The translations under genes were made by a program, and so were the position numbers. DNA of 64,000 nt, taken from Prosopocoilus inquinatus (taxonomy: Eukaryota; Arthropoda; Insecta; Coleoptera; Lucanidae). The notes beneath the pieces are model-generated. The model was not told the DNA's origin, did no database searches, and worked only from the letters and a program-made list of their open reading frames with translations. This document shows positions 1 through 64,000 of this stretch, piece after piece. The stretch's first letter is position 1, and each line of letters begins with the position of its first letter. The stretch lies in assembly GCA_036172665.1 (NCBI GenBank), contig CM069871.1, forward strand, positions 2,170,001-2,234,000, given 5' to 3'.

Positions 1-305
1 TTTTTTTCGTCCTTTTTATTTCGCTTAGCGGAGAATAAAACTCATTTCATTCGATTTGGTTTTACTGGCGGTAATAATAATGTAATTACTTAACAATCGA
101 AGAAATTAGTTAAGACTGAAGGAATTAGATAACAACTAAGTTGAATGATACATAAAATCTTGTAGTGTGCTTGATTGTTTATTTTAATTCTAAGAGTTAG
201 TTGCAATTGTTATTTATTTTCGTTAGACAAGTACTCATTTAGTCATGGTGAGGATATTGCTATAATGCAATGCAAATCTACAGTATTCAACACAGCAGAA
301 TCTTT
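1..305. other. AT-rich non-coding, nothing recognised
   Basis: No coding frame, repeat or RNA gene was recognised here. The last ~40 bases resemble the sequence before the polypurine tract near 8.7 kb, so the right part may belong to a retroelement 3' end. Confidence 0.4.
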
Positions 306-322
306 AAGGGGGAAGGGATGTA
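306..322 (+). mobile_element. Polypurine tract / LTR-start junction, retroelement remnant
   Basis: AAGGGGGAAGGGA is followed directly by TGTA, the layout expected at the polypurine tract / 3' LTR boundary of an LTR retrotransposon. The same 13-mer followed by TGTA recurs at 7969 and 8714, and the upstream bases (CAACAC..., then TCTTTAA) are shared with the 8714 copy. The downstream sequences differ, so these would be related internal 3' ends joined to different or decayed LTRs. No gag or pol frame remains nearby. The superfamily is not resolved. Confidence 0.45.
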
Positions 323-1354
323 ATATTTTTACAAGTGTGCATTTAACGTGAATGTTGCAACCAAGTTTCTCAATGTCGGAATGTTATTTGAAAGAAGATA
401 TATATTTTTTTTAATTTTTAATTCTAGACACATTAATTAACATAAAATGAAATAAATTTATTTATTCTTCGTTAATACACCGACGTGCTACCGTGATGAA
501 CAAAACAAACTCAAGCTCATCGTCAAAAATGATCAACCGACCAAATCTTTCAGGGTTCGAGAACACAAACGAACTCAAACGGGAAGTCGTGTTTATTCTC
601 GGGGGTGTTTAGCGTAATAAAATTCGCGAAGGGTTAAAATCCCGCGCCCCCGAAAAGAAAATTAGCCCCGGGGAATTTACCGCAAATTGAAACTTCAAGA
701 ATGCGAGCTTTTCCCGCAAACTATTTATCACGATTGTATCCCGGGTGTATGTAGCTGCAGCATGCATGCAACTCGAAAATTATTTAAGCCCCCTCAAGAA
801 GCCGCCGCCGCCGCCCCGAATGTACGCGGGGCTTGTTAAACCGGTTCCTCTTCCTCTCTCGCTACATCGCTTTCCTTGTACCGTTTCGATTTATGCAGAC
901 AGAAGCGACACGAGGACTGATTTTCGTGTAAACCAAAGAGGGAGCCGCCGATGCGGAAGCAATAACTGATTCGATGTAATTTACTAGAGCACATTCACTT
1001 AAATACTTAATTTGTAATTAAATTGTAACTGCTTCAAAAAATTTATATATCCTTTTTGTTTTTGTAAAACAAAATGCGATGCCCCGTCATATTTAATAGT
1101 TCAAAACCTACTCGGAAGCTGGCGCGTTCTTAATCCGTTAAAGTTTAGTCACCAAAGTGACTTAAGTTGCCTGTATCGAACGACGTTATTGCTGGCTGGC
1201 TGGTTGACCCCAACGCGTATCCAGTCGGGGGGTCGTTGTGGATCTTCAGGGGTTCAGGACGTCTCGGAGTTGTAGAGATGCCTTGGTTGACGCCCAAAAG
1301 ATCTTGTAGTCCAGGGGTGGCGATGTAATGTAATTCGTCGTTCGATGGAGGACG
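323..1354. other. Non-coding, AT-rich then mixed; short CCG run
   Basis: Positions 319 to about 600 could be decayed LTR sequence. A (GCC)5 run lies at 801-815. A 74-codon frame spans 745-969, but it runs through the CCG repeat and has no domain. The segment 1150-1354 is the pre-insertion host sequence of the hAT element and continues after 4282. Confidence 0.35.
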
Positions 1355-1362
1355 GTAACAGC

Positions 1363-1690
1363 TAGTGATGCGACGAGTCGAGTAGACTCGCTATCAGACT
1401 CGATTCTCAAAGGTACTCATTGTACTCGAGTAACTAATTCTGTGAACCCGAGTCAGCGGTACTCGAGTCAACTCGAGTACGATACAAGTACTCGAGTATC
1501 GACTTTAGAATTTGTAGAATCGCCATCAGACTCGAGTCCCAAAGGTATTCTTTCTACTCGAGTAACTATTGCAGTGACACCGAGTCAGTGAAACTCGGGT
1601 CAACTCGAGTTCGATTCATGTAACTCGAATACCGACTTTAGAATTAAATAGCGCTGCAACGAGTCGAGTAGACTCGATGTCAGACTGGAT
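1363..1690. repeat. Left subterminal ACTCGAGT array of the hAT element
   Basis: The left end contains many copies of the palindrome ACTCGAGT and half-sites (ACTCG, CGAGT). They are organised as about two and a quarter tandem units of ~135-150 bp (roughly 1385-1515, 1520-1650, then a partial). hAT transposases commonly bind short repeated subterminal motifs, so this array is a plausible transposase-binding platform. That role is inference. Confidence 0.75.
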
Positions 1691-2211
1691 TTTATTGGAT
1701 TTTCTTTATAGAGCCTCCTCGTCAGTTGGTAACGAGTGAATGAATATCGTTTGACAAGTTTCATTCGCTTTAAGAGTATTATGCTTTTGTTAAAACAGTC
1801 GACTGCCGCAATAACTTACTGTGACAGTCAGACGCTTGACATCGGAGCGGCTTGGCGGCGGTCATATATTTTATGAAAAAGATTACATAAAATATGAATA
1901 AGTCCTAAAATTTCATAGAGAGTACAGTTTTTTGTAGCTGAAAAGGCTGTTAAATATTGTTAAATAAAAACTGAAGACTCATACTCATTTAATGAATAAT
2001 TTGTGGCTCTATGTTCTATTTTTTGTTTTCTTTTAACGAAAATAATTTTAATTCAACTAAACATGCAATGCATAGTAAATAAGTTTTTCTTTTTATTTTA
2101 CACAGTGCCTGCACACTTTATTATGAGAACCGCCAGAATATATTAAAAAAGAAAACACGTGACGATCGGAAATCAAGTAAAATATAGAATGAACTCTGAA
2201 CGTTCAATATA

Positions 2212-2442
2212 CAGTTGAAAACAAAAAAAGTAGGCAAATTACAGTTTCCTGTAATTATTCTTCCTCAAAATGCCATAGATTAAAGCCGAATTCACAGATT
2301 TTACCACAGTTTTAAACTTGTTAATTTTGAAAGATTTAAAATTTTTTTAAAGTTATTTATGAAGTCGTCTTTAATCACTACAATTTTCAGAAAGAATAAT
2401 TATAGGAAACTGTAATTTGTCTACTTTTTTTGCTTTCAACTG
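2212..2442. mobile_element. MITE with ~50-bp TIRs and TA duplication, nested in hAT element
   Basis: The arms at 2212-2262 and 2394-2442 are near-perfect inverted repeats starting CAGTTGAAA(A/G)CAAAAAAAG. They are flanked by TA at 2210-2211 and 2443-2444. The 231-bp length, TA target site and CAGT start suggest a Tc1/mariner-type MITE. It lies wholly inside the hAT element, so it either inserted later or was carried with it. Confidence 0.7.
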
Positions 2443-3993
2443 TAAACTCGGCATATATGGAATACTCATTCTTTGGGCCGTCATAAATTCTGAACTAAGA
2501 TACTAAATACTCAGATATTTTAATTAAAAATAGTTTATGTTGTTTTCCTGCGGTTGTATATAATAAATTTAAGAAATACATATTTTTGGGGAAAATTCTG
2601 AAACAAATAAAAAAAAACTGCATTTTCATGATATTATTTAAAATGGTGGATAATATGGAATAGTCAGTTGGGGGAGACATGAAATAAGAGAAAATGTGCA
2701 CTTTGAATTCATAACTTTGGTGTAAAAAAAACACTTTTATTTTAAAAAGTATGCCAAAATACATTTTTCTCGTCCCGCGCGAAAACTTCCAAAACGATAA
2801 ATTCACAAAATCATGTACTGTAAAGTTATGCAGTCTTACCAGCTAAGAACCTTTGCTGTAATGACCTATAATACCGAAACTCATGTTAATGCCAGAATCG
2901 TTTAACAGATGGCGTTTCTTATTTCAAAAATACTGGGTATTCCGTATTAGCCGGTCTATTCCATATATGTATGCTGACTTTCTAATTCCTAATTCAAAAT
3001 ATAAGTACATGTTTATGTTGTTTTGTTTATTTGCATTTTCATTTTTTTTACGATACTTAAGTTTAAAACAAAAGTGTATTTATTTTAGTAGACCTTTGCA
3101 TTAACAAGACTTTTTAATCCGTAAGGAGCTAATTGTAATTAACAGACAAAACGTTAACAGCTAGAACAAATTAACATTATAGAGAAGATCAAATTAAAGA
3201 CTTTTTCTTAATAAACTTTAGGTAAAAATCAGTAACTAGAAAGTTACAAGAGTTTAATGTGAAATTAACAAGTAAAAGTTACTACCGGTAGAGTAATATT
3301 TTACGTTTTAAATTTTGGTATTTAAGACTTAATTAAACACTGATTTACAACCATTTTAAAAAAAATGTAGTCTCGTAAAAGTTACGGATATTTCATTTTT
3401 GTGTCAATTAAAGAAGAAATTAAAAAACTTAACTGTAACTTTCTTAGGGTTTTGAAACCAAATAAAGACAAGCTACAAATTGTTGGAATTAGGAATCTTT
3501 CTTAATTCAAAAAAATATGTTGCGAGTTTAACATGAATACTTCTACGGCCGTCATCCATGATTGAATTGGCTGCCGGTTGAAAACAGGTCATTACTATTT
3601 CTTCCACTGCCGTCCTCCTCAGGACTGCTATTGCTGGCTGCAGGTTATTCCTAGTCGTTGAAACTGACGGGAAGCAATAGAATACCATTAGCAGCTCTGA
3701 GGCATTTCTTCTGCAATGAAGAGCAAACGTCGGCGTAGGAAATATGTCATTTGGGTTTTCGATCGGCACTTATTTAATTTTTTCTTTTTAAAATTTCCTT
3801 GATTCAAACAAATTCCTAAAAGTTACATTTTACATATTTTGACATACGTATCTAAAATAGAGTGTTGATACCGTTAAAAATGTAAACAAAAACACTGCAC
3901 TTTTAATCTATCGATTCTACTAGCAGTATAAAAGTAACGTCATGAGTACTCATATTTCCGAGTTCAGTTAAATGTTCGAAACTTTTAATGTGT

Positions 3994-4265
3994 ACTCGAG
4001 TCAAAACTCGTATTTTTTATAAAAAAGTTCAAGTTTATTACATTCTTTAAAACGGCGAGGCCCGAGTTCAATTCGAGTACTCGAGTACTTTTATCTTCTG
4101 AACTCGAGTCAATTGATTCGAGTCGACTCGATTCTTTCAAACGACGATTTTCAGCCAAGTACTCGAGTCTTTTGATCTGGACTCGAGTCTCTTGACTCGA
4201 GTCAAGACTCGTTTCTTTTATAAAAGTACTCGAGTCGACTCGATTCTTAAAAACAGCGACTCGTC
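3994..4265. repeat. Right subterminal ACTCGAGT array of the hAT element
   Basis: This is a dense run of ACTCGAGT, GAGTCGACTCG and half-sites, in mirror position to the left array but not a simple inverted copy of it. Motif type and density match the left end, which supports a functional subterminal repeat region over chance enrichment. The minus-strand 115-codon frame across it is a by-product of the repeated motif. Confidence 0.7.
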
Positions 4266-4568
4266 GCATCACTAGTAACAGCCTCTGAAGTGCACTGGTT
4301 TTCCGATTGGTTTTCGAAATTCGGTTCGACATATCGATGTAAGAATCCAGATTTTTATAATTTTTTTTTTTTTTTGTGCAATTCAGACCATTTTAATTTT
4401 ATTGACCTCAAACTCTCGGCGGTGCCACACGCGTGCAAAATTCCAACAAATTATTCTTCCTCTTCTGGCTCCGACCTTGTACACTCACGATTCATTAAAA
4501 TAATATTATTTAATCGCAAGCATAATTGAATCGACGAGTGCGAATCGTGTTCAGTCGAAATTTACCGT

Positions 4569-4720
4569 GTTGAGAAAACAACAAATAACTTTTTTTAGAT
4601 TTTTATTTTAAGTGAATTGTTGGCTGCGAATTCTTTCAGGTAACGATACTTGAAGCCTACTGAAGCAAATGATTACTTTAAATTAAAAATCTAGAGGAAG
4701 TTAATTGTTGTTTTCTCAAC
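4569..4720. mobile_element. 152-bp MITE nested in the left arm of the 4524-5641 element
   Basis: The ends are perfect 16-bp inverted repeats, GTTGAGAAAACAACAA at 4569-4584 and its complement ending at 4720. Imperfect pairing continues to about 48 bp. The insertion interrupts the left arm of the larger inverted repeat, whose right arm is uninterrupted, so the relative age is clear. The superfamily is unknown. Confidence 0.65.
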
Positions 4721-5276
4721 AGGACCCCCGTTACCATGTGTGCAAAGCGTGCAGTGCACGCGGGCGCCATGTTCAAGGGGCGGCAATTAGCTTTTTGGTC
4801 GCTGGACATATTTTGTCATCTTTTTCGCCCAAAAAAAGAAAAATAATGGGAAGCAGTTTCTTGTCTGGTATAAATTATTTGAAAAACTAGCCACAGGTTT
4901 TGATGAGGACGTCAACCTCACGGCAAAACGTCGACTAAAATAGACTGTGGCAAGAAAAAGCAGAAAAGTCTAATTTTTGTAATTTTCGTTCGCAAAATTT
5001 TTCATAAAAATTTAATGATTTTATTAGGTAAAAAAATAAATTACGTAAGCCGTTACGGTTCACAAAAAAACAAATTACAATATACTTTTTAAGTTTTCAT
5101 AAATTTAAGTTCCTTTTGCTTTAGTGATTTTGTTTCTTTTTTTTTGTAATGTTATTAACTAGCGTATTCCGGGAGAGGGAGGGGGACGTCTAAACAGAGG
5201 TCTTCTCGGTCAGATGAGAAGAAAGCGCTTCGCTTCGTTTTTGGGGGTTTGTGGCAGCTAGGAACTTGAAAAAATG

Positions 5277-5460
5277 AAGGAAAACGTTTAAATAAAAGTT
5301 AAGGAGAATGGTGTTAAAAAAGCGAAGGAGAATGTTTAAAGAAAGTGAAGGAGAATGCCTAGAAAAAGTGAAGGAGAATGTTTAAAAAATATGAAGGAGA
5401 ATGTTTAGAAAAAGTGAAGGAGAATGTTTAAAAAATGTGAAGGAAAATGTTTAAAAAATT
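5277..5460 (+). repeat. 23-bp minisatellite, ~8 copies
   Basis: The unit AAGGAGAATGTTTA plus an A-rich spacer and GTG repeats about every 23-24 bp from 5277 to 5460. First and last copies carry AAGGAAAA instead of AAGGAGAA. It is purine-rich on the plus strand with no open frame. Confidence 0.85.
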
Positions 5461-6333
5461 TTCCATTTCATTTTAATTTTTAATAATTTTGATAATCGAT
5501 CGTTTTTGTTTGCCCCAATTCATCTGTCAGAGGGCGCCAAAATACGGATTGGCACGCGGGCGGCTTTTGGCCTCGCGGGGGCCCTGTTTCTCAACGCAGT
5601 AAATTTGGGCTGAACACGATTAGGCACTCGTAGATTCAATTGAAGACTTCCTTGGAGAAACATTTTCGCCACATCAACGATAACAGTGAATACGGTTGTA
5701 ATATTTGGCCTAAGGAAATGGTCGACAGTTTATTTCCCGTGTAAAAGGATATATTAAAGGGGACAATGTTCCACCATGGAACAAACTGCCGACCGTTTCC
5801 TCAGGTCAGGCTTTACAGTATTTCGCTGAACAAAACATTGGTTACAACGTTTTTCCAGAGAGGTCTTCATTTTTTTTTTTTTTTGAAAACCTACGTACTG
5901 AATATTCGGTTTAGAATAAACATTCAATTTCAATCCCACGAAAAGCGCGCGAAACGCAGTAAAAAGAAACTCCGGGCCGATAATAGTTATTTACATGTCA
6001 AACTTTGCAAATTAATCTTTCAAGGGCGAGCCGGAAGTTCATGGGGCGAGCGACGCACGAGCGAATCCCAAAATCCAGTGAGCCTGCTAAAGATTAATTT
6101 GCCAAGCGCGTCGCCTAAGAACTTTTATCTTCACCTTCACATGGCGATTTTTAATTAATTAATAATCGACCTAGTCTACAAGCCTGTAAAATTTTGACAG
6201 GTTTTTTATACCAGCCCGTAAAATATTACAGGTTTGTTCCCGTAATTTATCGTTTACTTTGATGTCATAAACAACAAAATTAATCTGTAAAATACCATTT
6301 ATTAAGAAGGTGGAAATAAAAATTTACTCAAAG

Positions 6334-6873
6334 CAACTAAAAATGCCGACTCAGCGAAAATCGTACAAAGATTTATTGCCGGGGTGTTTCTGGGATGTAC
6401 AGAAAGAAAAAAAACAGTGTGCGAATTGCACCACAAAACGAGATCAGGCGTGGGACAATTTGAGTTGAATATACGATTATTGTTATTGTCATAAAATGTT
6501 TGTGTATTCTAAGACATTGCATTGTACTTATACCTGATAATATACTATATATGTACAGGCTGTTCTGTTACTGTATGCAAATAAAAAAAAACCTCAGTGG
6601 CAACTAAAAATGTCGACTCAGCGAAAATCGCACAAAGATTTATTGCCGGGGTGTTTCTGGGATGTACAGAAAGAAAAACAACAGAGTGCGAATTGCACCA
6701 CAAAACTAGATCGGGCGTGGGACAATTTGGATTATAAATATACGATTATTGTTATTGTCATAAAATGTTTGTGTATTCTAAGGCATTGCATTGTACTTAT
6801 ACATGATAATATACTATAAACGTACATATAATACACAGGGTGTTCTTTTACTGTATGCAAATAAAAAAAAACC
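6334..6873 (+). repeat. 267-bp direct tandem duplication
   Basis: Copies begin at 6334 and 6601, both with CAACTAAAAATG. They agree closely to the A-tract at their 3' ends. A third fragment of the unit (CATTGTACTTATACAT...) follows at about 7765. Each copy encodes a short peptide containing GCFWDVQKEK and CTTK. This vaguely resembles a BED-type zinc-finger fragment but is too short to assign. Confidence 0.8.
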
Positions 6874-7762
6874 AGTGTAAGTACACGAAATGCTACCTTC
6901 TGCGGGTATTTTTTGGTGGCTACCGTATCACAGCCAAAAAATTTCGGATGGACCACTGGTTTGGAACCGCTGAAGTGTGCGAGAAAGATAGGAAGGTCAA
7001 CTTCGCCTTCCTCTCGGTATGAACACGCTCACTTGATGTTCAACGCAGAGTTTCATAATAATAATCACTGACATCGTTTAATAATTATTTGATTTAAAAT
7101 TTTAATTATTTCAATTTACTGAGCGAAGTAATATTACATTCATTTGTTTTACGATATCAACTGTCGATGAAAATGTATGCACCAATTAGGCAAGCGCGTT
7201 AAAAATGTTCTTCCTTCACCCTTTCACGTAAATAAACTTTTGCCGCAATCTCGCTGCTAGCTATGAAAGTATTACTACTTACGGTCCTTGGAAACAAAGT
7301 AAATGTAATTTTTTTTTTTTAAATAATATAGAATGAGAAATTACAATTTGCTTGTACCTCGCTTTTAATTTGTTCGGCAATTACGAACCGCAGCTTCTTG
7401 AATTGCACTATATTTTAATTTAAAATATTTAAACTTGTAATTACTTGCAGGGAACTTAATTTAAATTGTAAACGTTCTGACGGACCAGCTGATCGGAGCG
7501 GCGCTGATTCACGTCGTTCCTGCTCAAGATCCAGTAAGGCACCGACCCTGGCCTACTTCGGCTGCGGGTCGTAATTGAAGAGGCGCCCGCGTTCCACTTT
7601 TAGCTATGCCGGCAGTTCTCAAACGGTTTAATGAAAATCTGCCACTACATTTTTCTCGAAAACTATTACATTTATGTTAAGAACATATAAGTTCAAAATC
7701 GTTGCCATTTATGGTGATGTATTGCAGGTTTAAATGTTTGCACAGAGTAAAAGAACACCCTG
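6836..7762. mobile_element. Candidate inverted-repeat element, ~0.93 kb
   Basis: CAGGGTGTTCTTTTACT at 6836-6852 is perfectly inverted at 7746-7762 (17 bp). Sequence resembling the 267-bp unit lies on both sides, as if that unit had been split by an insertion. However, a related left end also occurs in the first 267-bp copy near 6557, so the boundary may be older than the duplication. No transposase frame and no firm target duplication were found. Confidence 0.45.
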
Positions 7763-7968
7763 TACATTGTACTTATACATAATAATAGACTTGAAAACAT
7801 ACTTTATTATTTATTTATGTGAAAAAAAAACGAAACTTCAGTGTTGGCTCGTGTTCGAATTCGTATTATAATTAAGGGTGGAAGAATGTAAGAAACTGGG
7901 TTTCTGCAGCACTGACGTTGATAACTGTCACAATGTAATATGTGCTCGCGGTATTCAACTGTTTAAGT

Positions 7969-7985
7969 AAGGGGGAAGGGATGTA
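7969..7985 (+). mobile_element. Second polypurine tract / TGTA junction
   Basis: AAGGGGGAAGGGA (7969-7981) is followed by TGTA, identical to the tracts at 306 and 8714. Downstream sequence to about 8280 shows no coding content beyond two overlapping short frames on opposite strands. Confidence 0.4.
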
Positions 7986-8713
7986 GAAAACAATCATTCC
8001 TGAAACTCTAAAATGGAAAAATTATTTTGAACTATTCTGAATTTTTTCGCGTGTTATCTCATCATTTGCTTGTTTTTTTTTTTTTATTCGATTTTCAGTG
8101 TGTTTGTTAAGTCTTGGTCGTGCCGTGAGCTGCGGGTTTTGTTGTCGTCCGAATTTACCGTGCGCTGCAAAAACACGATCGCAAAGAAAAAAGACGAGAC
8201 ATCGAAACGTTACCGGGCGGAATAAAAGTTTAACGAACGCCATTAGTAAGACAACAGGCGGGGCGAATAAAAAATGCATTTGAGGGAGTCGTGACCGGGG
8301 AGAGGCGAAGCGAATTTTGCAGTGGAACAGATTAACAATACGCGGAGCCCTGCTTGATACTGACGCCGGCTCTATTTCACTAAACGGCTTTCAGCGGAGT
8401 CCATTCGTCAAGTGGATTACAGCGGGCGGAGGTCCGGGGGTGGCTTTTAGCAAGCTACATCGACACGGCCAGGATACGCGCCCTTTCAGTATCTAAGCTC
8501 CTGCATTAAACGAATAATGCAGGAAATGTCTGTCGCATCGGAATTAAGATCGGAGCGCTGAAGTACGCAGAAATTTAATGAGAGAGCAAATAGTGCAGAT
8601 AAGTATAGTGAAGAGGGTGGTGTGGTGGTCAACGCGTTCAATGTGTCAACAGTAATCAAAGTTTGCCATACAATAAGCGTTCGGTAGTATGCAACACGGC
8701 CAATTCTTTAAAT

Positions 8714-8998
8714 AAGGGGGAAGGGATGTAAAACTAATACCAACGCCTATGTTATCACTTTTAAACGATTTCAATGCGTCTTTGTACGTGAGATAACACA
8801 ACATGAGTTTACGAACCTTGTTTGTTTTATGTTCGGTGATCCAACACCGCGATTTAATCGGCTTAAATTTGATGCATGCCCGTTCGGTGGTTGTATTTTA
8901 GTGTGGTCCGCGCCGTCGACGGAATCGAATTATAATATAGTACGTTTGACGGTTACGCTTCCATGTATTTGTATTAAATTACTGAGTGTAATGTAACA
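8714..8998 (+). mobile_element. Polypurine tract plus candidate solo 3' LTR (8727-8998)
   Basis: The 13-base purine tract at 8714-8726 leads into TGTAAAAC. A matching TGTAACA end occurs at 8992-8998, giving a candidate LTR of ~272 bp with the TG...CA rule satisfied. No second LTR or pol gene is in the window, so this would be a truncated copy. The right boundary is a guess from the terminal dinucleotides only. Confidence 0.35.
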
Positions 8999-9204
8999 TC
9001 TGGGTTCGGCTAACCGAATGAATGCACAAGCACGTAACGCGAAAGGCGAAAAATGCAAATGGAGCTCGTAACACATGGTCGTGAATTCAATTAACATTTA
9101 ATGTTCGTATTACGGAGATGCACCGATTTATGTTCCCGTTTTATTAGCGGATTTTAATTTTAATAAAACCATTTCCGTCTCTATTAAAACTAACCTAATG
9201 TACA

Positions 9205-10500
9205 TATATTTGTTTTTAATAACTAGTATATCGCACGTTAAAATCGTTTGAAGGGTCGACAAACAAAGAAACTCGGCGTTTAAAAAGGGATTCGATCTAC
9301 TCTTTTTTAGCTAAACGAGCCACTCCTGGAAGACGATCTTCTTGTTCGTAATCTCGTTTAAGGAAAGAACCAAAAATGTCCCCCGCGGAGTCACAACGTA
9401 ACCTTACCGGGCGAGGTCAACCCGCCGTTCCTTTCCAGCAAGTTCTCTGCCGGTCAACCGCAGGGTGTTAACCGTCCCGCCCTGGCAAGCATTCTGCTGG
9501 TCATCCGCGGAGTGTGAACAGCTCCTCTTTATCGCGCGTTCCACATATTTGAATGCAGTACAGGCCTTGCGGTAGAAATCGGAGAGATAAAGATGGGGTT
9601 ATTGAAAAACCATGAAAGATAGAAAGGGACGCATGTAGTCATACTTCATACTAGGGTTAAGGTTGAAACGCGCTGTAGAAGTTTCTTTTACATGACGCAG
9701 AGTAGGGGCGTTGCAGTAGCTTGTCCCATTTACACATCCGCTCTATCTCTCTCTTCGTTGGAAAATAACTTTGATATTGTCTAAGATTATTTTAGTCAAG
9801 AGGTTGATGGTAATTAGGTATTTTCGCGCTTAATCAAACTTAGAAAAAATTAATTGAATAAAATTAAACGAATATAAAATTAATTTCAGGGAAAATTGAG
9901 TCGGCGATGAGAATAAGCTTTCGGGGCCGTTCCGCAATTTACTGCCGGCCAGATGTTGGAATTGACGGGATTAATACGGAATCAAAGAGTCACCGGCCGG
10001 ATAATTCGAAATCGAAACTTGAAAGATGATTTCAAAACTCATTAATTACACTCTTTTTTTCAACAGAATAGAACAGCAATAGCTTGCGATAGACAAATGT
10101 TTTATAATTCCATTGCATTGTCTAAGTATTAGAGGCCAAAAACTTTCTCTTATGCGAGCTCTCCGCCTCTGTTTGTTACGGTTTGGAAAACCGCCTCTCA
10201 GAAAACAACCCGTATTTTAAGTTTGACTCGCATTTATTCTCGATTGGATAATATTAAGAAACCGCGTGTGTGGTAAAGCGCTTCCCGCCGCACCTATTTC
10301 GTTGGATTTTATTGCTTTCTTTTATTATTACCTCACGCCTTATGTTTTACGTAAACGCTTTTGTCCATTCGTTTTAAAATACTCCGGCCATGAAATGGCG
10401 TAAAATTCTCGATGCATCGTCGGCACTTTTATTTTGTGGTTTTAATTTCGGAGTTTCGATTTTTCAGACAGAATTACCTCATCTTTTGCAAAAGTTTGCA
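9205..10500 (+). repeat. Segmental duplication copy A (~1.3 kb)
   Basis: This block is repeated with high identity at 12953-14283, offset about 3.78 kb, with small indels. It is non-coding: AT-rich, with GGTCGACAAA and GGCCGTTCCGC landmarks. Right after copy A, 10508-10590 again matches an internal part of the block, so the region has rearranged more than once. Confidence 0.85.
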
Positions 10501-10619
10501 AACTTAAAAAAAATTAATCGAATGAAATTAAACGAAAATAAAATTAATTTCGGGGGAAATTGAGTCGGCGACGAGAATAAGCGCAAGCTTTTCAATAAGC
10601 TAAGGCCGACGAAGCGACG

Positions 10620-11700
10620 AACTTTTTTCACGTGTGTCAGCTAGCCATAAAAACTGCAATCACGTGACGATTCCCCCCGCTACAAAACGGAGCATCCTTT
10701 TCTTCGCGGGATTAGGATTTTCCCATTATTTTGGCTTGAGGAATGCGGCGGTTTCATCGTTCGTCACATGAAAAATTTTGTAAGTACTCCTTTTACTGCT
10801 ACGACACGTGCAAGTCGTCGAAACTTATATCAAGCTTTATTTGAAAGCTCCTTTTAACGCTTATAACAACGTCCGAAATCTATGAGAATTAACAAAGAAA
10901 ATAATATGAATCTGACAGCTTGGTTTTATCTAAGTTGGCGTCGCAATTCTAAATGGAGATTTTATCTCAAACTAGAATAATTAAAAAATTCAATTTTTTG
11001 CACAGATTGAAACCCGAATTCTCACAATACCAACCATCATAATAAACAATTCCGGATGTTTCTTTCATGCTGGAGAAATAAATAGTAAAAATCGTCCGCA
11101 TTGCAGTTAGCCCCTGAAATAGAGTGTAACGGCTTTATGTGGGCGCGCCGCAGAAATCTCATGAAAATTTAATGTCTACGACTTCCTTACGAACGTACGG
11201 AGACGATAAAATAAAGTATCTTCGGCGGTACTTTGTGTTTATCTGCCGTTGTTGGTCGCCCGGAGGCCCGTCCGCCATTTGCCCCCCTCCTCGGCGGAAC
11301 CTAACCTCTCGTTTAACGAGGCGGCTGAATTTTTCACGACATGCGGCCGTTTGTGTGTGTCGTCGCCGCCGCCGCCGCCGCCGCACGAACGATGTTTTAC
11401 AACCGCCGACAACTACTCCGGCACAGTCGTGAATGTAATCCTTTGAGGAGACGAAGAATACGGGATTCCGGTGCATAAAAATCACGATGTCTGCGGCGAA
11501 GAGAAAACGATGTTATTTTTCGCCGCCGCACCGCGCCGTCGCGTCGTGAATAGCGACGATTTTCTTCTTGAGTCAAGAGATGAAAGGCTTTGCGAGCTTT
11601 TAAATGGTGAAGACCAACCAAATATTGGGTGGTTAATCGAGTCGGTTCCAGTGGAATTTTATTCCAGAAATTGAAACCGAAATACTTCATTTAAAAGTAG
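10620..11700. other. Non-coding, one CGC microsatellite
   Basis: A (CGC)n run lies at 11361-11384. Overlapping frames of 60-110 codons on both strands cross it and arise from its biased composition. No conserved domain, splice-site pair or RNA gene was recognised. Confidence 0.4.
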
Positions 11701-11714
11701 TTGCACAATCGAAG

Positions 11715-11798
11715 TGATTGAGTGGTGCATTGGCAATGCGTTTGATGGTTGGCCGGGTAACTATTAGGTGAGGGTTCGAATCTCTCCCTGCTGCACAT
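11715..11798 (+). mobile_element. tRNA-derived SINE-like head (Pol III A and B boxes)
   Basis: TGGTGCATTGG near 11722-11732 fits the Pol III A-box pattern, and GGGTTCGAATC near 11772 fits the B-box. Spacing is about 40 bases, as in a tRNA gene. A true cloverleaf with a paired acceptor stem could not be drawn, so this looks like a tRNA-related SINE head and not a functional tRNA. The body may extend to the A-tract at about 12150-12160 and would include the palindrome at 11953-12063. No target duplication was identified. Confidence 0.5.
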
Positions 11799-11952
11799 GG
11801 ATTCTAAATATATGTGAGAAAGAAAGGACTTATGTATCGGATTCTTATCAAGTCCTTCTACCATTCGCCAGTTTGTAAGGCGAATGTCGAAGGGAGAAAT
11901 AACAACTGTAGGATGCCATCGCAGTCGCAATCAGCAGCAACACGAGTAATGT

Positions 11953-12063
11953 CCGATTTCTTCACCTCCTGATAAATTCATCTGCCGGGTATTATCCTTG
12001 GAAACCGTTGTTTCCGAGGATACTACCAGGCAGATAAATTTATCCACAGGCGAAGAAATCGGG
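11953..12063. repeat. 111-bp imperfect palindrome / foldback
   Basis: The two halves are inverted copies of about 54 bp with roughly 80% identity and almost no spacer. Shared blocks include CGATTTCTTC, GATAAATT, ATCTGCC and GGAAAC. It could be a short foldback MITE or the remains of a head-to-head duplication. Transcripts from either strand would form a hairpin. Confidence 0.75.
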
Positions 12064-12686
12064 CCCAAGTAACCAACACGCCTACACGATAAGCTCCGAA
12101 ACCTTGGGGTTATCACGAGAATGGGGAAGAAATTCCACCCACTCGATTAAAAAAAAAAACCTTGGTTGAAGAAGAAACTAGAAAAGATCTAAGACCTATT
12201 TAATTATAAAATTTCCAACTAAGGAACGTACCTACGATAATTCATCGTAGACTTCACGAACAACTTGAAACTCAATTTCAAGAAGAGATTTAAACAAAAG
12301 CAATTTCGCCTCCTCCTCCCCCCACTCCCAGACTGCTTCTCCCTATTTATGCAAACTTTACTTGCGCTTACTTACTTAACAAGTGCAACGGAAACACATC
12401 GGCCGTGAGGGGTTGGGGGGGTGGCGGGGTGGTGGAATGAAATTTATCACGCGCTCAAAAAGAAGAGCAAGGCACAAAGCAAACCCGACCGCGGCGGCGA
12501 CCTCCGGAGGAGAGAGGGGGGGTACTTCCACATGAGAATTACGCGCCGACCCCTAACCGGATTAAAACTTTCCGGAATTTATTCCAACTGGTGAGAGCGA
12601 AACGTCGGCGATGAAATTTGCACCGCCGATTTAATTAAGCCGCCACTGGGGCGTCGTAATAATCGGATAAAAATTGAGTTATTCTT

Positions 12687-12950
12687 TCGGGGCCGTTCCG
12701 CAATTTACTGCCGGCCAGATGTTGGAATTAACGGGATTAATCCGGAATCAAAGAGTCATCGGCCGGATAATTCGAAATCGAAACTTGAAGGACGATTTCA
12801 GAACTCATTAATTACAGTTTTTTCAGCGGAATAGAAGAGCAACAGCTTGCGACCAACGAATAGTTTATAATTCCATTGCATTGTCTAAGTATTAGCGGCC
12901 GAAAACTTCATTTCACCCTTTTTCTCTTATGCGAGTTCTCCGCCTCTGTT
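12687..12950 (+). repeat. Partial copy C of the segmental duplication
   Basis: It matches 9915-10175 in copy A and 13696-13960 in copy B, starting at CTTTCGGGGCCGTTCCGC and ending at CTCCGCCTCTGTTT. It joins copy B head-to-tail, so B was probably once part of a tandem array with a ~1-kb unit. Between 12064 and 12660 I see only non-coding DNA with G-rich and A-rich runs. Confidence 0.8.
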
Positions 12951-12952
12951 TA

Positions 12953-14283
12953 TTTGTTTTTAATAACTATATCGCACTAATGAAATGTATATTTATTTGT
13001 TTCTAATAACTGTATCGCACAATAAAATCGTTTTAAGGGTCGACAAAGGAGCTCGGCGTTTAAAAAGGGATAAGATCTACTCTTTTTTAGCTAAACGAGC
13101 CACTCCTGGAAGACGATCTTCTTGTTCGTAATCTCGTTTAAGGAAAGAACAAAAAATGTCCCTCGCGGAGTCACAACGTAACCTTACCGGGCGAGGTCAA
13201 CCCGCCGTTCCTTTCCAACAAATATTCTGCCGGTCAACCGCAGGGTGTTAACCGTCCCGACCTGGCAAGCATTCTGCTGGTCATCCGCGGAGTGTGAACA
13301 GCTCCTCTCTATAGCGCGTTCCACATATTTGAATGCAGTACAGGCCTTACGGTAGATATCGGAGAGATAAAGATGGGGTTATTGAAAAACCATGAAAGAT
13401 AGAAAGGGACGCATGTAGTCATACTTCATACTAGGGTTAAGGTTGAAACGCGCTGTAGAAGTTTCTTTTACATGACGCAGAGTAGGGGCGTTGCAGTAGC
13501 TTGTCGCATTTACACATCCGCTCTCTATCTCTTCGTTGGAAAATAACTTTGATATTGTCTAAGATTATTTTAGTCAAGAGGTTGATGGTAATTAGGTATT
13601 TTCGCGCTTAATCCAACTTAGAAAATATTAATCGAATAAAATTAAACGAAAATAAAATTAATTTCAGGGAAAATTGAGTCGGCGACGAGAATAAGCTTTC
13701 GGGGCCGTTCCGCAATTTACTGCCGGCCAGATGTTGGAGTTTACGGGATTAATACGGAATCAAAGAGTCATCGGCCGGATAATTCGAAATCGAAACTTGA
13801 AAGACGATTTCAAAACTCATTAATTACACTTTTTTTTTCAACAGAATAGAACAGCAATAGCTTGCGATAAACAAATATTTTATAATTCCATTGCATTGTC
13901 TAAGTATTAGAGGCCCAAAACTTCGCCCTTTTTCTCTTATGCGAGCTCTCCGCCTCTGTTTGTTACGGTTTGGAAAACCGCCTCTCAGAAAACAACCCGT
14001 ATTTTAAGTTTGACTCGCATTTATTCTCGATTGCATAATATTAAGAAACCGCGTGTGTGGTAAAGCGCTTCCCGCCGCACCTATTTCATTGGATTTTATT
14101 GGTTTCTTTTATTATTACCTCACGCCTTATGTTTTACGTAAACGCTTTTGTCCATTCGTTTTAAAATACTCCGGCCGTGAAATGGCGTAAAATTCTCGAT
14201 GCATCGTCCGCACTTTTATTTTGTGGTTTTAATTTCGGAGTTTCGATTTTTCAGACAGAATTACCTCATCTTTTGCAAACGTT
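12953..14283 (+). repeat. Segmental duplication copy B (~1.3 kb)
   Basis: This is the near-identical partner of 9205-10500. Its left edge contains an extra local duplication of the TTTGTTT(T/C)TAATAACT segment. The match to copy A is lost at the ATT microsatellite, where B continues into the dispersed repeat family. Confidence 0.85.
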
Positions 14284-14313
14284 TACAAGCGCATTTCATC
14301 TGTTTTGTTCGAA

Positions 14314-14349
<36 letters not shown>
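14314..14349 (+). repeat. (ATT)12 microsatellite
   Basis: This is a perfect ATT trinucleotide run of about 36 bp. Confidence 0.95.
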
Positions 14350-15100
14350 GACGAAGCTATAAATCTATAGCGTAACGTTGAGTGTTTCTCCTTTCATAAT
14401 TCTGTCCGGTTCGAGAATAAAAAAAACTTTGTTCTTATTATTATTATAATTTAGAAATTGTTAATTTCAGAGTTTCGATTTTCAGATAGAATTACCTCAT
14501 CTTTTGCAAACGTTCGCAAGCGCGTTGCATCTGTCTCGTTCGAAATTATTATTCCACGCGATTAGGCCGTCATGAACAAATCCGACAACGTCTCTTTTTT
14601 TCTTACTGGACTAATCTATGAGAATCACAACTGGTTTTTAGAGTTGTGATTTCAACGGAGAGGTAAAAATTGCGGGGTCCCTTGACCTTTAACGCGATTG
14701 GGTTTCCTTGACATCATCTGAAATGCGGTTGGTTCCTGCTGATGTCATGATGTTTCCAATTCGTGCAAACTGTTTCTCTGGACGTTAGGATGCACGGATA
14801 ATTTTGCCTTATTAACTTGCAACGTGCTTGGAGCAAGTCAGTTGTTCAGAGATATCCTCAGCGCGTGCTGGTTTTGCTTGTAGGGGGCACTGTGAACGTC
14901 CTGAAGGTCGGATCACATTTTAGTTTCTGCTGAGGATGCTCGAGGAAGGTTCCCTCGTCGGTTTTGAGTTGGCGCTGGTGGAACAAAACTTTACGAAGTC
15001 GTCTCAAGTCTCGCCCTTGCTTCTGCTCAGGCATGTCGCCTGAGATAAACAGTATTTCGATGAAACTATTGGCACAGTGCACTATTGTCGCTCAGAATTA
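14350..15100 (+). repeat. Dispersed repeat family, copy 1
   Basis: This segment has diverged relatives at 20455-20990, 39705-39800, 60319-60393, 61795-62030 and 62875-63115. Shared landmarks are GACGAAGCTATAAATCT, CTTGACCTTTAACGC, TGCTGATGTCATGATG, GACGTGC(T/C)TGGAGCAAGT and ACTGGTGGA(A/G)CAAAA. The scattered partial copies indicate an old interspersed element. No coding frame survives, and the 74-codon minus frame at 14858-15082 has no recognisable domain. Confidence 0.65.
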
Positions 15101-15403
15101 AAGTAGAATTGGTTACAAGTTCTTACTTATACGTCCCTGCCGGTGCTAAACGCGCAGGAGATCTCCGAAATCGAATTCACTTCAACCGTAGACCGAGAAA
15201 AATTCCAGGCTTTAATTCTTATCGTTATTAGTCCTCCTCTTCTCTTTCTCTTTTCCATAAGCCTTCTTTTATATTGTACATTGGATTTCTTCTATAATGG
15301 AAATCCTTCGTGACTGTGATCATTTAAGGCGACAGCTGTTTTATTTTTCGCTGCTCCCTGAATTGATGGCACCATCACTGGTTGCAAGCGAACTCAGTGA
15401 TCA

Positions 15404-15418
15404 CCGCGCCATCTGCAG
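15404..15418 (-). promoter_or_regulatory. CTCF-like motif candidate
   Basis: On the minus strand the sequence reads CTGCAGATGGCGCGG, which contains the insect CTCF-like core AGRTGGCGC. A single motif match carries little weight on its own. Confidence 0.25.
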
Positions 15419-15599
15419 GACAAAATCCGATATTTGGAGTCGGTAACACACATAACCTGTCCTTTCTCAAGGCTTCTCCTGTATTATAAACGTTGCCCTG
15501 GCGATCCACGATAGCATTTAGAGTCCACTCCCTTTCTTCACTCAGCTAGACTACTAGTCTCATACTTCTGCTGTACTTTATTACTGACCGCGACAGGTT

Positions 15600-15655
15600 A
15601 GGTTATGGAGCAGTCTCTTACACCTCTAGGTTATGGGGCAGTCTCTTACACCTCT
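15600..15655 (+). repeat. 28-bp tandem duplication
   Basis: There are two copies of a 28-bp unit beginning AGGTTATGG(A/G)GCAGTC, differing at one base. The preceding AGGTT is a coincidental third start. It is not a telomeric TTAGG array. Confidence 0.9.
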
Positions 15656-15878
15656 ACAATCTCAAGGTATATTATTTGATAGTCAAGTCCTCTCTAGACT
15701 AGATCGTAACTTGCAAGCGCGAAACGCCGCGCATTCTTTGGTATTAATTATTATCAGAGAGTTATAATTCGAGCTGTACACCCCATGCAATTACAAATTT
15801 CGTATTTTGGAGGTTGCAAAGAAAATATAAACTAGAAGCGGAGGGTTATTATATGCGAAAAGAGGCGAGGAATACGTT

Positions 15879-15937
15879 ACGTTTGAAAATTCTTGTTTAG
15901 AGTTGTGACGTTTGAAAATTCTTGTTTAGAGTTGTGG
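15879..15937 (+). repeat. 29-bp tandem duplication
   Basis: There are two perfect copies of a 29-bp unit beginning ACGTTTGAAAATTCTTG. Confidence 0.9.
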
Positions 15938-16040
15938 TAGCTCTGGTGATTTGGAATCTTTTGCAAATTTGTGTTCGATCGTAGGTCGCAGAGTTTGATC
16001 CGACTTTGGGCATGAGATCTTGCTCATACTTTTCTCCTAA

Positions 16041-16240
16041 AGTTACTGTTTATGTCATCTCCTGTGGTTACTGTTTATGTCGACTCGTATTGGTCACTGT
16101 TTATGTCATCTGTTGTTGGTTACTGTTTATGTCATCTGTTGTTGGTTACTGTTTATGTCATCTGTTATTGGTTACTGTTTATGTCATCTGTTATTCGTTA
16201 CTGTTTATGTCATCGCCTATTGGTTATTTTTATGTCATCA
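16041..16240 (+). repeat. 26-bp minisatellite, ~8 copies
   Basis: The unit GTTACTGTTTATGTCATCTG plus TTGTTG is repeated about eight times, with the central copies nearly identical. Because 26 is not a multiple of three and the unit lacks stops, all three plus frames stay open across it. This makes three overlapping repetitive frames of 65-105 codons that I do not regard as genes. Confidence 0.9.
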
Positions 16241-16259
16241 AGTCGTTACATACGTCAGC

Positions 16260-18665
16260 CTGCGCGAACCGTAGACTGGCGGTCAATTTTATGCGGGTTA
16301 ATGACATTTTGGGAACGGTATGAAGAAAAAAAAAAACTGATGAGGAGGAATACTTAAAAAAAAACAGTTGCTCTGAAAACCTGGTTACTTACAAGACGAA
16401 ACTTAGAAAAATCAGAACGCAGCAATAATAATTCTAAATTCTAAGATATTTTTTTATATTTCCTTCCGTAATTAATTTTTATATTGAGTAGCTTTTAGCT
16501 TCCTAGCACGATTTTATCAAAAAATAAAATAAAGGAAAAAAAAATAGCGAAAGCTCACCGATAAAAGCTTATAAGCACAAATGAGATTATATTTTTTTGG
16601 ACGATGGCCCTAAAGTGGGGGCGGCGGCGTTCCGACGAAAGTGCGTAGAACTTATATCCCCCCCACCTTCCCCCTCATCCCCCGATTGGTCCCGACGTGA
16701 CTCCGCAATTGAGTTTCACTCTCAGGAAATGGAATTGACTAAATCGGGACCGGGGCTGGTGGAAGTTTCGCGTATTCGCCAGACTCGCGTTGTTTCACAT
16801 GCGCACGTAACTTGGCGAAGAAGATAAAATTTTATTATTTAGCTTGATTGGGGAAGGGGAGGGGGGAGGGAAGCAGGCGCTTGCGGGATTTCAATTTCGC
16901 AGCGGCGAGCTTTAAAAATTTGGCAGCCATTATTATTTCAGCTTTCAATCTAAGCGCATGCTGTTAAACATAAATTTTTGAAACGTCATCGAACTTACTT
17001 CAGACTGAAACCTCCGAGGGTGGTGTGTACGCTACTTTTGTTACGGCGCCGGCGGCGCATTATACGTCGTCAAGGGGTTGACACAGAAAAAGTTAGATAG
17101 CAGCGTCGAAGTAACTTAACTTTCTTAACTGGGCCCTATTATAGTTTGTTTGTAAAAGAATTGAACGCTAAAGTGGTTGAAAACCCCCGTCCGTACGTCT
17201 TACATTTATACTCTTTGTGTTTGCATCGACACACACATTCGATGCAACATGCAATTCACGATGCACACACACACAAAAATGTGTCGATGTAATGCCTTCC
17301 TAACTAGGTCTTGTTATACTAGATTTCAAACGAAAAAAAATGCTGCGTTGTTCTTGCAAAGAATACTGTGGCCCCGTTACCTAACGAGTGCGAAGTCTTT
17401 GCTGACTTTGCGATTTCCCAAGTGGAATGCGACCAGACGACATTATTTTTCATTTCAATTATTTTTTAACGTAATAGTATCTCGCATGCAGCAATGTTGT
17501 TCGTTGCACAATTAAAACGAGGAAACAATTGGAACGAACTGAAGAAACCTCTTCAATAAACCTCCCTCATCGTAAAAGCAGACCTGCGCGTCTCAAAAGC
17601 AATTAAAAACGCTAATTACGCCCTTGTCAACCCCCGACTGGTAATAAACCCCGGGGATTTTACTTCCCTCGCCGCAAAACGAATCTCCCGATGTTTTCTT
17701 TTTCGTACTTGGAAATTAATACACGAAATGAGAGAGGACCGACCTGTAACGCATAATAAAGATGGTCTTGAAACTCGAAGTTAGATGATAATATCTCAAG
17801 GTCGTAATACGGAGGAGAGGTCGGTGGTTAAATTTTACGATCGGAGGAGAGTTGTCATGAACGGGAACGAAACGATGGTGGCTTTACGACGGCGACGCGG
17901 ACAAACTTATATTTCTCTATCCTGAGTAACTTAACTAAAACGAAGTCGTTTATTTGACGACGAGCTTAATTAAAGTTTTATTTTCGACGAGCGGAGCGTC
18001 GGCGTTGTTGTGCCTGCCTGCCTGCTTGCTTGCCTTGTCAAATTAACTCCTCACTGTGCACTCATTAAAAACTGGCAAGCAATGAAAGAAAAAATACTTA
18101 AGAGTCTGAAAGGCTGGGTTTTAATTAAGGAGTAAGAAAAATATGCAAAAAATTCCGCCGCTGTTTAGATTCTGCCTCTTAGGTAAATAAAGCGATTCGT
18201 TTTAAAATTCAGACTTCTCTATTTATAATTACGAAGCGTTGCTCTCGAAGTTATTACAAAGTTCGTGTAGAAACGATAGAGAAACTATTTCGTATTCTTA
18301 ACGGGGCGCGACTTCGCCAACTCTCTACGACGTGAATAATTTTCCATGTCGATAAATCTTCTTCGTCGTCGTCTTCTTCTTCTGCTTCCACTTCTTGCGC
18401 ATACATTACGCGCCTTGCCACACAAACTGAGACTTCCATTTTCTTTTTTGTTTTTCGAAACACCTCCTGTGCTATTCGATAATTAACTTAAGATGTACCT
18501 GCTACATAAATTTGAAGTATCAAGACGTCTTGAAAACTAACCCCTAACTACCTCTTTAACGTTTACAGTCTTAAAAGTATAATACGGCCGCGAAGGCCTT
18601 GAAAGACCAGACATAAAAATCATTCACTATAAAAGTCGGCTCCCCACGAAAGGACTATTAAAATT
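16260..18665. other. Non-coding stretch with simple repeats
   Basis: It holds CA-rich DNA at 17223-17288 flanked by a short CATCGACACA inverted repeat, a TGCC-type run near 18008-18034 and a TTC-rich run near 18355-18390. Frames of 69-112 codons occur but have no domain and no credible start context. No RNA gene was recognised. Confidence 0.4.
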
Positions 18666-18670
18666 TGGTA

Positions 18671-19385
18671 AAAACACTTTACAATTCGTTTTGGGCCTCA
18701 TTCCTCATGCGTAGGTTTATTAAAAAACGTTTCTCGTTCATTCTTGCCCTTCTCATAAAGCCTTCCTAAATTAGACAGGGTTAGAGTTATTCCCAGGAGG
18801 TGAAATATATCTCACGGCCTTTGACCGGCTCTGACTGGTTCATCCCATTTCTTCGTATTTCTCTCTTTTAGCCAGATTCGAGGCTTCTCTTTCGATGAAT
18901 CTTATTCACAAAAAAAAACAAAAAGGCTTTTTACCCGATCGAACAAACGTCTCTTACATGTCAAGAGTTCCTTAACGCGTTGGTTTTTTCTCTACCGTAA
19001 TTACTATTGCGTCTACTACACAAACAAAATGTTTGAATTTGAAAACACTTTACAATTCGTTTTGAGCCTCATTCCTCGTGCGTAGGTTTATTGAAAAATG
19101 TTTCTCGTTCATTCTTGCCCTTCTCGTAATGCCTTCCTAAATTACACAGGGTTAGAGTTATTCCCAGGAGGTGAAATATATCTCACGGCCTTTGGCCGGC
19201 TCTGACTGGTTCATCCCATTTCTTCGTATTTCCCTTTTTAGCCAGACTCGAGGCTTCTCTTTCGATGAATCTTATTCACAAAAAGAAAACATTTTTTGCC
19301 CGATCGAACAAAGTCAAGAGTTCTTTAACGCGTTGGTTTTTTCTCTACCGTAATTACTATTGCGTCTTCTAGACAAACAAAATGT
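18671..19385 (+). repeat. 371-bp tandem duplication (two copies)
   Basis: Copies start at 18671 and 19042 with AAAACACTTTACAATTCGTT and share CTCATTCCTC, GGAGGTGAAATATATCTC and GCCAGA(T/C)TCGAGG. A third, shorter fragment (GAGAAATATATCTCACGGCC) lies at 19938-19985. A 60-codon frame in copy 2 is not preserved in copy 1. Confidence 0.85.
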
Positions 19386-19414
19386 TGTCAGGTCGCCCCA
19401 GTTTGATATTCTAA

Positions 19415-19554
19415 GGGTGGGTTGCATAAAAGGTGGATTAAATTGAATCTGAACTTAGAATGTGACAACGTATATGCTGTGCTTTATGATATCGGTCACA
19501 TTCTAACCTACGATTATATTTAATCCAGGTTCACATTTTTTATGAAATCCAGCC
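19415..19554. mobile_element. 140-bp palindromic MITE candidate
   Basis: The ends are imperfect inverted repeats of about 45 bp: GG(G/C)TG(G)...CATAAAA, then TGGATTAAAT and TTAGAATGTGAC, with the complement ending AAATCCAGCC. The spacer is about 40 bp. It resembles a foldback MITE. A target duplication could not be fixed. Confidence 0.55.
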
Positions 19555-20454
19555 TTTGACACCTGCCTATGTTGTTGTAAAGGTTTGAATTTCCTGTCTT
19601 ATCTGTCTCAAAATTAAAGAAAAAAACCACCAGCAATCCTCTCGATAATATCAAAGGATTATCCATAAGATTAGTGACCAGTTAAAATTTTACAGCTTTT
19701 TTTTGTGTTATTTCTAGATGTTTTTTATTATCCGCTCTCGCTCGAATCTCGAACGCTGCTATTACCATTGGCATTTAATCTCATGCCAGATCACATTTCG
19801 CCGAATTGGCTAACTAATCATTCTCGATTCTTTTTTTCTTTATGTTTGTTTCTCTTCTCTTTCCCGCTGTCCTAATTTGAATTAGCGTCACTCCATTACC
19901 TATTAAGAATTCGGGTAAACTGCGGTGTGTTTAAGGAATATTTCCACAGGAGGAGAAATATATCTCACGGCCTTTGGCCGTCTCTGACGGCAAATTTTTA
20001 ACACAAAATCTAGTTTTTGGTATTGGAAACAAAATGTTTCAGAAATAAATTAATTGCAGTAAATAAAAAAAAATACAGGAAAGCAATTAGATTAGATATT
20101 TTCTAACAAAACGATCAATATTTTTGACAAACTTAAGTTAAAAATAAATAAAAGAATTTTGAAAATGTTTGAACTTTTACATAAATATTCAGAATATTCG
20201 AACATTACGTTTCCACCCCTAGACTGCAAGATCTTACGTCGCCGTCACGAATCTCGCCGCCGCCTCATGACAACCCTAAGCCTTCACCCTTCGGCCACTA
20301 AGATCCACGATGTCACCGACTCATATCCACTCAGTAGGTCCACCTACTTTTTATTGATTTTACTGCGACAAAAACAGTTTTTTTACCGTCATCTTTGTTG
20401 CTAGAATAATTCAATTCGTAAAAAAACATACGATCTCACGCTTTGTCTTTTAAC
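19555..20454. other. Non-coding; diverged copy of the 23-24 kb repeat
   Basis: Positions 19740-19870 share CACATTTCNCCGNATTGGCT and the following T-rich, TTCTCTTTTC segment with the tandem units at 23-24.6 kb. The 81-codon frame at 20159-20404 has no domain. Otherwise nothing was recognised. Confidence 0.4.
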
Positions 20455-20990
20455 ACAGACGCTTTCTTTGCATTCGTTTTAAAATACTCTGGCCATAAAA
20501 TAGTGTAAAATTCTCGATGCATCGACAATCCTTTGTGGTTTTGAATAAATAACATCGTTCGGAGATGATGCTATTTGTAGATAGGATTGCGTCATCTTTT
20601 GTAAACGTTTGCAAGGGCATTGCGTCTGTTGAGAGCAGTTCGAAATTATTATTCGACGCGGCGCGGCGGTTAGGTAGTCGTAAAATTTCCGTCGGCCTCT
20701 ATTTCTTGTAAAATTTATTTATTACTTTTTTATATTGAGCTAGTCTATGTGAATTACAATTTCTTTTTGCAAGTTAATGTTGAGACTGGAAGATTAATTT
20801 GGTTTCGCTCTTGACCTTTAATGCCATTGGGTTTTCTTGACGTCATGCGTCATCTGAAATGCGGTTAGTTCCTGCTGATGTCATGATGCTTTCGCACATA
20901 CATTCGGGGGAACGGCTTGTTTTACTTTATTAACTCGTACCGTGCCGAGAGCCATTCGGTCGTTTGACGGCGATATACAGCAGGATGAAA
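20455..20990 (+). repeat. Dispersed repeat family, copy 2
   Basis: It is collinear with 14140-14860: TTCGTTTTAAAATACTC(C/T)GGCC, TTCTCGATGCATCG, CGAAATTATTATTC, TTGACCTTTAA and CTGCTGATGTCATGATG appear in the same order. Indels and substitutions make it clearly older than the 1.3-kb segmental duplication. Confidence 0.65.
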
Positions 20991-21883
20991 TCATCGTAAA
21001 AAGTGCTTTGGAAAACTTGATCCTTCCCCTCTCGTTTTGCTAAATGGGTCCGGAATTACGGCCGAATAGACGCAAATTAAAAAGGTCCGAACCCTCATGC
21101 TGTATAAGAGGGCGCCCGCACTCTATGTTTTACGATCAATACGTCCGTGCTTAATAACCGCCGGCGGCGTAAAATTTTACTACAGGTAAATTTCTGAAAA
21201 CGCAAACGTGCCCGTTCACCCCCCCCTCCATCATAAGAGGATGCTCAAACGCGCCTTAATAGGATTACCGCTGCTTCCGAAACCGTAAATATTTTAATAC
21301 TCGCCTGCCGGGAAATTGCGAATAACTACCGCTGATTGTACACCGCGAATCGAATCTATTTCGTTTATTCGAACGACGTAATTTCCTCCACGCCGATAAA
21401 CGCTGAAAGGGGGTATGAATTTATTTATGCTCTAGGAGAAGCACTCTTTTATGTTGCTGCGCAATTATAGCCGGGGCAAGTTTTTTTTTTTTTTTCGTTT
21501 TTCATTTCAATTCATTCAAACCGAAGCGGAATCTGCTGCAAAATTAAAGCTTCTTATAAGGTGCAGCTTCCTTTTTGAATGCTGCGAACGCAATTAGGTG
21601 AGACAGACCGTCTCGCGGGTTCCGATGAGAATGCGCGGTTAATTTAAATGCAAGGGGGTTCATTCGAATGTCATAACACGCGAGCAACAGTTGGGTCGTT
21701 TCGGAAGATTTATATTTAATGTTAGAAATAAAATGACCATGACGTAAACGGGTCCTTTCACGATCAGGTTATGCTTCATACTACTAATAATAATAATAGG
21801 CGATTTTAACATTGTTGCGATCACTTCGAAAGCATCAAACAGTGAGGTTAAGATAACTCAGGCTTTAATGTGACTTTGTGCGC

Positions 21884-21899
21884 AAAAGATGGCGCTGCG
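21884..21899 (+). promoter_or_regulatory. CTCF-like motif candidate
   Basis: AAAAGATGGCGCTGCG contains the core AGATGGCGC. It is a single-motif call only. The surrounding 21000-22188 is non-coding, with poly-T runs at ~21481-21495 and ~21978-21993. Confidence 0.25.
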
Positions 21900-22188
21900 C
21901 CTGCTTTTAAACTGAGGTTACTGAGGTTATTGAGAAAGACAAGTAATTACGTTGGACGACGGTCAGGCAGCTGACATTTTTTTTTTTTTTTTGGTTGACA
22001 TGATCATGTTATGCGGATGTAACTGACCTAATCCATAGTTCGAATATTCCACTGTTGTTAAATCTATCAAGTTAATTTTCCTCTAATTAAATCATTAAAT
22101 AAGGTTATAACAATTTCCTGTAGCAAACGTGAGCACAAAATAAAAGTCCATCAGACTTTTTTAATTATACTTATTTTTTATATTATTG

Positions 22189-22220
22189 GCTCACTAGTCC
22201 GAAAAGGTTGCCGACCCCTG
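22189..22220 (-). mobile_element. Orphan hAT-type terminus
   Basis: Read on the minus strand this is CAGGGGTCGGCAACCTTTT followed by CGG and AGTGAGCC, the style of terminus seen in many hAT elements. No matching opposite end was found, so only one end may remain. It is unrelated in sequence to the hAT element at 1363-4274. Confidence 0.4.
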
Positions 22221-23039
22221 GGCTGGCGCCTCATTCAGTTAAACGTCAAATTTCAACCCCACTACCGCACGCGACAGCGTTGGTGACCTTTAATGCAGGT
22301 ACGCTGTTCAATTAGGCGGCGCCTTCAAAGTATTGGGACCACCACAAAGCGAGATCTGCCTTACTCACAACGGTCCATACAGCATTCAGTCTTACGCCCC
22401 CCGGTGAAACGGATTTTGTTCCATAAACAAAGAGAGCACAAATAACCGCCCTACATCGTACCACACACTCCTGGATTTCCACAAATCTTCTCAATCCTTC
22501 AGCAAGGCTGTTTAATTGCACCGCAAAAGTCACGTAGAGCTTGTTTCATTCCATTTTCTAGCATCATTTTACGCAAATTCTCACGAATAACAAAGTGCGT
22601 GCTTGCTCTGTGGCGCCGGACGGTACACAGCGAAATGTAGCTGAAGACGGTTATGGTTGCCGGAATCGACTTTTCAAGCCAACATGGCGAGCCAATCGGA
22701 CGAGCACAGGACGCGAGCGCCCGCCTTGGTTAAAGGGGACCGACGAAAATCCTTGATTCGAAAGTCACTTCCAGAAAAAGTTGCCAGTTTCAGTACAAAG
22801 CACATGCAGCACGTAGTCGCCGAAATGTAACGTAATGTAGAGGTTAACTCGTAATATTGGAACGCAAAAGCCAAGAATAAAAACGACTGAAAGGAATAAC
22901 GAATATAGTCAAAATCCAGTGGCGATTGTGATCGAACGACTTTGTGATGATTTGTTTTTCTTTTGTGTGGGAGGGGGGGGGAGGGAGGGAGAATCAGCAC
23001 GTCCCTGAGAGGGCAAAGTTATCAAAAAAAACTACGTTA
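22221..23039. other. Non-coding or decayed mobile DNA
   Basis: A 73-codon minus frame (22312-22533) and a 108-codon minus frame (22674-23000) occur, but I recognise no family. The G-rich run at 22970-22990 biases the frames. Upstream on the minus strand, MMLENGMKQALRDFC-like residues in a different frame could be a transposase scrap. This is speculative. Confidence 0.3.
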
Positions 23040-24665
23040 CAGTTTCAAATCTTTTTTGCATTTTTTTTTATCGACGGGTTATTTTGCTACGCCGGAAAAG
23101 GGTGTGTCGCTGCGCTCGAGCCGAGCGAAACGTGTTTTTTTTGTGGTCGCCTCGGGCATGGCAACGCAATTAATTAGCTCGGTAATTGCTCGGATCTTTC
23201 ATTCGAATAATTTCTGTATGAGTTTCTGACGATTGTATGTATTTCGAGACAGAAATACGCTCGTTTGATTTTCGTATAATCTAAAGGAAGTATACGGCTT
23301 TTTAAATTATTCCGGGTTGGCGATCGAACTGTAATTATTTTTGCCCTATGCTTCGAGCGTATTGCGACGACATTTATTGTGCGCTTCGCAAACGCGTATT
23401 TAATTTTAATTCGACGAGGCTTACGTCACATTTCACCGGATTGGCTTACTCTTCCCGATCTATTTTTTTTGTTGGTTCTCTTTTCTTCGCTTTCTGAACT
23501 GTGCTGGCATTAGATTCACTTTGTTATTTGAAAATCGAGTGAACCACTTGTATTCGTATTTGGTGTCAAATCCTTTTATTATTTTGGGCCGCCCCATTTG
23601 GGCCGCCCCACGTAGAGTAAAATTTTCCCGAGCCGCATCTTTCTTTTATCGACGGGTTATTTTATTACGCCGGAAAAGGGTGTGTCGCTGCGCTCGAGCC
23701 GAACGAAATGTGTTTTTTTTTTGTGGGCGCCTCGGGCATGGGAACGCAGTTAATTAGTCCGGTAATTGCCCGGATCTCTTATTCAAATAGTTTTTGTATG
23801 AGTTTCCGACGATTGTATGCATTTCGAGTCAGAAATACGCTCGTTTGATTATTTTCGTATAATCTAGACGAAGTTTACGGCTTTTTAAATTATTCCGGGT
23901 TGGCGCCCGGACTGGAAATATTTTTTACCCTATGATTCGAGCGTATTGCGACGACATTTATTGTGCGCTTCGAAATCGCGTATTTAATTTTGATTCGACA
24001 AGGCTTATGTCACATTTCACCGGATTGGCTTACTCTTCTTGATTTCTCTTCTTTTTTCTTGGTTCTCTTCGCTCTCCGAACTGTGCTGGCAATATATTCA
24101 TTTTTCACTTGCAAATCGAGTTGTGTTCGTGTTTGGTGTCAAATCCTCTTATTACTTTGGGACGCCCCACGTAGAGTAAAATTTTCCCGAGCCGCATCTT
24201 TCCTTTATCGACGGGTTATTTTGCAACGACGGAAAAGGGTGTGTCGCTGCGCTCGAGCCGAACGGAATGTGTTTTTTTGTGGTCGCCTCGGGCATGGGAA
24301 CGCAGTTAATTAGCCCGGTAATTGGTCGGATCTTTTATTCTAATAGTTTTTGTATGGGTTTCCGACGATTGTATGTATTTCGAGTCAGAAATACGAAGTT
24401 TACGGTTTTTTAAATTATTACAGGTTGGTGCCCGGACTGGAATTATTTTTTGCCTTACGCTTCGAGCGTATTGCGACGACATTTATTGTGCGCTTCGCAA
24501 TCGCGTATTTAATTTTGATTCGACGAGGCTTATGTCACATTTCACCGGATTGGCTTACTCTTCTCGACCTCTCTTTTTTTTGTTGGTTCTCTTTTCTTCG
24601 CTTTCAGAACTGTGCTGGCATTAGATTCACTTGTTATTTGAGAATCGAGTGAAACACTGTGTTCG
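23040..24665 (+). repeat. Three-copy tandem array, ~560-580-bp unit
   Basis: The landmark TCGACGGGTTATTTT occurs at 23071, 23649 and 24208 (periods 578 and 559). Each unit contains GTGTGTCGCTGCGCTCGAGC, CGGGCATGG, TTCGAGCGTATTGCGACGAC and CACATTTCACCGGATTGGCT. Short frames reading GCVAALE... or CRCARAERN...FFCGRLGHGNA recur in each unit, but their lengths vary and stops differ, so they are carried by the repeat and are not conserved genes. Copy 3 continues to about 24850 after removal of the insertion at 24666-24813. Confidence 0.85.
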
Positions 24666-24821
24666 ACGCTTATTAAAGGGTCTCTACCCCTTTAATAAGC
24701 GTCCGGATTTGGCTACCTGTTAACTCGTCTCGCGCCCAACACGACCACCTCCACTGAGCTCGACACACCCTAACAATTCTCACCGACACGGGTATGCAAA
24801 GGTCGCAATTACTTGTGTTCG
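24658..24821. mobile_element. 148-bp insertion with hairpin end and 8-bp TSD
   Basis: Within tandem copy 3 the sequence 24666-24813 is absent from copies 1 and 2 and is flanked by TGTGTTCG at 24658-24665 and 24814-24821. It begins with a hairpin (ACGCTTATTAAAGGG, loop TCTCTAC, complement). Most of it is repeated at 28466-28607. The ends are not inverted repeats of each other, so the mechanism is unclear. Minus-strand frames through both copies share a C-terminal peptide only because the DNA is shared. Confidence 0.7.
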
Positions 24822-24843
24822 TGTTTGGTGTCCCGTTCGGGTG

Positions 24844-24973
24844 TATAAAAGCGTTTCCCTCGGAGAGGTTGAAATGAAAGTGACGGCTTAGAGCCGGGTT
24901 TGAAGGTTGGTTCCGATTAAAACCGCGCGCACACGCGCTTGTGTCAGCTCGACGGAACCTATTTCCTCCAGGT
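24844..24973 (+). promoter_or_regulatory. Candidate TATA promoter and non-coding first exon with splice donor
   Basis: TATAAAA at 24844-24850 is followed about 120 bases later by TCCAG|GTGAGT, a near-consensus 5' splice site with the exon ending at 24971. A transcript starting ~30 bases after the TATA box would have a first exon of ~100 bases. Further down, an AATAAA near 25190, TTTTCTTAG (~25224) and CCCATTGCAG (~25315) acceptor-like sites occur. No coding exon was found to pair with it. It may also be an LTR-like U3/R segment. Inference from motifs only. Confidence 0.3.
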
Positions 24974-27194
24974 GAGTTTGATTTGACTATTGCCAACACG
25001 ATCCGTGTTTTGATTACCTGTAGATTAAGTTTAGTCTTGTTTTTCGGATCCGAATAGGTTTTTCTTAGTGTAATTTGACGCTCCTCCCTTTTTTTTAGTG
25101 CGTTGTTCGGACGCGAACTGAGATTTCTCGCCTTTTCTTTTGCGTTTTATTTTGAAAATTTATTGATTGTGTAACCCTATTTATTTGTTGAATAAATTTG
25201 TTTGAGAAACTGCGTTTTTCTTAGTTTTCCGGCAATCCCAAAGAAGGTGAGTGGCGCCCTTTTAGCTTAGTTACCGCATTGGTTTGATAAGAATCCCGAC
25301 CCGTCCCATTGCAGTTGCCGGCAATACCAAAGTCTTTCGTACTGGTAGGTAGCAACATGTTTAAACCTGAACGAATTATTAATTCGAATAATTTCCGCGC
25401 GTGCAAAACTTTTCAAAGGAAAACCCGGTCGCATCCGCATAACGTTAAAGCGCGCCATAAAAGCCGAACGGTTTACGTGCAAAATATCACGTTTCGCAAC
25501 AATAAATAAAATCCGGGGGCCCCTGCAATTACTCTATTTACCGTTTGATGTCGAATTTTATGGCGCAGCGAACAAAAGAGTTACTTTGTGTGCGAATTTG
25601 ACAACAATCGAAAATGTACCGGCGCATTTACGGAAACAATGCCCGCGGACAATGCGGAAAATTCTCGAAACGCGAATTAGGCGCCGACCGAAGGTAATCG
25701 AATTTAAAACGCCTAATAGGAAACGAGAGTAGTGATGTAGAACGTCCGTGCGAGGATAAGAAGGTGGGACTAACACTATCGGTTTGGATGTGTGTACGTG
25801 GATTTATGTCCGGTGCTACGTTTGCAGCAGCGGCGGCGGCGGCGGCGGGGTGGAAAAACCGCGTGTGGGCTTTATCTTTTTAGTTTATATCACGATTGAA
25901 ACAGTTCAGGCCTTGCAACGGGCGCTTCTTTTTATTATACCATAAAGCTCCTTGCTCGAGCCGGCCACATATTAGATTTTTAACCGGCTATCTTTAGTGC
26001 TACGTTTTATTTATGGTGTTCCGCGGCTACTGTCTTACCCGTTACAGGCTCATTTCAAGATGTGCCTGCCATTCCCAGCAATTTTCTCAACACAGCTCGA
26101 ATTAATCAGCGTAAAAAATGACGCAGCGCTGACATGAAAGGGCGGGCGCCTATTAATTGATGGCCGATTGATCGATTGATTGAGTAATTGTCCTGTGACT
26201 AATTTCAGGTCAAACATCCGCCAGCTAATTATCTTTCAAAAAATTCCACCGGCGACTAATTAATTACCTTGGGGGCCTTAGAACCGCTGGTATTTAAAAT
26301 TCCACCTTTTCTTTCCAATGTAGGACTTCTCTTCTTGAAAAAGCATATTATTAATTAGCGTTGCCGACTATTGATAACACCATCCTACGAACAAAATGCA
26401 ATCGCGTTACCTCCCGACTACTTAACGAAAGCGGTGGCAAGTCAGCGCTGAAGGAGTCTTATCCAGCTGCCCCGAGCTGGTACTCAGATGGAGAAAGGGG
26501 CAGGTCAAATCAAATTCAAGGACGCCGGGAAGGTAGGACCCCAGCTGATTACTACGCCATTGTAAAACCGACCCGTGAGGGTCACAGCGTGCGCCAAAAT
26601 TCGGTGAACTTTCAGGAGTAACTTCACGCTCGCGCATTCAAAGCAGTAAAACGACGTAGCAAAACACCAGACAATGTACTTAAAAGACGTATTATTTAAC
26701 ACAGAGATACCAGATGAACGAAACAGCAAAACTCTAGCCCGTCGGCTGAAAATAATCTAGGAGTAACAAAATTACCGGTGGTTGTTATCAATACTTTTCA
26801 GGTTTGGTTCGAACAGATCCAGTACTGGTCAACCCAAAACGCGAACCTGAAACGCTTACATTAACTTATTCTCAACTAGCACGATACGTGAAAACGTTAA
26901 CTTAACGCCCAGAGATGTGCCGGTATATTTACGTTATTTTTATTATGAGCGAACATATGATAATAAATAAAAATAAATAATTCATGTGTGTTGCTTTTTT
27001 GTGGCCATGTAGCTGTCAAACGTAGAAAAACGTCACCCAGCAGCGCCGCCACTCGTGGAAACGTCGCACTTCAGTTGCGTCAATGTCCCCAACTGTCGTG
27101 GTGATCTTATACGTTGTTCATACGCAATCGAATTCCGATGCGAAATTCAAACAAACCGCTTACGCTTTCGATAGTAGAGAAACGGGAAAAAAGA
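24974..27194. other. Non-coding, one CGG microsatellite
   Basis: A (CGG)6 run lies at 25831-25848. Frames of 60-86 codons occur on both strands without domains. Alternating TTAATTAA, GATTGATTG and ATTTATTT patches around 26150-26300 look like ordinary insect intergenic DNA, possibly enhancer-like, but nothing specific can be called. Confidence 0.35.
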
Positions 27195-27418
27195 AAAAAG
27201 CGGATTATTCTGTTAAAACAAAGAAATCAAGTATAAGCATGGGTCACGTCAAAAAGCGAATTCTTCTGTTAAAACAAAGAAATCAAGTATAAGCATGGGT
27301 CACGTCAAAAAGCGAATTCTTCTGTTAAAACAAAGAAATCAAGTATAAGCATGGGTCACGTCAAAAATCGAATTCTTCTGTTAAAACAAAGAAATCAAGC
27401 ATAAGCGTGGGTCACGCC
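27195..27418 (+). repeat. 56-bp minisatellite, four copies
   Basis: The unit contains CTGTTAAAACAAAGAAATCA and GTATAAGCATGGGTCACGTC, with markers at 27231, 27287, 27343 and 27399 (period exactly 56). The first and last copies have diverged at the edges. The 69-codon plus frame covering the first copies starts upstream and runs into the repeat. Confidence 0.92.
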
Positions 27419-27814
27419 GGGCATCGACATCCAATTACCTTTTGCTCAGACACAAACGGGTTATCCGTTTGGTGTAATTTGCTTTCGGCAAATCGAACGT
27501 CACTCTAAGCATCGAAAGATTACAGTAACACCGCATTTATTTAGAATTCTGCACCAAAAGTATGCTGCAATGATTCTCGAGGTGACGTACCCAAGTGCGC
27601 CTTATAACGTCGAAACGCAAAGTGACGCTACAATAATATCAAAAATCTTGCGCTCGAAAAATTTGCTTGAATTTTTCTTTTCTTTCACCGTCAATAATTT
27701 TGCTTCTGTTTTTCGTCTCAGAGATAGAGATGCGGACAATAAACCAAAAGGTAGTTAAAGTTAAAACTCTCTCTTTTATTGGTCCCGGCGAAAGCGTCCC
27801 TCGCACGCTAACGG

Positions 27815-27862
27815 GTAATCTAAACCGTAACACTGACACTATAGCGTTACGGTTTAAATTAC
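27815..27862. repeat. Hairpin, 17-bp arms
   Basis: GTAATCTAAACCGTAAC (27815-27831) pairs with GTTACGGTTTAAATTAC (27846-27862) with one mismatch and a 14-base loop. It lies inside the 128-codon frame at 27667-28053, which I do not accept as a gene. Confidence 0.75.
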
Positions 27863-28053
27863 GCGCGAGTCTTAGGTGCGACGATTTTCGAAAAAAATAT
27901 TATCGATCATCTCGCCCTCTGTATTCGTCGAGGATAACTTGGCGTTACGGCGGAGCATTTGCGTTGGAATTCCTGGAATTTCGCGCCTTGCATTTAGCTG
28001 CCGGACCAGTTGATGAATTTGCGCACCGTAAAAATTTTACGCCATTTTTCTGA

Positions 28054-28202
28054 CGCGAACGTCTGAAGCAACTGCAGATTGAAACTGCGAGGAGGATTTC
28101 GTCTGAAGAACCGTGTGGTACCATCGATTTAGTTGAAGAAGACTGTACGGGTGAATTTGATTCAGCAATACTGCATGACGTCATTTCGATTACTCTAAGT
28201 TA
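28054..28202 (+). other. Open frame without start, possible exon remnant
   Basis: After a TGA ending at 28053, a frame stays open for 49 codons to a TAA at 28200-28202. It reads through ISSEEPCGTIDLVEED and ends in DVISITLS. Residue composition is protein-like (acidic, mixed hydrophobic), and an acceptor-like CTGCAG precedes it. No homologue is recognised and no partner exon was found. It may be a decayed transposase or host exon, or chance. Confidence 0.15.
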
Positions 28203-28234
28203 ACGTCCTTAAACTAATTCCTATGTGTAGTTTT

Positions 28235-28271
28235 GGGCGCCTGTGTCGTCATTGCACGACAGGTGGCGCCC
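28235..28271. repeat. Inverted repeat containing a CTCF-like core
   Basis: GGGCGCCTGTGTCGT pairs imperfectly with ACGACAGGTGGCGCCC around a short loop. The right arm (CGACAGGTGGCGCC) also matches the insect CTCF-like core AGGTGGCGC. Because it is part of an inverted repeat next to a MITE, the motif may be a by-product of the repeat. Confidence 0.4.
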
Positions 28272-28291
28272 TCAATATCATCCGGTAGATA

Positions 28292-28484
28292 CCCTTTAAT
28301 TAGAGTCTGGACAATACCGCCGCCATGTTATATCACAACAAATAGGTTTGATTGGGAAAGAAGAAATGTAGGCGTTACCTTCTCGCCTCCTTAGGTTTGA
28401 CAGTTGTCAAGTTTCAATTTGTGATTTAACAAGGCGGCGCTAATCAAAACTTAGTTACGAATTGTCCGGACGCTTATTAAAGGG
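28292..28484. mobile_element. 193-bp MITE with 24-bp TIRs
   Basis: The left arm (28292-28315) and right arm (28461-28484) match at 21 of 24 positions: CCCTTTAAT...GGACAAT and its complement. Pairing continues inward through GCCGCCATGTTA / TAACAAGGCGGC. The right end abuts the repeat shared with 24666-24813, giving a 19-bp perfect hairpin at the junction. Confidence 0.6.
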
Positions 28485-28607
28485 TCTCGACCCCTTTAAT
28501 AAGCGTCCGGATTTGGCTACCTGTTAACTCGTCTCGCGCCCAACACGACCACCTCCACTGAGCTCGACACACCTCAACAATTCTGACCGACACGGGTATG
28601 CTTTCAA
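28466..28607 (+). repeat. Second copy of the 24.67-kb insertion, with 19-bp hairpin
   Basis: CCGGACGCTTATTAAAGGG (28466-28484), a 7-base loop and its exact complement (28492-28510) form a strong hairpin. The following ~100 bases match 24704-24810 (GGATTTGGCTACCTG, CACCTCCACTGAGCTCGACA). The hairpin can be read as two TIR ends placed back to back. Confidence 0.75.
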
Positions 28608-28764
28608 AGGTCGCAATCAGCTGATTGTAATCGTTAATAGCAACAAGCTTCTCGCGTGACACCGAAGGTTTAGAATGTTTTTATTTCTCGCTAGTTGCGA
28701 CAAGGTACTTGCGCAGTCCGTCTTGTTCTAGGTGGTCTAGTTTTTCTTTTATCGTATTTATGAC

Positions 28765-29090
28765 GACGGCAGAGATAAACACGATTGGGACCGCTCCTCG
28801 ACGAATGAGCTGCAATCGCTCTCGCCTCTGATTATTCACACACCGTGTACACGCTTGCCATTGCGTTGCGTAATGAGGGACTTCCAAACTTTTAATAAGT
28901 CTACCTGTGCAAAGCTCTATTTATCAACGCTGTCTCCACTGAGTGGGTATATTTACGCAACGCACTTTTTCCTCTTTCATCGACTAAACCCAAGGTGACA
29001 ACTGGATTCGCTTCGGGGGATGCATTTATCAAGTTTCGCGCAGCAGATTCCGCGACAATCTATACCAGTTTTAGAGTGGTGCCCATGTTT
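28765..29090 (+). repeat. Direct repeat, copy 1 (~320 bp)
   Basis: It matches 30225-30540: GAGATAAACAC, GGACCGC(T/C)CCTC, CTACCTGTGCAAAGCTCT, CACTGAGTGGG and GATTCGCTTCGGGGGATGCA occur in the same order. A further partial copy of the middle part lies at 29095-29170. Confidence 0.75.
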
Positions 29091-29170
29091 ATAAGTCTAC
29101 CTATGCAAAGCTCTGTTTTCCCACGCCGTCTTCACTAAGTGGACATTTTTACGCAGCTTACTCCCTCACT

Positions 29171-30224
29171 TTTTTCTCCCCTGTTTGCGTCATAATATTT
29201 TTTACTTGATTTATTTCGATTTACTTCGTATTGAATACTCTTCTAACAAGCGGGAATCTTAACAGTAACAATCTGCACAAAATAATTTGATTTAAAATTT
29301 AAAATCTCCCTGTGAGCCCGCCCGCGATTTTATTTTCTGTTTGTTTCATCAATGTCATGCCACTCATGTCCGATATCATCTGCAAATAACAACGTTGTTT
29401 TATTTTTACCGCGTACCTTTCTAAAAAAAAAAAATTTTTTTTTAATGTTAAAGGCACTTTAACATGCAAGCAGCTTTTGAACTGTCAGCTAATCATGTAT
29501 TTTATTTTTCTAACGTAAAAACGTGCGTTCACGTCCATCCGACTCGGATGTAGTACATAAATGCCTGTCGAGCCCATCACATCCTCCCGTTTCTTCATCC
29601 CCTTTGTTCCTCTCCTCCTCTTCATCCCCCCGCCGCCCGGTCCAGCACCGCGGGGGGTAAAACAACAGTAACAGAACAATTTATTTTTTTTTATGAATAT
29701 GCAAATGCGATAAAAAAAATTGCGTGCACCGGTAACGCCGACCGACAGCGCCGGAACTTTTCCATTTCAATTACGCAGCGGCGATAAAAAAAAAATTAAT
29801 GAATGTATTTATGTTTTGATGTTCATCGGACATGGATTCGCTGTCGGATGGGAAACAACGAATTTATTAGCGAAGGTTTCAACTTGTTTATTTTAATAAT
29901 GCGTGTGTGAAGCTGATTTTTTATTTTTTTTTTATTTTTTGGTCGGATTTTAAATCATTCGTTTGTTTATAGAAACGCGGAGAAATTTTGTTTACGTTGT
30001 GTTCCGGAGTAATAAAATAAAGATTGTCAGTGGGCGAAAAAAAAAGGGGGCTCTGAATGACAAATGAAAAATTCCAAAGCCAATGAGTAGTTGAGAAGCA
30101 TGAAGAAAAGGTCATCATGACAACAGTCGAAAATGTTACGACAGACAATAAATGCATTCGCTTCCGATTGGTCAAAAAAAAAACATTGCACCATCGAAAA
30201 AAAAAATTAGTCGCCAAGATTTCG
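29171..30224. other. Non-coding, AT-rich
   Basis: Homopolymer A/T runs and a C-rich strand at 29580-29650. Two minus frames (29485-29679, 29921-30238) lack domains. Nothing else was recognised. Confidence 0.35.
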
Positions 30225-30540
30225 CCTGAGATAAACACAATTAGGACCGCCCCTCAACGAATGAGGTGCTCTTGATTATTTAGTCACCGCCTACACCCTT
30301 GCCGTTGTGTTTCGTAATGAGTTGTAAGTCTACCTGTGCAAAGCTCTTATTTTTCTACGCCGCGCCGTCTCCACTGAGTGGGCATATTTACGCAACGCAC
30401 CTTTTCCTCCCTCCTCCATCGACTAAACATAAGGTGACAACGGGATTCGCTTCGGGGGATGCATTTATTAAGATTTGCGCGGCAGATTACATGACAATTA
30501 TCTCTATTATTTTTTTTATCTGTAGTGGTTGCCCAACAGA
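30225..30540 (+). repeat. Direct repeat, copy 2 (~320 bp)
   Basis: This is the partner of 28765-29090, with small indels and a T-rich 3' edge. Confidence 0.75.
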
Positions 30541-30606
30541 CACTAAGTCATAGACTTATCAAGTTGGAAACTCACTTTTCGTCCCCTCTTGCCCCTCAAG
30601 TCTTTA

Positions 30607-31625
30607 AAGAAGGTTGGATCGCGATTTTCTTTGTTAGTAGCGCATGTGATTTTCGATAAAAAGCGATTTTCCAATTCGTTTTCCCCGGTTGCTCGAAGGG
30701 CGTTTACCTGTATTTTCAGAACTGTCGAAAATCTAGTGGAAAGCGTCATTTATGATCGTTTCTTATTCGGAAAACTTCGGTTTTGTAATAATGCTTTAGA
30801 ATGGACATGAAATTGGAAATAATCATCATCTCACCAGGTAACGTTAAGCTAAGCCGTCAGTCTCTAAGAAGAATTGACGTGGGATGTGGGTGATCAATGT
30901 TTTTGAGATCACATCATCAATATAGCGTCAAGCCAGGTAGTTAATTCTTTAAATAATTCGTACAAAGTTGAATTGCGATTTTCGTTGCTAGCAGCGCGTG
31001 TGGTTTTCGATAAAAAGCGATTTTGCAATTCGTTTTCCCCGGTTGCTCGAAGGGCGTTTACCTGTATTTTCAGAACTGTCGAAAATCTAGTGGAAAGCGT
31101 GATTTATGATCGTTTCTTATTCGGAAAACTTCGGTTTTGTAATAATGCTTTAGAATGGACACGAAATTGGAAATAATCATCACTTCACCAGGTAACGTTA
31201 AGCTAAGCCGTCAGTCTCTAAGAAGAACTGACGTGGGATGTGGGTGATCAATGTTTTTGAGATCACATCATCAATATAGCGTCAAGCCAGGTAGTTAATT
31301 CTTTAAATAATTCGTACAAGGTTGAATCGCGATTTTCGTTGCTAGCAGCGCGTGTGGTTTTCGATAAAAAGCGATTTTGCAATTCGTTTTCCCCGGTTGC
31401 TCGAAGGGCGTTTACCTGTATTTGCAGAATCGTCGAAAATCTAGTGGAGAGCGTCATTTATAATCGTTTCTTATTCGGAAAACTTCGATTTTGTAATAAT
31501 GCTTTAGAAAGGACACGAAATTGGAAATAATCATCACATCACCAGGTAACGTTAAGCTAAGCCGTCAGCCTCTAAGAAGAACTGACGTGGGATGTGGGTG
31601 ATCAATATTTTTGAGATCACGTCAC
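30607..31625 (+). repeat. 354-bp tandem array, three copies
   Basis: The landmark GCGATTTTC occurs at 30621, 30975 and 31329, so the period is exactly 354. Copies are nearly identical (AAGCGATTTT, GGTTGCTCGAAGGGCGTTTA, AGGTAACGTTAAGC). Each carries a small dyad GTGATCAAT...GAGATCAC. Related frames of 63-73 codons (…SPVARRAFTC…) recur because the copies are recent. A diverged copy ends the window at ~63830-64000. Confidence 0.9.
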
Positions 31626-33770
31626 CATACACGTTATACATTCGACTGATTTGTTCTACACTTTTTGTGTTATAAAACGAAAATATATTATTATTTATTA
31701 TTATATAGAAGAATTGACCGAGTATACGCGATCAATGAATAGCGTTGAAACGTCCGTGTCTTCCTTTGACCTAATTTCCATGATTTTGGTGTATAATAAA
31801 AATTCTTTAATTTGCTAATTTGCTTTCAATCACTAACGAAGGCTTTTATTTTATTGTATTACTTTACTTTATTTTTTGCTATGGTGCAAAATCTCATGTT
31901 TCTTTCTCTGGAAATTACTTTGAATTGGTTCTAAAGTAATGATCACTATTTGGATCAAACTTTTATCTTCATTTTATATTTTACTTTATGTAAATTATTT
32001 TTGCATTACCTATCTGATTATGTAACTTATTATTTTTGTTTGTCTGTTATTTTTCAGAAATATTACTAGTTTTATCAGAAATTGTCTCAACTGTTTTTAT
32101 TTTTTAAATTTTTTTTTCAATTTATTAGTCTATTTTATTTTTAATGAATTTTTCATGTGTTGTTAATTGACTTGTTTAAATCATATTACATTATTTTTAA
32201 CAGGTTTGTAATTTTTATTTTCTACCTAAATTTTCTGAGAAGGAAGATAAAATGTAGGTAAGGAAAGCTGTCAATCCATCTCTAATCTCTAAAAATCTCT
32301 ATTCTCTCATCTAATCTCTAACCTAATCTCTAATCTAATCTCTAATCCAATCTCTAATCTAATCTCTAATCTCTTAAAATTGTGTAAGATGGGTAAGGGC
32401 CAAAATCTCATATTAAAAAACGAGCTGAAAGCGATTCCTGGCTACTATAAGCTCAAACCAGAAATACTCAAACAAGGGAATTGCTCTTTGGGTCGTTAGT
32501 GGTTGATCAAAATTTTGGAGAAAATAGTGAAAAGAAAGGATGAAAGGTCACTGAATTTTGCGTAATTTTAAATCTTTCTCTTTCTCTCTCTCTCTCGTCG
32601 TAAGTTTCAAAAACATGAGTACCTTTGAACCGGACGAGCCCTTGTACAGTGATCATTCCGTTATCATCAGTGAGCGGCGGAATTGAGGTTTTTGATGACG
32701 AATGCAGGCGATTTGCATTGCCAGAGACCTTATAAGTCGTTGAATGAATGTATATATAATATAAAATAAATTTACTTACAAGATTCCATAAAAATAATTT
32801 TAAAATAATGATTACGGTTTGAATAACCTTAAGTAAAACCTCAGGTCATCCGCTTCTTGGTTATTTAACTACCGTCCGAAATTAATAAAAACAAAATTCT
32901 TTTACGATTAAATTGATTACCAAAAGAAACATCGTGAAGAGTTGTATCTTCATTCGCGAAATTAATTACAAACCGAGGAAATTGACTGGTTGAAAAAAAA
33001 ATGAAAAAGGGAAACTTCAACGAAAAACGGAACAGTAATTAAGTTTTTTGTTTATTTTTATTTTTACTGCGTCAAGTACAAATAGTACATGTGAATAGTC
33101 AAATTCTCAAAGACAGAAAACATAAATCAATTAAATAATGTAATCAATTTAATCATATAACAATGGAACATAGTAAAAAATGTGATCAACAAAATTTTAT
33201 CATTTTATACTTTATGTATAAATTATTTTTGTGTATCTGTTCATGTAACTTATTTTTATTATTTTTTTGTCTGCTATTTTTCTCTGAAATATTATTAGCT
33301 TTATCAGAAATTGTCCACTGTTTTCACCTTTTCTAAAATTTTCTGAATTTATTAAATTATTGCTATTTTTTTTCATTAATTTGATGAAATACCGAAAACA
33401 CTGTGAAGAGTTGTACCTTAACTCGCGAAATGAATTAGAAACTGAGAAAATAGACTGATTTAAAAAAATAAATAAATGAAAATTAGAAAAAAATGAAGAA
33501 CGAGGAACGGAACACGTGATTAGGCCAAGAAGCTACATTCGAAGGACCCGGAAGATCGACTTCTTGTACGATCCCGCGCTACTTAAGCACTCTTTTATTT
33601 CTATTTTTTTATTTATTTTTATTTGTTGCCACGTCAGGTACAAATAGCACATGTGAATAGTCAAATTGTCAAAAACAAAAAAAAACAACAATTAAAAAAT
33701 GGAAAAAACAATAGAACATAGTACAAAAAAATGAATAACAAAATACAATAAAATTTTCAAGTAAATGAAA
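31626..33770. repeat. AT-rich region with 12-bp minisatellite and diverged direct repeats
   Basis: The 12-bp unit TCTCTAATCTAA is repeated with variants at 32279-32372. Segments 31975-32105 and 33195-33330 are diverged direct copies (ATTTTTC...GAAATATTA, TTTATCAGAAATTGTC). Segments 32930-33115 and 33405-33670 are another pair (GTGAAGAGTTGTA, ACAAATAG(T/C)ACATGTGAATA). A TC-rich run lies at 32576-32598. No gene was recognised. Confidence 0.65.
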
Positions 33771-34377
33771 TTAAGGGTATGTTAAATATTTTATTATCTC
33801 TATTTGTTTTCAAACTGTTTGGCAATAGATTATAAAAATTTGAGTAGATTGTAAAAATTTTTCAAAAAGAGAGTGTAAATGTTTAATGTTTTCTACAAAA
33901 TATTTATTTCTGCTTTCGTAAATATGAATATGAGCGAACGTCGTAAATTCATGTACGTTTTTATGTGCGAATGTCAATAATTTTTTTTTTAATAAATAAA
34001 TTGACGCCAGCGGAAGTATTTTATATTCCATGAAGGTTTCTCTGCATGAGGTTCGAGACGACAAACTAAACATTAAAAAACGAATAATACTTTTTTGTAT
34101 TATGAACATTCTATCAGCGGAGCATGTCTGTCTCCATATAATTATTTCTTGTACTTTTATTTTTACTATTCTTTTTTATTATATTTTTTCCTTCCTGATT
34201 GTTACGCAAGTGGGGAATATCTGGTGTTGCATTTGGTATGCATGCAAAAAATATTCTTAATCGAGTGCATAAATTAGATGCAATATTGCAACCTCCGCAG
34301 GCTTCACTTCATTCTACCGTCCGCCGTGCCCTGTGCACAATTCCAGGAACTTCAGCCTTCGCTACGTGACTCTGACC
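33771..34377. other. Non-coding, AT-rich
   Basis: A 99-codon minus frame (33810-34109) and overlapping plus frames are dominated by Phe/Ile/Lys from AT-rich sequence and show no domain. Confidence 0.35.
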
Positions 34378-35090
34378 TTGAAATTTAGCTTTAATGTCGA
34401 AATCTCGGTTATTCCTTCAAATCTTTGGCTGCGATTTTTTCCCTGCTCGGTCAGCAGTCAGGGAACAGCGCGGCCGGAAATGATTACCGCGCAACGCTTT
34501 CCCCATTAAACGCAGAAATCAAATGGTGTCGTACTTGTTGAATTGAATGGTTTGGTTATGTATAAAATGGAATGAATACAAAAGCAAATGTTGCAATCTT
34601 TTATTAATGACGATTCAGAAAAAATACGTAAAAAATATTTTTTCTTCCATCATCCTCACATTACATATCAAGAGTGATATATTGCGCGTTGCGCGTTGCG
34701 CGTTTCAAGGTTATTATGCGAAGAGTCTGTTGCTATCTTAAACGTAACTTGTACTCTTTTATCACAAGATTTTGGAAAGTCCGTGACGGCTTGCGCCAAA
34801 CCACAGCTCATTACCATGTTTAATTTCAGTGATTTAATTACAATTTATACTCCAGGGTGTTATCATGATTCAACTCCATGTCCATATCAATCTTAAAATA
34901 AGAACAAGGAGTGACAGCTTGCGCCAAGCCACATCTCATTACCATATTTAATTTCACTGATTGAATTATAATTTATAATCCCAGGTGTTATGATCATTCA
35001 ACTCCATGAAATTTAGCTTTAATGTCGAAATCTCGGTTATTTCTTCAAATCTTTGGCTGCGATTTTTCCCTGCTCGGTCAGCCGTCTCTT
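34378..35090 (+). repeat. Leader plus A/B satellite pair, flanked by ~80-bp direct repeats
   Basis: Positions 34378-34459 recur at 35007-35088 (AATTTAGCTTTAATGTCGAA, CTGCTCGGTCAGC), bracketing a ~320-bp leader (34460-34780) and two 128-bp satellite monomers (A then B). The leader contains three TTGCGCG units at about 34683-34704 and is repeated at 36772-37095, again directly before satellite DNA. Confidence 0.8.
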
Positions 35091-36044
35091 TTTATTATTT
35101 CTTGACACGCCATTATGTTCGTATGCACTAATCATAAGAAATTAACATAAATTAAAAATTTCATAGCAAGATTTGATCTAAATAATTTATTAAGGCTCTG
35201 TATTATAATATTATTTAATCGCAACATAATTTTTATAAAACCTTACATCTCTACGTATTGAATATTCGACCCTTTACACTATAAAAGATTTGTCGGAATT
35301 CAAAAGTTTGGAAGTTGCAGTTTGTTTGACCCGTATGGATTTTTCAGTTCCTTGAACATTCCCGAAGCCAACTTGTTCCGACTCCGTTCGTTTCTGCTTA
35401 TCTATCCGATTATGCAACAATAATACATAACAAATCGAGATGCACATGTCACGTTAGCCAAATTAAACGAGTAATTTGTTAAAGCGAGCGGGTGATTTAG
35501 CGCTAATATTCGTAGGATTAATTAAGTGCAATAAGTCAGATCCATCTTGCCATACCGTGACAGTGATCGTAATTCATCGGAACTCTGCTCCGCCGCGCCG
35601 GCTTGATTAAAACTAATGCCGGCGGCCGAAATCGCATGCAAACCCCATAACTCACCAACTAAAACGAACTGTTAATCATTTAACGTAATATTCCGCGGCG
35701 GCGGTCAAACTTCCAGCGGGTAATGAATTTGTAAACGACTGTCGTTCCTGTCGTAATAATAATAATAATAGCAATCGTATATCGTCCGTATGAATCATCC
35801 GTAAGGTTGAAATTACTGTGTTGTTCTGTGCGACTGTTTGTTATTACTGATGTAGATTACATCCGCAATATCCGAGTAATAATCTAATTGCGTCGATATT
35901 TACCCGAGGCACGGCATAATTGCTTCTTTTCGTTCATACATAATTTTTCCTTTTTCGATAAATATTTCGTCAGTTTAGACTAGGGGGAATCGTATTTAAT
36001 TTCTAACCTTTTTGATTGATTAGTAAATTTTTGAGCTTTTACTC
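35091..36044. other. Non-coding
   Basis: An (AAT)n-type run lies near 35755-35770. No frame, RNA gene or repeat family was recognised. Confidence 0.35.
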
Positions 36045-36540
36045 GGTTGGTCATGACTTACGTCAAGTCGCTTTTGTTTCTTTCGAACTCCTTCCTCCGT
36101 ACTTCGGGGCGAAGCCACGTTTGGTTTTATTAATTTGCTGCGAGCGTGCAGCGTTCGAAAACTCTTCTTGAACGTGTCCATTCCACATTTAACAAACATA
36201 AATCCGGTTGGTCAGGACTTACGTCACGTCGGTTTTGTTTCCTTCGAGCTCCTTCCTCCGTACTTCGGAGCGAGGTCAAGTTTGGCTTTATTAATTTGTT
36301 ACGAGCACGCAGCGTTCGAAAACTCTTCTTGAACGTGTCCATTCCACATTTAACAAACATAAATCCGGTTGGTCATGACTTACGTCACGTCGGTCGTCGG
36401 CTTTGTTTCCTTCGAACTCCTTCCTCCGTACTTCGAAGCGAAGCCAAGTTTGGCTTTATTAATTTGCTGCGAGCACGTAGCGTTCCAAAACTCTTCTCGA
36501 ACGTGTCCCTTCCACATTTAACAAACACAAATTCGCTTAT
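36045..36540 (+). repeat. 161-bp tandem array, three copies
   Basis: GGTTGGTCA occurs at 36045, 36206 and 36367 (period 161). Each copy contains CTTCCTCCGTACTTCGG, GGCTTTATTAATTTG and GAACGTGTCC. The middle motif is shared with 61980 in the dispersed family. The 134-codon plus frame at 36146-36550 exists only because the unit lacks stops in one frame and is internally repetitive. Confidence 0.88.
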
Positions 36541-36771
36541 CTCATTTTGACCGTATCGTCGAAGCTGCTGTTAGTTAATAGATTTTGCATTTTAATAGTA
36601 ACGTTGTTTATTGTTCTAGATTAATTTTAACAGGCGACGACCATTTTGATATGAAATATTCGATTAATTTTCGACGCGGCGCTACAAAATTATTTGTTCA
36701 ATATTGAAATTCGTTTTCGTTTAATAACTCTCCCGTGTGCATATCACATGGCGATTCGGGGAAATAAATCA

Positions 36772-38030
36772 AGGGAACAGCGCGGCCGGAAATGATTACC
36801 GCGCAACGCTTTCCCCATTAAACACAGAAATCAAATGGTGTCGTACTTGTTGAATTGAATGGTTTGGTTATGTATAAAATCGAATGAATACAAAAGCAAA
36901 TGTTGCAATTTTTTATTAATGACGATTCAGAAAAAATACGTAAAAAATATTTTTTCTTCTATCATCCTCACATTACATATCAAGGGTGATGTATTGCGCG
37001 TTGCGCGTTGCGCGTTTCAAGGTTATTATACGAAGAGTCTATTGCTATCTTAAACGTAACTTGTACTCTTTTATCTTTTTAAAGATTTTGGAAAGTACGT
37101 GACGGCTTGCGCCAAGCCACAACTCATTACCACGTTTAATTTCAGTGATTTAATTACAATTTATACTCCAGGGTGTTATGATGATTCAACTCCATGTCCA
37201 TGTCAATTTTAAAAAAAGAACAAAGGAGTGACAGCTTGCGCCAAGCCACATCTCATTACCATATTTAATTTCACTGATTGAATTATAATTTATAATCCAA
37301 GGTGTTATGATGATTCAACTCCATACCCACGTCAATTATAAGATAATAACAAGGAGTGACGGCTTGCGCCAAGCCGCAGCTCATTACCATGTTTAATTTC
37401 AGTGATTTAATTAGAATTTATACTCCAGTGTATTATGATGATTCAACTCCATATCCATGTCAATTTTAAAATGAGAACAAGGAGTGACAGCTTGCGCCAA
37501 GCCACATCTCATTACCATATTTCATTTCACTGATTGAATTATAATTTATAATCCAAGGTGTTATGATGATTCAACTCCATACCCACGTCAATTTTAAGAT
37601 AATAACAAGGAGTGACGGCTTGCGCCAAGCAGCAGCTCATTACCATGTTTAATTTCAGTGATTTAATTACAATTTATACTCCAGGGTATTATGATGATTC
37701 AACTCCATGTCCATGTCAATTTTAAAATAAGAACAAGGAGTGACAGCTTGCGCCAAGCCACATCTCATTATCATATTTAATTTCACTGATTGAATTATAA
37801 TTTATAATCCAAGGTGTTATGATGATTCAACTCCATATCCACGTCAATTTTAAGATAATAACAAGGAGTGACGGCTTGCGCCAAGCCACCGCTCATTACC
37901 ATGTTTAATTTCAGTGATTCACAGCTCTTTAACATATTTAATTTCACTGATTGAATTATAATTTATAATCCAAAGTGTTATGATGGTACAACTCCATGTT
38001 CATATCAAATTTAAGATAATAACAAGCCGC
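36772..38030 (+). repeat. Leader plus 128-bp satellite array with A/B dimer organisation
   Basis: After the leader (36772-37095), the marker GCTTGCG recurs at 37234, 37362, 37490, 37618, 37746 and 37874, a period of exactly 128. Monomers alternate: type A has GACGG, CAGCTCATTACCATGTTT and TTTATACTCCAG; type B has GACAG, CATCTCATTACCATATTT and TTTATAATCCAAG. The true higher-order unit is therefore a 256-bp dimer. Each A monomer carries the dyad GGCTTGCGCCAAGCC. Confidence 0.92.
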
Positions 38031-39445
38031 ACTCCGCTTACAACGTAGTTCTCTTGCGGTACTGCACATGTGGTTGGTTATTCGTCGGAAGATCAAAGGA
38101 AGTCAGGCAGCCGCAAACGTCAATCGTCCCATTCCGTCCATGTCCACAGATGGTAGACGCAGTGTTCGACCACGTATCTTCGGTATCTTCGTCGGCAAAC
38201 TTTCAAACAAGCCGTATGTGAGAGTTTGGCAAGGCTGAAAAGCAAGACGACGAAGGTGGACGGTTGTACGTTGATTTTGTTGCGACATTGCTAAGTGAAT
38301 TTTAGGCAGTAATTAAAGATAAATAAATAAATAAATAAATAATGCTCCTAAAAAATCTCGTTCTTCAACCTTAGGTAGCCCACATTTTCAAGTAACATTC
38401 TGCAGAGTGAGTGGCTAATAAGCCTGCAAATCCCACATTTACTCCCTCCGAACAAGTTTGACATCCATTTTACTCTAAGGCATGAACGGGTAACAGAATA
38501 AATGCCTTCAAGATCGCCTAGATAATCCGCAAAGTTTCATTAGACAAAAAATGTCTCGTTTGAAAAATTTCGTTAAAGCTCGGCTATTTTTTTAATTAAA
38601 GCTCGTTGCATCTGCGAAACTTTCGCAACGAACGCAGGTAGACCACACTCTCATTAACAGGATTACTTTTCTGTACATATAGATTAGTATTTTTTTTTTT
38701 AATCACGAAACTATCTCTCTGCGTTATTAATTCTCTGCAAAGCGCACCGGCAGCATTGCTCATACAATTTATTTTAATTAAAAGTTTCAGTGCAACCTTT
38801 TTTAAATTTGAAATCGATATTTTAACTCGCTTAAATACTACATCTATTATATTCTACTCATACCTGAGTAGTAACCAGATTTTTGGTGAGGAAATTTACT
38901 TACAGCACGGCCAGCAGCTTCAGTCGTGACGGGCGTAGGTGTTTACTTAAAGGCGAAAATAAATGAGCGCCACCTAATCTTAACCGAAGATGATCGATAA
39001 AAATATGAGAATAAACGTCGGAGAAAACGTCGTAAAATGAATGGAGAAAAGGGGAAGTAAAGAAATCAATAATAATTTGCGCGTGAAAGAGAATAAATCG
39101 TAAACATATTGGCTATGTATTGATGGTGTGGGTGACTAGCTTTATTTTTGTATGACTTTGTATCTTTGAAGGTTTGGTTCTTTAAGAATCTAGATCCTCC
39201 ACCTCAAGCGTCAGGAAGTAACCAAAGGAATTACTGTTCTCATACACAAGACCCAAATTCGACGACAGTCAACTCAGCATTTCAGATTTGCACTTCTTGT
39301 GCAAATTCCACTTTCACTCACGCACAAACGCCCAATGATGCTCCGGGTTTGCACCTGTTAAACGCCCGCAACGAACCCAGAATCACGTTTTGTTCTTTTA
39401 ATTTAAAATTTATTTTAAGTGCTGAAGGCATAATTCTCAGTTCTA
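38031..39445. other. Non-coding, AAAT microsatellite, CTCF-like motif
   Basis: An (AAAT)n run lies at about 38320-38343. At 38965-38980 the minus strand reads AGATTAGGTGGCGCTC, the best match in the window to the insect CTCF-like core AGGTGGCGC. The 117-codon frame at 39148-39501 runs into satellite DNA and is not convincing. Confidence 0.35.
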
Positions 39446-40905
39446 AAATAATAACAAGGAGTGACGGCTTGCGCCAAACCACAGCTTATTATCATGTTTA
39501 ATTTCAGTGATTTAATTACAATTTATTATCCACGGTGTTATCATGATTCAACTCAGGAGTCCAAGTCAATTTTAGGATAATAACAAGGAATGACGGCTTG
39601 CGCCAAGTCACGGCTGATTACCATGTTTAAATTTTTATTATCAATAAATGAAAATATAATTTCTAAACGTAAACAAAAGTTATTGTTGGTTCTTGCCCGA
39701 TGAAAATAGTGACGAAGCTATAAATCTGTAGCGAGACGTTGAATGTCTTCCCTTTATATTTCTGTCCGGTTCGAGATTAAGAAAACTTTGTAAATAAAAG
39801 TCTAAAAATGCTTTTTTTCTGCCGAAGGTGTTTTGTCAGGCCAAATGTCGAGCCGTTAAGGGGTGCCTGGGCTTCTTGTGAAATCAATCAAGACAGCTCG
39901 TGAACTCTAACCACCTAGCCTACCTTAGCGTCTCTTCCACCCATTGCAACACCTTTTCAGGTACATGCACTTTAATCTTAGTCAGTGATTTAATTATAAT
40001 TAACAATCTAAGGTTTTATGATGATTTAACTCCATATCCCCGTCAATCTTAAGATAATAACAAGGAGTGACGGCTTGCGCCAAGCCACAGCTCATTACCA
40101 TGTTTAATTTCGGTGATTTAATTATAATTTATAATCCAGGGTGTTATGATGATTCAACTCCATGTCCATGTCAATTTAAAATAAACAAGGCGTGACGGCT
40201 TGTGCCAAGCTATAGCTCATTACTATGATTAATTTCAGTGATTTAATTATAATTTACAATCCAAGGTGTTATCATGATTCAACTCCATGTCCATGCCAAT
40301 TTTAAGATAATGACAAGGAGTGACGGCTTGCGCCAAGCCACGGCTGATTACCATATTAAAATTTTTGTTAAATTTCTTTTGTCTAAATTGCTAAACGTAA
40401 ACAAAAATTTAAAAATGCTTTTTTTCTGCCGAAGGTGTTTTGTCAGGACAAATGTCGAGCTGTTAAGGGGTGCCTGCGCTTCTTGTGAAATCAATCAATA
40501 CAGCTCGTGAACTCTAACCACCTAGCGTCTCCCTTAGCATCTCTTCCACACACTGCAACTCCTTTTCAGGACTTTAATGCACTTTAATTTTAGTCAGTGA
40601 TTTAATTATCAATTACAATCCAAGGTGTTATGATGATTCAACTCCATGTCCATTTCAATTTTAAGATAAACAAGGCGTGACGGCTTGCGCCAAGCCACAG
40701 CTCATTACCATCTTTAATTTCAGTGATTTAATCATAATTTATTTTCCAAGGTGTTATGATGATTCAACTCCATGTCCATGTTAATTGTAAAATAGTAACA
40801 AGGAGTGACGGCTTGCGCCAGGCCACAGCTCATTACCATATTTAATTTCACTGATTGAATTACAATTTATAATCCAAGGTGTTACGATGATTCAACTCCA
40901 TGTCC
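39446..40905 (+). repeat. Third satellite block, interspersed with a ~300-bp unit
   Basis: Satellite monomers (GACGGCTTGCGCCAAGCCAC) recur near 39465, 39597, 40073, 40199, 40328, 40683 and 40809. They are interrupted twice by a related segment at ~39640-39965 and ~40345-40590 (CTGCCGAAGGTGTTTTGTCA). The segment encodes a 31-residue frame starting MLFFCRRCFVR; the second copy keeps CxxC-x12-CxxC, while the first has Trp for one Cys. A piece of the dispersed family lies at 39705-39800. Confidence 0.85.
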
Positions 40906-42814
40906 AGCAATCTTATTTTTTTAAATAAAATGACTATGATGTTTACAGAATTACTCCGGGTGTCGCCAAAGCGGTGGCTTGCTTTCATTTTTCGCTTTCC
41001 GCTTGTCGCGAATTGCGCAATATTGCGTTCGCTTCGCGGACGTGATCGTGACCCCCTTGACATTCAATTCTCATTGGAAGGGGATTGTGTCTCTTCGATC
41101 CTTTTCTTTTCTCCTATTTGTCTTTTTCAACCCGTTACCCCGAATCGAATTTACAACGAATTATTCTAGAATCAGATGTCGTTTCGTGTTTTGTGTGTGT
41201 CTGGTGACCTTTTGAAGTATTCCCGTGAGGAAGGTGGAATAGAAGTTGCTGCTCTAATTGGACCTAGGTTTGTATTGCATTTTTACGCAAAGCGCGAGCA
41301 ACGCTCGTCGTTCTGGTGACCCAATGACGCCTTTCGCTGTGTAAGGGATTTGCAATATGCACTTCATTGAACCTGACTCTAAAATTTTGAAATGATTTAA
41401 TTTGCTCTTCCATGGGTTTTAGAACAACCATGTAAGTTATCAACATCAGCACGTAAACAATTTGTAATATAAACCGAGAGCCACGCCATTAAAATTCGAA
41501 TGGCGAAATTTAAACTCGCTTCAAAGCAAACAGTGATAAAAGCAAATGCAAGGAATCAACCGAAATGGAATGCATGCGCCATAATGGCACGGAATAAACG
41601 ACGTTTTGCTTATCGACGTCGTACAATTTGCCCAAAAAGCACTTACGCGAATATGGGGACGGCGGAATTATGTAAATTGACGCGGGCGGATATCACTTCT
41701 TGAACGTATTAGTGGCCGAGTAACGATTATCTGTCCTGAAATTAATTAGGTAGGTGTACCTTTTGGGCAAATTAATTCACCCGTCTTGGTCTCGTCATAT
41801 TTATTTAGGGCGCGGTGTTGCTCGATGTATACGTACAAATCGAGAACAATAAATTATTGCGAGGCGAGCGTTTCGTTCTATGATATTATCATTTCCATGG
41901 TATCGTAACCAGGCAAATTCGAAACAAAGGATCGGAAGTGTTTGATCATATCATGCTGAGTATCAGCGGCCTTTTGAAATAATTTCATCTCGGGAAACAA
42001 CTTGTAACATATTGTACAGCCACGTATTTAGTTGCCATTCGTGAAAGGGTCACAATAAAATAAAAATCAAGATACCCGGATACGTGACGAGCAAGCCGAA
42101 GGACGACGCAGGCGTCTCTATTGATGTCTGTCTGGCGGTGCGGTGGTCTTTCATTCGAAAACACGAAGAAAAAAAAAAGACCCAGATGTATTGCGGGTTG
42201 ACGACGCGACGATGATATATTCATTAGGATGATTGAAGATTGAACCTTGGACCGATGCCAGACGATCCTTGCTGCAAAAATTTGAATGAACTTATTTGGC
42301 CAAACTGATTGATTGTGTAAAAGCAATCGATGGCTGCTTTGTAAATAAATTTAATTCCGGTGCAGTTTAACCAAAATCGCTTTTTTTTTAAAAAAAAAAA
42401 AAAAGGGGGAAAATTTAATCAAATTTTTCATTTTATTCCACTGCCAATAAACTGTATGTGGTGTGTGTGTTATCCGAACACATTGTTCCTTTATATCGTC
42501 CATCCTGCAAAACACTCACTCCAAAGCATTCGAAACAAATAAATCCGGCGAGTGGTTCTTCCAATAAAGAGCATCTGTTTAAAGCGAGATATAGGTTTTT
42601 TTTTCGCGTGTGTGTGCGTCTGTGTGTGTATAGGAGGAGCCCTCGCCCCCCCCCCCCCACGCACACAAACAAACACGAGGGCCGTAAACTTTTGATGCGC
42701 CCCATAAAAAAAAAATCCAATACATTTTATTATTTCCAACAACAACATCCGAAGTTCTATGCCAGACATAAACAGTCGAGTATTTATTTGATATTTCGTG
42801 TTTTATGGGCCAAT
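40906..42814. other. Non-coding, simple-sequence runs
   Basis: Poly-A near 42390-42405, GT-rich DNA at 42605-42633 and a C13-type run near 42646-42658. Frames up to 120 codons on both strands overlap these runs and lack domains. The 67-codon frame 41500-41703 is Lys/Arg/Asn-rich with no family assigned. Confidence 0.35.
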
Positions 42815-44882
42815 TTTTAAGATTTAGGGCGCCCTTAACTTGAGGCGTCCCGCCCGCTTTATACGCGAAGCCTTTATCTAAACGTTATGAAAGATTAGTG
42901 TCCCTTCTGTTCAAATATTTAACGAAGTTCCATTACGTCTTTCGTCGTCTGGGTTTTATGGTTTTTAAATGCACCGCGCTTTGGTGCTCAAACAATTTTT
43001 AAAAATGCCGCCGTTAAATCGACGTCTAATTGGTTTTCATTTTTCATGCGGACCAATCACGTTTATGCTTTCGCGCGGCGGGATTTTTCAAAATTCTTTA
43101 AAAGGTTTGGGCGCCAAATGATTTGGCTTTTAGTTTTTTTAAGTATTTATTAATATTAACAGATAGATTATTATATTAATATAGGCGAATTGGCATGAAT
43201 TCAGCTTCACGGATGGGTAAGTTTCACGCAAAAACCTGAAAACAGAAAAATAAAATTTCAGAAATTCAAAAATTGGGGACGTTTTGGTTGTGAAAGTTTG
43301 GGACAGAATCTTCAGTTAGAAACTGTAACTTTGGTGGTGATTTATTTGAGAACAGTTTTAAGTTAGAAGAAACGGCAATTTGGTTTTAAAAACAATTGAA
43401 ATTTTTGATTAGGTTGACGTTAAATTAGAAAGGACAAATAAATGCTTACCACCTGACAAGAGGATTGAATATGGGACATTTCCAAATTTATCTGAATTAA
43501 ATAAACTGCACTTTTGATTCCTTAGCTAGAACCCCTTCCTAATCATTTTAGGGCGAAGCCAAGTGGGCTATTTTTTAAGATTTAGGGCGCCCTTAACTTG
43601 AGGCGTCCCGGCCGCTTTATACGCGAAGCCTTTATCTAAACGTTATGAAAGATTACTGTCCCTTCTGTTCAATTATTTAACGAAGTTCCATTACGTCTTT
43701 CGTCGTCTGGGTTTTATGGTTTTTAAATGCACCGCGCTTTGGTGCTCAAACAATTTTTAAAAATGCCACCGTTAAATCGACGTCTAATTGGTTTTCGTTC
43801 GGGACCAATCACGTTCATGCTATAGCGCGGCGGGATTTTTGAAAATTCATTTTTTCGAAAAAGAAGAAACAAAAAAGAATCTATTTGACTTGTATTAATT
43901 TGTTAATTTCGGTAGATTTCATGACCTTAAGGGAAAATAACAACAAAGCTGTCTTCAAATTGACGATCTGGAGAGCTTCAACTTGCAAGAGGCTGTTGAC
44001 CGTCTCCCCAACAATTTACCTTCAGAGGTTTCGTTCTGATTTCCCCGAAAAGGGAAGTAAAAAAGGGGCGACTTCCTGCTTTCACCCCCAAATCTCCTTT
44101 GGCCCTCTTAGAAGGAACCATGAAGGTTCTGGATATAAACAACAAAAGCATAAACAAAAAAAACTGTTAAGGTTTTGATGATTTACTTAATGATAAAAAC
44201 TTCATAGAAGCATTAAAACAAGCACAAACCAAAAATCGAGAAAACTGTTAAGCTTTTTGTTGTTTGACTTAATGATAAAAACTTCAAAGAAGCATTAAAA
44301 CAATTATTAAAAACTTAGATCCAGGCATTAAAGCGGCAAGAACCAAAACATTCCTGCCATTTGTCGGTGGGAGCTAATTTATTGCTGTGTTATTGTCGAG
44401 CCCCCTCCACCCCACCCCACCTTTGTTTGGGCGCCAAATGATTTGGCTTTTAGTTTCTTAAGAATTTATTAATATTAATAGATAGATTATCATATTAAAA
44501 TAGGCGAATTGGCATGAATTCAGCTCACGGATGAGTAAGTTTCATAAAAGAACCCGAAAACAGAAAAATACAAAAAAAATTGGACATTTCGAAAATGTAA
44601 AAATTGGAGACGTTTTGGTTGTGAAAGTTTGGGACAGAGTCTTCAGTTAGAGACTGTAACTTTGGTGGTGGTTTATTTGAGGACAGTTTTAAGTTAGAAG
44701 AAACAGCAATTTGGTTTTAAAAACAATTGAAAATTTTGGTTAAATTAGAAGGGACAAATAAATGCTTGCCACCTGACAAACGAATTCAATACGGGACATT
44801 TCCAAACTTATCTGAATTAAATAAACTGTACTTTTGATTCCTTAGCTAGAACTCCTTCCTAATCATTTTAAGGCGAAGCCAA
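42815..44882 (+). repeat. Tandem pair of ~0.76-kb units, second copy interrupted
   Basis: GATTTAGGGCGCCC occurs at 42821 and 43579 (period 758). Copy 1 runs to ~43573. Copy 2 contains a ~570-bp extra segment at about 43850-44425 and then resumes at TTTGGGCGCCAAATGATTTG. The extra segment holds an ~84-bp internal duplication (44160-44310; TTAATGATAAAAACTTCA). The 3' end of each unit (CTTCCTAATCATTTTA, GGCGAAGCCAAG) is also the junction motif of the larger array that follows. Confidence 0.85.
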
Positions 44883-45308
44883 GTGACGGTTTTCGACTTC
44901 TTTAGTTATTTGGCCAATTCTTGACGCGTCTTCGAGCACACGAAAATTTTGTAAAACACTTTGTACGTTTCTTAACGTTTGGCATTTTGTAGTGGAACCA
45001 GTCCGTACCAAACACAGGTGCGCGGCAGGATTTTTACGCAGTTGGAAAGGGCAGGTAAAGAAATGGCAACGAGGCGATGTAAAAGTGGCACAGTGACACT
45101 GCATTTATTGTGCGCCTTAAACTTCAGAGTAGCAAACAAAGAGTTTCTTAAAAAAAATATATTTAAAGTATTTAACAGTAAAATTAAACTAAATTAACAA
45201 ATGAAGAAAAGGAAAAGGGAATAAAATAAATGATGCGGCAACAGTTTGGCGGGAAATAAAAAAGAAAAATGTAAAACATTGATTATCAAGAAACACAATG
45301 GGAAAAGG

Positions 45309-45625
45309 AAAAAATTAAAAATGATGAACATATAAAATAGCGACATCTTACTATCGCTTTTTGACCTAACATTGCAGAAGGATAGACAAATTGAAGCGGG
45401 ATTTGCTCCTAATGAGTCCCCCAGGCAAGGCGGCCATGCTTGCTGTCAAAGCATAATGAAAGATTTTAGAAAAATTTTGTGCAAATCGTGGTCTGCAGTG
45501 GGAATGTCGAGATACGTTTCTGCTGAAGAAGCCCCAAGCAGGGCTGAAACAGCTGTCCAGAGGCTGCTCGAGGTTCTCACTGCAATCAAAAACGATTTGC
45601 ACAAAATTTTTCTGAAAAAATTAAA
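45309..45625 (+). mobile_element. 295-bp ribozyme-bearing insertion with 11-bp TSD
   Basis: Sequence 45320-45614 is present in array unit 1 only. Units 2 and 3 have the intact empty site. It is flanked by AAAAAATTAAA at 45309-45319 and 45615-45625, a perfect 11-bp duplication. The 3' half (45468-45613) is a long foldback closed by a hammerhead ribozyme core, and the foldback ends one base before the TSD. A TSD of this length and an A-rich target suggest retroposition. Hammerheads with a very short stem III are known from Penelope-like elements, so a truncated Penelope-type terminal repeat, or a retrozyme-like element, are the leading options. There is no reverse transcriptase frame and no clear Pol III box. 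Confidence 0.85.
45468..45613 (+). ncRNA. Type I hammerhead ribozyme with extended stem I
   Basis: Core: CTGAAGA at 45523-45529, stem II AGCCC/GGGCT (45530-45534 with 45541-45545) closed by loop CAAGCA, GAAA at 45546-45549, stem III within ACAGCTGT (45549-45556), and a cleavage-site C at 45557 preceded by U. Stem I: TTTCTG (45517-45522) pairs with CAGAGG (45558-45563), TCGAG (45507-45511) with CTCGA (45567-45571), TGCAGTG (45494-45500) with CACTGCA (45578-45584), then a perfect 22-bp helix 45468-45489 with 45592-45613. All core bases required by the family (CUGANGA, GAA, UH) are present. Stem III is a self-complementary ACAGCUGU without a loop, so one molecule cannot close it well and a dimer is the likely active form, as known for small hammerheads of Penelope-like elements. 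Predicted cleavage is after 45557. Activity is inferred, not shown. Confidence 0.85.
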
Positions 45626-47852
45626 GTTTATAAACAAAACAAATTGTAACTTAGAAAAATTGTAAATTATTAAAAGCAAAAAATAAAATAAATAAATTAA
45701 TAAGGACGCTTGTAATCCATATGTTCACGAAACTAAGAGAAGTAATGACAATTATAAAAAGACGAATAAAATTGTTCTCTCAAAAAATATACAATTAATA
45801 ATAAACATGCAAGAGAAAGAGACAAAGAAAGACGAATTAAAACGAAATATTTACGAAATTAAATTTTTTTAAGAAAATTAAAAAGAAAATATACAAAATG
45901 ACCACAGCAAAGACAGAGGAGAGTAGAAAATTTTGGATTAGTTAATTTCACACAAAAAGTGATACAAAGGGGAACAAGACAAGGAAAAATGAAATCGGAA
46001 TGGAAATAAAAAAAAGAGTAATGGCGTCAAAGGGAAATGAAAAAAGAGAAACAAATGACGATCGTAATATTTACGCAAAAGAAAGGATTATATTTCAGAA
46101 AATATAGAAAATAAATAAAAATGAAAAAGTAAAAATTTTGATTCTTTTTAATAATGCGGTTCTTGTCGGTCTTCACTTTTAATTTTAATTATTTTTGATT
46201 ATCTATTTAGTATCAAATCTGGATGATGCGATTTTGAGCGACATTAAAAGATTTCTTTTTTCTTTAGAAAGAACAAAAATTAGAATTCAGTGAGTTGGCA
46301 GCAACACTGTCATCTTTACAACCTCTGCGGGTGGAGCCCTTGAGAATCAATTGCGAGATCCCAGGGATTCCCCGGAGCAGCGTTGCTTTAACTTTACCTG
46401 CACTTCTGGGCGCCCCCTCTATGTGAAATTAAAAACTTTTTTTCACTTTCGCATCGATACTTTAACTATACCTGCATTTCCGAGACCCCCTGTACATGAA
46501 ATTAAAAACTTTTTCCCCTTTCTCAATTTTGAAAAAATGAACAAGAATCAATTGCGGAGCCCCAAGGGTTCAGCGGAGCATCAATAATGCGTAAGACGAT
46601 TACGTTTGACGTTGCTCTTCGAGCTTTAGTGCGCGCGTGCAACAGAAAATTCCGTGCTAAAACCGAACCGCACTGTCAGCATTTTATATGCGCAACAGGA
46701 ACGAATCGTGGTGACTTGCTTCCGATATCATATTTCAACGAATACACCACGCTTAACAAAGACGTATTACAGTTGTTTTTAATTTCATGTACAAGAGTAT
46801 ATGAAATTAAAAACTTTTTCCTTTTCTCAACTTTTAAAAATATTTTCGAAGCAAAAAATGTACAAGAATCAATTACGCAGCCCCAAGGGTTCAGTGCAGG
46901 ATCAGTGCTTTAACTTCACCTGCATTTCTGGGACCGCCTGTATATGAAACTAAAAACTTTTTCACTTGGTCAAATTCCAAAAATATTTTTAAAACAAAAA
47001 ATTAACGATAATCAATTGCGGAGGAGCCCCAAGCTGACATAAACAATTATGATTTATTTATTGGTATTTTCAACGAATACATTTATTAATAAAACACCGA
47101 CTCGTAGAAATTTTCTACAAAATACAGAATCGCATAACTTCAACAATTAAAAAAAAAACACTCCTAAAAATAGAGAGAGGCAAGGATTTTCCTATCGTTT
47201 GCAGTGATTAGATCTCATGCGATATTGATTTGTCGTGTGATTAATATTTTTCGTATCCAGTTTACATGGAATGCGATTTTATAAAAGTCTTGCGGATCGG
47301 TTTAGATAAAATACGCACCACGCCGTGGAAAAATGATTGCCTTCCTTCGCGAGGATCAAACTAATGCTGAACGGAATCAAAAAAAAGTAAGTTTTGAATT
47401 CAAGAAAGTCGGATACGATGCGTGCTTTCTTATGCTTTTCAAGTCCACGTAATAACTAACGGAGCAGTTCAAATGTTAATAGTTTTAAAACAATTGAAAA
47501 TTTTGATTAGGTTGACGTTAAATTAGAAAGAACAAATAAATGCTTACCACCTGACAAGAGAATTTAATACCAAACATTTCCACAAATTTATCTAAATTAA
47601 ATAAACTGTACTGAAACTTGATTCTTTAGCTAGAACTCCTTCCTAATCATTTTAGGGCGAAGCCAAGTGATGGTTTTCGACTAATTTATTTATGTATTTG
47701 GCCAATTCTTGACGCGTGTTCGAGCAAACGAAAATTTTGTAAAACACTTTATACGTTTCTTAACGTTTGGCATTTTGTAGTGGAACCAGCCGGTACCAAA
47801 CCCAGGTGCGCGGCAGGATTTTTACGCAGTTGGAGAGGGCAGCTAGAAGCGA

Positions 47853-47860
47853 TATAAAAG
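47853..47860 (+). promoter_or_regulatory. TATA-like box repeated in array units
   Basis: GATATAAAAG is kept in unit 2 (here), unit 3 (50293-50302) and the partial fourth unit (~52715-52724), but is GATGTAAAAG in unit 1. It lies ~0.9 kb upstream of the paired frames. It could drive transcription of the array, or be chance in AT-rich DNA copied with the unit. Confidence 0.25.
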
Positions 47861-50800
47861 TGGCGCAGTGACACTGCATTTATTGTGCGCCTTAAACTTC
47901 AGAGTAGTCGACGAAAAGTTTCTTCAAAAAAATATATTTAAAGTATTTAACGGTAAAATTAAACTAAATTAACAAATGGAGAAAAGGAAAAGGGAATAAA
48001 ATAAATGACGCGGCAACAGTTTGGCGGGAAATAAAAAAGAAAAATGTAAAACATTGATTATCAAGAAACACAATGGGAAAAGGAAAAAATTAAAGTTTAT
48101 AAACAAAACAAATCGTAACTTAGAAAAATTGTAAATTATTAAAAGCAAAAAAAAAAAATATAACTAAATTAATAAGGACGTTTGTAATCCAAATGTTCAC
48201 GAAAGTAAGAGAAGTAATGACGATTATAAAAAGACGAATAAAATTGTTCTCTCGAAAAATATACAATTAATAACAAACATGCAAGAGAAAGAGACAAAGA
48301 AAGACGAATTACAACAAAATATTTACAAAATTAAAATTTTTTAAGAAAATTAAAAAGAAAATAAACAAAATGACCACAGTAAAGACAGAGGAGAGTAGAA
48401 AATTATTTTGGATTAGTTAATTTCACACAAAAAGTGATACAAAGGGGAACAAAACAAGAAAAAATGAAATCGGAATGGAAATTAAAAAAAAAGAGTAATG
48501 GCGTCAAAGGGAAATGAAAAAAGAGAAACAAATGACGATCGTAATATTTACGCAAAAGAAAGGATTATATTTCAGAAAATATAGAAAATAAATAAAAATG
48601 AAAAGGTAAAAATTTTGATTCTTTTTAATGATGCGGTTCTTGTCGGTCTTCACTTTTAATTTTAATTATTTGAGATTATCTATTTAGTACCAAATCTGGA
48701 TGATGCGATTTCCAGGGACATTAAACATTCTTTTTTCTTTAGAAAGAACAAAAATTAAAATTCAGTGAGTTGGCGGCAACACTGTCATCTTCACAACCTC
48801 TGCGGGTGGATTCCCCGGAGCAGCGTTGCTTTAACTTTACCTGCACTTCTGGGCGCCCCCTCTATGTGAAATTAAAAACTTTTTTTCACTTTCGCATCGA
48901 TATTTTAACTTTACCTGCATCTCCGAGACCCCCTGTACATGAAATTAAAAACTTTTTCCCCTTTCTCAATTTTGAAAAAATGAACAAAAATCAATTGCGG
49001 AGCCCCAAGGGTTCAGCGGAGCATCAATAATGCGTAAGACGATTACGTTTGGCGTTGCTCTTCGAGCTTTAGTGCGCGCGTGCAACAGAAAATTCCGTGC
49101 TAAAACCGAACCGCACTGTCAGCATTTTATATGCGCAACAGGAACGAATCGTGGTGACTTGCTTCCGATATCATATTTCAACGAGTACACCACGCTTAAC
49201 AAAGACGTATTACAGTTGTTTTTAATTTCATGTACAGGAGTATATGAAATTTAAAACTTTTTCCTTTTCTCAACTTTTAAAAATATTTTCGAAGCAAAAA
49301 ATGTACAAGAATCAATTGCGCAGCCCCAAGGGTTCAGTGGAGCATCAGTGCTTTAACTTCACCTGCATTTCTGGGACCGCCTGTATGTGAAACTAAAAAC
49401 TTTTTCACTTGGTCAAATTCTAAAAATATTTTTCAAACAAAAAATTAACGAGAATTAATTGCGGAGGAGCCCCAAGCTGGCATAAACAATTATGATTTAT
49501 TGGCATTTTTAACGAATACATTTATTAATAAAACACCGACTCGTAGAAATTTTCTACAAAATACAGAATCGCATAACTTCAACAATTAAAAAGAAAAATA
49601 CTCCTAAAAAGAGAGAGAGGCAAGGATTTTCCTATCGTTTGCAGTGATTAGATCTCGTGCGATATTGATTTGTCGTGTGATTAATATTTTTCGTATCCAA
49701 TTTTCATGGAATACGATTTTATGAAAATCTTGCGGATCGGTTTAGATAAAACACGCACGCCGCCGTGGAAAAATGATTGCCTTCACTTCGCGAGTATCAA
49801 ACTAATACTGAACGGAATAAAAAAAAAAAGTAAGTTTTGAATTCAAGAAAGTCGGATACGATGCGTGCTTTCTTATTCTTTTCAAGTCCACGTAATAACT
49901 AACGGAGCAGTTCAAATGTTAATAGTTTAAGAGCAATTGAAAATTTTGATTAGGTTGACGTTAAATTAGAAGGGACAAATAAATGCTTACCACCTGACAA
50001 GAGAATTTAATACCAAACATTTCCACAAATTTATCTAAATTAAATAAACTGTACTGAAACTTGATTCTTTAGCTAGAACTCCTTCCTAATCATTTTAGGG
50101 CGAAGCCAAGTGATGGTTTTCGACTTCTTTATTTATGTATTTGGCCAATTCTTGACGCGTGTTCGAGCACACGAAAATTTTGTAAAACACTTTATACGTT
50201 TCTTAACGTTTGGCATTTTGTAGTGGAACCAGCCGGTACCAAACTCAGGAGCGCGACAGAATTTTTACGCAGTTGGAGAGGGCAGCTAGAGGCGATATAA
50301 AAGTGTTTCTTAAAAAAATATATATTTAAAGTATTTAACAGTAAAATTAAACTAAATTAACAAATGAAGAAAAGGAAAAGGAAATAAAATAAATGACGCG
50401 GCAACAGTTTGCCGAGAAATAAAAAAGAAAAATGTAAAACATTGATTATCAAGAAACACAATGGGAAAAGGAAAAAATTAAAGTTTATAAACAAAACAAA
50501 TCGTAACTTAGAAAAATTGTAAATTATTAAAAGCAAAAAAAAAAAATATATAACTAAATTAATAAGGATGTTTGTAATCCATATGTTCACGAAAGTAAGA
50601 GAAGTAATGACGATTATAAAAAGACGAATAAAATTGTTCTCTCGAAAAATATACAATTAATAATAAACATGCAAGAGAAAGAGACAAAGAAAGACGAATT
50701 AAAACGAAATATTTACGAAATTAAAATTTTTTTAAGAAAATTAAAAAGAAAATATACAAAATGACCACAGCAAAGACAGAGGAGAGTAGAAAATTTTGGA

Positions 50801-52740
50801 TTAGTTAATTTCACACAAAAAGTGATACAAAGGGGAACAAGACAAGGAAAAATGAAATCGGAATGGAAATAAAAAAAAGAGTAATGGCGTCAAAGGGAAA
50901 TGAAAAAAGAGAAACAAATGACGATCGTAACATTTACGCAAAAGAAAGGATTATATTTCAGAAAATATAGAAAATAAATAAAAATGAAAAAGTAAAAATT
51001 TTGATTCTTTTTAATAATGCGGTTCTTGTCGGTCTTCACTTTTAATTTTAATTATTTGAGATTATCTATTTAGTACCAAATCTGGATGATGCGATTTCCA
51101 GGGACATTAAACATTCTTTTTTCTTTAGAAAGAACAAAAATTAAAATTCAGTGAGTTGGCGGCAACACTGTCATCTTCACAACCTCTGCGGGTGGATTCC
51201 CCGGAGCAGCGTTGCTTTAACTTTACCTGCACTTCTGGGCGCCCTCTCTATGTGAAATTAAAAACTTTTTTTCACTTTCGCATCGATACTTTAACTTTAC
51301 CTGCATCTCCGAGACCCCCTGTACATGAAATTAAAAACTTTTTCCCCTTTCTCAATTTTGAAAAAATGAACAAGAATCAATTGCGGAGCCCCAAGGGTTC
51401 AGCGGAGCATCAATAATGCGTAAGACGATTACGTTTGGCGTTGCTCTTCGAGCTTTAGTGCGCGCGTGCAACAGAAAATTCCGTGCTAAAACCGAACCGC
51501 ACTGTCAGCATTTTATATGCGCAACAGGAACGAATCGTGGTGACTTGCTTCCGATATCATATTTCAACGAATACACCACGCTTAACAAAGACGTATTACA
51601 GTTGTTTTTAATTTCATGTACAGGAGTATATGAAATTAAAAACTTTTTCCTTTTCTCAACTTTTAAAAATATTTTCGAAACAAAAAATGTACAAGAATCA
51701 ATCGCGTAGCCCCAAGGGTTCAGAGGAGCATCAGTGCTTTAACTTCACCTGCATTTCTGGGACCGCCTGTATATGAAACTAAAAACTTTTTCACTTGGTC
51801 AAATTACAAAAATATTTTTAAAACAAAAAATTAACGAGAATCAATTGCGGAGGAGCCCCAAGCTGGCATAAACAATTATGATTTATTGGCATTTTTAACG
51901 AATACATTTATTAATAAAACACCGACTCGTAGAAATTTTCTACAAAATACAGAATCGCATAACTTCAACAATTAAAAAGAAAAATACTCCTAAAAAGAGA
52001 GAGAGGCAAGGATTTTCCTATCGTTTGCAGTGATTAGATCTCGTGCGATATTGATTTGTCGTGTGATTAATATTTTTCGTATCCAATTTTCATGGAATAC
52101 GATTTTATGAAAATCTTGCGGATCGGTTTAGATAAAACACGCACGCCGCCGTGGAAAAATGATTGCCTTCACTTCGCGAGCATCAAACTAATACTGAACG
52201 GAATCAAAAAAAAAAGTAAGTTTTGAATTCAAGAAAGTCGGATACGATGCGTGCTTTCTTATGCTTTTCAAGTCCACGTAATAACTAACGGAGCAGTTCA
52301 AATGTTAATAGTTTAAGAGCAATTGAAAATTTTGATTAAGTTGACGTTAAATTAGAAGGGACAAATAAATGCTTACCACCTGACAAACGAATTTAATACG
52401 GGACATTTCCAAACTTATCTAAATTAAATAAACTGTACTTTTGATTACTTAGCTAGAACTCCTTCCTAATCATTTTAGGGCGAAGCCAAGCGACGGTTTT
52501 CGACTTCTTTAGGTATTTGGCCAATTCTTGACGCGTGTTCGAGCACACACACACACTTTATACGTTTCTTAACGTTTGGCATTTTGTAGTGGAACCAGTC
52601 AGTACCAACTTAAATTATACTATCACTCCAGAGAAAGCAAATATTCCAAAAACCATGTGCGCGGCAGGATTTTCACGCAACTGGAAAGGGCAGCTGGAGA
52701 AATGGTAACGAGGCGATATAAAAGTGGCGCAGTGACACTT

Positions 52741-55738
52741 TTCAAACAATTTTGAATCATGCAATGGATCGTTTGTTGCAAATAACACAGCATTATTGCA
52801 TTATTAAAATAAATACGACACGAGCTTCTCCGTATACTGCGGAACATGGTTTTTGACACCGTATCAAATGCGAATTTAAACCGTAACACGTTCTCCCTTC
52901 ACTCAATTCGACTTAAATCACGAATCATTTCTGATCCGTCTCTGTCTTTAAGCGATAATTTCTTTTAGGACAACGTCCGCCTCTTTTGGAATTCGTCGCA
53001 ACGTAAACTAATTTATTTTTGCCTCTCTTTAAGTGCAACGTCGCCTCTTCCAGGCGCCACCGCCGCCGCCGCCCTTACGGTCTTGATTAATTCTTCTCCC
53101 TTTCGATTAAGTGGTAAATAAATTCGCGCGGTTTGATGATTGATGTCCGTCCGCATCATCCGATTCGAGTTTGCTTCTTCGCCGCCGCCGAAAAGAACGA
53201 TCGACGCTAACGACGTATTTGTCGGGGCTTCGCCCTTCGGCCGGACAACCAGAACAAGAAAAAAAAAACGAAAATTATTTTGATCGGCCGCCGGCTTTCC
53301 GATCGCGCATGATTAATGGCGGCGGCGGCGGCGGCGGCGGTGAGGAGAACTCGTTTCCGGCCAAAATCAAGACAATAAGCTCGCAGCGAGGGGGCGGAGG
53401 GGGGCGGGGGGGCGTTTGTAGCACTTAAATCCGTGGAACGATAATATTTTAGGGAGCGCGGGGCGGCCTAAATTTGCATAACTAATTAACAAACATAAGC
53501 CCCCTTTGTTTATAAATAAATACGCTAATTATAATAGGACATTCGTTTTGGGGCGCGGAGGGAACCCCCCGGCGGCCGTAAGATAAGGATTTACTTAGAG
53601 TCGGTTGCATGCCGTGCGAAGATATTTCATGCAGGATTAAATTCAGCGGGTTGTTAATTACGAGGTAGTCCTCTAATGCACAAATATTATGATTACGTAA
53701 ATAACTGGGGGCATTTATACGGCAATAATAAACGCACGTGTTTATTTTGTACCTTTAATCAATTAATTATTTATCTAACTTCGTCACTCTTTAACCATTA
53801 AAATAATTAAAGTCTGTTTTTGTATCTTCTTCTTAACAAGAAAAAAAATCGTTACGCCTAGATCACACACTTCTAAAAGCGCGGAAGTAGAATGTGTTGC
53901 CTATTTTTAAATTTATAAGGCGTCGCGATTCAAAATGTATGTTTTAATTAGGTTATACCCGCGCGGTATTTTAAGCAATGCAGGATTCATCAAAAGCACG
54001 GGATAATTAATAAACGAAACATATTCGCTGCAGAAGCTACATTAATTATAGAAGCGTTGCTATTAATTATCTCCGTCGTAATTAAATTTGTTGTTTATAG
54101 TACGCCTTGCTTATTTACCGAAAATACGTTCGGTTTATGTTGGCCTGTTAACAACAACAATAAAATAATTTAATAAGATAATAAGGTCTCGACGAACTCC
54201 GAAAATGCTAATTTTATTCATCCATAACCTTCTTCCGGGCCGTGGCCGTTTTTCCCCGGGCCCGTTCATTTCAATAAATAAATAAATGAATAAAAAACGA
54301 AGCTTTTAATTAACTTCTTTATCGTGCAATTTTTTTTTTTTATAAAAGCACGGCTTTTTTTAATTCCCTCCTCCCTCGACCCTCGATGTTAACGAAATAT
54401 GATAACATGGGTCGTGTGGGCGAAATTAAATTAATTGGTACTCCATTTGCTGCGCCCCGGGAAATTTAATTACTCTTAAAATTCCATCGTCGAAATACAT
54501 ATTGCGAGCTCTTCATTTGCTAATGGCATGCAGCCAATGATCGAATGATATCTCTCCGTGCGCGGATTTGTTGCTCTTTAAATTACTTAGCGACTTCCAG
54601 TAATGGATTTTTTTTCTTTAACTCTCCTCTGAAAATAGAGAACCTCCCCCCCCCTCCAAATCTCCCAAAACTTCTTAAGAGTGGTGTAAAATTGGTTGCA
54701 TACACTTGACCTTGCTATCAACCAGCGAGATTGGTTATTAACGCTAACACACCGTCAATCGTCAGTTTAGATCGACGTCACGCGACGTAATATCAGCGGC
54801 CAGCTCGGGAATTTCGGAGAGTGGGTCGTGGAAAAAAAAAGGAAATTCCACATAGACGCACATTTGAAAATATTTACCGACAGGCGCCAACCGTAGTAAC
54901 TACACCAAAAGTATCTAACACATCCAACCATAAGTGACCTCAGTTAAAAAAAAAAACGGTGGAGGTGTCCAAGACAATAACTCAATAATGTGCAACAATA
55001 AAGAAGCAATAATATTTTTTTAAAAAAAAAACGTCAGACTTTATGTTCGAAATGGATTGAATTCAAAATTCGAAAATTCCTTAAAATATTTCATAAACAT
55101 AAACTGGTACGTATGCAAGAAAATTTCCTGTAGTCTCACAGTGACCTTTAACTGTCAAAAATTTTAGAAAATCGACTCGAATTATTCAAAACTAAGCAAA
55201 AACTAGTGATTAAATTTGAATTAAGCTGAAAATCAAACTGAAATAAGTTGAATTTAAATGAACGAAATCGAATTAAATTGTCAATACCAAACGACAACGA
55301 AATCACTCGGCAAAAGAGTACACGAACGTGACTTGAATTGCTTGAGGGACTTAAATGGAAATAAAGTTCCGGAGTGTACGATTCGCAACGATCATTCACG
55401 ATGAATGCAAAAAACGGGATAAATCGGGGTGAAAGCGAAGATCGAACAGGGGTCCTGGAGTTCGCTCTGGCAACAGCAAGGTGGTCTCGCAACGAACAGC
55501 AAAGCTGCCCGTTGTAGTCGTGACTAGAGCTTCGTCAAGCTTGAACAGTCTTAAAGCTGATCATCCGTCTGCTACAAGTTCGTAACTCAGAACGCTTCGT
55601 TGAAAGCACGCCGGCAAAAACAGCGGAGACCGAATTTTCTACAAGGGGCTAAGAACCCTAACTAAAACTCCGAAAGGAAAACAAGAAAACTTACCAAGTC
55701 AGTCCAACAAAAAAAAAAAACAAACAAACTAACAGAAA
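52741..55738. other. Non-coding, CGG-rich island and AT-rich flanks
   Basis: CCG/GGC runs occur at ~53058-53072 and 53318-53341, and a G-rich strand at 53390-53412. CAGGCGCCAC at 53051-53060 is a weak CTCF-like match on the minus strand. Between 53450 and 54560, homeodomain-like TAATTA sites are dense, as in insect regulatory DNA, but no element can be proved. The 114-codon minus frame 55148-55492 has no recognised domain. A minus-strand donor-like GGTAAG lies near 55690. Confidence 0.35.
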
Positions 55739-56917
55739 GGTTTAAGTACGACAGAATCAACTGACCTTGACAACAGGGAGCAGCACACGAAGAAGTGTAA
55801 ACTTCGCCTCCAGGTTAAGCTGATGTCATAAGAGGTTACGAAAACTAATGGCTCCCAACGACAATAATTGGGGCGGCGCAAAAATGAGACGCCAAGTGCA
55901 GAATTATTTCTGAATCGCAGTAGAAGAATTCGAGTTCGAAATTCTTAGCAAATTCGACCGCCGAAATTTTGAATTATACTGGCAACAGTGACGACGAAAA
56001 ATGGCCGCGAGATGAAAAAGTTTTTTGCAGGAAGGTTTAAGTACGACAGAATCAACTGACCTTGACAACAGGGAGCAGCACACGAAGAAGTGTAAACTTC
56101 GCCTCCAGGTTAAGCTGACGTCATAAGAGGTTACGAAAACTAATGGCTCCCAACGACAATAATTGGGGCGGCGCAAAAATGAGACGCCAAGTGCAGAATT
56201 ATTTCTGAATCGCAGTAGAAGAATTCGAGTTCGAAATTCTTAGCAAATTCGACCGCCGAAATTTTGAATTATACTGGCAACAGTGACGACGAAAAATGGC
56301 CGCGAGATGAAAAAGTTTTTTGCAGGAAGGTTTAAGTACGACAGAATCAACTGACCTTGACAACAAGGAGCAGTGCACGAAGAAGTGTAAACTTCGCCTC
56401 TAGGTTAAGCTGACGTCGTAAGAGGTTACGGAAACTAATGGCTCCCAACGACAATAATTGGGGCGGCGGAAAAATGAGACGCCAAGTGCGGAATTATTTC
56501 TGAATCGCAGTAGAAGAATTCAAGTTCGAAATTCTTAGCAGATTCGACCGCAGAAATTTCGAATTACACTGGCAACAGTGACGACGAAAAATGGCCGCGA
56601 GATAAAAAGTTTTTTTTGCAGGAAGGTTTAAGAGCGACAGAATCAACTGACCTTGACAACGAGGAGCAGCACACAAAGAAGTGTAAACTTCGCCTCTAGG
56701 TTAAGCTGACGTCATAAGAGGTTACGGAAACTAATGGCTCCCAACGACAATAATTGGGGCGGCGCAAAAGTGGGACGCCAAGTGCGGAATTATTTCTGAA
56801 TCGTAGGACAGTTCGAGTTCGAAATTCTTAACAAATTAGACCGCCGAAATTTCGAATTACACTGGCAACAGTGACGACGAAAAATGGCCGCGAGATAAAA
56901 AGTTTTTTGCAGATGAG
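55739..56917 (+). repeat. 295-bp tandem array, four copies
   Basis: GGTTTAAG occurs at 55739, 56034, 56329 and 56625 (periods 295, 295, 296). Copies 1-2 are almost identical. Copies 3-4 share differences (CTCTAGGTTAAG, GAGATAAAAAG), so the array grew by at least two duplication steps. Each copy has the dyad CGAAG...CTTCG. The minus-strand frames with FRRHCCQ and RSNLLRISN recur in each copy with altered ends and are not accepted as genes. Confidence 0.92.
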
Positions 56918-59040
56918 TTTTGAAGAATAACTCGACAAAGCGGGCGAGTTGAATACTGGAACTCACTCGGTAGAGATAATGAACGAATTTGACTGACCTA
57001 AAGAACTGTAGAGCGAACGGTTTCGAAAAAACTGAAATTCTGTCTGTACGTTGGAGCAAAAAACTGTAACGGGCAATGGGCCGGGTTTAGATGACACGCC
57101 GGGGTCGGTGCTCATGTGCTTTCCACGACCATTTTGTCTTCGGTGTCGCCACCCTAATTTCAATGACGGTTTTCACTCTTGCAAGGTGTATGCCTGCGGC
57201 GCGCGTGACTTTGGACTCATTCTTCTGATTGCTTAAGTACTGATCTAGCTCCTGTACTGGATGGTCGTGTCGTTTTGCTTGATCATCAAGTTTTAGGACC
57301 AATCAATCCGATTTCCCTCCATGCTTATGTATATTTTGTGCAGATTAAGTCTTTTTTTATTTGTTCGTTAATTTGTAGGCAAGTTCCGTTACCCTAAACG
57401 GTGTATAATTTTCTTGCTATGCTTGTTTTAGGCATAGCAAGCAAATTGTGACGTCATTTAAGAACTTTCATTCCCTTTCCCCTCGAACAGGAAGTACCAC
57501 CGTAGTTCGCCATGTGTTTGACCTCCCCCCCGCTTTCGATTACTATTGAAATAAATAAAATTCGGTTACACTTGCGTATCAAATAATCAAAATATTCCCG
57601 CTGGGGCTAACCCATTCACTCACTCGCTCATGCGCAACTTAATTAAATAGTCTTAAGTTAGGAAGAGGGAAGACGTTTAGGGCTGGGGGTTTCCCTCGAA
57701 GCACGCGTGCGCGTGCGCTCGCGCTAGATAGAAGCATGCGTCGATATCTTGCGAAAATTAGTTTACATATAACGTAATATCAGTGCCCACGAGATAACGA
57801 AGTTTTATGCTGTGGCGTCTCTCTATAAAACGGGGCTCCTTCTGAGTAAGCAGCGGCGATATTCCCAGGATGGAATTCGATATGAAGCGTGAGGAGATGA
57901 AGCTCGCCCGCTCGTGAGACTCGTTGTTCGTTTATTGCGCCGAGGATATGAAGACAAACATCATCACATTATGAATCTGACAATGCGAGTGTAGGAGGAA
58001 TTTCAGCGCGGCGGCCCCGAGGAACAGTATTACGTATACTTTAACTATTATTAAATATTTTTTTGACTGTTAAAATAAAACTGCTGCGAACTCATCTTTA
58101 CAGTATGTTAGAACAAACGAGCATAGCTTTACCTACTCAGTTAACATCTTCAGCAAATAGAGAATTGCGAAATAATTTATTGGTTCACACGCTTATTATA
58201 ATTCCAAAATCCACGTTGAGAGTTTAAAGAAGTGGCAACCCTTGTGATTATCTAGCATTTTTGGAATCGATACTGGTTAAACTGCGACCCCCGACGCTAT
58301 TTTTAACGTCAGTACAAGAAGATACTTTGCCCCTGTTGGTTACTAGTTATGTCATGAAAAAAAAAAAAAACTTCACGACGACAACTGTTAAAAAAACGTC
58401 ACGATGACAACGGTCAGGAAGGTCGGGAAAACAAAGCGTCACGATCACAACTGTAGAAAAAACATAAATAACGATGACGATTGATTACGACATGTGGTTT
58501 GCGCTTCTTAAGTCATCGTTTATGGTGATTTCTTTAAAATTGAACGTGTGAATTATTATTGTCTTTGTTCACGTGGGAACCTAAACGATACCAAAACCGA
58601 CTTTCTTCTTCCTTCGTGTGCCCTTCCGAAATTTTCAAATTACCCTCGGAATTTTTAATCGCCTCGTCATTTTTAATCCCGCCCGTAAAACTAACCTGTG
58701 TGTGTTCCCGCTAATTACCCCCGGAATAATTAATTTCAATTTGAAACTCGGAAAAGCCGAGCAGATTGGAATTAATGAAGTTCGGCTCAAGCGTTTTTCA
58801 TTTCGTTTTTCGTACCGCCCCCCCCCCCCCACCCCTTAACCGCCCTAATTAATATTACATGCATTACGCAAATTGTCTGCGCGCTAATTTCATTAATTTA
58901 GATCGGAAAACGGACAAGGTCGGCGGCCGCGTCACGCCGCGGCGCCCTTTCGGTCGACTGACATCCGCCCGCCTTCTCGAATTGCCTGAATATTTTATTC
59001 CGTGGGCTCGTGAAAGTGTGTGGGAGCGGAACTGCCGAAA
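56918..59040. other. Non-coding; hairpin, TATA-like box, degenerate repeats
   Basis: A 10-bp perfect hairpin CTTGCTATGC/GCATAGCAAG lies at 57413-57441. TATAAAA at 57824-57830 precedes a 15-codon frame (57870-57917, MEFDMKREEMKLARS), too short to call. A degenerate ~35-bp motif (CGTCACGATGACAAC) repeats at 58365-58480. A C11-type run lies near 58818-58829. Confidence 0.35.
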
Positions 59041-59579
59041 GCTTGAATGAAATGAATGACGGATTTGCTATTTCCAGGACACGACTAGCAGATCAAATTC
59101 CTGGAATTGAATCGTGCTCTTAATAATATAAGCACAAATTCACGGAGTGCCATACATGCCATGTCACTCGTACGATGTCTACAGCGGCAATGAAAAACAT
59201 GCGGGTTTCTGGGTCACATTTCGTTTGTTACACGGGCGAAATGGCATAAACAATCGGAAATGAGTGACGTAAGAATGAAATGAATGACGAATTTGCTCTT
59301 GCCAGATCAAATTCCACGAATTGAGTAGTGCTCTCAATAATATAAGCATAAATTCAGAGCGCCGTACACGCAATGTCACTCGTACGATGTCTACAGCGGT
59401 AATGAAAAACATGCGGGTTTCTGGGTCACATCTCGTTTGTTACACGGGCGAAATGGCGTAAACAATCGGAAACGAGTGAAGTAAGAATAAAATGAATGAC
59501 GAACTTGCTCTTCCCAGGACACGACGAGTCGATCAAATTCCATAGTCAAACTGTAAGAATTGAATCATGCTGTCAATAA

Positions 59580-60436
59580 TACAGTGACCGGCAGAAAGCT
59601 GGCTACATAAGGGAAAATTCTTTATTGTTGATTTCTCAGAAAAATTTATTCTTTATGAAAACTCCCGCATCTTCCCAAACTTAAGATGCGTGTGTCAAAG
59701 TTTGAGTACCTCCTGTCATATACCGAGGAAATCAAAATATTTGAAATCGATATAAGAGTAAAGTACCTTTATTTATCACGCTACACGGAGATTTTATTTG
59801 AAAAAGTCACTCAGATTATTATGAAGTCTCAAATATGAAATCATGGCTACCTACGATGGAAAAAAATAATTTGGCTACAAAAAATTGCAATTTTTAGGGT
59901 ATCAATGTTATTAATCATAATTTCTAGTTGACTGTTGAGCAAAAGACAAATTTTAGAGTATGTTCATGTCGCACTTGAAGAAAGGTCCAGCTCTACACAT
60001 TCAAAGTTCCGCAACACACACGTTGGTACGAAAAAAAAATCGAAAAATACGTGAAATTTCTTTTTTCATCGTAGACAGCCCTGATTTCATATTTAAGATC
60101 TCATAATAATTCTGAGTAACCTTTCCAAATAAAATTTTCGCGTAGCATTGAAAATAAAGGTACTTTACTCTTATGTCGATTTCAAATATTTTGATTTTCC
60201 CGGTATGTGTCAGGAGGTATTCAAACTTTGACACTTGCATCTTAAGTTTGGAAAGATGCAGGAGCTTTTATAAAGAATATTTTTTTCTGAGAAATCAATA
60301 ATAAAGAATTTTCCCATACGTCGGCTTTGACTTAGTACTGGTGGAACAAAAGCTCGTCGGAGTTTGTTTCAGCCTCGTCCTTGGAGTTAATTTAAGAATT
60401 TTCCCATATGTAGCCAACTTTCTGCCCGTCACTGTA
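59580..60436. mobile_element. Tc1/mariner-like foldback element, 853 bp, TA duplication
   Basis: The element 59582-60434 begins CAGTGACCGGCAGAAAGCTG and ends with the near-complement. It is flanked by TA (59580-59581, 60435-60436). Sister tandem copies show the empty site AATAATATAAGCAC, which proves the insertion and the TA target. Inverted arms extend ~285 bp on the left (to ~59865) and ~395 bp on the right including a nested insertion. The spacer of ~175 bp holds no transposase frame. CAGTG ends and TA duplication fit the Tc1/mariner superfamily. Confidence 0.88.
60319..60408 (+). mobile_element. Nested 75-bp fragment with 15-bp direct duplication
   Basis: Within the right arm of the foldback element, 60319-60393 is absent from the left arm and matches the dispersed family near 63040-63100 (ACT(G)GTGGA(A/G)CAAAAGCTC, GCCTCGTCCTTGGA). 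It is bounded by AAGAATTTTCCCATA at 60304-60318 and 60394-60408. The long duplication suggests retroposition or repair-mediated capture more than cut-and-paste. Confidence 0.7.
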
Positions 60437-60590
60437 TAAGCACAAGTTCATGGAATCACATGCACGCTATGTTACTCGTACGATGTCTACAGCGGTAATG
60501 TACAACACGCGGGTTTCTGGGTCACATCACGTCTGTTACACGGACGAAATGGCGTAACCAATCGGAAAAGAGTGACGTCAGGGTATTAAA

Positions 60591-61794
60591 AGTCAGCATT
60601 TGATGCCATGCCTGGCTAGACACGTATTGAAATGACCTGCTTTGCAGTTAAGAGACTTCTCCAATTATCTAGTCAAGTAAAAAATTCAACAGTGACGCTA
60701 AGGAATATTAACAAGGACAGCCTGTCACATTCGAGCTCGCGATACAAAACGCTTTCTGCAACCGTGAGCGGAATTTTAATTTAATTAAATTTAATTGCGC
60801 GAATGCAACAAAAGAAGAAATAATGTTTTCCATGTCAAGAGTACGTACGGTCATTACAGTTGCACGTCCGCGTTTAATAAAGGGTGAAACGAATGGAAAA
60901 AACGTATCGTGCTGAATATGAAATGACGAGGGTGGCCAACTGGGACGGCTCGAGTGGGTCCAGGTGTTGCTTGCGGCCCTGCGAATATTAAGCAAACACT
61001 TACTGTTTTCAGCTACCACATTGTAACTTGAGATGACGACGTGTGCTTCACGTCGGATGAGGAGTTTAAGCCGCTGTTTGCTGCGCGAAAATGTATCCTG
61101 CCAGTCAAGACGACGTGGGATTATATCTGATTAAGTGCAAAGGCAACATTGCAGGTTCATAATTTCATCAGAACACGCCGAAATAATTGAATCAGCAACT
61201 ACCACGAGATTATTATTTCTATCTATGTATAAATATTTTCAAAAAAATATAAGAGAGAAAAAAAAATAGTTTTTTTTAAATATGTTAATAAACAAAAAGA
61301 AATTGTACGTCGTTAACGTTTAGAGACGCATTCGAAAAATCGCCAAGACAAGGCATCTTGTTTGTGCCTCCCCGAGGAAATTAATATGTTAACGCGACCC
61401 CGTACGTGTCACGTGTTCTCTGCGCGAATGACCAAACAAACAGACAATCCTCGGCGCATCTAACAAGTGCACAAAAGCGGGAGCACGTAATTGGATTTGT
61501 TCCGGGGAAGTCTGGAGTGTGTTTAAGAACGTTTCGAAACAAAGCGCGGCGCGAATTCCGACTTAATTAATTAGATTAGGGACAACTTGATTATTAAAAT
61601 TGTTTTCTTTTTCCTGCAGTTTACACAAATTTCTTTTTTCTTGCTCTAACTCATACATATTCGTAAGAGGACTAAAAAGCTTCGCCATATTGACAAAAAA
61701 AAAATTTCTAATGCTGTTGTAAACGTCGATAAGTTAATAATAATGAAGAATGTTTTATAATAAAGTAGTTTCCCCGCGTCCTATTTCTTCTGCG
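60591..61794. other. Non-coding, AT-rich
   Basis: A 103-codon minus frame (60708-61019) has no recognised domain. No RNA gene or repeat was recognised. Confidence 0.35.
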
Positions 61795-62030
61795 TGGCTA
61801 GATCATGAGAATTACAGTTTTTTACGCGCTAGTTGTTATTTCGACGGAGAGATTAAATTGCGTTCACACTCGACCTTTAACGCTGTTGGGCCTTCCTTAC
61901 GTCAGATTGGATTTTGATTGTTTTCGATTCGCGCAAGCCCACTCACTGACTTCGAAAGGGGCCACGGCCAGTTCTGGCTTTATTAATTTGCGACGTGCCT
62001 GCCGCCGATATTGGGAAATTTAATTCTGCC
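61795..62030 (+). repeat. Dispersed repeat family, copy
   Basis: It shares AT(C/G)ATGAGAAT(T/C)ACA, TTTCAACGGAGAG-like, CGACCTTTAACGC and TTATTAATTTGCGACGTGCC with the 14.6-14.9-kb copy, and GGCTTTATTAATTTGC with the 161-bp array. Confidence 0.55.
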
Positions 62031-62229
62031 AGGTTCTAGTGTTACCAGGAAGGAACGGGTACAGACGGGCACGCTATACAAAGCACATAAAGTCACAAAT
62101 GAGGCGAACTGAAGCGAGAAGCGGGAAATAAAGTAAATAAACAAATAAGCAAAGATAAGATGGCCGCGATAATAATAGTAGGTGAGGACACGTGGCATGT
62201 CGCAACGCGTATGCAGCGAGCAATCGTGG

Positions 62230-62720
62230 TGAAGAAGACAAAAGACGAAATGCGCTTAAGGAATGAGGAGAGGGAAGAGGAGAGAATAGTACACGATGAA
62301 AGGATCGGCTGAAGAGGAGAGGATAAAGGCGGAGTAGGGGCGAAGAGGAGGCAGCAGAACAATGTGAGGACAGATGAGGATGACAAGAGGAGGAGAGAAG
62401 AGGAAGGAACGAAGAGGAAGGAAGAGGAGGGAAGAGAAAGGAACGAAGCGGAAGGAAGAGGAGAGAAGCGGAAGGAACGAAGAGGACGGAAGAGGAGAAA
62501 AACAGAAGGAACGAAGAGGAAAGAAGAGGAGAGAAGCGGACGAAGAGGAAGGAAGATGAGAGAAGAGGAAGGAACGAAAAGGAAAGAAGAGGAGAGAAAC
62601 AGAAGGAACGAAGAGGAAGGAAGAGGAGCAAAGAGGAAGGAGCAAAGACAAAGGAGCAAAGAAGTAGGAAGAGAAGAAGAGAGAAGTAGATGGAAGGAGA
62701 CAATAGGCGCAAAGGAAGAA
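62230..62720 (+). repeat. Purine-rich low-complexity tract
   Basis: About 490 bases are almost entirely A and G on the plus strand, built from GAAGAGGAAGGAACGAAGAG variants. Long frames on both strands (up to 212 codons, Ser/Leu/Phe-rich on minus, Arg/Glu/Lys-rich on plus) follow from composition. Such polypurine tracts can form triplex DNA. Confidence 0.9.
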
Positions 62721-62874
62721 ATGCCGGAAGGTGGTTCCCTCTATTCTGAGTGGAAAAAAGGATAGGGGTTTAGTTGGCAAGCGCCTGGCAAGAGTCAGCG
62801 AACCCAACATAACCGGTGCGCATTTTTGGAGCCGGAGGTCTTCTGAAAATTCTCCGACCTCTTAAAAAAAAAAA

Positions 62875-63115
62875 ATTTGCGACGTGCCTGGAGCAAGTAA
62901 GTCGTTTAGCGATATCCCCAGCGGCTGGTGGTGTTGTTTGGTCGCGGTGTGAGGGCCTGTAGGGCGGCAGACAACTTTGGTTGATATTGAGGACCCTCAA
63001 GGCAGCCTTCCTCGTGGTACGAGCGACTTCGACCGTCGACTTTTACTTAGCACTGGTGGAGCAAAAGCTCGGCGGAGTTTGTCTCAGCCTCGTCCTTGGA
63101 ATTCAGAACAGGCCA
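62875..63115 (+). repeat. Dispersed repeat family, copy
   Basis: It is collinear with 14818-15020: GACGTGCCTGGAGCAAGT, AGCGATATCC(C/T)CAGCG, CTGGTGGA(G/A)CAAAA and TCTCA(G/A)(C/G)(T/C)TCG. It is the likely source type for the 75-bp fragment at 60319. Confidence 0.6.
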
Positions 63116-63829
63116 TTAAGACCGGTTAACTTCTGGCACAGGTTTTAGTACCACTTTTAATAGAAGCTTTTAGGCATGGAGGAGGAGTTGTAAGAAATCC
63201 GGATTCTGTACAAAAAATTGTTTATTTTAAATTATACTCGAATATAAACCAAAATTGCCGAAAGGCCTTTACATCCTCTTTTTAAACGAGCTTATTATTC
63301 AAAAAAAAATAATGTTTTCATTACTTAAAATAAGAAGGAGGCAAAATCGGGCTTGAAGGAAAATTATTTCCCCTCCCCGCGTGTACGTATATCTTCCGGA
63401 CTTCCGGCTTGCTTCAAGTTCAAGTTAAGTGTCGGGCGTGATTGATCGTGCCGTCTAGTTAGCAGGCGGAACGGAAGTTGCCTCATCTCCAGACGACTTG
63501 CATGTTGTTTACTTCATTACTTTCCGCGCGGCGGTTCGATTTGGGGTGAGAGGGTTGCGAGAGAGGTGGGTTATTAATGGGAGTTGCTGCTCGGCGAGTG
63601 CTCCGTCGCTTTTATTATGTGCCGGAAAGCGTAACGCAAATTAATGTTAAATTACCGTGAGGAAATTCGGCATTGTTTTGCTTGGATCGGTAAAGGTGGT
63701 GTAAAACGTGCAGATGGGGGGTGGGGGGCGGGAGGAAACGGGCGACAGATTAAAAGAAGAAGGGCAAATCTTTTCTCTAAAAAAGCCAAATATCTAATAA
63801 CCACTTTTCAACTCCTTTTTGTCTCCATT
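63116..63829. other. Non-coding
   Basis: No repeat, RNA gene or credible frame. The 71-codon plus frame from 63644 runs into the repeat copy at the end of the window. Confidence 0.35.
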
Positions 63830-64000
63830 TCAATGTTGAATCTCGATTTTCTCTGTTAGTAGCGTTCTGGTTTTCGACAGGGAGCCAAAAATCGATTTCC
63901 AATTGTTTTTCTATGGTGTGCTCGATTGACGTCCACTTATATTTTCAGAATTGTCGAAACCGATCCAGTCCTTATCTCTTTCTCAATTTAGGGAATCGCT
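63830..64000 (+). repeat. Diverged, truncated copy of the 354-bp repeat
   Basis: It is similar to 30613-30740: GTTGAATC...CGATTTTC, GTTAGTAGCG, TTTCCAATT...GTTTT, TGCTCGA and TATTTTCAGAA(T/C)TGTCGAAA in order. It is cut by the window end and clearly older than the copies at 30.6-31.6 kb. Confidence 0.7.

What the first reader, a model, noticed from the sequence alone, without database searches (positions are those of the whole stretch)
45468..45613. Complete hammerhead ribozyme at the tip of a long foldback
Sequence shows every required hammerhead core base (CUGANGA, GAA, U-H cleavage site), a 5-bp GC-rich stem II with loop CAAGCA, and stem I extended by three further helices to about 60 nt per arm. 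Stem III is the loopless palindrome ACAGCUGU, which fits the known class of small hammerheads that act as dimers and are found with Penelope-like elements. A hammerhead capping such a long stem I is unusual.
Basis: partly seen in the sequence, partly recalled or inferred. Interest (0 to 1): 0.93.

Follow-up and report, generated by a model that had tools for sequence, protein, structure and literature searches.

The report
Hammerhead retrozyme with Penelope-style insertion
The hammerhead lies in a small jumping RNA element whose copies sit in this animal genome as two arms facing each other, the same layout as the genome's Penelope-like retrotransposon, which points to the machinery that may move such ribozyme-bearing elements.

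Summary
The hammerhead is real: every core base is present, none arose in 38.4 Mb of random sequence, and 61 of 63 copies examined keep the core. It is not a lone foldback. It sits in a 294-nt insertion (45320-45613) with a 12-bp target duplication; two sister copies of the host repeat show the empty site. The insertion belongs to a non-coding 312-nt family, also found in tandem: a retrozyme-like element. Copies are head-to-head: left half antisense, right half sense, each beginning at a fixed RNA site. Of 29 insertions with a duplication of 10 bp or more, 26 use site A at one end and site B at the other. Hinges vary; targets favour AAC^N12^GTT. The resident Penelope-like element shows the same: 14 of 17 loci examined have one tailed and one untailed end with 11-15 bp duplications. 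Best reading: both 3' ends of a staggered break prime reverse transcription of retrozyme RNA by Penelope-type machinery. Self-cleavage, circular RNA and mobilisation are inferred. Head-to-head Penelope inserts were known; a head-to-head retrozyme was not found in ten searches of open papers.

The parts
45308..45319 (.). left copy of the 12-bp target duplication GAAAAAATTAAA
45614..45625 (.). right copy of the 12-bp target duplication
45320..45613 (+). the insertion (294 nt): head-to-head copy of the 312-nt retrozyme-like unit
   Evidence: absent from sister repeats; family in own genome; mosaic alignment
45320..45487 (-). left arm: unit 312 (site B) down to 145, antisense
   Evidence: L001 1501-1668
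45488..45613 (+). right arm: unit ~40 up to 164 (site A), sense; base 45488 is ambiguous between the arms
   Evidence: (L001 1670-1794)
45516..45564 (+). type I hammerhead, C3 at 45523, predicted cleavage after 45557
45530..45545 (+). stem II AGCCC/GGGCU with loop CAAGCA
45549..45556 (+). stem III, loopless palindrome ACAGCUGU
45468..45487 (+). 5' side of the perfect basal stem (unit 164-145, antisense copy)
45594..45613 (+). 3' side of the perfect basal stem (unit 145-164); its end is site A
48083..48094 (.). empty site in host tandem-repeat copy 2
50471..50482 (.). empty site in host tandem-repeat copy 3

Best explanation
The feature is one copy of a 312-nt non-coding retrozyme-like element carrying a type I, dimer-type hammerhead. 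RNA of the repeat (inferred: cut by paired hammerheads, probably circularised) is copied by Penelope-type reverse transcriptase. The endonuclease opens AT-rich DNA at about AAC^N12^GTT, leaving two 12-nt 3' ends (inferred from duplications and arm polarity). Each end primes DNA synthesis on the sense RNA: one at site A (unit ~164, 56 nt past the hammerhead cut), the other at site B (unit ~300-312, nearly opposite on a 312-nt circle). The two cDNAs are then joined head-to-head at variable, often microhomologous points. Shown: the family, duplications, empty site, arm polarity, A/B rule, target preference, and the same layout in the resident Penelope-like element. Inferred: ribozyme activity, the circle, and which protein does it.
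For: Empty site and 12-bp duplication. Family, 114 matches from 40 scored of 244 candidates; tandem 312-bp array. 48 insertion groups in 41 loci: 38 simple minus-plus, 0 plus-minus; 34 A+B; of 29 with duplication of 10 bp or more, 26 A+B. Duplications of 10 bp or more in 24 of 43 groups against 14 of 2000 mismatched-end controls. Target AAC/GTT in 17 of 52 half-sites, 1.0 expected. Hinges unpaired in unit position, 2 of 40 within 15 nt, 4.0 expected. Units within a locus agree at two variable sites in 42 of 45 pairs, between loci 918 of 1908. PLE1: RT plus GIY-YIG; 14 of 17 loci examined give one tailed and one untailed end; AAC/GTT in 8 of 28 half-sites, 0.55 expected. An Anolis Penelope protein cuts and extends both strands and starts at two internal sites (PMC11167929, parts 1-2 of 4).
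Against: PLE1 does not fit in every respect: its duplications centre on 13-14 bp, not 12; as a full palindrome AAC^N12^GTT is not significant in PLE1 (3.64 of 6, random 3.29, sd 0.22); unit and PLE1 end region are only weakly alike (46 of 1000 shuffles as good); PLE1 hinges coincide within 15 nt in 8 of 14. The Anolis study saw no difference of start site between strands. The motif and the A and B windows were defined on the same sites they were then tested on. 14 of 48 groups are not A+B, some old or composite. No RNA data.
Confidence: 0.7

Rival explanations
1. Self-priming (snap-back): one cDNA folds back on itself and is copied, as proposed for rotifer Penelope elements on antisense templates.
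For: Published reading of head-to-head Penelope inserts (PMC3846280, passages). In PLE1 the two hinge positions coincide within 15 nt in 8 of 14 pairs, 6 of those 8 from pairs chosen as compact. The unit holds a strong hairpin.
Against: Snap-back predicts matched hinges; the retrozyme has 2 of 40 within 15 nt, 4.0 expected. It does not explain why the two ends use different fixed sites (26 of 29) or the palindromic target.
Confidence: 0.12
2. A LINE-type element, not a Penelope-like one, moves the family by twin priming.
For: Twin priming and target duplications are known in LINEs (recalled). No protein was shown to act on the unit.
Against: No poly-A or other LINE-like tail at A or B. The head-to-head, two-site layout and AAC half-sites are shared with the resident RT plus GIY-YIG element. 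LINE families of this genome were not examined.
Confidence: 0.1
3. The insert is a broken end piece of a Penelope-like element rather than a separate retrozyme.
For: Position of the hammerhead close to the 3' end, as in Penelope elements; weak similarity to the PLE1 end.
Against: The 312-nt unit repeats in tandem without coding sequence, arms longer than one unit are pure unit sequence by the mosaic model (25 of 100 arms); no Pfam match in the insert's open frames; BLAST of the unit finds nothing significant in the GIY-YIG loci but the L046 insertion.
Confidence: 0.08
4. The hammerhead is a passenger or inactive; insertion works without cleavage.
For: Monomer fold hides the core; A-U at 10.1-11.1. 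In the Anolis element ribozyme mutants still insert and uncut RNA is the main template (PMC11167929). Only 1 of 80 hinge ends covers the cut site.
Against: This rival concerns the ribozyme, not the insertion layout, and can hold together with the main reading.
Confidence: 0.2
5. A foldback DNA transposon.
For: Long inverted repeats and fixed-length duplication.
Against: A and B ends are not inverted repeats of each other (22 insertions listed, read by eye); all 40 junction pairs listed differ, so copies are not copies of one another.
Confidence: 0.03

Closest known systems
Metazoan non-LTR retrozymes (PMC7229834, PMC7761336; passages read)
   Same: Small non-coding repeat (312 nt; reported 150-450 bp) with a type I hammerhead, tandem copies, GC under 50%, duplications longer than 4 bp.
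   Different: Head-to-head insertion with two fixed start sites is not mentioned in the passages seen (the word 'inverted' does not occur in PMC7229834). The hammerhead lacks a stable helix III, which those papers ascribe to Penelope elements rather than to most invertebrate retrozymes. circRNA not shown here.
Penelope-like elements (PMC11167929 parts 1-2 of 4; PMC3846280, PMC6431247 passages)
   Same: Inverted, mostly head-to-head inserts, AT-rich targets, optional tail at one end, hammerhead in the terminal repeat, two internal RT start sites.
   Different: The window element codes for no protein; its two start sites are about 148 nt apart instead of 30-40.
Small dimer-type hammerheads linked to Penelope elements (Lunse 2017; not held; cited through PMC7761336)
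   Same: Loopless palindromic stem III, predicted dimer action.
   Different: Stem I continues into about 43 bp in the native unit.
Schistosome SINE-like hammerhead repeats and W-elements (PMC8490949, passages)
   Same: Repeated, non-coding, hammerhead-bearing, presumed mobile.
   Different: No Pol III B box on the + strand here at up to 3 mismatches; head-to-head layout.

Membership tests
Type I hammerhead ribozyme | Core CUGANGA...GAA, A15.1-U16.1, H17, three stems in type I order | tested here: met
   61 of 63 copies keep 11 core positions
Type I hammerhead ribozyme | Rfam RF00163 gathering score (34 bits) | tested here: not met
   23.8 bits
Type I hammerhead ribozyme | G10.1-C11.1 first pair of stem II (consensus recalled) | tested here: not met
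   A-U in the window and in the copies listed
Type I hammerhead ribozyme | Self-cleavage | not testable with these tools
   needs RNA
Metazoan non-LTR retrozyme | 150-450 bp tandem repeats with type I hammerhead, non-coding, GC under 50% | tested here: met
   312 bp, 4.4 copies; insert GC 0.43; no Pfam match in the insert's frames
Metazoan non-LTR retrozyme | Target duplications longer than 4 bp | tested here: met
   24 of 43 groups at 10 bp or more
Metazoan non-LTR retrozyme | Circular RNA made by the ribozyme | not testable with these tools
   no RNA data; unmatched hinges only fit it
Penelope-like element (as the window element's own class) | ORF with RT and GIY-YIG | tested here: not met
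   insert is non-coding; PLE1 of the same genome has both
Works like a Penelope-like element | Head-to-head inserts with one tailed and one untailed end | tested here: met
SINE | Pol III A and B boxes, 3' tail repeat | tested here: inconclusive
   no B box on +, three 3-mismatch ones on -; no poly-A end
Foldback/MITE DNA transposon | Terminal inverted repeats | tested here: not met
   A and B ends differ

The most novel reading that the evidence does not exclude
A dimer of Penelope-type reverse transcriptase sits on one 312-nt ribozyme-made RNA circle at two start sites on roughly opposite sides. Each protomer takes one 3' end of a symmetric 12-nt staggered break and copies round the circle; the two cDNAs are then joined. 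Animal retrozymes would be Penelope substrates integrated by obligatory two-site priming, and the one-tailed, one-untailed rule would be the same act in Penelope elements.
Probability: 0.42. Interest if true: 0.85.

Novelty: new variant of a known kind. Interest (0 to 1): 0.74.

Why it matters
Which machinery moves animal retrozymes is open; the 2020 study names Penelope-like elements as a strong candidate on grounds of shared hammerheads, tandem copies and co-existence (PMC7229834, passages). This family adds insertion evidence: shared head-to-head layout, shared two-end rule, shared half-site preference. It also bears on how Penelope elements make inverted inserts, for which self-priming was the published interpretation (PMC3846280). 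Sites A and B and the target motif are ready substrates for an in vitro test.

Tried and rejected
Chance hammerhead: rejected. Tandem duplication inside the insert: halves not alike (88 of 500 shuffles as good). Coding reading of the 109-aa open frame: no Pfam match, no homologue at E up to 1, one weak PDB match at E 0.38. Relatives in viral contigs: two exact-pattern scans, 0 hits. A second hammerhead in the left half: no Rfam hammerhead hit. PLE1 (L064:1927) and PLE2 (L047:2139, L050:2140) carry motifs with one extra base after A9; the descriptor that allows it finds 0 in 19.2 Mb of random sequence, but Rfam lists no hammerhead there, so they are called hammerhead-like only.

Limits of the counts. 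L017, L018, L020 (same places as L015, L009, L019) and L040 (contains L003) were left out. Groups under 120 nt and segments under 12 nt or 80% identity were not counted. L046 came in through the GIY-YIG search. The A window (155-182) and B window (296-312, 1-8) were set. AAC/GTT was read off the sites before it was tested; the PLE1 half-sites had been seen. No mismatched-end control was run for PLE1 duplications. One search used hinge values typed. In one search one bridging base of the model counts as a gap, so microhomology is conservative. One search covers 63 hammerhead-spanning copies in 33 of 36 loci then in the file.

PLE1 selection. One search gave 30 loci: by BLAST 25 are PLE1, 4 PLE2, 1 other (L046). 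One search examined 17 PLE1 loci: 11 of the 30, and 6 fetched because their GIY-YIG pairs lie close together (L075-L080). 14 gave a tailed/untailed pair; L056 (both tailed, duplication 4), L045 (ends 2018/2046, duplication 3) and L048 (no two ends) did not.

Papers. PMC11167929: parts 1-2 of 4. PMC7229834, PMC7761336, PMC7936874, PMC8490949, PMC6431247, PMC3846280: passages. Lunse 2017 and Cervera 2014: not held. Not finding a head-to-head retrozyme in print rests on search, open-licence papers only.

Full report
What is in the window. An exact descriptor finds it once in 64 kb and not in 38.4 Mb of first-order Markov sequence. Rfam's type I model matches at 23.8 bits, under its gathering score of 34, and whole-window scans list no hammerhead. 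The 146 nt fold at -76.3 kcal/mol, z -12.4. That minimum is a competing fold which ties up C3-G5; the hammerhead conformer is at -70.3. Two molecules together fold as a double hammerhead at -156.5, against -152.6 for two monomers.

It is an insertion. The region is a ~2.4-kb tandem repeat; the three copies are 95.7, 96.5 and 97.9% identical in pairs with the insert left out. Copy 1 holds 294 extra bases (45320-45613) between two copies of GAAAAAATTAAA; copies 2 and 3 have that 12-mer once. The foldback ends at the right edge of the insert.

It is a family. The host assembly (650 Mb, 173 contigs) gave 114 matches from 40 scored of 244 candidates, a lower bound. In L003 the element is a tandem array of 312-bp units, 4.4 copies, 99% alike. 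The native unit (HHR sense; C3 at 74, cut after 108) has the hammerhead at the tip of its own long stem I, about 43 bp between 24-73 and 109-155. In 63 copies that span the hammerhead, 61 keep all 11 core positions checked; 2 of 693 core sites differ against 62 of 3379 others; position 17 is C or A (49/14), position 7 is A, C or T (60/2/1). A U to C change at unit 69, seen in several copies, turns a U-G pair of stem I into C-G. Size, tandem copies, GC and duplications fit an animal non-LTR retrozyme (PMC7229834, passages); the missing stable helix III is what PMC7761336 ascribes to Penelope-type hammerheads.

Copies are head-to-head. A mosaic alignment of each locus to the unit shows, in 38 of 48 insertion groups from 41 loci, a left arm on the minus strand and a right arm on the plus strand; none is plus-minus; the other 10 are single-orientation or composite. 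34 of 48 have one end at site A (~164) and the other at site B (~300-312). Among the 29 with a duplication of 10 bp or more, 26 are A+B; the exceptions are L011 (a composite that reads as two adjacent insertions), L021 (single orientation) and L043 (one end elsewhere). Duplications of 10 bp or more occur in 24 of 43 groups, against 14 of 2000 mismatched-end controls. L003 is an exception with two A ends: it lies in a larger palindrome that also duplicates host flank, 711 bp at 99.9%. The window copy is unit 312 to 145 on minus joined to 40 to 164 on plus, so its perfect basal stem is unit 145-164 facing its own copy.

Target and hinge. The 13 empty sites with exactly 12 bp average 4.3 of 6 matches to AAC^N12^GTT; random sets average 1.65 with a maximum of 2.85 in 2000. 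With free shifts and all 26 A+B sites the mean is 4.12 against 3.28, maximum 3.81 of 2000 sets; 17 of 52 half-sites are perfect, 1.0 expected. The motif was read off these sites first, so these figures describe rather than test it. All 40 junction pairs differ. They are not matched in unit position (2 of 40 within 15 nt, 4.0 expected). 18 of 40 show microhomology of 2 or more, 17% expected. Units within a locus agree at two variable sites in 42 of 45 pairs, between loci 918 of 1908; the 3 misses are in two loci that hold two insertions each. 25 of 100 arms exceed one unit.

The resident Penelope-like element does much the same. A GIY-YIG search scored 150 of 2232 candidates, many in head-to-head pairs. 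The main family, PLE1, has RT (7.5e-14) and GIY-YIG (6.9e-7) domains. Among the 120 listed homologues, those named with an organism are arthropod: for example 51% to a Tribolium castaneum protein, 54% to one of Aromia moschata, 44% to one of Allacma fusca. PLE1 ends at two places about 39 nt apart, which matches the Penelope tail of the literature. Of 17 loci examined, 14 gave a pair with an 11-15 bp duplication, and each of the 14 has one tailed and one untailed end; L056, L045 and L048 did not. Its half-sites are AAC/GTT in 8 of 28, 0.55 expected, but the full palindrome with 12-bp spacing is not significant there. A hammerhead-like motif with a palindromic stem III lies about 47 nt upstream of the untailed end, with one extra base after A9; Rfam does not list it. 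A second family, PLE2, has a similar motif and was not followed further.

Mechanism. Both arms of a simple insert read as cDNA of the sense RNA begun at the target's 3' ends, which is what a staggered break with 3' ends priming on both strands would leave. An Anolis Penelope protein cuts and extends both strands and starts at two internal sites (PMC11167929). The same paper saw no difference of start site between strands, and uncut RNA was the main template, so the A/B rule and the role of the ribozyme need direct tests. Rotifer Penelope inserts are mostly head-to-head with an optional tail on one of the inverted repeats, read there as self-priming on antisense RNA (PMC3846280, passages). Matched hinges, expected from that, are absent in the retrozyme but found in 8 of 14 PLE1 pairs, 6 of those 8 from pairs chosen as compact. 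A circle has no 5' end at which both copies could stop, so unmatched hinges fit a circular template; this is inference.

Novelty. The hammerhead class, retrozymes and head-to-head Penelope inserts are known. A retrozyme with Penelope-type two-site, head-to-head insertion was not found in ten searches of open papers, so I file it as a new variant of a known kind.

Noticed in passing
L040 (G000:C3:59835000-59844900), 4357-5067 and 6096-6806: The L003 array sits in a larger palindrome: 711-bp arms, 99.9% complementary, that include host flank.
   Followed up: partly
44716-52739: Tandem repeat of about 2.4 kb with at least three copies, 95.7-97.9% identical, no clear coding sequence.
   Followed up: partly
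2210-2444, 4568-4721, 59605-60321: Three other long inverted repeats in the window; the exact hammerhead descriptor finds nothing in them.
   Followed up: no
L047, L049, L050, L055: A second GIY-YIG family (PLE2) whose copies end near a (TA)n run, with a hammerhead-like motif in L047 and L050.
   Followed up: partly
34635-40976: Array of about 128-bp repeats, in several blocks.
   Followed up: no
L046 (near G000:C4:3829287): A retrozyme copy inserted within 1.5 kb of a GIY-YIG match unlike PLE1 and PLE2, with its own duplication.
   Followed up: partly
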